A DNA stretch of 64,000 nucleotides from Tetraselmis striata (lineage: Eukaryota; Chlorophyta; Chlorodendrophyceae; Chlorodendrales; Chlorodendraceae): positions 44,638-108,637 of the forward strand of contig VCJN01001044.1 of the NCBI GenBank assembly GCA_006384855.1, read 5' to 3'. A program made the position numbers and the translations under genes. This document shows positions 1 to 64,000 of the stretch, in pieces; position 1 is the first letter of the stretch, and the number at the start of each line of letters is the position of its first letter. Under the pieces are notes generated by a model. That model had not been told where the DNA came from and ran no database searches. It worked only from the letters and a program-made list of their open reading frames with translations.

Positions 1-3000
1 GCCAGCATGACCGTCTTGCAGTTGCCGCCCAGCGCGTCGCGCAGCACGCTGGTGAGCTTGGACTGGCGGAAGGGGACGTGGCCCGCCTTCTTGGCCAGCG
101 CGTTGACGGTCTGCTCCAGGAAGGACAGCGACTTGTTGATGAAGGACGCCTCCTTCAGCGTCTGCCCCGTCACGTTGGTCTTCTTCGTGCGCTCGCTGCC
201 CGCCAGATCCACCAGGTTCACCTGCGCGCGCGCCAGCAGGCCAGGCACAGAAGCCTCAAGCCAAAGTCAAGGAGTGCGGCCCAATGGCCGGGAGCCAGGG
301 GATAGCTAGTAACCAGTCTATTAATGCCGAAAGTCGGCAATTAGAATAAGAGTATAAATACAAGTAGAAATGGAAAATGTGTTGATGATTTGGATTGTTT
401 TGAAAGAAAGTTGACGGATGCATCTTCAGTCGCATTGCGAATTGATTTCGGAAAGCACTTTTTGTGCGGACCCGACTAAAAGAAACAAAAAATACCAAAG
501 CGCTCTGTCCTCCTGGTCCAATTTCAGATGGATACATCACGATATCATTACAAGAGTTAAGAATATTAACTAGCACACCATTTCTGAGAGCCAAAACTGG
601 GTCTGTCTTGCTGTTGGGTCGGCACCTGTAAGTAAATTGTTTGATTGCGCATTGCCCATGTATTCAGGAAAGTCTATGTGTTTGAAATTAGACTTACCAG
701 TACAGGAAATGCGAACCGAGGCGTGTCGATAAGATTACATTAAGGATTGCTACTAAATTTTATTAGGTAAGGCCGCGAACTTGAACGGGTGATATCCTTA
801 CCGTATTGTCGCAATCCTTAGTGGTACAGTATACCGGTATACGGTATAAATGAACACATAGGATGTACTGGTAAGGACTATACATAGCGCGTACTTTAGT
901 GAGGACTACAAATGACGGCGTGCTTGTAATCAAGCAGTGTAGACATGAATGATCACATGACAGTCCTTAGTACTTCCAAACAGTCTGCTACGAGGGAATA
1001 CATTCAGCCATAATGAGAGTAAACGAGCGGAATGAAATAGAAATGAATGGAATGGAAATAGAAAAAACGTTGGAAGGGTGGCAAATCAAAGACGGCTAGG
1101 GCCTCGCCGTTTATAATCATTTGCCACCTTGTGCGCTAGAACTGGGAGCCCGGGCTCTACAATGTAGAAATAAGAGCAGTGCGAAGAAGAACCTGCCCCG
1201 CCCCCCCATCCCTGACAGATGCCGGATGAGGTCGGTACTACACCGGATTGTTATTCGCAGTGTTCGTATCACAGGGTCAACCACACCCAAATATCAATCT
1301 TGCCACAATCGCCCGGAGGCTCGGATGTAGGACCAGCAGATGGCGAATTCCGGCACATCTCCTATTGATATTCATTTACCCCACCAGCATCCTAGCATTG
1401 CGCTGAATGAGCGAAGCGTGACTGGACAGGGCGGAAAGGGGGTCCAGTGGGGAAGGGGGCCGGGGAGGGGGGGGGGGGGGAGCTCACCTTGGACTTGATG
1501 GCGCGCTCGCTGGCGTCGGAAGACCCGCGCATCTCGAGGTGCACCGTGAAGATGCAGTGCGAGCGCGACGAGTTGGAGTTGAGCACATGCTGCGCGGTGG
1601 AGCGGCCGGCCTCGCCCATGAAGAACATGCCGAGGGCTTCCTCCTCGCTGCGCACCTCCCGCATGCTGAGGCCGCGCACCTGCCGCACATCGGAAAGCGG
1701 GAGAAGGGCAGGGAGACAAGGCGGGGGGGGGGGGGGGTGGGTAGGAGAGTTGGCACTGCTGGCGTTGGCCAAGCCGATATTATCGTGGCATGGCGTATCA
1801 CGGCCCGTATGCCATGGCATGTCCTGTCATGATGGGCAGTGCATGCTGGCATCCCAAAACATTGCGATGTGATGTCGTGCCATGAAGCAGTCCCAACGGC
1901 GAGATCCCAGCCCCAGGCGCTGTGCTATCGCAACAGCATCAGCACCGCCAGTTGGCTGCGGGGCCCGGCTGCGGCAGCAGTGCCCGCGGAGGCCAGCTTG
2001 GGGTGGGATACCCCGGGCAGATGCACCGCCCCACTGTGGCACCTCGCTGTCTCGCGGTATGGCATCCCGGGCGCACGGTTGGCCCCACCTTGGTGACGTT
2101 GTTCTCCTCGATGACGTGCAGCTCCGTGGAGCCGGGGCTGTCTGACAGCAGGTCATACATCATCTGCCATGACACCCCAAAGGGGGGGGAGGGAGAGGGG
2201 GTTAGTGGGCAGAGGCAAGCCGACCCGCTGCGTAGGGTGCATTGGGCAGGGCTGTGGGCGCACCTCGTTGTAGATCTCCAGGTACGTCACCCACACCTTG
2301 TACATGCGATCCACGCGAAGGTCGATCTCCCTTTGGCGAGAGACGCAAGAGGGGGTCAATGTCACAGGCTGGGAGGAGGGTGGGGGTCGGGGATGGGGGG
2401 GAAGTGGAGGGGGCGGAGGGGCACCTGAAGATCTGGTGGATGGTGCGGGGGATGATGCCACGCTGCTGGTATGATTTGGGGTCGCCGGCCATGGTGAATG
2501 TCTTGCCGGCGCCCGTCTGCCATGGCCAGCCAGGCACACGGTTAGCGCCTGCCTGATCGGAAGACGCTGCGCGTGCTTTGCATGTGTGGGGTTGGGGTGG
2601 GCAAGGGGGGGGGGGGGGGGGGGCGGGGGGGGGGGGGGGGCACCTGTCCGTAGCAAAAGATTGTGCCGTTGTAGCCGGTGAGGACGTTGTCCACCACGTC
2701 GGCGGCACAGTCGTTGTAGATGCTCTCCTGGGTGGCATTCTCCAGGTAGCCGTCATACTGCAGGTGCGCGGGCGGTGTCAGCAGCAATAGAATGCCATCG
2801 GGAGCGGCGTACTGAAGGTGGGTGGGGTGGGGGGGGGGGGGGGGACCTTGAAGGAGAGCGTGTCCTTCTGGCGCTCGTGCTCGTGCTTGTCGAACCCCAC
2901 GCTCACGGTGCAGCCATCGTTGCCAACGCTGCGCACCACCACGCCGCATCAGACAGGAAGAACTGGGAGGTGGGCGGTAGGCGCTGCCTGCTGGCTGCTG

Positions 3001-3094
3001 GCTGCTGGCTGGGCGGGGCAGCTCACCTGAGTCGCTGGGTGGGCTGGGAGGTGGGCCGCACGCGGATGTACACTTTGATGAACGACTTCACCAT
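1..3094 (-). CDS. Kinesin-9 (KIF9-like) motor domain, 5' part of gene, C-terminus off window
   Basis: ATP-driven microtubule motor; kinesin-9 proteins act mainly in cilia and flagella. Eight exons join in one frame: 3094-3027, 2928-2847, 2757-2644, 2516-2425, 2330-2264, 2163-2089, 1679-1488, 221-1. Together they give 303 residues that run past the left edge. Visible motifs are the P-loop GQTGAGKT (residues 87-94), YLEIYNE before the split at 2264, switch I NSNSSRSH (200-207), switch II DLAGSE (235-240) and the kinesin-9-typical [10 protein letters not shown] (258-267). The start ATG at 3094 lies in a good context (CACCATGG), followed at once by the first motor strand [13 protein letters not shown]. 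The neck, stalk and tail are missing because the window ends. Three of seven introns start with GT plus a C homopolymer. Motor-family assignment is firm; the 9A versus 9B subfamily is not resolved. Confidence 0.93.
222..1487 (-). other. Long AT-rich intron 7 of the kinesin gene
   Basis: This 1.27-kb intron separates the switch I exon from the switch II exon. The other introns of the gene are roughly 100-400 bp. It starts GTGAGCT followed by a C run (G run on + at 1467-1480) and ends in GCGCGCGCAG. From about 300 to 1370 it is AT-richer than the exons and holds no convincing coding frame. A compact hairpin at 1074-1129 (arms GGTGGCAAAT and ATTTGCCACC, inner stem around GACGGC/GCCGTT) resembles a miniature foldback element. 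The expansion is probably a decayed insertion, but no terminal repeats were found. Confidence 0.6.
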
Positions 3095-3201
3095 GGTGCC
3101 GCTCCCCGATCGGTCGACGTCGGGGCGCTAGTGACTGAGGCGACGCAGGCGGCAGGTGAGTTTCCCACTTTGCGCGCGCAGGTCAGCTAGCGCCTGGTCA
3201 C

Positions 3202-3390
3202 ATGCGACGCGAGCGCCCCGTTGGAACGTCCGGCCTGACCACCCTGTTGGACCGGTCGCCCGCAAGCGCTCTCGCCGCCAGCTCGCCTCGACGCGTCGCG
3301 CTGGGCAGCTGTACAGAGTCGGCGCAGCTGACCGCGGGGATCCCAGTGACGCCACTGTACGGACTGACAGCTGCTGTGCCCTGCCACTAG
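3202..3390 (+). CDS. Possible small ORF head-to-head with the kinesin gene
   Basis: A 62-codon ATG frame of high GC content starts 108 bp from the kinesin start on the opposite strand. The product is rich in Ser, Ala, Arg and Thr and resembles no family I know. A donor-like GGCAG|GTGAGT and an acceptor-like GCGCGCAG lie just upstream at 3150-3182, so this could be the first coding exon of a divergent gene. It could equally be a chance frame in a GC-rich promoter. No downstream exon was identified. Confidence 0.2.
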   Translation: MRRERPVGTSGLTTLLDRSPASALAASSPRRVALGSCTESAQLTAGIPVTPLYGLTAAVPCH

Positions 3391-4841
3391 CGGGTCGCCT
3401 CTACTGTTCGCGTCTGCATGCCGGCGACCTCAAATGGCGCGATTGTGCGCGTGCAACGCGCGCGAAGCCTGACGACAACCGCCGCCTGCTGATACTCCGC
3501 TTCCCGATACAGCCGCGTACTGTACACGGTAAACCTCGCAGCAGGTAGGGATTGCCCTACTGTAATATCGTTACCTTAAAAGAGCTATGATGGTCGCTAC
3601 TGATGTGAATTAAAAAAAGGTCAGTAACAATAAATCCACCGCTAAAAGCAGCAGTCCTGACTAACGGATCAACGACACGCAAGCCGCTTAAAAGCGGCCC
3701 GCATCCCGCACAATGCGGGATGAATGAGGGATGCGCGCCCGAGTCTCAGAGTCCGGTCTACTCGCGCACGTGTGTAGCGACCAGGGCGAGGGTGATCCGC
3801 AGATGCGCTGTGCAGCTTCGGAAACGGGATGGCGGACGAATCTGCGCCGTCTGCTGAGGCAGCGAGCACGCTCTCGAGCCGCCACCAAGCTGAGGACCCC
3901 GAGAAAATCTTGCGAGTACGGCCTCCTGGTGAGTCCGGGTGGTGCACCGAGTGCCCCGCGATGAGAGGGCGCCGCGATCGGCGGCCAAGCATGCGACACC
4001 GCACACAATGCGGCGCCCCCCCCTGCTCACCTCACGTCTTCACCCACTGTGCCGCACCGTGCCTGTGTACTCCGACATGGTTTCATGCGTGTACAGGTGT
4101 GAATTACAAAAAGGGCAGTTCCCCAGAATTACAGGTACCCGTATTAGTCTCAGCAGGATCTCTGGGTTTTGACATTTGTCAGGGCTTCACCAGGTTATGT
4201 TAGGTTAAATAATTGTAGTGCCTCCGTCATCCCCGCCGCCGGGCGCGCCAGGGACCAGTCACAAGTCCACGTCAGATGCACCGTCAGCAGCACCCGGACA
4301 CCCTCGCGCCTCAGCTGACCGGCCATAGCCGTACCCGTATCCACACAAGCAAGCAAGATCTTAGAGCAGCAGCACACAGCATGCGGACATGCGCAACCGG
4401 ACGCTTTTCGGGTCCCGCTGAAATTGCCTGACGTATGTCATATATTACTGTCTAACTTTCGTATATTATTCGGGATATTTGACAGCACGCGAGGGAGCAC
4501 CGATCGATTATCTCCTTGTCTCCACGCGTTTTCGTACCTGCTGTACGGCGCGGTGTTCAGCAATTCTCCTACCAGCCGCATCAACCTGTTGACGATGCCA
4601 CGATGGGTCGCCTCCCGCCACACCACCGCAGTTCACAATCTGCTCCGCCACAGTCGACAGCTCTCAGACCAGTAGACAGCAGCGACCTCGGTAAGGAGGC
4701 AAGAAGCCCCCCCGCCGACATCACCCGCAGTGCCCGGCGACCTGCCGCCGCGTTGGTACCCAGCCACAACACGTGCACACTATAACTTCATTATTTAGTA
4801 GTTAAACCGCCGCGCCACTCGACACACCCCACGCCACCAGC
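3391..4841. other. Intergenic region with dispersed-repeat modules
   Basis: No supported gene. It holds one copy of a short dispersed repeat at 3600-3725 (a TGTGAATTA start, then an AAGCCGCTTAAAAGCGGCC palindrome and a CATCCCGCA tail) and a second module at 4096-4130. Both have relatives near 25.75 kb, 31.2 kb and 56.0 kb. The last ~60 bp before 4842 are AT-rich (CTATAAC, then TTATTTAG) and are the likely core promoter of the plastid-protein gene. Confidence 0.5.
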
Positions 4842-5466
4842 ATGGCTTCCGCCCTCCTTCGCGCCCCCGCGTCCACTGTGCACGCAACCTCGAGCGGTCC
4901 CCGAAGCCGAAGCACTGCGTCGTCCAGCCTCAGTCACCGGCGGCCGGCGGTCGCCGGCCGCGCCGTCCGGGTGGCCGCCAAGCCGAGCGAGACGGAGAAG
5001 CACTTTGAGTTCCGCGAGGACGTGGGGGAGTGCGACCTCGCGGACGTCAAGGACGTGAGCCCCCCCCCCCCCCCCCCCCCCCCCCACCTCCCACGGCCCC
5101 CCTCTGCCGACCCCGGCACCCCCTCCCCCGAGACCCCCCATCCCCTGTCCTCGCCTACTCCGAGTCTAGCCGCTCGAATATACGCGCCCCTTTTGACGAG
5201 ATGCCCGGGCTGCCATGTCCCTGCGCCGCCGATCAATTTGTCTCTTTGTGTCCGCTGGCGATGGCCCAGTCAAATCTACTTCCATCAATGTGGTGGGATG
5301 AATGGGGACTCGCGGAATAACAAAGTGCGCTTTCACCTGTGTACTTCCAATTTTGTCGACAGCATTGCGCGCTTATACAGGTACATCAACACGCATCAAC
5401 GCGAGTACTCTGCCCCCAGGCTTTCCACGAGTGAAAATGCGCCACCGCGTTCGCCGGTTTTTCGTC

Positions 5467-5564
<98 letters not shown>

Positions 5565-6027
5565 GTCCGAGTGTGTTTCGTCTATGAGTGTATGGTGTGT
5601 GTTGTCAATTCGTTGAATTTTGAGGTATGCAATATATACACGGATGCAAACTTCGCTCGGCCATGCTATTGGGGAGACGTGCATCCGTATGCATGTTGAC
5701 GGCACAGGGGTTTGTTTTGTTTTCGCTGGCGGCCGCGTATGATCATCAATGTCCCGCCATTGCCTCTATTATGTGTGCACTCCCTGGACTTGCGGTGCCG
5801 GACTCGGAATGCGGGCGCATCTGTGCGGCGGCCTGACGCGTGTGCCCCCGGCTTGCTTGCAGGCGCTGGACGCGTGCGCGGGGCTGGAGGGGCAGGAGCT
5901 GGAGGACTGCTGGGCCAGCTTCAACTGCAACGTGGAGAAGGTGACCAACCACTACGCCAAGGTGGCCGGCGTGGAGCCCAAGCTCAAGAAGGAGGCCGAC
6001 GCCGACAAGGCGAACGGCGCGGAGTGA
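4842..6027 (+). CDS. Small Cys-rich putative plastid protein, two exons
   Basis: Exon 1 is 4842-5054 and exon 2 is 5863-6027, joined in phase 0 to give 125 residues. The first ~48 residues are rich in Ser, Arg and Ala, lack acids and end in VRVAA, which resembles a green-algal chloroplast transit peptide cleavage site. The predicted mature part (~77 residues) is acidic and highly charged. It has four cysteines at 64, 76, 87 and 93 (spacings C-x11-C-x10-C-x5-C) and a Lys/Glu/Ala-rich tail. The size and paired cysteines recall redox-controlled stromal linkers such as CP12, but CP12 spacing and its AWD-VEEL core are absent, so that name is not given. The intron (5055-5862) starts GTGAGC followed by ~24 C residues and contains a TG microsatellite. 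The function is not recognised. Confidence 0.75.
5468..5563. repeat. (TG)n microsatellite in the intron of the plastid-protein gene
   Basis: About 95 bp of almost pure TG dinucleotides, interrupted by two CG steps near 5522-5528. It lies in the single intron, well away from both splice sites. Confidence 0.97.
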
Positions 6028-8778
6028 GGCGGCTGCCTCGTCACGCATTGACGGGTATTAACGCCGCATCGCCGCCGCTGCTGGATGCAGGCGCACGTAA
6101 CTATTCTAGCCCATTAATAATGCTATTGTTGCCGCCTCCGCCCCGCCCCCTGCCAATCCACCATCCCATTATTCACAGCGCGCTGTCCCTGCACGTGCGC
6201 CCACCCGACATGCCTGTGGTAGTGACTGCTGCCACAGAGCTCTCCTCCGAGCACATGGCCCCAACCGCCCTGGGCACTTGTCCGCGGGGCATCCCCCCTG
6301 GTGCAGGGCAGCTATGCTGCAGCCCCGGTGCTCGGTGCTTTTAGTGGCGTCGGTACCCGTGCCCGTGCATGCCCTAAACGGCAGGGGACACCGCAGCGCT
6401 CGCAAGGCTTAACGGCTACGACGCCAACTTTTGTCTTGCGCTGCATCCGACGAGACATGCGCGTCGAGACCCGGCCTTCAGAGGGCTACAGGCTACGCGC
6501 TTTCATTTGTGGACCCTATGTGGGTTTGTGCAGCCGGCCGTGAGACAGCTGGCCTGTTTAGCATCAAAGACTAAGCAAGAACAAAGTTTTGAAAGAATCA
6601 ATTGCCATGCGCCAGGTGGGACTCCTGTGGGGATGGCCATCCACGGTGTGGAATGCTGGCGGCGGATATGCAGTAGAGCTATGCGAGCGTATGTGTGCCT
6701 CCTCCTCCGCTCTGGCTCATGTATGGATACCATGACGGGCCGTGGCTCGCGCGCCCACCGCGGGCGTATCAACTCTGTCAATCACCTGTCAATACACCAG
6801 CATACATCGCACCGGCTTCCGAGCCTGCACCGGCTGCGAATTCGCGTGTCAATTCGCAGCGCTTCCAGTCAGGCAGTGAAGGCTCGCCGAAGAGGCATCC
6901 ACTTTGCAGAAACCACCGTCAACCAGCCTGTGAACAGTGATGCTGGTTTTTGTGGCCTGGTGTAGGAACGGGGCACTGCCTGCATATGTATATGATGAAT
7001 CAGCACGGATTCCTACAGGTCCGAGTGCCGTTGGCTATCGAGTGACTGTGAAAGCAAGCAGTACCTGCTATCTACATGCACACTTTGACTGCGGCAACGC
7101 TGCAAGAAAATCAGCACCATGGGTGTTTTGTTGGAGATGCGACCGGGCAGCAGCGCGCAGACTTCATTTGCAGCTGTCACGGCGTGATTAATATAGTACA
7201 TTCACATGCGGGCAACAAATATATACTCGGGGATATATCCAATGTATATTACGTACAGTCTGGGCTCGCCTATACGTGCACCCCGACGTCCCGCCCGTGA
7301 AAGCGACAATGAGCTGTATACTGTTGTGAGTCATTGTTGTGATTTTACTCCTTGTTGCTATGTAATGCATGTGACCGTTTAGTGCTGCTGCGACAGCTAC
7401 ATTCTATGGTCAGTTAGAGTGTGTCGGTGGTACATGTATTTCTCAGTACATTATACATTCCAGTCGAATAATATATACTGTACAATGATGTGACGATATC
7501 ATGAGCATCCGCCTGTATCTTATGTAGCAAGTTGTATAGCCACCATCAGGGCATCAGGGCGGACAGAATAACTACTGCAGATGTGATTATATGTTCGTAA
7601 TTAGACGTTATGAGTGCTAGTGGGGTGAATATATGTGTATACATGGGTATACATGTCGTCGTCCTATGATATTACACCGTCGGATACTGCTACACTCGTA
7701 CTCACCATCTCTCTCCCCCCCCCCCTCCACTCCCTCCTCTCTCCCTCTCTCCCTCCCTCTCTCTCTCTCTCTACCTCTCTCGGATATTCAGATGTATATG
7801 TAATTAGCGTGCCCCCACTCAGTTGGTTGTTTGTTTGTGGATGCATTATCGTGCAGCTTTGCGCGATGCAATATATATCACCACAATTATGCTTATGCGA
7901 TCCCCGCATAAGATCCCCGCATGAGTCGATCATGGGCGTGACGTATTCTTAGCTTCTGATCCTTATAGATGCTTACATATAGCAAGTTCACACGGGCAAC
8001 CGCCATGATGCGGGACACACTAAATACGCGGAGGTGTCGTGAGATATGGACCGAGACGAATATGTCCGCAAAGCCGCAACTGTGAGCGGCGGGCCGCCAC
8101 CACCAAGGGCATCATCCCACAATTAAGGTAGTGCGGTGTATGTGGTAGTGCCGCAGCCGAAGAGCGTATACGGAACCGTATACCACTGACACCTGTTCGC
8201 GGCTAGATCCTCAGCTATCGACCATGTATATATCAACCGTATATGGCTGGCGTTGCCGCGCCACTGCCCCGCCGCTGCCAGCACCGAAATTGCGGTTAAC
8301 GACATCAACGGATACGATGCGATTGATTTCTTATCTGCGGTCCACAATGCTATTTCAGGATTGTTACTTGAAGGAGGGGAGGAGGGTTGTAAATTGGGGG
8401 GGAGAGGGGGGGGGGGGGATTGTTCATGTTACCATGTATAACCGCGCCCTCATCTACGTGTGTATCTACCCCAGCGCCCTTCGCGAGGGCCTCTGCCTTG
8501 GCCTCTTCCATGCCGCCCATGACTGGGAACGCCATCGTCAGTTGATGCTAAAGGGAAGACGTAGTGTGGCTGAATCGGTCCGTTGGCATTCTCCGATCGC
8601 CTAGTTTTGCGGAGAGCTTCCGCAATCTCGCCATGTTGGTGGTGGACCTCAATAATCTGGCCCACACGATAAGATGCCCCCCGATGCCGTACCTCCAATT
8701 ATAAAAGGCCTTGCAGTCGCGGATTGGCGCCCCTTCATTATTGAAGGCGACCTGGTGAAGGGAGTAGGTGGCACACCC
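6028..8778. other. Intergenic region, no gene seen; dispersed repeat at 7640-7800
   Basis: This is the 3' flank of the plastid-protein gene followed by about 2.5 kb of mixed-composition sequence. At 7640-7800 lies a repeat made of a GGTATACATGTCG-type lead, a CGGATACTGCT motif and a C/CT-rich tract (7710-7775). An inverted relative is at 30860-31020. A G-rich stretch sits at 8380-8419. The short open frames here show no protein-family signal. Confidence 0.55.
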
Positions 8779-9258
8779 TGTTGTTTCGATTGAGTCTGCT
8801 GAGTTGCGCAGATTCACACAGTGGAGACCACCAGGTTGGTGGGAAATTAAGGAACTTCTGGTATTACAATATTGGTACATTCGCCCATGATGTGTCCTGG
8901 CTCAGAGGTGCTCAGACATCTCTGAGACCTTCTGCACAAATGAGGTTCCTATTCCAGTACCTAAGGCATGTAGGTCGCGCCGCCACAGGCCTAATCAGGA
9001 TGCTGTTAGAGGCTGATTGGTGGAACCTCATTCATTGCCTATGGGCGAGTTATCCCTTGTGAGTGCGTGGCTGGTGGGCCGCTTCAGCCCCACCTGAGTT
9101 GGCAGCTCTGCTCCAGGAGCAGGATTCTGCTCCTGGGCTAGTACTTAATTAGTACTTCCTTACTACTTGGTAGTACCTAAGTCTCAGTAGGTGCTCAGTT
9201 CAGTTGGGGCCAAAACCTTCCCTAGGGTTTTAGCCCTACTTGCACTAGTGCTTCAACA
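8779..9258 (-). repeat. 3' LTR of the copia element
   Basis: 480 bp with inverted termini TGTTG/CAACA, homologous along its length to 15384-15872. It contains a perfect 9-bp-arm hairpin (CAGGAGCAG...CTGCTCCTG, 9113-9136) that is also kept in the other LTR. It differs from its partner by scattered substitutions and small indels, for example near 8823, 9030 and 9145. Confidence 0.93.
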
Positions 9259-9267
9259 CCCCTCCTC
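9259..9267 (-). other. Polypurine tract of the copia element
   Basis: On the coding strand the bases directly before the 3' LTR read GAGGAGGGG. This is the expected place and composition for the plus-strand primer of reverse transcription. Confidence 0.7.
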
Positions 9268-9299
9268 ACGGAGCGCTGGCACTCCGGTGCTTAACACGG

Positions 9300-9870
9300 C
9301 AGGCAAGTCGCTCAAACTGAGGGTTAGGGACAGGCTTGATGAATAAGATATCAGCGAGCATCTCACCGCTGGACACATAGTAGATTCCGACCACGTTGTC
9401 TCGGTGTGCATCCCTCACGAAGTGCAACCTGATGTCCAGATGCTTTGTCCTGCCGGACGCGCTGTCTGTGGACGCAATGGCAATGCACGCCTGGGTGTCC
9501 TCACCCAGCGGCGTGGGCTCCAGTTGGGGGTACCCAGCATTCAGTAAAGGAACTTGTCCTCCTGGACAGCCATGCTGAGTGCAAGTACTCAGCCTCGGCG
9601 GTTGTGGTGCGCGCGGTGTTGTGAACTTGTCCGTGGGGGCAAAGGTGGCAGCGTAATCGATGCCGTCGGTCTGAGAGTGTCCTTTGCAGCACATGCGCGC
9701 CTTGAATCGCGCGACGGGCGGTGCCGTCGGAGTGGTACCTCACCTTGATGATCCGCTTGCAGCGGATGGCCTTGCGTCCGGCAGGCGGCAAGGTGAGCTC
9801 CCAAGTATCACGGGCGATTAGGGCGACGTATTCTGCCTGGATTGCTGACAACCGCTCAGCGGCGTTGTCT
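9300..9870 (-). pseudogene. Remnant of copia reverse transcriptase and RNase H, internally deleted
   Basis: On the minus strand the RT N-terminus is readable from about 9870 (RDTWELTLPPAGRKAI, then KVRYHSDGTARR) to YAATFAPTDKFTT near 9630. The sequence then jumps directly to the RNase H region (TTAEAEYL), LGEDTQACIAIA and GRTKHLDIRLHFVRD, and ends near 9300 with SSGEMLADILF. The RT palm with the YVDD catalytic motif, the thumb and the first half of RNase H are absent. At least two frameshifts separate the readable pieces. This deletion alone makes the copy non-autonomous. Confidence 0.85.
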
Positions 9871-10499
9871 GACCCGATGGCCTCGTTGCAGGACTGGGGG
9901 TCGCCTGCTGTTTCTCCGGCCGACAGGGCTGCGGCTGAGAGCATGGCTCGATCAGGGGAGGTGAAGTTGCCGGACACGTGAGCGGAGCTGCGGTCTCGTC
10001 CGGGGAGAGCGGGAACATTGCACTCGCGGTAGCGCACGTTGTCTGTGCGCACGCGCCCGGAGGTGAGTTGTCCTGTACCGCGGGGCCGGGCTGCGCTGGT
10101 TGCCGGTCCGCTGGGACAGGCTGGTGGAGGCGTCGGGGTCGGGGCTGCTCCTGATGTCGTTGCTAGATGACTGAGACCGGGCTGGTGCTGTGGGGATTCG
10201 TGGCATCATCGGGGTGATGGGCTGCGGTGTGGGTCCGGGGGGTTCGTTCACGAGGCTCGGGGGGGCTTGGGGGCGGCGTCACGTGCGCCTGCTGGGTTGT
10301 CGTCTGGCGCGTCGCTGTCGCCCGATGCTGCAGAGTCACTATCAGCGTGTATGGGACCACCCGGGGGGTCAACCGTGGGTCAACCCCTCCTGAGCCGGGA
10401 CTGCCTGTCCCCTCCTGAGAGGCAGGTCCCTCCTCAGGCAGGGACGGGTCAAAGCGGCCCAGGCGATCTGTTTCGTCTGGCAACGGTGGTGCGGGTATC

Positions 10500-11340
10500 G
10501 GGGAGCCACAGCAGCCACGCCGGGGAGTCAGGCAACCCACAAAGATTCCCTCACGGGCTGCGACAGCATCCTTGGTGCGGGTGCCGCGCGGCGCGTGGAC
10601 GGACGCAGGGCAGCCAGCCACACGCAAGCAGTGAAGCAAAAAACGGTCTCTGCCCTGTCAGAAGTTGCAGCGGGACGGAGGGTGCGGTTGTGAAGGCGAG
10701 CCGCAACCGCCATGGCAAACTGCCAGAACTCGGGACCCGGGCCAGAGTAGTTCATCATGCATCAAGCCAACACGTAAAGGGTGTACGCCGTGCGCTCGAT
10801 CAGCCCATTCTGGAAGTGGTTGTAGGGGGCAGAGTACGTTCGTGCGATGTTGAGGTCGCCGGAGAGACGAATGAATTCCGTGTTGCGAAACGCAGAGTCA
10901 TGGTCGAGACGGACAGCTCGCATGGCGCACCCCAGACTGGCCGCCATGCTGTGAAGGGCGCGAAGGCGCGCTGGAGCTGCAGCTCGGGATCTGCAGAAGT
11001 AGACTGCAACCAGGGAAGTGGCGTAGTCGGTGGCTCCACGGACGCAGGTGCTGCCCTGCAGGGATTTCGTGGAATTCTGCCAGAGGCCCCGCGCGACAAG
11101 TGGGAAGGGCTCTGCGGGCTTGGGGTGGGTGCCTCGGGGACGGGGTGCCACGGTGGACTTGACGATAGCGCGCGCCCTGCAGAAAGGGAGCGAGCACTTG
11201 GCGGGAACAGCTCCAGTTCCAAGCGACCCGGCTCACACAATGGCGTCCATACTGCGCTCATTGAGGTGAGCTAAGCGCGCATGCCATAGCTGCTTGGCAA
11301 GGGGGGAGAGGGCGCAGATGTTTCTGCGAGCAGGAGTGTA
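10500..11340 (-). pseudogene. copia GAG-pre-integrase and integrase core, frameshifted
   Basis: LWHARLAHLNERSM at about 11310-11245 is the GAG-pre-integrase signature and is followed by an in-frame TGA. The integrase core is open from 11151 to 10762 and retains all three acidic residues: D in GATDYATSLVAV, D in RLDHDSAFRN, and E in HFQNGLIERT. The C-terminal part (PEFWQFAMAVAARLHNR) continues in another frame to about 10530. The family role is insertion of the cDNA into the host genome. The catalytic triad is intact in sequence, but the polyprotein is broken before and after it. Confidence 0.85.
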
Positions 11341-11639
11341 GGGGCGGCTGCATCAGCGGACGTGTGTGATGATCTGTGCCCGCAGGACGAGCAGCCTTTC
11401 GTTGGTGTGCAGCGGGATCATGGTTTGGTCCGGCAGTTCCATGCGTGGGTCGTCAGGCGTGCGGGCGATTCGGAGGCCAGCCCGGGAGTCCCTTGCCTGT
11501 CGACCGCTGAACAGGCGGAGGGACGTCCCCGTTCGTTTTGCGAGCGAGGTCAGGTACGTGCAGACAAGCATGGGCCGCCCCCCGGACGGGTTGGCCACTG
11601 CTGGCGCGCAGCAACTGGTGGATAGTGCCTGTGCCAACG

Positions 11640-11763
11640 GCGTAGGCGCCGAGTCCGTGAACCCGGCGCTGTGGAATGGTCTGGTAGTCGCTGAAGTCAG
11701 AGAGAACTGACGACATGTGGCCCGCTGCCCCTGTGTCAAACACCCACCAGCCCAGAAATGTGC
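11640..11763 (-). pseudogene. copia aspartic protease segment
   Basis: WWVFDTGAAGHMSSVL (catalytic Asp codon at 11735-11737) matches the Ty1/copia protease active site, normally W-x-D-S/T-G-A. The segment lies in the same open frame as the methyltransferase C-terminus upstream and ends in VHGLGAYAVGTG-like sequence. In these elements the protease cuts the Gag-Pol polyprotein. Confidence 0.85.
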
Positions 11764-11819
11764 GCAGGGCGAGATGGGCGCTGGTCGTGGCGGGGTGCAG
11801 ATGGGCAGTTCTCAGTGAG

Positions 11820-12905
11820 ATGGGCTGCTTGCTGATGGCTGATACCAGCCACGTGCAGATGTTGGCGTCCACCGCGGCTCCGAGGTATCGTCGGCGAGCG
11901 TCCTCGGAGATGCGCGGGGACTGGAGGGTGGTGATGGGGAACCCAATGGCCGCTGCCCGGATGTCTGCTCCATCCGCTGTCCGTCCCTCTGCAGCATGCC
12001 ACGTCCTGGCTCACTGTCGTGTATGCGGTACGCATGACTGCCCTTGCGCGACATAAACTGTGGGGAAGCGCTGTGGCGCAGCAGGGGCGCAGCCGACCAG
12101 ACAGGACTGAAGCCGTGTCGGTCCGGCAGGTCACCAACCGTGATCGGGCGGCGGACGGAGGCTGCGTAGTGGCTTTGGAGCGCCTGGAGGCTCCGGAAGT
12201 TCGTCCACAGCCACTACGCAGAGGTGTCGCGTCTGGTGGTGGAGCCGAGCTCGTGCGCACGCACGCACCATGATGGGGCTGCCCATGGCGTGACGCAGTT
12301 TGGGGAATCGCCTTGCGCCAGGTACGTTCTCCAGTACGTAGTTGACCGAGCCTTGCGTCTGGTGCAGCATCTGGAGGATGGTGCACGCTGCCTGCATGGG
12401 GGCAGCTGCCGGCTCCGATAGGCCTCTCTTGTTTCCCGCGTTGCAGAAGGGGGGGCATGGTGGCGTGCCCAGGAGCAAGCCAAATGCGCACCGATGGCTG
12501 TCAGATGGCCTGGCGTGATGGCGCGGATGTCCTGCGGGACGCACTCGTGGGCTGCTTTGATGGCAGACATCGGGAGAAGCCATGGGACGAGACTCAAAGA
12601 CTGCGTCCAGATGACTTCGAGAAGTGGCCGGGTCTACCCCTTCCAATGATTGAGGAAGAGGAGCGAGCAGAGCGTGCAGCAGCGGAGAAGAGGAGACTCG
12701 AGGCGGCAGAGCGTCGAGGGGATTATGTGATCGAAGATGATGATCGGTGGTCGTGGTGGACGGCAAACAGCTCTTGCTGCATGGCGTCTCCTGCGCAGGC
12801 GCCCGTGTCTGTCAAGGCGAGCCTTCCGATCTTGTGTCGAGCTGCTGCGAGGGCACAAACCAGGCCGGGTAGGGCGCCAGAGCACAGCTGGAGCACGTGA
12901 ATTGG
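11820..12905 (-). pseudogene. Cytosine-C5 DNA methyltransferase domain inside the copia polyprotein
   Basis: Reading the minus strand from 12905, the conserved C5-methyltransferase motifs occur in order: motif I-like HVLQLCSGALPGL (AdoMet site), DIRAITPGHL, motif IV GTPPCPPFCNAGNKRG with the catalytic Cys of the PC dipeptide (near 12450), motif VI YVLENVPG (near 12325), motif VIII-like TTRRD followed by LWTNFRSL, FMSRKGSHAYR, then motif X-like RRRYLGAAVDANICTWLVSA. The last segment runs without a stop into the protease active site at 11737, so the module is part of the retroelement polyprotein. Frameshifts near 12750, 12490, 12245 and 11965 split it, so this copy is a pseudogene. Such a domain could write 5-methylcytosine on DNA; here that activity is inferred from the family only. 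Confidence 0.85.
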
Positions 12906-14169
12906 CTTGCTCTTGTTGTGCAAGCAGTCTCCATCGGGGCCAGTGTGCTGGGTGCGCTGGAGCGGTGGAGGCTCCCTGGCTGCCTCTGTCACTTCAGCGG
13001 TGATGGCTGCGAATACATCGACGGCGTTGGTGTTGCCGATGCGTCACGCCTCGCAACGTGCCAGTTGCCTTGCTGCACGACGGCGGCGGCGTTTTGCGGC
13101 GTGCTGGCGGATGCGGTTGGGACGGAGTCCTGTGATGAAGTTGGCGTGGCCCTCAACACGCGAGCTGCAGGCGACATCTGAGCTGTCGCTGTTGGTGTTG
13201 CTGTCTGAGGAGTCAGCTGCCAAAGGTGGTATGTCATGGTTGCAGTCTGTGTGGTCCCCTCCTGTGGCCCGGTGCGGGCCAGCAAGGAGTCTGGCCAGAC
13301 TGGTGACATTGGCGCGACAGGTGCGGGGGTGGCAGCAGCGGCGGCGGCGGCGATCCTTGTCGTCGGCCTCATCAGTGAGCTGGAGGAGGCGGAAGCAAGA
13401 GCCAAGAGATGGGATTGGCCCAGGCGTAGGAGCGATGCAGATGGACTGCAGCGGCAGGAGTTCGACAGGCGGGGCGTCATGATGCGGGGGGGCGGCCACG
13501 TCGGAGCCGAGATGATCGGGGAGATGGCTGTTGGGGTTTGAGGTGCCGAACGGTGGCAGCTGGACAGAGGCGGAGACCCAGGCGTCCACCGAGCACTGGT
13601 AGTCATGCAGGCCAGCGCGGCGTCCTCGCCGGCTTCCATGACTGCGACCTCGGCGACGGCGATGGCGGCGTCAGCGCGCTCGCGCGACGAGTTGGAGGGA
13701 GCGCGCTGGCGCTCACGACAAACAATGCGCAAAGCGGTGGTGGCTGCAACAAGGGCTACTTGGGGCCCGTGGGCACTTTCGCCTTTGAGTTCCATGGCCC
13801 ATTCCGCCATGGCTGGGGCAACGGCATGAGGCTGGACAGCGTCACAGATGCCATGAGTCGAGCAGACAGTGCCGGAGCCGGCGCACTGGAGATGGCCGGA
13901 GACAGCGGCGGCATAGAGGTGGTCCTCCAGGGAGCGAACTCAGGGCTGGCGACTCCACAGCGGTAGCGCCGAATGCGTCGAAGAAGCCATCGGTGGCGGG
14001 ATCGCTGGCGGGTTGAGCAACATCGCCCGCGGTGTAGGCCACCATGGCCATCCATGGAGGAGACCCGCCGAATGCAAGGCGAGCGGAAGGGCTGCGCCCA
14101 CCGTCACCCCCACCATTGCCACCACGGTCACCGTTGCAGTTGGCGTCGCGACGGCGGGGGCTCCCTCCT

Positions 14170-14944
14170 CGGGGGCGCACTGTGCCGTTCCGCGTGTCGG
14201 CGGCCAACTTACGGCACTCCCGTTTTGACGTGACCCTGCTCCCCGCAGTACCGCAGTACCCTGGGTTGTAGGCTGGGCGTCCTTCGTCCCGGTGAGCGCT
14301 TCCTGTCAACCCTCCAGGTGCAGCGGCGTTGAAGGCAGCAAGCTGGGCCTCCAGATATGCCACGCGAGATATCAGCGCAGCGTGCTTGGCGTCTGCGTCA
14401 GATCACGCCTGACAGAATGTGCATGCCTTGATGGGCGAACTCTGGCCGTCTGCCGATGCCTTGTGCGAAGGCCGCGACCGTGGCAGCGGCGCTCGCCGGG
14501 GTGCCGAGCTCCTCCAGCTCCACACGGATCAGCGTCAGCCGGCTCATGTAGTCAAGGAGGTCTCCACTACGCAGCGTGCGCTTGTGCAGGAAACGTGGAA
14601 GAGTGGAGATACGCTTATCCTCGCCGTGAGGGAGGAAGGTAGCTCGCAGCGCCTCAAACGCCTTGCGTCCGCGATGATCGTCTGTAGAGGTGAGCCACGC
14701 AACTAGGACGCCAGACGCGCGGCGGCTGCTGACCAGTTGCTGTAGCACAGATAGCAACGCCACATGGTGCTGGGCCGAGCAGGTGGTGAAGCTTGTCTGC
14801 ATTGAGGATAGTGGTGAAGCCTGCCTTGCTGGTGACAGCGCTCTGAAATTGTACAGGCCAAATTAGAAACTGATTGACGTTCATGTCGTCGAGGGGGAGG
14901 TGCTTGACGTCCTTGGCTCGTAGCAGCTCCGAGGCAAGTTCCAA
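14170..14944 (-). pseudogene. copia gag with CCHC zinc knuckle, frameshifted
   Basis: The frame starting near 14944 (MELASELLRAKDVKHLPLDD) and its continuation in a second frame (GRKAFEALRATF, ISTLPRFLHKR, DLLDYMSRLTLIRVELEELG) has the helical layout of copia Gag (UBN2-type). At 14210-14260 a zinc knuckle C-x2-C-x4-H-x4-C can be read across one-base shifts (CGEQGHV, then REC). Gag forms the virus-like particle and binds RNA. A Gly/Asp/Arg-rich linker follows and leads to about 1.2 kb of Ala/Ser/Thr/Pro-rich low-complexity coding sequence (14.1-12.95 kb) before the methyltransferase. Confidence 0.8.
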
Positions 14945-15371
14945 GGGGGGGCATGACGCTTGCTGATGAAGGGTTCAATCGAAAATCGGGCGAAGGTGAG
15001 GACAGCCAGAGTGTGGCAGAGGTGGCCCAAGTGGGCTAGGACAGCCACAAGGGGCAGCACACACAACAGCTGGGGAGCTCGTGCTGGGGAGCAGCACAAG
15101 GCGCAGGTCGTGACAGCGCGAGGCTTGAGGGGTATATGCGCAACGCAGGGGTCCCACCAGCCAGCGCGTATTTGCTCGCTGTGTAGGCGGTCATGTTGTA
15201 CAGCGGCATCACCCCGCCAGCTTGACTTGCATCGAAGAGGTTGACAGCCGCAGGGGGCCCAGTGGCGAGGGCAAGCACCACAAACTTCCGGAAAGGGGGG
15301 CAGGAAAACGCTGTAAGCCCATCCTATTCTCCAGCCAATCAGCAGTGTAGCAGAGAAGCTAGCTGTGGAGA

Positions 15372-15383
15372 GGGCTCATAACC
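15372..15383 (-). other. Primer-binding site complementary to the initiator tRNA-Met anticodon arm
   Basis: Directly inside the 5' LTR the plus strand reads GGGCTCATAACC. This is the anticodon-stem-loop sequence of eukaryotic initiator tRNA-Met (CAT anticodon), so the element RNA is complementary to an internal part of the tRNA and not to its 3' end. Such half-tRNA priming is known for Drosophila copia and relatives. Confidence 0.8.
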
Positions 15384-15872
15384 TGTTGTTTCGAGAGAGT
15401 CTGTTGAGTTGCGCAGATGCACAGTGCAGCCACAGTGGAGACCACCAGGTTGGTGGGAAAGGAACTTCTGTTTACAATATTAGTACATTAGCCAGTGATG
15501 TGTCCTGGCTCAAAGATGCTCGGACACCTCTGATGCCTTTTGCACAAATGAGATTCCTATTCTAGTACCTAAGGCCTGTAGGTTGCGCCGCTACAGGCCT
15601 AATCAGGATGCTGTTAGAGGCTGATTGGTGGAACCTCATTGCCGATGGGCGAGTTATCCCTTGTGAGTGCGTGGCTGGTGGGCTGCTTCAGCCCCACCTG
15701 AGTTGGCAGCTCTGCTCCAGGAGCAGGATTCTGCTCCTGGGCTGTTAGAACTTAATTACTACATATATCCGTATAGTACTTAGTAGTACCTGTGTCTCAT
15801 TGGGTGCTCAGTTCAGTTAGGGCCAAAACCTTCCCTAGGGTTTTAGTCCCTACTTGCACTAGTGCTTCAACA
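15384..15872 (-). repeat. 5' LTR of the copia element
   Basis: 489 bp, TGTTG...CAACA, colinear with the 3' LTR and carrying the same hairpin (about 15716-15739). In the coding orientation it would hold the promoter and RNA start. No TATA box could be assigned with confidence. Confidence 0.93.
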
Positions 15873-18800
15873 CCGCCCCCTGCAAAGGGAACGCAAGGAT
15901 ATGTGGAATTCGAGGAGCAAATCTCCGACCAAACTTCGGCGGTAGATTACTAGATTATCAGCACGGCGTCTAATAACACTCCGAAACTCCATGCCGTCGT
16001 TATACAAGTAGTTGGCATTGGGGCAGAGACCGTAACGAGTCGGGTGTAGGTGTAGGTGTAGGTGTAGGTGTAGGTACCTCGTCGTCACAAACGGACTCTA
16101 TCACGCGCTTTCCACGCGAGCTTGTGTGGGCCTTTCTCAAATGGCAACCTCGTCGAAAGTATCACACGTCGGGCAGCCACTTCACGGCTTCCCTTGCATC
16201 CTCCGGCTTGGGGAACGTGAAGGCATCGCCAAGGCACGTCCAACAACACCGGACCGAAGCATAGCCGGGTGTTGGTGTGGGTCTAGATACCTCGCTCGTC
16301 ACTCGTTGTGGACGGACTCCAACATGCGCTTCCCACGCGAGCTCTTGTCGGCCTCCTTTGCCACGCCCACACGACGGTATGCATCATGCCGCCCGCCCAT
16401 GTTTCCGTACGTCGCCGCACCCCTAGGATGGCGTGCCCACGCGGGAAACCAAGAGGTGCGACAAGATAAGCAGTACAATCTATGGTAACGAGGAGCAATC
16501 CACGCCGGCATGAGACTGGGCGGCCCTCCAACTGCGTTTGAGGTGGCGTAGGTGTGGAGAGGCGTCGGAAATAGTACATTGTATAGTACATGATCGCGGC
16601 GATTATCGCGACGAAAGTCGCTAAGTGGTGGCGCTGTATTTTGAGATTGTGTTGAAATTTCATTGGATATATTGCGTAGTCCATTTTTACCGCCGTGTTG
16701 ACCCCATTAAACGGGTATTTCCGAGTTGTGTAATCGGAACAATTTCACTAGAATTTGCGACTGTTCCCGGGCGGGGAGATGGTCAAATCTAAAGGCACTT
16801 GTCAAGTCTTGCACACCCCTTAAAATATACATTAACCAACAGTTACAAAGTGGGGACATGAAGGCATTAAAGTGCCCATGCAAGCATTATTGATGATGAT
16901 GAGCAGTGCGGGTATTTTTAGAGGCAGCTAGAGGAGGAAAAGTTGTCTTGATTGGCATGTGAGATACCTCAAGGATGAGCTAAAGTTGAGGGGCATCCGG
17001 GGCAAAAGAAGAAGGAGGAAAGTTGAGTTGTGGCACTAGAGTACTAACATTTCTACTCACAGTAGCGTTTAACAAAACAGCTCATGTCCTCGAGGCCGCC
17101 GATGAGATGTTGGACCGGTGGCTAGTCCCACATGTTTTCAATCAAAAATCACGTTCCTAAGGGATTTTCGAAGAAGAAAAACTTCGTTGGGGGGAGGGGC
17201 CCGGGATGGCCCTTCCCCCAAACACCCCCCTTCCCCTTAGGGGGCGCGGGGGGGGGGGGGGGGGGGGGGGGGGGGGTCGGCGTATGCTTCGGCGGCAACG
17301 CGGGCCTAAAGCGGGTTCAAATGATGCCAATTATCCGATTTGCTGCCCCCGGCAGAAGCGATTATACAAAAATGCCACGCGTGCGGACCGTTTATCTGCT
17401 GGTTTGCTGCACACAGTAGCATTTGTTGAACTGGCTGCGCTGGACTGCCGATTACGGAGATTTGCTGACCTTATTGGAATTTCGAGCGAATAAGCCCTAG
17501 GCCCTCTTGCTCTGCTGTTCATGTACTGGTACCTCCTTAATTAAAGCGTGCTGGGTACATCATCATCGTCCGTCAAGCAGCACATGGATGGCGGCGACAA
17601 AATGAAATCCATATAGCGACTAGCGGTTTAACTATCATGTCCGTGTTCATACCGTGGGAATACATCCCCCTATACTGAATATGACAGTACTCCATACCCC
17701 GTGGTTGCGCCAGCTGTACTCGTATAGTCGTATGGGTACCCGCCGTACTCCTGTGAATTACAAAAGCGCGAGTATAAAGTGAACTTTTATGAACATGGCA
17801 CTTGTACTTTATTGGGTACTCGAATATACGGATAAAGTACCCACGTGCGGCATGTGATAGCGACTACATGCCTGCATGTAGAGTAGGCAGCTCGGATCAA
17901 TCGGGCTACAAAATGATTGTGATAAGAGGGGCGGCAAGGGTAACTTTGCGGAGAAGCTATATACAACTACCCACTAGAGAAGTTGGATAGCCAAGCGGCG
18001 CTGCGCAATCTACATGGCACAACATCAGTCACAACAAGAGCATTGGCAATAGCAACAAGTAGCAATTATAGCGCAACAACAACAAAAGCATCATAGCCAC
18101 ATGGATGAGGATGGATAGGGCCACCGTATGGTTGGGTTGCCATGATGCTTATTGTGAGATGGTGATAGTTCCAAGAAGGCCACATCCCCGCTCCGTTTTA
18201 TGTTGTCATATAGCGGGGACCATATATATGGATTTAGTCATGCGTGCACTTGCATATTTTAGAGTTAAATGTCGTGCCAGTGACAGTTTTTTCTGTAGGA
18301 AGCTGTGGGCATGTTCTACTGATTACTGTGATAGTTGACGATGTATAGTTGATTGTGTGTGTGTGGGCGGGGGGGGGGGGGGGGGGGTACGCCGGATCTT
18401 ATGCATGTCGCTCGTGGGTCGTACCGAAATACGATAACACGATTTATTTCGAACAACTCCCGGAGGGTATAAGCTGCCCCCGTCCGAGTCGCACACACCC
18501 CCTCCCCACCCGCAGGCGGATCTGGGAGATGAGGCCGACGCTAGGCCGAAATCGTACAAGAATTATTTTAAGCAATCACCGTACATAGCTGCTACCCGGC
18601 GGCGCCAGCATGAGCTACCGGGACTACGAGTATCATTTGAAAAGCCCCCCGTAGGGCTCCCCGGTCGTCCCATGAACCGAGGATCCGTCTCTACCGGCTA
18701 CTCCGCTCAGCCCCCTGCCGCACTCACCCGGGCGCGGTCTTGCTTGGGGGTTAGTGCTGCCAACGCCCACAACGTGGAGGTGGGGGTGGTGCCGCCCTGC

Positions 18801-21428
18801 CTGCCGCACCCAAGGTCCTCCGCTCCTCATGGGTCGCACGCAACGGGCGCCTTACTTAATGACCCTACGCATGACCTATACATTATGCACACAAGACATG
18901 GAAAATTACAAGGAGGGGTTCTTCTTCTTGTGCGCGTAGTACTCCTTCTTAATAGGGGCAGCACATGTTAGCCGCCCGGTGAGCATCGCACAGAAAGCAT
19001 GCATGATGAAGATGGTTCTCATCGAGGGGCCGCATCCCACACATGAAAACGTGCGACGTTTGGCCATCTGCACGGGCATTGACAGTCAACCATCCGCACC
19101 ATACAAGCGGATGGCCAGCATACACGTGATGTGCAGATGAAACATTGAATGTGGCAATCGAGGGGAGAGGAACTCATCATGGCATCTGGCAGCCCGATCG
19201 TGAAATCTAGCAGCTCGCAAACAATGTGCGTCTTCAGCCACGCCCCCTTGTGAGAAGCCGGCTTTCCCATATTATTACCACTTTAGGCTTTTTTTTACCT
19301 TTAGGCTATTTTTCTCGTCCTCAACCATCCTTGTCGAGGAGGCGTCAGATTGGCGGGCCAGGGTGGGCCAGCGCGAAACGACCGTCTAGCTAGGCGTAGC
19401 TCCGCATCATCATGTTGGGATAAGCCTACAAGTGCAGGATGGTAGGTAAACTCAGCCGTCGTCCCCCAGCCGTCAAGTGATGTTTTAGTACTACATAATC
19501 ATTTATTAAGTTTCGACCCCCTCTCATAATTGCCCCTCATCATTTTTCGACCGTCCATATTACGGGTCTAGAGCATGACATTTAATCGGAACTGCTTTAT
19601 TCAGTTTTCAATTTGATATTACTTCTTAAATCTTGCTAGAGTGCCAGTTTTGCAACTACATGCAAGTTGTTTTTATACGGCCCCGTTGCATGAACCCGCA
19701 GAGGGTCGGCCGTAGCCCGTGGCATGCACCCCTCTCAAGGTCATGGCATATGATGTATTGAAATTGAAATTTCTCACATGGCACAGCCAGTCGTGTAATA
19801 TTCCTTGTTATTTACTGCGACTACTCGAGGTCATGTAGCGATACTCGAAAAATGTATACGAAACTACCCGACCAAACTTCGCCGCACTACCCACAAAAAT
19901 ATGGGGGTCGCTGCCATTGGCCTCCAAGTGAGCACAAGGTGGCTCGTCTCAAGGCCCATGTAGTGAGTAGTCCCGGGGCCGCTCATGACTTGGGCTCTGG
20001 CCGATTATTGGTGGGCCGGGCAATTGCGCATCTTGCTTACCAGACGACGCCGAAGCCGCCCGCCCGATCTCGGAAATTGCCGAGTCGCTCGGGACGCGAC
20101 GCACTGGCCCTGAAAAGAATACAAAAGATCGTCCAAGAATGTCATATATCTGCGGGCAGCCGCTATATCCATATATCCGATACACGGGCAGCCGAGTACA
20201 TGTATAATAATATCACGTTGTACGAGTATCGATCACGGACAACCGAGTATCGGTACGAGTACATGGCTGACATTCCATCTCCTCCCATCCATTAATGGAC
20301 GATTAATCCGATTTCCGGGTGGTAAGAGAATCGTCCCAGGAACCTCTTGGATCGCAATCAAGGTTGCTCCGATAAGCCAGTAGTGAACGCAATACAACTA
20401 AAGATCCGATCATGTCAATCATGCATCTTCGGGCAACCGCATATAGCGGGAAAATGTCATGTTATATTCAACACATTTTTGCGCTGCCAAGGCGCAGATT
20501 GCCCGCCAGCGTGACGCAACTCAAGCGACACAGCCCCCACTCGACCTAAACCTAGGTGGTACTATATCTAGGTGCGGCCAGCGTTGCGGGGTCGACGGCG
20601 GTCTTTAAGCGGGTCATATATATGTGGATTGTTAAAGTGGCGGGGTGAAAGTGGTGGTCAGTTGCATACATGACCTTATGTTTGAACACGGGCAGAGCGC
20701 CCACCCTTAGGACTCGCACCTACCGCGATTGGCTGCCACCAAAAGCACCCATACACATCCTCATATAGTGTAAGAGTTCTCCCTGAGCTGCTGCGTGCTA
20801 CTAATCGGGTGCGGGGCGGTCGGTGATGCCCGTTGCCAAATGCTCGCTAGCTACCCGATCCCGCGTGACTGTATAGCGTGTTGAAAGCGGCGCGTCGCGG
20901 CTCTCGTTAGGTGCATCATCAACACTCATTCCCACCCCCTATAACTATCTTCGCCGCGGTAGTGTTTCGGCTTTTCTATTAGAATCTGACACGGTCAAGC
21001 CCTCGGAGCGACCGTATGCTGGTCGCACGGAGGATCGATGTTGTTGCCGATACCCGGCAAGTTCGCGTTTATTTTGACATCCCCGCCGGTTTGCGCCCCC
21101 GTCCGCCGGGCAGGCCGCGTTGCGCATATCCGCCGCCGACGGGTAATCTTAGTGCTACACCTGCGACGATCGAGCACCACGCAGCCCACCCGTATACTAC
21201 GGTACATAGCCGCTTTCGTCTGCCGCCGTTTTCGACACGCAAGCGACTCCACCCGCTGCAGCGTCACACGCCCTTGCTCTCGTGGTCGCGAGACGGGAGT
21301 CGGAAGCCGTGCGTTTATTTACCTGCAAATAACCACCGCTCACTCACCCCCGAGTATTGCGGCTAAAGCATCGGTTATGCCCACTTCACCTATGGACGAG
21401 TTGCCAATATTCTCCAGAAAGCATTTGA
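15873..21428. other. Repeat-rich, gene-poor region
   Basis: No supported protein gene. It holds five GTGTAG units (16041-16074). A diverged duplication of about 60 bp occurs at 16077-16132 and 16288-16350 (both contain GGACTC...CCACGCGAGCT). G homopolymer tracts lie at 17250-17276 and 18369-18387. Many AT-rich stretches and short GTAC-rich motifs occur (for example 17690-17840 and 20150-20260). An open frame on minus at 19270-19019 (MGKPASHKGAWLKTHIVCEL) may be debris of a transposase or another gene, but has no recognisable motif. Confidence 0.5.
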
Positions 21429-22211
21429 TCAGACAAGCAACATGTGCCATATAATCCCCTTCCCATATGCCAAGAGGCGACGATGTGCGGAGAATACTGA
21501 GCGTGTTGAAACTAGAGCTTGAGCAAGGCTACATATACCGTTCCGGTCACTCCTTTGCTCTCGCCCTTGCCCCTTTTGATGCGAGTGCTTCCCACCGTTA
21601 TGAACAAGGGCATTATGCCATATTTGCTCACACCGCCATAGACATGCACCTTGAAGCAGTTCTTCTCGGAGGGCTTGCTTGGTGGGTGGCTCATCCTCAA
21701 ACAAAACCCAATCCTGGAAGCCGGCCCCCTTGGTGCAAAGCCAAAAGTACTTGCTATCGGTCACAACCACGTTGTCCCATGACTTGCTTACCCACTCACG
21801 AGCGAACGCCAGTCGATCTTGCATGTGACGAGGAGTCAGATACACGCGCTTTTTGGGTCGAAGCTAACGTGCCAAGTACGCAGCGACTACGTGGCGTCTC
21901 ACTGTCTCCGCAGTCACACACAGCCCATCCACCTCGTCCTTGAGGGTTTGTGCCAGTTGGGGGCACTTGAACCTCGCCCGTATGCCCCCTCGTAGCTTCT
22001 CCTCAACTTCACACGTCCCGAGCGGTGCGCGCGGGCGCCCCGACCTCGGCAGGTCATCCACGCATCCGGTATCCTTGGCACGCTTCACCCACTTGATAAT
22101 CGTCCTCACGTCTGCCCCGAGCGCCTTTACAGCCGCTCGGCAGCTCCCGAGTCGCTCGGCCTCGAGAACGAGCCGCCACCGCCGCGCAATGGTAGCTGCA
22201 CTAGCATGCAT
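21429..22211 (-). pseudogene. Tc1/mariner-like (IS630 superfamily) transposase, decayed
   Basis: The N-terminal part (22211-21864, 115 codons from ATG) is a helix-turn-helix DNA-binding domain with the typical inter-domain motif DLPRSGRPR. An in-frame TAG at 21864 is followed in the same frame by LRPKKRVYLTPRHMQDRLAF and DNVVVTDSKYFWL, which hold the first Asp of the DDE catalytic domain. After PPTKQALREELLQG the reading shifts frame (VYGGVSKYGIMPLFI) and then shifts again. The second Asp block (DNA-x-H type) and the final acidic residue were not found. The gene is therefore dead: one stop, at least two frameshifts and a missing C-terminal half. No terminal inverted repeats were identified. 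Confidence 0.75.
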
Positions 22212-22387
22212 AGTGCGCCGACGCTGTGGTTGAAGGGGGTGTGGGGTCGGCTTTTGTGCGGTAGCCGTGGTCGACGCGTGTGAGTAGATAGATCGGCTAG
22301 GAAGTTATTGAGTTTGATGACGCTCCGGGAGTGGCGGCGACCAGAAATACGGTTACGGCGGTAAACGAGCCGCCCAAACATGTCGAA

Positions 22388-22952
22388 CAGCAACCCACAA
22401 AGTCTCTGCATGTTTTTGTGGGTATGATTTGGGTTTGGTTGCTTCTAGTAGTCGGTAAACCCACGCATAGTCTACGCCGTTGCAGCCATTGCGAGGATAA
22501 CCATGAAAGAGCGTGCACATGGTGTGCTAGGGCCGATGCGATGTTGCGCGTGGCACGCGCGTCGTATGTTATGCGGCATTACCACTGTAACAAGTGTTGC
22601 ACGGCCGCTGGGCTGTGAACGGTTTGAGCGCACGGCACGCCGACATTTGGGCATAAAGAACCGTGTTTTTTCCCCATGGTCGCCGAGATACATGTGTTCG
22701 CCACCTACCCCAGGCCGCGCAGCGCATAGTTGCAGTCTACGGTCAGCTAGCGGGCTGCATGCGACATTCGCAAACTGACTGTTCGCCATGCAAGAAGCAA
22801 TAATGTTGCAATCACGTTTTGATTCATAACATTTCGGAGTTTTATCAAATTGCGCTGTAAGTTAGTGCGATGAAAAGCCCGTGACCTGCGCTTTGCAACG
22901 CACTAGTTTTCAGGCCAATCTAATAAAACGCCGAAATGTTACGGCCTGTCGA

Positions 22953-22989
<37 letters not shown>

Positions 22990-23439
22990 TTCTGGTATCC
23001 CAGCCAGCCCACTCACTGTGGGTAGGGGCGCATGATTGGGGCATGTAATATGCCCTTCCACGCAAGCTTCTAGGCGCGAGGAGCCCTTGGATAGGTCTAC
23101 ACCACGCGCGGGCCCGTCACCGTTTTGGCTTTTTCCCTTGGATGATGGGTGCCATGTGTTCCAACATGCGCGCAGACCTGTGCAGCGGTGGCGACATAAT
23201 GTTTTGTCAAGGGGGCAGCCCGCGCTTAGCCTACAGTGCGGGCGGTATAATTAGCATGCACCTATGGAATCGAAGGCACTTTATGCGCGCTACTTTCACC
23301 CAGTGAGGCGCGGCCAACGGCGCTTATCTTGCAACTCGAAAAAATGTTGGATGACCGGCCCCATCTCGACGACGGGAGTACTGGCACACTCTCATGGAAA
23401 TGCCATGCCATGCCTTGCATCGGTAGTGTGCATGGATTG
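22388..23439 (+). repeat. ~1.05-kb dispersed repeat, left copy (inverted relative at 31.5 kb)
   Basis: From CAGCAACCCACAAAGTCTC to GTGTGCATGGATTG this segment matches the reverse complement of 31532-32618 through most of its length. The middle differs: this copy has a 33-bp C homopolymer (22956-22988), where the other has ATTGGAT-type repeats. It contains no convincing ORF. A palindromic stretch near 22825-22945 (CATTTCGG...CCGAAATG) marks the centre. It is probably a non-autonomous transposable element. Confidence 0.85.
22956..22988. repeat. Poly(C) tract, 33 bp
   Basis: Uninterrupted C run inside the left ~1.05-kb repeat copy. The inverted copy lacks it, so the tract arose or was lost after the copies separated. 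It is not near any recognised splice site. Confidence 0.97.
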
Positions 23440-24180
23440 CGATCAATCTCGGTCGGCTTACATCGCATGCATACATCCAACCACCGCCGGCAGCGCGCGA
23501 GCATATGCAAGGATGGTAGCTACGCCGCCAACAAGTTGCCCCTAGCTATTCATCGCCCGTTTTTTCCTGTGGTTTTAGCTCGGTGCCAAGCACTGCCATT
23601 GCCAAAGAAAAATTCGGAAAGTGCGATAACATGGAGAAACGGCTGCCTCCTTGGCGTAGGAGGCTTGCATACACTAGATTACAAGTAAGGCTCCATGGCC
23701 CCGTGGCCCCATGGCTTGGGCACCGAGGCGAGGATACGCGCGATTTCTATGTGTAAAGATGACTTATGTGGACTGGTGTAGTACTATAAGAGGTTTCTCT
23801 CTGTCCTTCTCCCTATTCCCTAGATTCTTATTAATAGTTGCTTCTAGTGGTTGCAGTGGTGCGGGTCACTAGTTTACCCGTAGTAGCTGTGCATCTTCGT
23901 GTGCAGCACAGACAGACGCATAAGCAGTCACAGCGTAAGTATAGCTGCTATGTTCCACAGTTTTCGCTATGTTCCACAGCGCCGTCCCTTATTACTCCGT
24001 TTTCCGTACGGGGTACCTCTCCTTTCGCATTCCTTTTCCACAATTCGGCCTCTGGTTGTGTAAAATCTGCGCATCCGTTTTGGCAAAATCATAACACTTT
24101 AGAAACGTGAGAATATCGAATCATTATTCCCTATTTCATATTATTCCCTATTGCTGAATAATATACGGAGCCTAGGCCAT
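23440..24180. other. Intergenic region, no gene seen
   Basis: About 740 bp of mixed sequence between the ~1.05-kb repeat and the 267-bp tandem duplication. No protein-family signal, RNA gene or homopolymer tract was found. Confidence 0.4.
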
Positions 24181-24714
24181 GCAGATACAGCAAAATATTG
24201 TAGATATGTATAGTACTACCCCTCATTGCTATCTGTACTCACACGGGTACGCGTAATAGGTTTTTAAAAGTAGTAGCGGGATACGAATTGAGATCAGAGT
24301 CTCGCTACGACGGAGGAACCGGTGTGTGTGAGTTGACCAAAAAACGTTTGATTGAGGAGCTGTGAGAAGTGAACTACGAGTAGCGGTTTGCTGCGGAGGT
24401 GACTATTTGTGGAATCAATACCGAGGGGCATGATGTCGCCAGTAGCCGCAGATACAGCAAAATATTGTAGATATGTATAGTACTACCCCTCATTGCTATC
24501 TGTACTCACACAGGTACGCGTAATAGGTTTTTAAAAGTAGTAGCGGGATACGAATTGAGATCAGAGTATCGCTACGACGGAGGAACCGGTGTGTGTGAGT
24601 TGACCAAAAAACGTTTGATTGAGGAGCTGTGAGAAGTGAACTACGAGTAGCGGTTTGCTGCGGAGGTGACTATTTGTGGAATCAATACCGAGGGGCATGA
24701 TGTCGCCAGTAGCC
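24181..24714. repeat. Tandem duplication, 2 x 267 bp, nearly identical
   Basis: Copy 1 is 24181-24447 and copy 2 is 24448-24714. I see only two differences (CACGGGT/CACAGGT and GAGTCTC/GAGTATC). Each unit starts GCAGATACAGC and ends CGCCAGTAGCC. High identity next to strongly decayed repeats indicates a recent duplication. No coding potential was seen. Confidence 0.95.
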
Positions 24715-24836
24715 GCATGAGCATTGTCTAGAATAGTCCAGCGAGGTACCCGGGTCAGTGGGGCATAACCTCAGATTTACTAGGTTTTACTTAGGGTACT
24801 ATCATCCCCTGACACTCCTCCCTGCACCGCCAAAAA

Positions 24837-25545
24837 GAGGGTACCTTTACTTGACAGCTGCGCTCTATCAATAAAAGCACGGAGAAATCCGGGGGTGACA
24901 ATTTGACACATTATTGCGAGAGTGTATCTTATGCAATAAATCGTGCGAATATCTCCTCACATTCCATCCCGCCATGAAAGATATGTAGCGGTTGGCACTA
25001 CTGTTAGTTGGCCGTGGTATGATATGACACTATTAGTTGGTCATATCATGGTATTCGTGATGTGACACTGTTAGTCATATCATATCGTTTGTAATGTGTG
25101 ACATCCGTGAACCGACCGACATCCGGAAATCGATCGTCACTCTGTGGCCTCGGCGCTTTACGGCAAGGGGGTAGCTTTGATAGCCGCACTCTATCAAAAG
25201 CGCGGAGAATCTGTCAGTGGATGTGTAAGAGTGTATCGTATATTATATATATCGTGAGAACATCTCCTAACATTCCACCGTCCTGAAAGGTAGGTGTATC
25301 AGTTGGCATTGTTAGTTGGCCAATGTATGATGTGACACTCTCATTTGGTCAATCATATTATATCGTATCATATCGTATGTATTGCGTGACATCCGTGAAC
25401 CGACCCCACCGGGAATCGATCCGTGGACCCAGTGCTTTACTGCAAGGGGGTAGGTTGCATAGCCGCGCTGTGTGAAACGCGCGAAGGGTCCGGGGATGAC
25501 TGAGAGCGATCGTATATATACCGTGAGAGTGTCTCCTCACAATTA
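24837..25545. repeat. Degenerate tandem array of a ~270-310-bp unit
   Basis: Three diverged units share ordered landmarks: ATCTCCTCAC/ATTCCA, GTTAGTTGG, GTGACATCCGTGAACCGACC, then AATCGATC, GCTTTAC-GGCAAGGGGGTAG and a short AT-rich spacer. The landmark ATCTCCT(A/C)AC recurs near 24952, 25262 and 25530. A further single copy lies at 36205-36480. It is satellite-like and non-coding. Confidence 0.8.
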
Positions 25546-25740
25546 TGAACGACTACGGCAAAAAGCGCGATGAGTAACTGCTAGGGTGTACTATAGCGAC
25601 TGTAGTTACATGAGTTAGCTGTCTCGGCTGTACTCATACGTAGTGAGTACAGTAGCGACTACTCACGTGCGGCATGTGATGTAATGATTAGTCGATTACG
25701 ACTGCCAGGTATTCCGCTGGTACCGGCACTCGCGCGTGTG

Positions 25741-25875
25741 ATGAATTACATTTCTAAGTAAGCCGCCAGCAGCGCCAACTACAAATCCACGGCTGCCAAA
25801 GGCAGTACTCTAAGCAATACAAGACCAACACAAGCCGCTTAAAATAAATAAAGCGCGGCCTGCATCCCGCACTAG
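25741..25875. repeat. Copy of the TGAATTACA/AAGCCGCTTAAAA dispersed repeat
   Basis: Shares the same module order as 3600-3725: TGAATTACA, CAACTACAAATCCA, ACACAAGCCGCTTAAAA, GCATCCCGCA. A reverse relative is at 55960-56045. It resembles a short non-autonomous element of ~120 bp. Confidence 0.6.
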
Positions 25876-26443
25876 GCGGCCGGAACTCGAATGAATTCCA
25901 AAAAGGCCGGTAGCAAAAGGCCGGTACGGCACGTTCCCAGTACCCGTACCTGTACTCTTAGAGTATGATCTACCACTATCCGCCGCCCGATGTATCACTG
26001 GCGGCGATATGTAAGGATTACTAGTCGCTATTTCTTATGGCGGAGTCGTTTTATTTTGGTTGTACCACGGGGATATCCGGATATCCCCGTGATGATGGTA
26101 ACGCGCTATAAACGATTGCTACGACAGCTAGGTCAGTACACCGCGGTTGCGACTGCCACGTACCAGTACTACGTGTGTGCGCCCCATGTCGCGTCTCAAC
26201 TCTGCGCACAGAGAAACGCAAGGGGTCTGTGCTTCATGAAAACAGCGGAACCAAAACGCCGTGTAATCACACACACCCGGGCCCGCGTCGTTGCTCACCT
26301 CCGCGTCGTGTCGTCAGTCACCGCCAGCACGAAAGTCCATCCTCAGTGTACCTTCAGCTCGGACCATCGCCCGGCAGCTACCCCGGCCCTCAGCAACGTA
26401 GGTCCTGCTCACTGGGCCCTGAGTCCTCGTTTAACTGTCGGAC
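25876..26443. other. Flank and possible promoter of the 26.4-kb ORF
   Basis: Mostly unassigned. A TATA-like GCTATAAACG lies at 26103-26112. From 26200 the sequence becomes GC-rich, like the 5' flanks of other genes here, and could be leader or an upstream exon. A short palindrome GGATATCCGGATATCC occurs near 26070-26090. Confidence 0.3.
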
Positions 26444-26815
26444 ATGGCCTCTCCAAAATTTCTTGACATCACAGGCACCCGCAGCTCCCCACCGCACTAT
26501 CAGGCTGGGGACATGACTACGCCTACCTTTCTCGACAGTGCGAGGGTCAACCCCCAACGCTGGTCTGGTGACTACTCTTCCGGCTTTCCGGGATCGCCCT
26601 CACGGCGTGATGGCGGCTCCCAGCGCTCGTTGTCGTCAGAGGACTCCTGCCCGTCCACCGGGCCTCCCTCCCCCGTGGTGCACAGAAGCGAGCCTGTCCC
26701 ATTACGCCGAGCCCGGCTCACGAAGACGATGTATGGCGATGACATCGAGTTGAGACTGGCCGAAGTTCAATCCCCCGACGGCTCCGTGAAGACTCTCCCG
26801 ATGCGACCCTTTTGA
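26444..26815 (+). CDS. Hypothetical protein, 123 residues
   Basis: ATG at 26444 in a favourable context (GACATGGCC), open to TGA at 26815 with no intron. The sequence is GC-rich compared with its flanks and is low-complexity in the middle (Ser, Pro, Gly, Arg; for example SRRDGGSQRSLSSEDSCPS). A more ordered C-terminus follows (RLTKTMYGDDIELRLAEVQ, ending LPMRPF). No domain is recognised. Base composition and a coherent C-terminal segment favour a real gene or a terminal exon. No TGTAA signal was seen within 200 bp, which weakens the call. Confidence 0.4.
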   Translation: MASPKFLDITGTRSSPPHYQAGDMTTPTFLDSARVNPQRWSGDYSSGFPGSPSRRDGGSQRSLSSEDSCPSTGPPSPVVHRSEPVPLRRARLTKTMYGDDIELRLAEVQSPDGSVKTLPMRPF

Positions 26816-28282
26816 GGGCATTATCGTCATATCATCAGAGGGTTTTTAAAAGCGTCACGTGTACCTATCTGTGTAGCTATATTGTATGTGATAGAGTCGA
26901 ATAAGAACTTTCAACTCTGCTACCGTATCAGCTCGACACCAGTATGGCGGGCTGGTCGAGACATCAGTATAGTCAACTCGCTGCTCCACTGACTCTGCGC
27001 AACCGACGTCCTGTGCGTGTGAGCCCACCTACTCATCGATGGGATGCCGCCGGGCTGACGACTCTGCCACAGGCGCCCGTCGAGACGGAACTCTCAGGCG
27101 GCTCAGCATTCCATGACAAGGCAACAAGCAGCGCCAACCATCGTAGTAGCAGTGTCAAGCACTGTGCATATCACCCTTTATTTATCGATGTCATAATAAT
27201 CCGTGTAATATGTTTCAAATTCCATATTGAAGTAACATGCTCATGCTCATGCATTTGAATAACAGGATGGCCTAGTGCGTGCTTTTAAATATGATGTGCT
27301 GACTTATTACTATGACAGGGCGAATTATGCAGCTCGTTGCAAACCAACAGCACGAATCATGTGTGCGTGCGTGCGTGCGTGTGTGTGTGTGTGTGTGTGT
27401 GGGCAGCTTGCGCCATTGAACCACGCACGGACATGAATATCGTCTGCATTCAGTTCTTGGAATGTACTAGACAGTTTGACATGCATGGCGCTCATTAAGG
27501 TAATAACGTTATACCCCGATATGTGGCACAGTACAGCGGACCAAGCAGACCAAGCTTGCTGCCATATATCAGTGTATCACCACTCGCCAACTGCAAGCAG
27601 ACCTGCCTCGCTATACATCTGCATGACAACATGTGATGCGACAACCGACCACATTCCTTTGTTCGAATGACCCCCCCCCCCCCCCCCCCCTTCTCCCACT
27701 CCCGCCGCCGCGGACGTCATGCCAGTGCTGCTGTGGCACATTCTCATACACACTTACTTTTAATCACTGAATATGTATGTAGAGATCGCCCCGGATCATC
27801 GGCCAAAGAAAACATTTCATGATTTGTAAAAACGTTCGTAAAACTGGTGAATATGCATGTATACCCGGCTCTCAATACTGCACCCGCAACCCGCAACCGC
27901 ACCCGCAAACATGTACGGTGTCAAGCTCTTGAAGGTGCCAGAGAAGGGTTAGTTCAATCTTACTACATCCTTGTAGTAGTTCCTCCTAGTGTGCGTTCTG
28001 GTTCTGTCATGCACCACCACTTATCCACACCAAAATTCACTTATTTACAGTTACAGCTCCCACCACCTGAAATAACCGGACCGTGGCCCAGACACAACGC
28101 GTTATGCCACGTAGCCTTAGTAATGTCTGGATATTAAAGTCTGGCACATTAATATAGTAGGATAAGCCGAAACCGCTTCCCGCCCTTTTCTGTACGGTAC
28201 CCGTACATTGGCGACTACCCCAATTTGACTGCTACCATTATTTGACTACAGGGTACCGCCCCCCCTCCCGCCGCCCCCGCAG
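26816..28282. other. Intergenic region with simple repeats
   Basis: No supported gene. It contains a (GT)n tract preceded by GTGC units at 27360-27402 and a C homopolymer at 27670-27690. The rest is AT-richer, with scattered short frames that have no family signal. Confidence 0.5.
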
Positions 28283-28290
28283 GTATAATA
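28283..28290 (+). promoter_or_regulatory. TATA-like box of the intronless kinase gene
   Basis: GTATAATA lies ~65 bp upstream of the ATG at 28354, after a short C-rich stretch (28258-28280). Position and sequence suit a core promoter; there is no other support. Confidence 0.4.
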
Positions 28291-28353
28291 CGAGTACCAG
28301 TACTCGTACGACTGATCTTGAATCCTGGTCTGTACTCGAAACGCGCCACCGGC

Positions 28354-29466
28354 ATGCTGCATATTCAAGATAAACCATATCGCCGCCTCATGATAACGCC
28401 AAGAGCGAAGTTGTCCTCCGGTGCAGTCAAGCTTGCCACAGCACCCGAGTTGACCGATAGCAACCGCCGGCCTGTAGATACTGATCCAATCATGACATTG
28501 ACTCGGCTTCGTCGCGGAGCGCTACAGGGCGCGGCCAGCAGTGCCGATAAACTTGTTTCGCGGGCGCAGTCGGAAACCAACGCGCGCACATGGTCGTTCG
28601 ATCCTATAAGTGCCAGCACAAGAACGCCAAAGATAGCCAGGCGGCTTCAACGCTGGTCCTTGGACTCGCCGGTCATTCAGCGCTACCGTCTAGGTAACAT
28701 CCTGGGGATTGGCGCCTGCGGTACCGTACACCTTGCTATCGACCTCGCCACGGGCAAGGAGTGGGCGTGCAAGGTAGTGCGCGGCGCCGCCCACCGAACG
28801 ATCCAGCTCAAGGAGATCGAGCTGCTCAAGCAGATAGACCATCCCAGTGTCGTCCGCTACCGCGAGCACTTCACCATCGGCGATAGCCTGCACATTATTA
28901 TGGAGCTGGTTCGTGGCAAGGATCTGGGCTCGGCCATTGAGGAAAGAGGTTCTTACGCCGAGGAGGACGCGCGCGTGGTGGCGGTGCAGCTGCTGGAGGC
29001 ACTGGAATACCTCGCCAGAAAAGGGATTGCGCACCGGGACATCAAGCCTCGTAATATATTGCTTACCAGCGACGAGGAACACACGAGGATCAAAGTCATT
29101 GACTTTGGCCTTGGTGGCCAGCTCACGCCGGCAAAGAGACATTTTACAAGCCGTTCCGGCACGCCAACCTACGTGGCTCCGGAGGTAATAGCGACGGATG
29201 GCCCGGCGTACGGTACCCAGTGCGACGTGTGGTCGGCGGGTGTGCTGCTCTACAAACTCCTGTCCGGCGATAATGCCTTCATGGCCGGGGACCTCAGGAG
29301 CCTGATGAACCAGATCCGCTGCGGTGAGGTCTGCTTTACCGACCCGATGTGGGAGTTGGTGGCACACGAGGCGCGGGAGCTGGTCCAGGGCCTTCTCAAC
29401 CGCGATCCTGCAAAGCGCCTGACACCCGCGATGGCGCTGACGCACAAATGGCTGCAGGACAACTGA
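28354..29466 (+). CDS. Intronless Ser/Thr protein kinase, 370 residues
   Basis: Transfers phosphate from ATP to protein Ser/Thr. Residues 1-110 are basic and unstructured-looking. The kinase domain fills about 111-370: Gly loop GIGACGTVHLA, Lys in EWACKVV, alpha-C Glu in QLKEIELLK, catalytic loop HRDIKPRN, DFG in IDFGLGG, activation segment GTPTYVAPEV, DVWSAGVLLYKLLSG and a terminal Arg block DPAKRLTPAMAL. All catalytic residues are present. The pattern is closest to the CAMK group; no calmodulin site or EF-hand was seen. The start is the first in-frame ATG; the frame stays open 12 codons further upstream without another ATG. TGTAA, the usual green-algal polyadenylation signal, lies 118 bp after the stop (29584-29588). 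All other genes here are split by many introns, so this may be a retrocopy or a transferred gene. Confidence 0.88.
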   Translation: MLHIQDKPYRRLMITPRAKLSSGAVKLATAPELTDSNRRPVDTDPIMTLTRLRRGALQGAASSADKLVSRAQSETNARTWSFDPISASTRTPKIARRLQRWSLDSPVIQRYRLGNILGIGACGTVHLAIDLATGKEWACKVVRGAAHRTIQLKEIELLKQIDHPSVVRYREHFTIGDSLHIIMELVRGKDLGSAIEERGSYAEEDARVVAVQLLEALEYLARKGIAHRDIKPRNILLTSDEEHTRIKVIDFGLGGQLTPAKRHFTSRSGTPTYVAPEVIATDGPAYGTQCDVWSAGVLLYKLLSGDNAFMAGDLRSLMNQIRCGEVCFTDPMWELVAHEARELVQGLLNRDPAKRLTPAMALTHKWLQDN

Positions 29467-30086
29467 GCACTGTATGCAACTCATCGCCACGCCTGTTCTC
29501 CGAACATGTCGAATAACTATTCATTCAAATTACACGTGCCAGGACAGGGCGACATATCATTTAAGACTTCATTTGCCTTAACTTGTAAATGACAACTCTT
29601 TCGCACATTTTTCTCCAGGTGAGCGTGCTCCAGCCTAGATCACCCTAACGTGTATTACTTATGATACAAAGTTCCAGGTGCCCTGGTAATAGTATCAAAT
29701 ACCCATACTGTGACGCTGTTCACTTGCATTCACCGCCGTAATTGCCACAGTGATACCAGGCTCCATGCATATGCGCTGCAGCTGGTGAATCCGTCGATGG
29801 ATGTACAAGTGGAACCCACATCATCTGCCGCCTGCTGGAACATCTATTCTACGCCAACAATGGCGCTAGTAACGTCAAATAGTCGAGGCAGATGCACAGA
29901 AATGCACCACCTGTAGATTACAACTTGCTACACTCCCTTGTCAGGCGGGATGTGATGGCGGGCCATGTCTTCCCCATCTCCCCTCCCCCGCTGCTGTTGC
30001 ATGTTCAGTTTGTAAGAAATATTGAATGATAGCAAAAAAGCACCTGTACCCCGTCCCTCACTCGGTACGTGGCCATCACTATGCTG
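29467..30086. other. 3' flank of the kinase gene
   Basis: Holds the TGTAA at 29584-29588 that can end the kinase transcript. On the other strand a TGTAA lies near 29922, which could end a minus-strand transcript covering 30542-30087. Nothing else was recognised. Confidence 0.4.
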
Positions 30087-30542
30087 CTAGGGCTGCGCAT
30101 GTGACCGCGCCCGCCGGCCTTTGCGCCCGGAGCCCTGCTCGTCCTCCGCCTCGGCGCCCTCCTCCTCTGCGCCGTGGTGATGGTGGTGCGCAGCGGGCGG
30201 CATGCCGCCGGAGCTTGACGCCAGCAGCGGCCCCGATCCGGGCCTCGGCTGCCGTTGATGGGCCCCGCTCATGTGCAGGGCTGCCTGCAGATATCGCACC
30301 ACCTGGGCGGCAAGCAGCCGGGATGAAGGGCGGTCAGTCTGTGCAGATCTGTGAGCCAGTAGACAAGCTCTGTGACTGGTGTCAGCCACTGCCGGTGCGG
30401 TTTGTCGTGTTACACCTGACTGCATTGGTAGTAGATAATCATCACTCTTGGCGGGCTCCGTCTTATTTCCTAGTTTGCGCATTGCAAGGGCGGTGGTGAA
30501 GATAACGCTGCTACGTGCCAGTAACCCCGCATGCAGCAGCAC
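30087..30542 (-). CDS. Possible terminal exon or gene fragment with His-rich acidic tail
   Basis: The minus strand is open from ATG at 30542 to TAG at 30087 (151 codons). Only the last ~75 codons look coding. After an acceptor-like TTGCCGCCCAG (ending near 30304) the protein reads VVRYLQAALHMSGAHQ, then a Gly/Pro/Ser stretch, a run of five His, a Glu-rich stretch and a basic end GSGRKGRRARSHAQP. GC content rises sharply there. A minus-strand TGTAA follows ~165 bp downstream. No upstream exon was found before repeats begin at 30.86 kb, so this may be the orphaned 3' end of a gene cut by rearrangement. The family is unknown. Confidence 0.35.
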   Translation of the reverse strand: MLLHAGLLARSSVIFTTALAMRKLGNKTEPAKSDDYLLPMQSGVTRQTAPAVADTSHRACLLAHRSAQTDRPSSRLLAAQVVRYLQAALHMSGAHQRQPRPGSGPLLASSSGGMPPAAHHHHHGAEEEGAEAEDEQGSGRKGRRARSHAQP

Positions 30543-30859
30543 AGAATCGATTGTTTCAATGCAGCGCGATCACTGGTTTTACGCTGTATGAGACCTGCTC
30601 AGCTTGTGGAGTAGCGACATCCCTTCACACAACTGTCCACATCGTACGCCGTCGCCACAAGCCCCAGACATTCATCTACGAAGCGGCTAGCTGCGCATTA
30701 AAAAATGGCGACAGGCGTGCATTAGGTGCTAGCAAGTTTGTCAGCTTCGGACCACCCGTAGATGTGATGGCGTTGGTTCCTGCTTCTCAAAACTCCATGC
30801 CGCATGCCGCGCATCTGGTGAGACATGTCTGATTTGTGCTGCATCAGAAGTTGTTGTTT

Positions 30860-31020
30860 CTAGAGAGAGAGTAGGTGGGTAGAGAGAGAGAGAGAGAGAG
30901 GGAGAGGGGGGGGGGGGTGGAGAGAGAGAGATAGAGAGAGATGGTGACTACGAGTTCAGCAGTATCCGACATTGTATTATCATACGACAACGATATGTAT
31001 GCCCATATATATTATACGTA
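30860..31020 (-). repeat. Inverted copy of the 7.64-7.80-kb repeat with (AG)n/G tract
   Basis: The reverse complement of this stretch matches 7640-7800: CT-rich tract, then GGTGAGTACGAG/GTGACTACGAG, AGCAGTATCCGAC and the GTATACAT/GTATGCCC end. Here the purine tract (30865-30945) includes an 11-bp G run. Confidence 0.75.
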
Positions 31021-31139
31021 TGAAGTAACTTGACAGTTGAATCAGCGATGCGTCGATTTTTCAGAAAAATTTAAAAGAACGGGTTCTACATCACTGGCCT
31101 ACAGTTCCATGAATTGCATTGCCAGCGCTTTGAAGTACC

Positions 31140-31335
31140 AGAGTTTTTTTTCCATCACCAGCAGCGAGTAGCGAGTACCAGTACCAGTACCAGCAGTTCT
31201 GGGGAACTGCCCTTTTTTGTAATTCACACCAGTACCAGCAGTACCAGCAGTACCAGCAGCGAGTAGCGAGTACCAGTACCAGCAGCGAGCGTTCGCATTG
31301 CCAGCGCTTTGAAGTAGTCGCTACCAGTGTTTTGT
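31140..31335. repeat. AGTACCAGC-type minisatellite and 35-bp dispersed module
   Basis: Consists of irregular repeats of AGTACCAG, CAGCAGCGAGTAGCGAG and CAGCAGT. Inside it (31195-31230) sits the module whose core is GGAACTGCCCTTTTTTGTAA. That core recurs at 55955-55981 and 56038-56072 and in reverse at 4096-4130. Confidence 0.8.
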
Positions 31336-31531
31336 TTTCCATATTACCAGTTTTAATGCAGTACGCAAGCATTATTGTTGCCAGTGGCGAGAGACTAACA
31401 CCCCGAGCCCTTTTGTTCTACCAACTACCACGATCCCCGGTACGGGTACCCGACAACCGTACCCACGCGTAGTCACTACCAGTACTACCCTGATGTACCC
31501 GCTGAACCTACTGATGCACAGGGCTTGAGCC

Positions 31532-32618
31532 CAATCCATGCACGCTACCGATGCAATGCATGGCATTTCCATGAGTGTGCCGGTAATGTGGCCGGGATGG
31601 GATGTCGGGATGGGGCCAATCATCCCACAATTTTACGAAGCTGCAAGATAAGCGCCGTTGGCCGCGCCTCCCTAGGTGAAAGCAGCACACATGAAGTGCC
31701 TTCGATTCCATAGGTGCATGCTTATACCGCCCGCACCGTGGGCTAAGCACGGGCTGGCCCCCTCGACAACAATGTCGCCACTGCTGCACATGTCTGCTCG
31801 CATGTTGTAACACATGTCACCCAACATCCAAGGGGGAAAGCCAAAATGGTGACGGGGTCCGCGCGAGGTGGAGACCCATCCAATAAGGGCTCCTCGCGCC
31901 TGGAAGCTTGCGTGGAAGGGCACATTACATGCCTCCATCATGCGCCCCCACCCACAGTGAGTGGGTTGGCTGGGATACCAGAACATGGGGTAACTTTGAC
32001 AGGCCATAACATTTTGTCTTATTGGATTGAATTGGATTGGGCTATCTTATTGGATATCTCATTGGATTGGGATATCGTATTTGATTGGGCTGTAAATTAG
32101 CGCGTTCAGCAGCGCAGGTCGCAGGCTTTTCATCGCACTAATTTACAGCTAAATCTGGTAAAACGTCGAAATGTTATGAATCAAAACGTGATTGCAATAT
32201 TATTGCTTCTTGCAGGGCAAACAGCAAGTTTGCGAATGTCGCATGCAACCCGCTAGCTGACCATTGACTCCAAAGCATGCGTTGCGCGGCCTGGGGTAGG
32301 TGCCCAACACATGTATCTCGGCGACCATGGGAGAAAAACACGGTCCTTTGTGTCCAATTGTCGGCGTGCCGTGCGCTCAAACCGTTCACAGCCCGGCCGT
32401 GCAACACTTGTTACACTGGTGGTGCCGCATAACAGGCGCCGCGCGAGCCACGCGCGCCGTCGCATTGGCCCTAGCACACCATGTGCGCGCTCTTTCATGG
32501 TTAGTATTCTCGCAATGGCTGCAACGGCGTAGACTAGCTATGCGTGGGTTCGCCGACTAAAAGCGACCAAACCCAAATCATACCCATAACAACATGCAGA
32601 GACTTTTATGGGCTGCTG
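31532..32618 (-). repeat. ~1.09-kb dispersed repeat, right copy (inverted relative of 22.4 kb)
   Basis: Reverse complement of 22388-23439 with many point differences. The outer ends (22388 and 32618) and inner ends (23439 and 31532) face each other, so the 8.1 kb between them, including the intronless kinase gene, is framed by long inverted repeats. The centre holds about ten ATTGGAT/ATTGGGAT-like units (32005-32095) in place of the C tract. Confidence 0.85.
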
Positions 32619-35257
32619 TAGTGACAAGGACGAACTACTGCTGAGCGTGCATTCGCGCGCTTCTCGTACCAGCCGTTCATGCACCCGACGGGGCGCTGAA
32701 ACGATACGGCGCGTGTATATCGCAACAATCACGGGTAGTAATCGTATCGATAGCGGTCGAAACAGCGCTGCGCGTATTGGCAGCGACTACGGGAAGCAGC
32801 AAGTAGTACCGATACTCGAGTAGTCGGTTGTGTTGTAACGCTCGAAGGGTGGCAAATTAAATTAACACGGCCAGGCACCGCCATTTAAAGTTAATCTCGC
32901 CTATACAGACACGGTAACATCGCAATCCTAATCCCTAATCCAAGTCGCTAATGACTATGTCCCCTCTAGTCGCTATATCGTCGCCAGTCGCTACAGTCCT
33001 TATATCCTGAACCTGCTGCCTGGCTGCCTGATGGCATGATGCCGCCTCGACGCGGCTGGAGCTACCGGGAATATTCCGCCAGGTTTCATCGAAAGCATCA
33101 CACTGCTACGGGTAGTCGCTACCGATGATCATTAATGTACTTAATCACCTTTTATTTTGGTGATTTCCAATATCGCGTTCTGCTGCTAGCTCATGTAATT
33201 AATCATTAATGTACTTTACCAGGTTGATAAAGGATTACCCAAAGAATGCGGGCCGTTTTTACTACTCGTCTTTTGTTGATCTTTTAGTAAACCCTACTAC
33301 TTTTAGCGCTGTGGATTTTTTGTTGCTGGCCCTTTGGTAATCCTTACTTCACACCGGGGCTCGTCAGTGAGACTGATGCGCCAGAGGGGTCGTCCGAGAC
33401 TGCTATGCCTGTCCGAGTGCTTCACTGCCGCGGGCGAGCGGCCGGCGGCCTGATAACTACCAGCATAGGTATCAGTACCAGCATCAGTACCAGTACCAGT
33501 ACCCTTACCTTTCAGCTGTGGATTTGTTGCTGCTGGCCTTTCTGTAGATACACCAGCAGCAGTACCCGGACTTGAGATTAGAATTAGTCACCGCTATACC
33601 GCTGGTCTAGAAATGGCTGGAATATGGAATATATGGAATATATAGGACTGGAATCAATGACGATGTGCATGGTGTATCCCCATACCCCTTTCCACGCGCA
33701 CCCCTGCATGGAATATGGAATATATGGCATGGAATGACGCTGTGCATGATGTACCCCTTTCCACGCGCCCGCACCCCTGCTGCTGGTGAAAGAACAGTCG
33801 CTATGTAGATAGAAATATGTGTGGGGTATGGAAGCGACTATGTGCAGTTCGGGCCGTCCGAAATATATATTTCCTACAGAGAACGCCCGGGGTCGCCGTG
33901 CTTAAGTACTCGTGCGGAATAGCGCGGAACATTATAGTTGTAGCCCTCGTGTGCCACTGTTACTCTTCATTACATTTTATTACATCGCACCGTCGTTACA
34001 TTACGTGTCTGTACCCATGCATGCAAGGGCTGCGATCATATGGTCCGCGCTCCTCCGCCTGAGTACTTAAGCAAGGGGTCCTAGGACTCCTGGAGTACCT
34101 TCAGAAGCAGGGAACACGTCAGATACTGATGGGTTATATATGCGTATATGTCTATGCATAAATGTTTATATGTATATACGTGTACTTATGTATGCATATT
34201 TTTACCTATAATGTCTATGAATACATACATACATGTATATATATACATGTATGCATGCATTCATATGCATTGGCAAAATTTTATATTTATACATATATAT
34301 GTATAAATATGATTACATATTTATGTATATTCATACATAATATATATACATGTATGCATGCATTCATATGCATTGGCAAAATTTATATATATACTATATA
34401 TGTATGAATTGATTATATATTTATGTACTATTCATACATAACTATCTTATACATGTATACATGCATATAAATATATGTTTATGTTTATGTGTGCATGTAT
34501 ATATATTATGTATGTATACATCATTAACGTGTATATATAAATACATACATACATGTATATGTATATAGATGTAAATGTATAAGTATATACGTAAATAAAT
34601 ATCCATATACATGTAAATTGGTTTAAATACGTAATTAGTAATACGTAAATAAATACGCATATATACGTGTTTAATACATTAATACGTATACTATATTTAT
34701 AATAATACATATTATAAATAAATGCTTATGGAAATGTAAATCAACACGTATATTTATGTGTATTCATACATCGCATAGAGATATTGTATGATATGTATAT
34801 AATACATATATGTATATATAAGACGATATTGCATATCGCATATTGTATATTGCATATATTGCTTATTTCGGCTTGTCGCCGTTTGTGCTAACGGTACTGC
34901 GGTAAACGAGGCTGCGCTCGCGCCATGGACAACCACAAACCTAGCTCAGCTGCCGCCAACTGGCCGCTGCCTGCCCTGGAGCTACTCGGCGCCAGTCTAG
35001 CAGTAGCAGTAGCCTGAGGCTCCTGCCCAGTAGGAGGAGGTGATCATCACTCTGGAGGTCGCCGAGGAGGACGAGGGGATGGCGATCATGGAGGCTCATG
35101 ATTCATCCAGGTTGCGGAGGCTTAGCAGCAGCATTAAGCGCGTGGCATGAATAGGGAGTAGTAGGTGTGACATTATGCTAGCGGTAGGCCTAGAGGCCGA
35201 GAGGGTTGGGGGCGTACCCGAAAATCCTGTACTTTTTGTTACATATTGTTGTGTGCA
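32619..35257. other. Gene-free repeat region including an AT-rich island
   Basis: Contains a hairpin-like sequence at 32838-32890 related to the hairpin in the kinesin intron (both start GAAGGGTGGCAAAT). CAGTACCAG arrays occur near 33470-33505. A diverged tandem duplication of a GGAATATGGAATATATGG unit lies at 33612-33779. The AT-rich island at 34130-34870 is described separately. No gene was recognised. Confidence 0.5.
34130..34870. repeat. AT-rich island with internal duplication
   Basis: About 740 bp dominated by TATATG/CATACATA steps, with no G or C runs. A unit containing GCATGCATTCATATGCATTG occurs twice (near 34254 and 34359), giving a ~105-bp tandem duplication. The composition contrasts with both flanks. 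Such islands can be unwinding or matrix-attachment regions, but nothing here proves a role. Confidence 0.8.
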
Positions 35258-35901
35258 CTATGTGTCATTGTCCATTGCCCTTTGCACAAGCTGTTCTTGA
35301 AGCGCTACACATTTCTGAAACATGATGCTTGAGCAAGCGGCACCAACAACCCTCATGCGATGATTTCCAATGAATGCGAGTCTGTTTAATACATTCCGCA
35401 GTACTAGGGATTCTGACGAACAAAGTGCGGGTTCTGGAAAAAACCGAAAGGGTTTTGGGGGGGGGGGGGGGGGTGGGGGGGAGCGGGATAAGTTGATTTC
35501 GTCACTCCGATTTTTACAGTTCCGCCGCCCACATTCCACCCGCCCCGCCATTGAGGATGGTCCAGCCGCGACCCCACTTGAGCCTACACTGAGGGCCCCA
35601 CCGCGGCACCCGTATGTCTAGCGTTGCCCTCGAGCTCCGTGGCGAGGCCTGGGCCAGGTGTGGCGGTTAATGTTGTCGGAGCGAGGTTGCCAAGGCGGGG
35701 TCGGCGGGGTGCGCGGTCGGAGGCCTCCCTCTCAGCTTCTTTCAGGCGCCTCTTAGCACCCCTCATAGCAGCCGCGACGGCCGGCACACTGCGCGCGTCA
35801 TCGTAGATTTCGCAACCCCCGACCAGCAATCCCTGCCCGGCGACGGAGGGCACAGGGGGCCCCCAGTGAGATGTGCCGTAGCGGGACAAGGTATGGCGCA
35901 T
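35258..35901 (-). pseudogene. Two overlapping minus-strand frames, possible transposon ORF remnant
   Basis: A frame at 35901-35587 (with GGCEIYDDARSVPAVAAAMR and RRLKEAEREASDRAPRRPR) and a frame at 35551-35258 (with GRVECGRRNCKNRSDEIN, then VLNRLAFIGNHRMRVVGAAC) follow each other. A C homopolymer on this strand (plus-strand G run at 35456-35484) lies inside the second frame and is read as poly-Pro. The charged helix and Cys-containing motif look protein-like, but no family is recognised and the frame changes between them. Confidence 0.25.
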
Positions 35902-36189
35902 CTACAGTCGCGGCAACCCGTCTGTGGTGGGTACGTGCCGAGTTCGACAGGTATGTTTTTTTTCAGAAAACGCCTTGACCCCCACCTGTTGATTTGAATA
36001 TCAAACCCAGAGCCAACCAGGAAGGGCAGCCGACCCTTTGCTTCCTATAATACTTACAGTAGCTACGGAGATCAGCTTTCCGGCGTGCCCATCAGGAAAG
36101 GCATGCAAGGATATTGCGAAACGTAGTGCCTGTCCCATAAAAAAACGGCGAAACGAGAGTGTGGCGAAATTGCACGCAATGCTCCATAA

Positions 36190-36480
36190 TCCTTAGTCGC
36201 TATATCGCGAGAATCTCCTCACATTCCATCCCCCTGAAATGTTGGTGTAGCGGTTGGCACTGCTATTTGGCTAATGGCATATGACATTGTTAGCTGATCA
36301 TGTCATGGTAATCGTGATATGACACTGTTAGGTGGTCATATCAGATCGTCTGTAATGCGTGGCATCCGCAAACCGACCCACACTGGGAATCGATCCGTGG
36401 ATGCCGCGCGTAAGGAGGTAACTTTTAGTGATTGCCGCAATTCTATCGTAAGGGAGGACGATCCGTGGATGACACACTGC
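36190..36480. repeat. Single copy of the 24.8-25.5-kb satellite-like unit
   Basis: Shares the landmarks CTCCTCACATTCCATCC, GTTGGCACTG, GTGACACTGTTAG-type motif, GGCATCCGCAAACCGACCC, AATCGATCCGTGG and GAGAGTGTATCGTA in the same order as the array at 24837-25545. Confidence 0.75.
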
Positions 36481-38688
36481 GAGAGTGTATCGTACCAGGG
36501 TACAATATACATCTCGATAATCTCCGCACACTACTCCTGCTGGTACTACAAGCTCCACAATAATATGGACATAGGTACAAATCCGCGACCAGTCGGCTGC
36601 ACTCCACATGGCATCAAATTGTTCTCTTTGGTAGGGGGTTCGGCCTTGTGGAGTGTGGACCCTCGAACTAGCAGACCATGCCCCTCGCAACATGGATGTG
36701 GCGGCGCGTGCTACCGAACAACACACATGGACACTAAGGTGTTGGCAAATAGCCTGTACTAGCATGAAAGACGGCGGCGAGGTGATGCATGAAACGTACG
36801 TCGTACACAGTATGCAGCTACCAGGGACAATAAGTTCTTTTTATGCCATATTTACGCAGCACATAGGTACATGTGGAAGCCTGCACGCATCACGGACCCT
36901 GCCCTCGCATGCCATTGTCGCGTAACGACATATTATTTTTAGCCACTAATGTATATTAACATTATGGCTCGGGGCTCCGGCAGGTATTTTGCCTGTACCC
37001 AGGTACCAATACGCAGAAAATTTAAATTTACTGCAGCTTCCCAGGCGTGCAATAGATAAGGCGGCACTGCTACAACGGAGTGCCGCCGGCTCTACCTTAG
37101 CTTGTACCCGCGGCCGCCGCGGGCGTGCAGTGTGCCGCAGCGTCGGGGCGTCATGGCAAGATGTGCCTAGATGCCCGAATCACGTCACGCCTGAACAATG
37201 AGTGCAAAATCGGCGACTACATCTACGGGCCGTAGGGATTCCCGTACAAATGTAATCCGGTACCCGCCTCACCCCCCACCCCCTACCTGTGACCGCCAGC
37301 TATTGAGTTACCGGAGACACACGGATCTCCCAGCCCCATCACCGACTGACTGACTCAACCCCCTCGCCCAGGAATTCTTCCTACAGCTGCGTGCGACCCG
37401 ATGAGGCCGATTATAGCTATGTGTCGCACGCGCGCAACCCGAGATGCCCGCTTGATCTATCATTCTTTTCCTCGGTCTGCAACTATCGCGCCAACCTTCC
37501 TGCACGCACGTGCAAGCAATCCTGCCCAAAAGGCCGGATCGAGCAAGTGACAATAGAGTATAGCTAGATAGGCGAGGTTCGCGAGTCGGGTCAGTTGGCG
37601 CATTTGGTCGCGTGTTGGCGTTACAGATGGCGACATGTATTTCTGAATATTCTCATGAGCCACCTCACCCTGGGCCATCAGCTACAACCAGCATTTGCAA
37701 AACGCCAGCACTCGGGGCGTTCATCGCCTCTATCGCACCCCTGTGAGCATAGCCATGATACCAATTGGTCCATTTTACGGTTCGGGTCTTGCCGGACGAC
37801 GAGATGGCCACAACCATGGCCCACATGGTGGGAGACAGGCGAGCCACATGCGAAGTGATTTGGCAAGACCCATACCCATGCCGGACATGAAACAAAGGCG
37901 AAATATTTGTTGACAGAATGTCAATTCGTACTACGATGCTGGTCGCAGAGGCTTGGGCTCGCTGGCATACTAGGCGGGCGCCGGATGTGTGTTGATCATG
38001 GGGGTTGGTGGAAAGCGCGGGGGAAACGCACGATTTGGGCAGCTATGGGTTTCCAAATATGGGTTTCCCCCCTCCCTTTGGGGACAGCCACATAATGCAC
38101 AACATAGTCGCAAAATAATGATAACTATACCATGAACATGTAGGACCACCTGGGGTTCATGCCCTTCATCATTCAGTATCAGTGAGCCAGCACTAATATA
38201 GTCGCTCGGATGAGCAGGTAATGGAGTACAAGGGGTGGTCGCTGAGATTCATATATTTGCTGTTGGATGGAGCACACTTCGGTCGTAATCTTCACACTAC
38301 TCGTATCAGCATCACCACTACTTCATGATGGTATCAGAGGCTGGCCTGATGGCCATGCGGCTTCATCACCAGACGAGATGGTGTAATGCGCCTCGGCCAC
38401 CCTGTACTCCCAGTTGGTCACTTTCCTGCCCCCCCCCCCCCCCCCCCCCCCCTCTCTCTCTCTCGCTCGTGAGCATGGCAAGGGAGGAGGCAGGAGGGCT
38501 ACGGAAATGGGCACCCAGCAATGGAGGCCCTCTCACGCCCAGAGTAAGGCGCTTTACGACGCCAATCAGTCTTTGCAAAACCCCCTCTCCCTGCCCGTCT
38601 TTTTTCCGGCCCTTGTCAGCGTAATATGTATTCAGGAATCATATTGCGGCGCGCGCGGCAAGGACAGTCGGGACGAAGGGGTAGTCAC
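36481..38688. other. Intergenic region and 3' flank of GCN2
   Basis: No supported gene. Near its right end, at 38430-38465, a C homopolymer is followed by a (CT)n tract; on the GCN2 sense strand this is AG then G, the reverse of the intronic C-tract orientation. The final GCN2 exon(s), normally 50-100 more residues, should lie here but could not be identified. Confidence 0.4.
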
Positions 38689-48469
<9,781 letters not shown>

Positions 48470-49625
48470 CTTTGGGAGTGCGAGAGGGCGTTGGGGGGGG
48501 AAGGGGCATGTCAGGTGTTAAGCTAGGCCCGGTCCTCATGCGGAGAGGTGATGCCCGTACTACCCCCCCCCCCTCCTACCCCTTACCCTCTTAGACTTCC
48601 AAGTGTCAGCAGTCGGTCACCCAGAAGCGCAACGACAAGATGCAGAACCGGTAAAAAAGGCTGGTGACGAAGGACCTTACGGCCTCAGGCACATCGGCCC
48701 CTGCTCAGACGAGCACGGGGACCTCCAGCAGCTCTGGACGGTGGGAACCCGCCGCCATCCGCTTTATCATATTCTTCAAATTACAGGTGCATATATCTAC
48801 AAATCAGAATTACCGCACATATGAGTCCCTACCTCCGCCGCAGTGTATGGGGTTTGCTGATAAGTTTCACATATTGGGAGTAATATGTGGAAAGGGAAGG
48901 GGGAGCCGCGGAACGGTCCTCCAGCTTCATGCGGAACCGGGCCAGAGCCGCGGGGTGACAGATGAGGCAGCGGTTGCCTGTGCACTCATCGCACCCATGT
49001 TCTGCCCGTGACTGCTCACCATCACCATGAACAAACCCGAGCTGGTGCGCATCCGTGCCCCTTCATCAGATCTGACCACCAGCACTGGTTCCCCGCACCT
49101 CCCTTTGCTCGTCGGGTGCGCTGATCACAGCCGGCATTGACCGTATCTGCCCTTGTCATTACGGTTAAAAGAGTGTCTTTTCCTACCGGTACAAGTAGTA
49201 CAAATTAGTAAAAAAATAAAATGCTCGCCCAAAAAAGGAAACGCATTGATCCCCCCCGCCCCCCCCCCCCCGCCCCCGCATGGGTATCTCTCAAGATCCC
49301 AGGTCGCAGGGGGCCTTCTGCCTCTTGATATTTACTAGTTAGGGAGCTAGTGTTGGCTTGTGCACATGGGAAGGGGGGGAGGGCACTGAATACTACAGAA
49401 CCAGGAGAAGGCAAAGTATGAGATGCCGACTCACGCATAAAGAGCCCGTATCATAGGGCTCGAATCGGGCTTGCATGTAACCTATAAGAGCATATTCCGC
49501 TTTAGTTCCGCTCTAGTATTGTCCACGCCTGACCTCTGAAGCAAAGTAATGTATAGCATGCAAGCAGTGGTGTGGCGCGGATGGAGGGAAAGGGGGGAGG
49601 GGAGGAAGGGGGAGGGGGGGGGCAC
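48470..49625. other. Between the first recovered GCN2 exon and the unassigned exons
   Basis: No exon could be supported. C homopolymers on the plus strand at 48566-48576 and 49250-49272 are opposite in sense to those in the neighbouring introns. Missing GCN2 N-terminal exons could lie here. Confidence 0.35.
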
Positions 49626-50532
49626 CTGCCGCGCGGAGGCCGCCTCGCCGGAGAACGCCTGCGCAAAGGCCTTCCGGAAGAGCTTGGGCTGGTGGATGAG
49701 GCAGTGGGCCACCCAGCGCGCCAGGAAGCCGGTCTCCTGCGGGCATATTGCAAAACGTCGGACACCCTGGGGGGGGGACGCGGGGGAGTTCGGGGGGGGG
49801 GGGGGGGGGGGGGGGGGTCGGGTCCTCGTCTCGCCACTGGGCTGCAGAGGAGGGCTGTGTGCAAGCCCTTGAAAATACAGCATGAACCCCCAGCTGAGGG
49901 CAGTGTACTGTGGGGTACTCACGTGAATACCCGGCACCAGGGTGAGGGCCTACGGTGACCGCTAAGCGCACTGTCGCACACTCACAGGGTGGGGAGATAC
50001 ATATATATACATATATATTGATATATATAGATATATATGTATATATGTATATATGTAGAGAGAGAGAGAGAGAGCCCTGGCATGCAGCTGTGGACAGACG
50101 CCACAGCATCCCCAACAGTGGGTGCAGGTGCCGACGCGGTGATGACAACACCACAGCGAATGAGAGCCGGCCATGCCTGCCACAGGTCAAACAAAGACGA
50201 CACCACCGCAGAAACATCGCATTTATTTCGGTGCGTTGCATTTGCCAGCCCAATCAGAGGCTCAAATTACGGGTTCTTCTAGCCGCGTCGGCACTCCCTC
50301 TGCGCTGAACGTTTACTGCCGCGACATGGGCAGATGCGCAGAGGGCTGGGAGGGCGGGGGCCACCTTGAGGTTGCCCACGACGCCCTCCATCTCCGCAGG
50401 CGTCATCTCAGCCGTGGCGCGCATCACCAGGTGGCCCGTCATCAGCTCGCGCCGCAGCTGCTCCTGCGCCACTTCGTCCGCCGTCACGCCGCCGCCCGCC
50501 GACGACCGGCCGCGGCCCAGCAGCCGCATCAC
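49626..50532 (-). CDS. Two exons of unrecognised protein, between GCN2 and the ABC transporter
   Basis: Exon 50532-50365 (56 codons) and exon 49736-49626 (37 codons) are both phase 0 at each end and have good splice sites. The first encodes VMRLLGRGRSSAGGGVTADE, then RRELMTGHLVMRATAEMTPA, ending EGVVGNLK. The second starts ETGFLARWVAHCLIHQPKLF and ends SGEAASARQ. The donor after the second is GTG followed by a C tract. The first GCN2 exon and the last ABC exon are also phase 0 at the facing ends, so these exons could be the GCN2 N-terminus, the C-terminus of the transporter gene or a separate gene. They do not resemble an RWD domain or an ABC signature. Confidence 0.55.
49995..50075. repeat. 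(TATA)n/(GA)n simple repeat
   Basis: Irregular TATATATA/TATATG steps followed by nine GA units, in the intron between the two unassigned exons. Confidence 0.9.
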
Positions 50533-51176
50533 CTGGCGCACGCCCCAAGCCGCACCCCCGCAGAGTCAGCCTCGGGGCCAAACAGGATAGAGCAGCGGCC
50601 ACTCTCTGCTGCCAGCTCTTTGCTACCACCTTAAATACCGCTACGCGAGTAAAATAACATAATGATACTAAACTATAACTTAGTTAAGGAATGGGGACGT
50701 AACTAACCCCATTACTTCCTCGCCACCCCACACATCACCTCCTCCCACCCTCAACCCTCCACATACTCACCCCATCCTCCCCCTCCCTCTGCACATAATC
50801 TTCCCAAGAGCGACATGTATGCCGGCGCTGAGGTGGATTGTGGGTGTGGGTGTGGATGGCGATGCCAATACCAGTGGCGAAGCGAATTGTTCATAATTAA
50901 TGATAAAAATACATTGTGAATTATTGGTAATTACTATTCAGTATTGAACAGTACTGACAATACCGATGCCAGTGCCAAACGCCTAATATCATTCCAAACG
51001 CTGAAAGGATACAGAGGGAAAGGTCAATGCCAATGTGGGTATGTGAGTGTGGGTGGGCAGGGAGATGGGGACGAGATGGGGAGATGGGGATGTGGATGCG
51101 GGCGGTGAGGGTTGGATTGTTGAAGGGCTTTGAGGGCTTTGAGAGGGGGGGGGGGGGGGGGGGGTGTAGGGTTCAC
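50533..51176. other. Region where the missing end of the ABC transporter would be expected
   Basis: Starts (minus strand, 51176) with a normal donor GTGAACCC and a C tract at 51145-51164. It then becomes mixed and AT-rich (50640-51000), with pyrimidine-rich and GTGTGGG-type repeats. I find no LSGGEQQ-like signature, Walker B or H-loop on the minus strand. Confidence 0.5.
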
Positions 51177-53876
51177 CGGCAGTGGCTGGTCCAAGCCAAA
51201 CCCGGCCGCATCTGGCAGGCCCGAGGGGAATAGCAGCTGCTCCCGGAGGGTTCCCAGCGGCATGTAGGGCTTCTGCGGCAGGAAGAAAATGTCCTGCTTC
51301 TATAGCATGCAACACAGGTGGAGGAGAAAAGTTGGGGGTGGGCACCAGCATGTCAGGGCATGGCTGAAGCTCTGCAACGGCCCAAGAAGGTTGCGCATGA
51401 GGCGCCCAATCTAGAGTGTAACAAGTGTGCTGGCACCTGGGGCGAGCGGATGATTCCAGAACCGTTGCTCCACAAGCCCGAGACGGCTCGCATCAGCGAC
51501 GACTTCCCGCAGCCTGAAGCCCCCATGATCAGCAGCGACTGCCCTGGCTTCACCTGCAGGTAGGGCGGAGCGCAGGTGCTCAGCACCGGAGCAATGCATA
51601 AGGGGCTGTGGCAGCCCGGGAGCCCCAGATGAGCCCCAGGGTGAGCAGCAGCATGGTGGGGAAGAGGAGAGAGGGAGGATTTGACACCTGCAACGACAGG
51701 TTCCTCGCAAGCGTAAGGGTTGACTTGGGTGTGGACACTGTTACGTCTTCAAGTGACAAGCCGTCCACGTCTTTGGAGCGCATGTGATGATGCCCTTTGC
51801 CTGGTGTGAAATGATGCCCATTTCTGCCGCGCAGTTCAAAAGCTTAGCGAAAGTTGAAGAGGTGGGGCTGTGTGTGTGTGTGGTTTGGGGGGGGGGGGGG
51901 GGGGGGGGGTAAAGGAAGAGGTGACTCACGCTGGTTTAGATTGTGGAGGCGGTCCGTCTCGGCTGCCAAGTTGCAGATGGAATGGAGGCGGTCGATAATG
52001 GCTGACAGAGCGTCCACAAGGCGGTTGAAGAGATATGAGGCCTGGACGCACGCATAAAGGCGGAGGCGCGTGATTATTGCCGTGTGGACTCTGCATACCG
52101 GCCATATGTGCACCAGGCACGAAGCGGCACCCACCTGCGAGATGGTTCCGAAGTCGACCTCCCCTTTGAAGTATCTCGGCCCAATCATGAGGGACGGCAC
52201 AAGGATGGTGGCGTACCTGACAGTCACACAGCCCTTGATTTCAGTGCAGTGCCTGAGAGGCACATGATGGAGGACCTGCCTTCGGCTTGCGTACACAGCA
52301 AGCGAGTGCAGGGGGGACTACCCATAGCAGTTTGACCAGAAGCCCAGCCCGGCGAGCCACCAGAGCCGCTGCACTGTGATGTCCACCAGCGAGGACAGCC
52401 TAGCCCGCACCTGGCACAGCACCCAGGGTGAATCAGCTAATGCCCATCGGCATCGGGCAGAGAGGGAGGAGGAGGGGGGGGGGGGGGGGGGGGGGAGGCA
52501 CCGTAGCGTCCTCTCGAGCGGCGCCTCCATAAAATGCAATCGACTCCGCATTCTCGCTGACACGTACTAGCGTGAAGCGCATGTCGCCCTGCGGCATGGC
52601 AGGGAATGGGAGTTGCAGAGCGGGGCGCAGGCAGCTCGCATTGAGCAGGGGCAGAGAGGTTGGCTAAGGAACAAAAAGGGGGACCCGTAGGAGGGAAGCG
52701 CGCACCTCGCGGTGCAGCATCTCATAGAACAGGCGCATCAATGGCTGCCCAAAGCCGGTCACAGTGACAAGCGTGCCAAGTGAAGTGTAAACAATAATAA
52801 AGAGCACGAGGCCGGGCGATACGTCCCACAGCACCTTCAGGACCGCCAAGATCTGCTCAGCAAAGGTGGGGGCAGGGGAGGGGGGAGGGGGGGGGTTGCC
52901 ATCCGCGTTTGCACCTGGACAGCTAGCGATTATTGTTAAGGGGTAAGATCCACACCTGAAAGAGCTTGTCCATGGCCGTCATGATGATTACAGTGGAGCC
53001 TCCGGTGAAAGAGGCGATGTCATCGCAGATGCGCTGAGGAGCACACGTATGCAGACTTGGTACTGTGCTTACCCTCATCCCACAGTCCCACCCCCTAGGA
53101 CTACACCACGGAAGCCCTCACACAGACAAAGGCAGGTGGAGCTGTGGGCCACCTGGTCTGGGTTGTCCACTCCTCTGGGGTCAGACTTCAAATGGAAGTA
53201 CACCTGCCGCACATGCCGACAATCCCAGCAAGAGGATCAAACCATTGAAGTGGACCCACCTTGCACCTTGCACCCCCCTCCCCCTTGGGCATGGCTGTAC
53301 CTCGCTGGCGAAGTACCGTGTGAGGACCTGCTCTGTCATCCACTTTCGCCAAGCCACCTGCCCATCCGCATGCCTGCCTCTCTCAGCAGGTTTCGGAGCG
53401 CTGGCTCAAGGCAGGGCAAGAACTTGGTCCCTGGACCACCCATGCCGAGCAGGCGATGCGCACACCTTGAGCATTTCAGTGGCAAAATCCAGCGCAGAGA
53501 ACATTGGCGCCGCAACCAGGATGATGCCAACAAACTCCCAGACCGCCGAGTAGAAGCCATCTGAGCCCAGAATCCACCACGACCAGGGCAAGTTAAGGGC
53601 AATTGGGGCGGGGAGCTGGGAGCTGGGCCGTATTTACCGAGGCAGAGGAAGAGGTTGGGCTCGAGAGAAAGGGGGAAGGGGGCGAGAACCGGGGGAAAGT
53701 GAAGGGGGACCGGGGGGGAGGGGGGGGGGGGAGGGGGGGGGGACCTTCATTCTTCTCCGACAGATTGGTACTGAAGCGACGCTGCACGTAGGAGATCTTG
53801 ACGATCAGAAAAGTCTTGGCGATCGCTAGCGCGACGCAGGGCAGAGCGTGCCTCCAGGCGGACCGCCGCTCGCCGC
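51177..53876 (-). CDS. Half ABC transporter, SbmA/YddA and plant ABCD2-like, C-terminal half of ATPase domain missing
   Basis: Thirteen exons (minus): 53876-53745, 53560-53466, 53357-53301, 53203-53153, 53033-52956, 52852-52706, 52588-52502, 52410-52322, 52216-52135, 52041-51930, 51800-51688, 51553-51437, 51299-51177. All junctions keep frame (~427 residues). The membrane domain shows RRFSTNLSEKNE, AWRKWMTEQVLTRYF, the hallmark DNPDQRICDDI, NAESIAFYGG, PRYFKGEVDFGTISQ and LAAETDRLHNLNQ. The nucleotide-binding domain has Walker A GASGCGKSSL and Q-loop FLPQKPYMPLGTLREQLLF, then ends at a normal donor. Signature, Walker B and H-loop were not found. The N-terminal exon with the targeting peptide is also missing; the 53876 start is an inferred acceptor. 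Homologs sit in plastid, peroxisomal or bacterial inner membranes and move lipids, peptides or cofactors. The substrate is unknown here. Confidence 0.88.
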
Positions 53877-56659
53877 CTGCGTTTGCGGCTGAGCCGCGTC
53901 AGTGTGGCACCAAGCCGCGCCTCGTCGCGCCAGCTGGGTCACGTTGGGTCTGCAGTAAGCCGCATCGCACCGCACCTGTGTACCATGGGCGAACGAGCGC
54001 AAGCCAGCGCGGGAGAAACGCAATCGAGCGCATCGCGCCCCACTTTCCGTCGCGCGCTCCGTCGCCGCCCTCGGTCTGTGCCTCGTCGTCTACGCGCGCA
54101 TCGCGTGCTACCAGCAGCTCGACGGATTCTCTTACCACCCTATTGACCATCGACCGCCCTGATCCCTCGTTGATATTCTCCGAGACTTCCCGAGATTAGT
54201 GGGTCGCCTGCGCTATCAGCATACCGATATGCGTAGTGAACGACGGTAAAGGATAATCTGCCCGAATAGCGAGGTTCAAGTCATCCCCGGCGGTTCAAGG
54301 CCCGGCACAGCGTGTTGACACTAGTGACGATTGACCGTGCGCCTGCCCACGCGATGACTACGGCGACATTGTGTGGCGCAGGCTCGCAGGCCTGGGCGGC
54401 GGGCCGGCGCGGCGCGGCGCGGCCGAGCCCCTCTACTGCGACAGGATGACCAAACCCTACAAGACCAAATAACATTGTTTTTCCCCCCCCCCGGGACAGG
54501 ATTGGCACCAGTGAAACCCTTGCAGCGTCTCTACGACATTGTTATTCATCGGTAACCTTTTTAAATCAATGACCTTGGTACAACAAATACTAGCATCCGT
54601 GACGCTTTCCATTTACCTGCTGCTAGCCAACTCACAGATGTCAGTGTCTCCGCGCAGCACAGCTTGTAATCATTTTTCAATTCTCCTTAACATCTGAGTC
54701 GCGACTCAACCTGCTTGAGAATCTCTCTTGTTTGCTCAACCCTGTTGCCTTTCATACACCTTCTCCACACATTTATTTAGTTGGTGCTTCTGCCTACCGA
54801 TCGCTCGACACTCTCGTGTAACACAACTAAATAATCCTGCGCCGACTTCTTTGACGACTTTACTGCACCGGAACTTTGACATTACGATAGTATGAACAGG
54901 TGACGACATCGTCTCAACCATGCTTTGTATGTGTTGTCTTCACCTGACTCTCGACTCATCACCATTTTATATTGTTGCGCTTCCCTCGGGATCGCTACAC
55001 CGTTGCCATCACATAGCCTTTTTAATGACTCCGTGATTATTTACGCACGGCTGGCGGGAACTACTTGTAAACTTGGCTTTTCAGTAGTGTTGTTCCGACT
55101 TCTTTCATGCATCGATCGAGAAACTCGTCTAAACACTGCCCAAACACTATTATGGCGAGACACCGTCGTCGCCCACTTATTGCTTCAATCACCACCGACA
55201 CCACGACATCCACTTCGGCTTCTCGTAACGACTCCATCAACGACCCTCAAACATGCTGAGCCGAGCCCTTATTCAATGACTAACCATGCGGAGGATTACC
55301 GAACCTGCTGACATATCGCAACCAACAGAGCACTACCGAGCTCTCGACAAGACTATCTAGTGACCGCAAACCCGACCAGGACGACCATCTGGTCACATCC
55401 TATTGCTCCGTCAACAATCTTACCTGACGATCCGACAATCGTGCTCCCTGATGGTTTTTCGACTGACTCCCTTGCACAGTCTGGAACTCTCTCAACAGCC
55501 TAGCAACCGTGCTCGATCTTGGCTATCGATCGACTCTGAACATTGGCACCCAATTGTTGCAGGGTTACGCCTATTGTTGCTTGAAGATGCATGGGCAGTC
55601 GAACGCTAGGGCCCTACTACTTAGTGTTGGGGACCGAGACACCGCTTTTCAAACAGCAAACTCCGAGACACTACCGCTCTCCGCTCCTCAGTTTCCTTTC
55701 CTGTTGGTCATGCGAATGACACTCGTCGAAACGGGGTTCGCCTAACCGCGCCTAACACGGTACTTGTACTGTATCCGTACTCAATTTTACTGTACGATTA
55801 CTGTATTCCGTATCACCCCGCGCCTTACCGCGCCTATATCCTCTTTCAGTCAGCTCATCTCGGCGGTGGTCGCGAGTAGTACCCGCGCGCCGCCATGACT
55901 GCCATAGCAGTACCCGTACGCAAATGGTACGTGATATGACGGCGTACCAGTACCGGAACTGCCCTTTTTGTAATTCACACCAGTACCAGTACCAGTACCA
56001 GGCCGCTTTTAGGCGGCGCTTGCTGTGTTGATTTTCTAATTCTGGGGAACTGCCCTTTTTGTAATTCACACCAGTACCGGGATATCGTGCATGAACTAGT
56101 TATGCACTGCTGTCGCACACTGCACACTGCTGCACACTGCGCACTGCAGCGCACACTGTCGCACACTGCACACTGCACACTGTTGCACACTGCGGCGCAC
56201 ACTGTCGCACACTGCACACTGCGCTAGTACTGCTGTACTATAATAGAATCCTTTATGCGGGCCGCGCGCACCGCGTCCATCACACAGCAAACTTCCTCAC
56301 CCACCCCGAGCTGCACATAGCGCGCTTGCCCCCCAGTGCGCGCGGCTACTGCGCATCACGCCCCCCGGAGCGCAAACCTTACCCCATGGGTACACATTAC
56401 TGGCGGTAGTCGGGCAGGTGGTGCCCACAGTTGTCAACATCGGCTGTGCACTCGGCCACATCAGGTACGGACGCCGCCCTTTTTGCCCCACTCATTCACT
56501 GCAGCCCACCCACGCCAAACATAATCGGAGACATCTCGGCACCGATCCCACCCAACACGCACCCGATATCGCTAGAGGGAGGGGAAGCTGAGGTCGTTGC
56601 CGTGGCGGATTTTTGAGTTCCTCCGTTGTTCTCTCGCATCGTCCGTTGATGCTACAGCG
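53877..56659. other. 5' flank of the ABC gene and repeat-rich intergenic region
   Basis: A short ATG frame in good context (53986-54147, Arg/Ala-rich) may be chance. From 54500 to 55750 the sequence turns AT-richer with many ACTC/GACTC steps and no persistent frame, as in decayed transposons. Dispersed-module copies are at 55955-55981 and 56038-56072, with the AAGCCGCC/AAGCGGC palindrome between them. Nothing else was recognised. Confidence 0.45.
56105..56225. repeat. GCACACT minisatellite
   Basis: About 15 units of the 7-mer GCACACT with short variable linkers (GCTG, GC, GTC). Unit spacing is too short and irregular for a CRISPR array. Confidence 0.92.
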
Positions 56660-57560
56660 GGTTGGAGGCTGAAAACCCTTCGCGCCGACGCAGCGCCCCA
56701 ACGATATGGCGCGACGCGAGAACTGCGCTCGGTGCGTTCTGGCCGTTTCGGCCACCAGCCCGCCGCCTCCGAATTCTGCCGGAAGTGTGGCAAGTCCACC
56801 ACAGTAGATGGCCTACCAGTGGTACGCGAGGAGGCGTTGGTCTCGGCGGTGACCGAGGCGATGTACGACCGCATGAACGGCCACGGCCACCACATGGAGC
56901 TGCCAACTAGCTACTCAGTGGGCCCAAGTGATCCAAAGGCGTGGCCCTTCCTCACTGCCTTCAATGATCCCAAAGTATACGCAATGCGCGAGCTGCATGC
57001 GCTGTGCGAGGCGCATTTTATGGACCCGATGGACGATAGCGATGCTCTGCGCGATGTGATGGGCTAGGATTCAGCGCACCAATCCCGCCACCGCTTCCCA
57101 TAGAGACGGGTGGCTATGTATTCCGGTGGGAGGCGCTGCCGGGCAAGAGCGAGGCAGGCAAGCTGGAACAGTAGGCGCTCCGAACTGTGCGCTCAGAGCG
57201 TGCGCGTGAGTTGGGTGAGCGCGCTCGGAAGTTGCGCGCTACGGAGTGGCAGGAGCGCATAGAGCGAGAGTGAGCGGGTATCTCAGACAACACCAGCGAA
57301 GGCGACTATTCAGCGCCTCACACATCGGCGCAGTTCTGAAAGCTACGACAGCATTGACAGGTGGGATGCGGTAAAGTGCGGGCCATATGAAAAAGAAGTA
57401 CTTCATGCAGAGGAGGGCGGGGCGCGAAGCAACGATGGAGGCGGGAGGCGAGGCGTTCAACTTCGGTGAGGGGGGCTGAGGGCAGCGGTGAGCCGAGCAC
57501 CTGCCGCTCATGTGACATAGCTGTCTATGGCAAATCCAGTAAGGGCGAGAAGGGGAAGGG
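56660..57560 (+). pseudogene. Decayed ORF of a possible mobile element
   Basis: Open from about 56660 to TAG at 57065: CRKCGKSTTVDGLPVVREEA, then MYDRMNGHGHHMELPTSYSV, AMRELHALCEAHFMDPMDD. Directly after, the coding look continues in another frame (GGYVFRWEALPGKSEAGKLE, charged helix ARELGERARKLRATEWQERI) with two stops, then in a third frame (SYDSIDRWDAVKCGPYEKEV). A second CxxC (CRSCD) lies near 57500. No in-frame ATG suits the start. The pieces read like one protein broken by frameshifts. The family is not recognised. Confidence 0.35.
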
Positions 57561-59019
57561 ACACGCTCACTAGATGTAATTAATGCATTCACATCTTCCT
57601 TCGCTTCGTCGCCGCTTTCTCTGCCATCTCTGCCTTCACGGCACACGCCTTTGCCTTGGGCAGGTGGGGCTGTGCACGATGGGCTGGTCCATGCATGTCA
57701 CGGTGGTGCGCGATCAAGGGGCTGCGCGTCGTGACTTGGCCAGTCCTGGAGAGCATCACCTTGCCGGACTTGAGCAGGTGTTGGGGCTGTTGGTTGCTGC
57801 CGTTGCGGAAGCCCTGCTTGATCTCCATGTTTGCAGTGCTCCGTGCACTGAGCACTCAATGCGTCAAGGTTGCCATGCAGTTCTATCCATCGGGAAATTG
57901 CCGTCATGCAACTTATTCATGCACGGAGTGATGTCCTTTGCTGCCGCGATGTTCATGAAGGCTGCGAAGAATACCTCCGTAGCTGCCCGTAGCTTGTAGG
58001 TCAAGGTAACTTATTTCGTTGTCGTTGAGCGCCACCTCAAAAACAGCGCGATGACTTCGCCTCCCGTTGTGTTTGCAGTTGGAGATGCGTGCTATCAACG
58101 CCTATGAGCACTGGACTGTGGGAGGGCCCGATCAACACTGTCTTCCAGCAGGACTTTGTCTTCCCGCCCAGGATTGTGCATGGCAGACTTGTCACATATA
58201 CATGGACAGAGGCCAGCAGCACTGCTGGCAGGGGGCGGCGGCAAAGGGCCGCCGGTGACGCTGTGCCGAGACAGATGATCAGGTGATGGGCCACCTGTGT
58301 GATATATTATTGCTGAAGCATCTTACATGTTGTTGTTGCTTTCCTGCACTTTGCGCTGATGCTGATAGTGCAGCCCGGCACGGGTGGTGCTCCTACTTGA
58401 AGCACTCCCATGCCTACGACATCGCCGCCCTCGATGAGGATGATGGCGATGTTGATGCCATGCAGTAGTAGCATATACGCAGCAACCGTGGCGTGTGTGA
58501 ATTGAGCATATCCATATGTTGCGGGAGCAGTTGCGTAGTATGGCAGGCGCATGATACATATAGGCGTCGGTTGGGTCTGGGGTTTCCAAATGTAATGTTA
58601 AGCAATACAATCTTACGAAACATGGCCAATCTGCATTATGCTTGCACATATTGCGCGCATGCCTCCTTCACTAATTTTCCTGACACACTCACAACATTGT
58701 TTTTTGATACTGACAACATGGGTCAATGTTACGCATGGATGCCGCGGTGTACGGCAGTATCGTCGCGAGCAAGCATTGTCAACCGATGTTGACACAAAAG
58801 TTTGCCTTTGTCTTTGCCGTTATACACATCTGTACTTTTGTGAATTTCATGTCATTTGTGGTATGTATGTTGATTTGCATGTAATCTGTTCAGCAGTAAG
58901 ATTAATGTGAAACGCGTTGTGCATTACATACAACAGCAGATGCATCGTAGTGTCATTGATTATGTTATTGTGACGCCCCGGGTACCGAGGTACCATTACT
59001 ACTCGAGACTGATGCAATG
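57561..59019. other. Region with scattered coding-like debris
   Basis: Short stretches such as GPINTVFQQDFVFPPRIVHG (plus, near 58120-58180) look protein-like but are enclosed by stops and frameshifts. They may belong to the same decayed element as 56660-57560. The remainder is AT-rich. No complete gene was found. Confidence 0.3.
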
Positions 59020-59028
59020 ATATAAAGT
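59020..59028 (+). promoter_or_regulatory. TATA-like box upstream of the 59.1-kb ORF
   Basis: TATAAAGTA lies ~120 bp before the ATG at 59145, at the start of a GC-rich block. It fits a core promoter by position only. Confidence 0.35.
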
Positions 59029-59144
59029 ACGTGATGAGCCACCAGCCGCGCGCGCACTTTCACTCTTCGGCACTTCCTCTTCGCCTATTTATGCTGACCG
59101 CTTCGCATGAAGAGCAGATCGCCCTGCTCGCCCCCCGTGCCACC

Positions 59145-59324
59145 ATGGCCTCCGTCAGCACCTTCCATGCCGCTGCCGGGACGGATGACGCGTCGTGGGA
59201 AGAAATCATGCTGCCGAGAGGAGCACGCAAGCCCCCGCCTATCCCGCGCGGCCCGCCCCTGCGCTACTACCTCACGACAGTCAGCGCCGATGACACGTCG
59301 AGCGTTTTTGACTGGTCAAGCTGA
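59145..59324 (+). CDS. Hypothetical small protein, 59 residues
   Basis: ATG in a strong context (CACCATGGCC), GC-rich and ending in TGA. The sequence starts MASVSTFHAAAGTDDASWEE and has a Pro-rich middle (KPPPIPRGPPLRYYLT), ending SSVFDWSS. No family is recognised. It could be a first exon of a gene that continues at 59543, but no donor joins the two in frame. Confidence 0.35.
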   Translation: MASVSTFHAAAGTDDASWEEIMLPRGARKPPPIPRGPPLRYYLTTVSADDTSSVFDWSS

Positions 59325-59542
59325 ACGGCCCGTCTGCCCACCCTAATTGACCGTGGAGGAGGAGCAAGCTGCCTTGCTTAAATCGATGAAGCCGACGCAT
59401 GCAGCAAGGGTTCTTTGCATCCCTAGTGCAAAGGTGCGCTTGCCGGCCGGTTTACCTGCTCATCGTGTAGCTAGCTGCTGATGTTGTCGCTGCCCGAGCG
59501 AGTGTCGGCGACTAAGTGTTTTTTCTTTCATCACTACCGCAG

Positions 59543-59755
59543 TCCGGAATCGACCAGAACGGCGCTCCGGTGCAAGACCTGTCTACCGGCTACAGCCCCC
59601 TCCCCCGCTCGCTCGACGAGCTCATGTTCCCCGTGCGGCTAGATCCCCGGCGCTTCAGGACGCTACTGCGAGGATGCAGGCTGGACGCCAGAGGAAGCAA
59701 GCGCAACGGGAGCGCGCGGCGGCATCATGCCAGCCCCGTCAAACAAGCTCCCTAG
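59543..59755 (+). CDS. Possible terminal exon of the same locus
   Basis: After an acceptor-like TTCATCACTACCGCAG the frame reads SGIDQNGAPVQDLSTGYSPL, PRSLDELMFPVRLDPRRFRT and a basic tail, ending in TAG at 59755. GC content is high. A TGTAA signal lies at 59955-59959, 200 bp downstream. The upstream partner exon is not settled. Confidence 0.3.
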   Translation, partial: SGIDQNGAPVQDLSTGYSPLPRSLDELMFPVRLDPRRFRTLLRGCRLDARGSKRNGSARRHHASPVKQAP

Positions 59756-59959
59756 CCGCGGGCGCAGCAGATGGCAGCAGCTGCCATGAATAGCATGCGC
59801 GCAGAAGTATCTGCGGGCAACAAGGGGCAGTCAGCACCCGAGCCGACAGCGGCATAACACCACGTGCCGGCGCCAGGAAGAGGCCGGCGGCAGCGGAGCC
59901 AGCCGGCCGCAGGCCAGGGGGGCGGGCACGGGCCGGGGGCGGTAGTAGACCCATTGTAA

Positions 59960-61474
59960 TTAAATTTCTAGTATTTCCCTAATACTTTATGCAGTTGCCG
60001 AACCCTCCACCATAAATCCGAAAATGTCCGGTGCCTTGACGTTAAATTTGCCAGCTAGGAGTAGGCGCGCCCATGTCCGCTTAACCACACCCCGAAGCTC
60101 GACGCTCATTGGCCGCTGATCCAGCCTGGCACCTCACCTTTATTAAATCACAAAACCAACCGTGACTACCGTGTAATGCATTTTTGCAGCCTTTGTTGTG
60201 TATCGTCGACCAGTACCGTACTGCCCGGCATGCTCGTCATCATCACTCGTCATCACGCGGGTACAGGTATCCTCCGCGCGTACTCGTGAGGAGGCGCGCG
60301 CCTAATAATAGCAGATATGAAGGGCGGCGATTCCGGTAAAGTACAGTGACTCGTGTACTCGTCTCGTACTTTGTGCACTCGTGACTACCGAGTACCCGCT
60401 ACTCGCTATAGTACTTTGATGCAGGTCTCCGCTGCCGTACTCATCCTTACCGCCAAGTTTAAAGTACTGTGACGCCTAACGTTAGGCGCGATATATACAG
60501 GCGACTACTCGCGCCTGGTAGTCGTTAAGCGCGGTTAAGCGGACCCCGTTTCGACGAGTGGATCTACAACTATTCTTGATCCAACTTGGCAGCCGGACAA
60601 CCGCCACCACTTCCAGTCGCATGATATCATCAAAACTGTGATTGCACAACCGTGTCGGTCGCCAACGACAACTCTTTCCTGGCAGTCTTGTAGACCATGC
60701 AGTCCTTCGGACCTTCAATAGAGAGATCCCGGTGTTCCGAAACGAGGTTTAATCATGTTGATGATCGAACACGATCAACAAACCCTTCGCTCCAACCCTT
60801 GATCAAATCGAGTCCTTCCGACAGTTCCTTCAAGTCCCACCCTTAAAACAGATCCTCCACCTCGAACCCTTTCAAACCGAACTAAACTGACAACTACGGA
60901 TGACAATCATAATGTGCAACCTAAACGCCGGCGTGTTGCCGAAAAGGGAGAGTCCTGTCGCCAACCATTGGTGAGTTCTTACCTACCAAGCCAACTCTTA
61001 ACATCAAAATACCCCTCTTGACAGGAAGGATCGGCTACATAGTGTTATGATACCCAAACCACTACATACCACTGATATCATGCACTGTCTGGATGTGATC
61101 CAAGTTACCATGCAGGGGTATGAGTACAATTCACTGACTGAAACCTATATATTATCAATAACTTAATCAACAAACAATCCAAGTGTTTTATTCAGGTACA
61201 AGACATGTTTGTTCGGTTCGCACACCGTAGAAGACAGACACATACTTCTTTCATTGACTTGGATGGTATGTCTACACATCTTATCACTTGCCTAATGAGA
61301 GAGAAAGCATGTTGTGGACGATATCCTGATACTCCCCAAACCATCGATATCTCGCTCTGTCTGAACTCTTATTTATTAAGTCAAGCACTATCCATATCTG
61401 CTCAATACGTGTTATCGTTGGTTACACTTTAAAAATACATCACGAGAGAACACTCTATCCTATTGCAACAGTTG
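59960..61474. other. Gene-free repeat region
   Basis: Contains CGAGTAC/GTACTCG-rich sequence (60230-60450) like that at 17.7 and 55.8 kb. It then has AT-rich sequence with CTTCC/GATCAA steps (60720-61000) in which no long frame is kept. No gene was seen. Confidence 0.4.
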
Positions 61475-62860
61475 TTTCCATCGGCTTCTGTTCCGCGCAT
61501 GCGCGCCTCGATCGAGGTTCCTAACCTCTCGGCACGAGACCTTCCTACAATCAGGATCTTCGGCCGCTCTTCTTCTGGTCGGCACGCATGCCGACTTCCC
61601 ACTCTCGCAATCATAAACGAACCGCGTGTAACTCGCAAAACCATGCATGCGTCTCGATTGCATGTTTGAAATGATCTAATCTATGTTTATGGGGTTTCCC
61701 AACAATTTCACTGTCGTCTGATGGTGGTTTCAAACGATTACGTAATAAACCGGTACCATGCATCATGTTTCAGTGCGGGATGCCCCATCGCCCGCGAGCT
61801 CTGCGCTTTCGGCCGAGGAGCTACTTAGGACAGCCACGACTGTCTAGCAGCTCGCCTGCCATCTTCCAGCTCGTTGCCTTCGGCAGCGCCCTCTTGTTTC
61901 CGTTTCCGCCCTGCAGGCTCCAACGACTCCCCCCCTGTTCGCCGAGCCTTTCTAGCCGTATTAAAACTGCGCTTCTTCCGTGTAAAACAGCCTCCGCATC
62001 CGGGCAGAACCAGACGATTGCATGTTTGAAAGTTAAGTAAGGTAAAAGTAAAGTTCGCCCCGGTGCTTGACCTCTTGCGCAAATTGCAGTCGTAGGTCTG
62101 GCATAGCCCGTAGACCATTATTGCCTCATTCGAACCCCGAAGGGCTAATGCATCAATAACCGGGGAACCCAGGACACGCCGGGACGATATTGCCGAAAAT
62201 ACATCGGCTAGGAACCGAACCCGGGACATCTCGCGTAAGAGTCGACCGCTCAACTAACGAGCGGACAAAGGATGCGCATGTTTGACGTTGCTCGCGACCC
62301 TATCTAATTTCAATCATGCATTCGAGTCTGGTTTTGCCAAAAAGGGTGCGGAGGCTGTTTTACACGGAAAAGCGCCATTGTATGGCTAGGAAGGTTCAGC
62401 GAAAGGGGAGGGAATGTCGGAGGAGGAGCCCGCAGGCGGAGGCGGAAAACGGGGAGGGCGCTGCGAAGGCAGCGAGCTGGAAGATGGCAGACGAGCTGCT
62501 GATTGCTGTCCTAAGTAGCTCCCCGGCCGGTATCTCAGGGCTCGCGGGCGATGGGGCAGCCCGTACCAAAATCCGAGGGTAAACGCTTGAAACCACGGAA
62601 GACCGTACGGGTCGCACTAGGACAGTTTTAATCCGTTAGCAAGGAAACCCCATAAACACGTTTAGATCATTTCAATCATGCATTCGAGTCTGGTTTTGCC
62701 AGTTTACACGCGGTTCGTTTACGACTGCGAGCGTAGGCAGTCGGCAGGCGTGTCGACCAGACGAAGGCGGAAGATGTCTTTAGTTGTAGAAGGGGTCTTG
62801 CGCCAAGAGGTTTTTTTGGTCGAGGCGCAGGCGCATCAGACGCGGACGGGATATGTTGAC
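61475..62860. repeat. Nested inverted-repeat (foldback-like) cluster
   Basis: Outer arms: 61475-61705 pairs with the reverse complement of 62640-62860 (for example GGGGTTTCC / GGAAACCCC and CGAACCGCGTGTAA / TTTACACGCGGTTCG). Inner arms: 61785-62035 pairs with 62312-62575 (for example CCATCTTCCAGCTCG / CGAGCTGGAAGATGG). All four arms share one end sequence (TTTCAAACATGCAATC-like on the left, ATCATGCATTCGAGTCTGG on the right). Four copies of a ~230-260-bp repeat are thus placed as two nested inverted pairs around a ~275-bp core. Confidence 0.8.
62211..62256 (-). other. tRNA-like A and B boxes (degenerate tRNA or tRNA-derived SINE head)
   Basis: On the minus strand TAGTTGAGCGG (62256-62246) fits the pol III A box and GGTTCGGTTCC (62221-62211) fits the B box. 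They lie only 24 bp apart, about 8 bp less than in a normal tRNA. The anticodon and acceptor stems do not pair, so this is not a functional tRNA gene. It sits in the core of the nested inverted-repeat cluster. Confidence 0.45.
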
Positions 62861-63129
62861 GCCGGCATGACATAGGCCGGACGTGTCGCAGAATTAAGGC
62901 GCCCTATAGCATTGGCCGCGCGCCATGGTGGCGTGCGGCACGAGCCGGAACTGCAAGCCAGTAGAAGCAGGGGTAGAAGTGGCCATGTTGGCGACGAGCG
63001 CCCAGCAAAGCACCGGCACATGCACCAGTAGGACGAGTACAGCCAGGTGCAGTACTGGTGCGCTGTACCCGATGCGATGGTAACTGTATACCTGTACTGG
63101 CGATGCACGTTATGAGGGGTGGACACGCA

Positions 63130-63960
63130 ACGCGCGATGACATCGATGTATTGCTGCTGCCATCACCAATTCACTAGCGGTGGTTGTTTCGCCCCCTTGC
63201 GCGAAGAGCGGCGGGTGAAACGCACAACGCTGAGGGGTGCGGGAACGTGGGACCCTGTGTGGTCGTGTCGTACCGGCTCTTAGGTGTGTCGGGATCGGTT
63301 GTCGGCGACGCCGCAGATAGAAGACTCGCCGACTCGGTAAGCAGCTGTCGCCGTGGGTCTTTCTTCGCGGAGAGCGGTGAGCCGGCCGCCGCTGCTGCAC
63401 CAGCGGCGGCTGCTGACCACCCCACAAAGCGCATGCTTAGGATGATGCCACGAAACGCACAAGTCGCGTTAGGTGGCGGAGCTGTCCCCCGGCGGGCAGC
63501 TCGTGTTGTCACAGATGCGTTGCCGTGACGTTGAAAGCGGGTTGGCCGGCGTAGAGGCCCTTTTAGCCTATGCCGGCACGTAACGATGCCAATGATGTCG
63601 GGGCGAGGGTGACGACTAGACGGCCGCTACTGCTGCACCAGCGACGGTCGCCGAAGTCCCAAGCCCATAGTTGGCCAGAGGTAGCTACGTACACCACGAG
63701 ACGCTAGGCACGCCATTGGTAGAGCTGCCCCCGGCGGCAGCTGCAAGTTGTCGTGCGTGGTCCTTGTGACGACGACGTTGCAGTAGGAGGCGTCGGAGAC
63801 GCATCGGCACGAGCCGCACAATTGCCTCCCAATGCGACCACAACAAATGTTGCTGAAGCATGATTGGGGCGAGGGCAACGAGCCATTCAAAACACCGGCG
63901 CATGAGCGGCGCCACCCCGTAACATACCAATTACGCGAGAAATTCCGGAAAACCACAGCA
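63130..63960. repeat. Degenerate tandem repeat, ~245-bp unit
   Basis: Landmarks recur about 243-250 bp apart: CCGCTGCTGCACCAGCG (near 63387) and CTACTGCTGCACCAGCG (near 63630), and AGCTGTCCCCCGGCGGGCAGCT (near 63480) and AGCTGCCCCCGGCGGCAGCT (near 63722). An earlier weaker unit may start near 63180. GC-rich with no supported gene. Confidence 0.6.
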
Positions 63961-64000
63961 TGTAACGACCGTTGATGCCACGACGCCCTGCTGCGAGGAC

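Follow-up and report, generated by a model that had tools for sequence, protein, structure and literature searches.

This locus raises the question of whether a Ty1/copia retrotransposon can carry a C5-cytosine DNA methyltransferase (DNMT) as a part of its own polyprotein and, if so, what the enzyme would do for the element. The window, that is, the whole stretch of 64,000 nt analysed here from Tetraselmis striata, contains a decayed Ty1/copia element of 7.1 kb on the minus strand, spanning 8779-15872, with the DNMT placed between gag and protease. Its features, in the direction of reading, are the following (families A and D are copia families of the same genome, described below).

15384-15872, minus strand: 5' LTR of 489 bp, with TG start and CA end, pairing with 8779-9258
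15372-15383, minus strand: putative primer binding site GGTTATGAGCCC, adjoining the 5' LTR
14398-14862, minus strand: gag remnant, an open frame (BLASTP against family D gag, 31% over 125 columns, E 6e-11; against family A, E 2e-7)
12744-12917, minus strand: DNMT piece with motif I, LQLCSGALPG (matches family D aa 711-770 in tblastn; profile E 5.6e-8, frame 12726-13043)
12574-12744, no strand assigned: 171-bp dispersed repeat inside the DNMT, separating motif I from motif IV
12260-12585, minus strand: DNMT middle in two frames, with LLPMSAIK, motif IV (PPC) and motif VI (ENV) (profile E 1.6e-24, frame 12134-12811)
11968-12261, minus strand: DNMT motif VIII (TTRRD..LWTNF), with the target-recognition stretch FMSRKGSHAYR (55% in tblastn against family A aa 976-1070)
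11522-11965, minus strand: DNMT motif X LGAAVDANICTWLV and protease DTGAAGHM in a single frame (tblastn to family A aa 1074-1211; profile E 7.9e-14; Pol_BBD E 5.1e-5, under the Pfam cut-off)
10675-11556, minus strand: broken stretch from the end of the protease region through pre-integrase and integrase (44% in tblastn against family A aa 1199-1495; rve E 2.2e-4, under the cut-off)
9611-9917, minus strand: start of the reverse transcriptase (RT), core absent (tblastn to family A aa 1767-1867)
9293-9547, minus strand: C-terminal part of RNase H (tblastn to family A aa 2201-2285, 53%)
8779-9258, minus strand: 3' LTR of 480 bp, directly preceded on this strand by the purine tract GAGGAGGGG

Both LTR lengths, read from the ends, fall within the 480-490 bp estimated by an earlier reading of this DNA from its letters (the sequence-only reading). 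The two LTRs differ by 38 mismatches in 474 paired columns and by 29 gap columns, and the insertion is therefore old; no clean target-site duplication was seen at the ends of the element (CACCC versus CCGCC). The sequence at the putative primer site is GGTTATGGGCC in family D, GGTTATGAGCCC in the window and GGTTATGGC in family A, and the window version resembles the complement of what we take to be the anticodon arm of initiator tRNA-Met.

The sequence-only reading had placed the C5-methyltransferase motifs in order on the strand of the copia genes, and indeed all of them lie on the minus strand upstream of the protease: LCSGALPG within 12917-12744, GTPPCPPF and YVLENVPG within 12811-12131, TTRRD within 12633-12214, and LWTNF within 12213-11812. 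The last motif, YLGAAVDANICTWLV, shares one open frame (12010-11453) with DTGAAGHM, as that reading had stated. The DNMT pieces extend from 12917 to about 11850 and are spread across several frames, and the window DNMT is therefore broken. A profile built from the DNMT domains of other loci recognizes five window frames, with E values of 1.6e-24, 6.1e-23 (frame 11815-12213, the motif VIII and target-recognition region), 7.9e-14, 5.6e-8, and 6.4e-6 (83.1 to 21.9 bits; 1660 six-frame fragments), while the top score in 20 shuffles of the window element is 3.8 bits. Pfam DNA_methylase is weak here, with E 0.0059, under the cut-off, in one of the four DNMT frames scanned separately.

The remnants are collinear with the family A polyprotein in tblastn comparison, and approximately 330 aa of the RT core are absent. 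The window copy is dead because of its frame breaks, the 171-bp insert and the missing RT core. This insert is absent at the corresponding point in related copies on contigs C2228 and C2821, and 35 of the 47 matches listed for it lie elsewhere in the genome, at 90-96% identity. Two of its genomic matches have flanks in common, and the piece may thus be a fragment of a longer repeat. Elsewhere in the window, at 21429-22304 on the minus strand, two adjoining frames resemble a broken Tc1/mariner-type transposase (HTH_32, HTH_29, and HTH_Tnp_Tc3_2).

The genome searched is an assembly of 224 Mb in 2903 contigs. A Pfam DNA_methylase search gave 123 scored matches among 337 candidates, many of them in frames of 1000-2300 aa; searches with DNMT domains gave 123 matches for that of copia family A (120 of 508 candidates scored) and 144 for that of LINE family C (114 of 543 candidates scored). 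Relatives with the module, which the sequence-only reading had proposed seeking across the genome, were thus found at at least 161 loci on 152 contigs, merged from 200 match rows. Since each search scored only some of its candidates, this count is a lower bound: it comes from the two DNMT-domain searches after removal of repeat rows and second pieces, includes the four LINE C loci, leaves aside the 123 rows of the Pfam search, and covers loci that were not each read. Among these loci, 81 have the module in frames of at least 1000 aa and 48 in frames of at least 1500 aa, and 44 of the latter are stop-free within the match. In an observation apart from these loci, L001-L006 (contigs C1993, C776, C1647, C2337, C355, and C1455) each have a 325-aa frame, similar among the six, for a C5-methyltransferase of ordinary type that differs from the DNMTs of retrotransposons.

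Three DNMT-bearing copia families were read through, and all three have the DNMT in frame with gag and pol. The family A polyprotein (2299 aa) has the order zinc knuckle, DNMT, Pol_BBD protease, pre-integrase, integrase, SH3, and RVT_2. This order is also found in family B (2162 aa), where motifs but not Pfam reveal the zinc knuckle and the protease, and in family D (2147 aa), whose DNMT and zinc knuckle are under the Pfam cut-offs. Families F and G were read only up to the integrase region. The integrase precedes a copia-type RT (RVT_2) in families A, B, D, and E, as well as in the relatives P0005 and P0094 from other sources. Family E (1561 aa) is an intact copia family without the DNMT: the DNMT profile, run with filters off, finds nothing there. 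Copies of family E are clustered on contigs C1776, C440, C805, C1435, and C1303, with a spacing in places of about 6.1 kb (C1776: 30126, 36234, and 42343), and this spacing may reflect tandem arrays or centromeres.

LTR pairs were found in families A, B, D, E, F, and G. Three copies of family A have LTR identities of 99.8% (464 bp), 100% (470 bp), and 100% (469 bp), and two have the presumed 5-bp target duplications ATAGA and TGGAC, with LTR ends that are not strictly TG..CA. The identity is 99.2% over 492 bp in one pair of family B, 99.8% over 512 bp in family G, and 98.5% over 324 bp in family F; the family D LTRs, read as two overlapping parts, are 100% identical. Among six family A copies, five share 98.8-99.7% identity with one another, and L020 shares 95.6-96.0% with these five. 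Judged from these sequences, the DNMT-bearing copia families include recent insertions.

The existence of family E would fit a host methyltransferase gene that adjoins an ordinary copia element at the window locus or entered it in a single insertion. Against it stand the module loci (at least 161), the reading frame shared with gag and pol in the three families read through, and the agreeing trees described below. We rejected a single insertion of a host gene on account of the multicopy open frames with the module and give it practically no credence. The sequence-only reading had named the absence of the module from other copies, or from intact copia relatives together with grouping of the DNMT with a host gene, as findings that would speak against it: the module is multicopy, and the DNMT groups with other retrotransposon DNMTs, but one intact copia family, E, lacks it. 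Its view of the module as a part of the polyprotein, and not a neighbouring host gene, agrees with the open copies elsewhere in the genome and with related polyproteins from other sources. A protein search with the DNMT region of family A gave six proteins, of which four are Tetstr1 gene models with 94-99% identity. Overall, the data support a copia element whose polyprotein bears a DNMT between gag and protease.

The history of the module was reconstructed from paired trees of the DNMT and of the protease-integrase region for eight copia families, namely A, B, D, F, and G and, from other sources, P0005, P0094, and P0096. Three groups recur in both trees, one of A, G, D, and P0096, one of B and F, and one of P0005 and P0094. 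This agreement favours an old capture, after which the DNMT and protease-integrase were inherited together. A comparison of this kind had been suggested by the sequence-only reading; the DNMT follows the element's own protease-integrase tree and groups with other retrotransposon DNMTs. In two wider trees, the copia, LINE, and gypsy DNMTs together with human DNMT3A, the one DNMT3 reference on which this grouping rests in trees without DNMT1, DNMT5, DRM, and ChloroDNMT, stand apart from presumed bacterial DNMTs (100/99 and 100/100), on long branches. The presumed bacterial set comprised 7 and 5 sequences in the two trees, taken from the 76 weaker matches P0018-P0093; P0001-P0004, P0007, P0012-P0017, and L007 of this genome were left out. 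The LINE-type DNMTs form one clade (99/98 and 100/99), in which the label LINE for P0009-P0011 derives solely from similarity to P0006. Monophyly of the copia DNMTs was recovered in 46% of bootstraps in one tree and needs two changes in the other. In the pol tree, family E is placed weakly inside the DNMT-bearing families (63/61), and the data do not reject a constraint that sets A, D, G, P0005, P0094, and P0096 as one group against E, B, and F (p-AU 0.31). The capture of the DNMT in copia looks old and stable. A scan of viral contigs with a window piece found no relative that would point to a viral source; with the DNMT alignment as query, 39 viral loci matched, each of them partially and inside query residues 31-233 (best E 8e-8).

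Selection was estimated from a few copy pairs and not genome-wide. For L011 versus L020 of family A, dN/dS is 0.174 in the DNMT (23.5 non-synonymous and 41.5 synonymous changes), 0.153 in gag, 0.227 in protease-integrase, and 0.623 in the linker between gag and DNMT; for L013 versus L020, the values are 0.201, 0.221, 0.283, and 0.782, respectively. For L014 versus L016 of family B, we obtained 0.073 in the DNMT, 0.399 in gag, 0.69 in the linker, and 0 in protease-integrase (8 synonymous changes only). The contrast between DNMT and linker has Fisher p values of 8e-4 in family A and 0.02 in family B. RT values were excluded, both in family A (0.77 and 0.26 over just 138 and 24 codons, as L020 ends early) and in family B (0.85, L016 being frameshifted there). 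The DNMT part thus appears to be under purifying selection.

The catalytic Cys (motif IV), ENV (motif VI), and the Arg of motif VIII do not vary among the 11 domains compared, of which the one farthest from family A shares 27% identity with it; the SAM-binding motif I is present in the DNMT domains. PF00145 is above the cut-off in A, B, LINE C, P0005, P0096, and F; it is not in D and is not listed for P0094. The predicted structure, modelled from eleven sequences in place of a superseded four-sequence model with pLDDT 62, has a full catalytic-domain fold. Motifs I and X deviate from what we take to be the usual C5-methyltransferase consensus, which would suit a domain that has lost catalysis and serves only as a structural part on the gag side; given the invariant catalytic residues at such divergence and the full fold of the model, we regard this alternative as very unlikely.

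By sequence, and by fold in the predicted structure, DNMT3 appears to be the nearest relative of the copia DNMT: the nearest solved relative of the domain profile is DNMT3A (E 1.1e-12), and DNMT2-type tRNA methyltransferases come second (E 5.2e-10). This second place would fit an active enzyme that, like DNMT2, modifies RNA, either that of the element or its tRNA primer, and so would two further observations, the coding sequences without a CpG footprint and the PCIF1-type domain that accompanies the DNMT in LINE relatives (both below). PCIF1-type domains are RNA cap enzymes. DNMT3A is closer than DNMT2 both by profile and by modelled fold, DNMT2 falls apart from the retrotransposon DNMTs and DNMT3A in the tree, on long branches, and one copia branch has CpG-poor LTRs; we therefore consider an RNA target unlikely.

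DNMTs are also carried by other retrotransposons of this genome. LINE family C, with four loci, has a 3065-aa frame with endonuclease, RT, PCIF1-type domain, DNMT, and RNase H; at one locus (L018:1-9195, in C2687:14000-23999) the LINE polyprotein has the PCIF1-type domain (PF12237, E 1e-14) and the DNMT between RT and RNase H. Both domains are present in P0006, a relative of LINE C from another source. In the gypsy element H1 (L085:14-6956, C1687), the DNMT lies across the overlap of two frames before the RT (profile E 9.5e-8 and 8.6e-30), with Pfam DNA_methylase slightly under the cut-off; its LTR was looked for and not found. One copy was read, and its frame length of 1771 aa recurs among the gypsy matches listed. 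H1 also has a PHD finger, and its C-terminal stretch DPWAGHGSTAEAL looks by eye like a second methyltransferase, where Pfam finds none. P0097 is a gypsy element with the DNMT between RNase H and integrase. In the chromodomain gypsy element H2 (L086:702-5303, C464), a weak Dam (N6-adenine methyltransferase) match precedes the protease (E 1.6e-4, under the cut-off).

A CpG footprint was sought in LTRs and in coding sequences. The observed/expected CpG ratio of the LTRs is low in family A (0.28-0.31), family D (0.36), family G (0.13), and the window (0.29), as measured in L011, L012, L020, L033, L082, and the window; it is not low in families B (0.85) and F (0.83), in family E without the DNMT (1.20), or in gypsy H2 (1.0), where no such DNMT was found. 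Among overlapping background tiles of 480 bp, none is as low as 0.36, either in the window outside the element (0 of 467) or in the flanks of 15 other loci (0 of 266). The CpG-poor LTRs align mutually over 17-23 bp only, and their low CpG is therefore not one shared sequence stretch; since new copies are already CpG-poor in their LTRs, the property belongs to the active lineage. General CpG depletion in DNMT-bearing elements was not found: the coding ratio is similar with and without the DNMT (0.82-0.92 versus 0.81 in family E) and singleton C-to-T changes show no CpG enrichment (10 of 36 in A and 8 of 41 in B, versus 25-26% of C and G sites). The low LTR CpG may come either from mutation of methylated source copies or from selection for promoters that cannot be methylated. 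LTR CpG poverty would thus link one copia branch to CpG methylation, without tracking the DNMT as such.

The LTR values could also be read as the mark of an enzyme aimed outwards, which silences rival elements or host defence genes while the branch of A, D, G, and the window is spared by its CpG-poor LTRs. The background tiles, none of which is so low, and the short mutual alignments fit this proposal; the DNMT-bearing families B and F have LTRs that are not CpG-poor, and the depletion may equally stem from decay of methylated LTRs in source copies. In our judgement, its chance of being right is small. A broader proposal, which we hold to be doubtful, is that one DNMT clade circulated among the copia, LINE, and gypsy superfamilies of the same alga and their relatives elsewhere and that, in one copia branch, paired with LTR promoters that have shed CpG, it methylates the DNA around it, both host and rivals, without self-silencing. 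If true, this would be a transposon-borne epigenetic weapon with built-in immunity.

The explanation that we favour, and consider fairly probable as a whole, is that the window element is a dead member of an old Ty1/copia lineage whose polyprotein includes a DNMT3-like, active DNA methyltransferase of the element's cDNA or integrated copies. At the level of sequence we take as established the anatomy, the many open copies, the recent insertions, the conservation of the catalytic core, purifying selection, and the inheritance of the DNMT together with protease-integrase. A single gag-pol polyprotein carries the DNMT3-like domain between the gag zinc knuckle and the protease, and an active DNA methyltransferase would be produced with every polyprotein. 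The DNMT may enter the particle on the gag side, or the neighbouring protease may cut it free, and it would then methylate cytosines, most likely in CpG, in the new cDNA or the integrated copies. The likeliest benefit would be that new copies arrive pre-marked like resident DNA and are shielded before integration or are less costly to the host. Several observations count against this explanation: (i) coding CpG is alike with and without the DNMT, and singleton C-to-T changes are not CpG-enriched; (ii) families B and F bear the DNMT, yet their LTRs are not CpG-poor; (iii) family E lives without it; (iv) the evidence for selection comes from few copy pairs; and (v) LINE- and gypsy-borne DNMTs were inactive in a published yeast assay (PMC5890265), which its authors call inconclusive.

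As far as our literature search shows, copia joins the retrotransposon superfamilies for which a DNA cytosine methyltransferase has been described, and Tetraselmis striata, as a core chlorophyte, joins the hosts of DNMT-bearing retrotransposons. By title and the start of the abstract, and outside subscription journals and preprints, the search found no paper describing a copia element, or a retrotransposon of Tetraselmis, that carries a DNMT; protein searches gave no sequence labelled KnitGypsy, SymbioDIRS, or SymbioLINE among the matches. The standing question of what a transposon gains from the kind of enzyme that hosts use for silencing becomes testable in this alga, which offers many intact copies and, in the same genome, copia family E without the DNMT as a natural control.

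Among known systems, DNMT5a and DNMT6 have been described in Tetraselmis (PMC9998398, in part) and, in Ectocarpus, a DNA transposon that bears a methyltransferase gene (PMC12477816, in part). Ty3/gypsy and DIRS elements with polyprotein-borne methylases (Dam or Dcm domains), including those of green algae, are the subject of PMC6338049, where the word 'Copia' is absent from the text. One sentence of PMC12344493 names DNMT3 'in LTR Copia and DIRS', citing the 2018 paper that reports gypsy (PMC5890265), yet the accessible part of PMC12344493 describes no copia element.

The closest counterparts are in PMC5890265, which, in the sections available, reports DNMTs in LINE, DIRS, and gypsy elements, Symbiodinium copia elements without DNMT, and CpG methylation in yeast by DIRS-borne DNMTs, with none by LINE- and gypsy-borne ones. 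The sequence-only reading had named earlier carriers as LTR elements of charophytes and dinoflagellates; this holds for the charophyte carrier, a gypsy element, but the dinoflagellate carriers in those sections are LINE and DIRS elements. SymbioLINE-Dnmt of Symbiodinium is comparable to LINE family C, both being LINEs with a DNMT, but has it, as described there, in a separate upstream frame, whereas in LINE C it follows the RT in one frame that also holds the PCIF1-type domain. SymbioDIRS-Dnmt3, also with a DNMT3-type domain in a retrotransposon polyprotein and with CpG methylation demonstrated in yeast, differs in being a tyrosine-recombinase DIRS element of another host group (PMC5890265, same sections). 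KnitGypsy-Dnmt3 of the charophyte Klebsormidium nitens shares with the window lineage an LTR-type polyprotein, a DNMT3-related domain, purifying selection (its Ka/Ks is below 0.2), and a host of the green lineage; compared by the description in those sections of PMC5890265, it is a gypsy element with a DIRS-like repeat arrangement, whereas the window lineage is copia.
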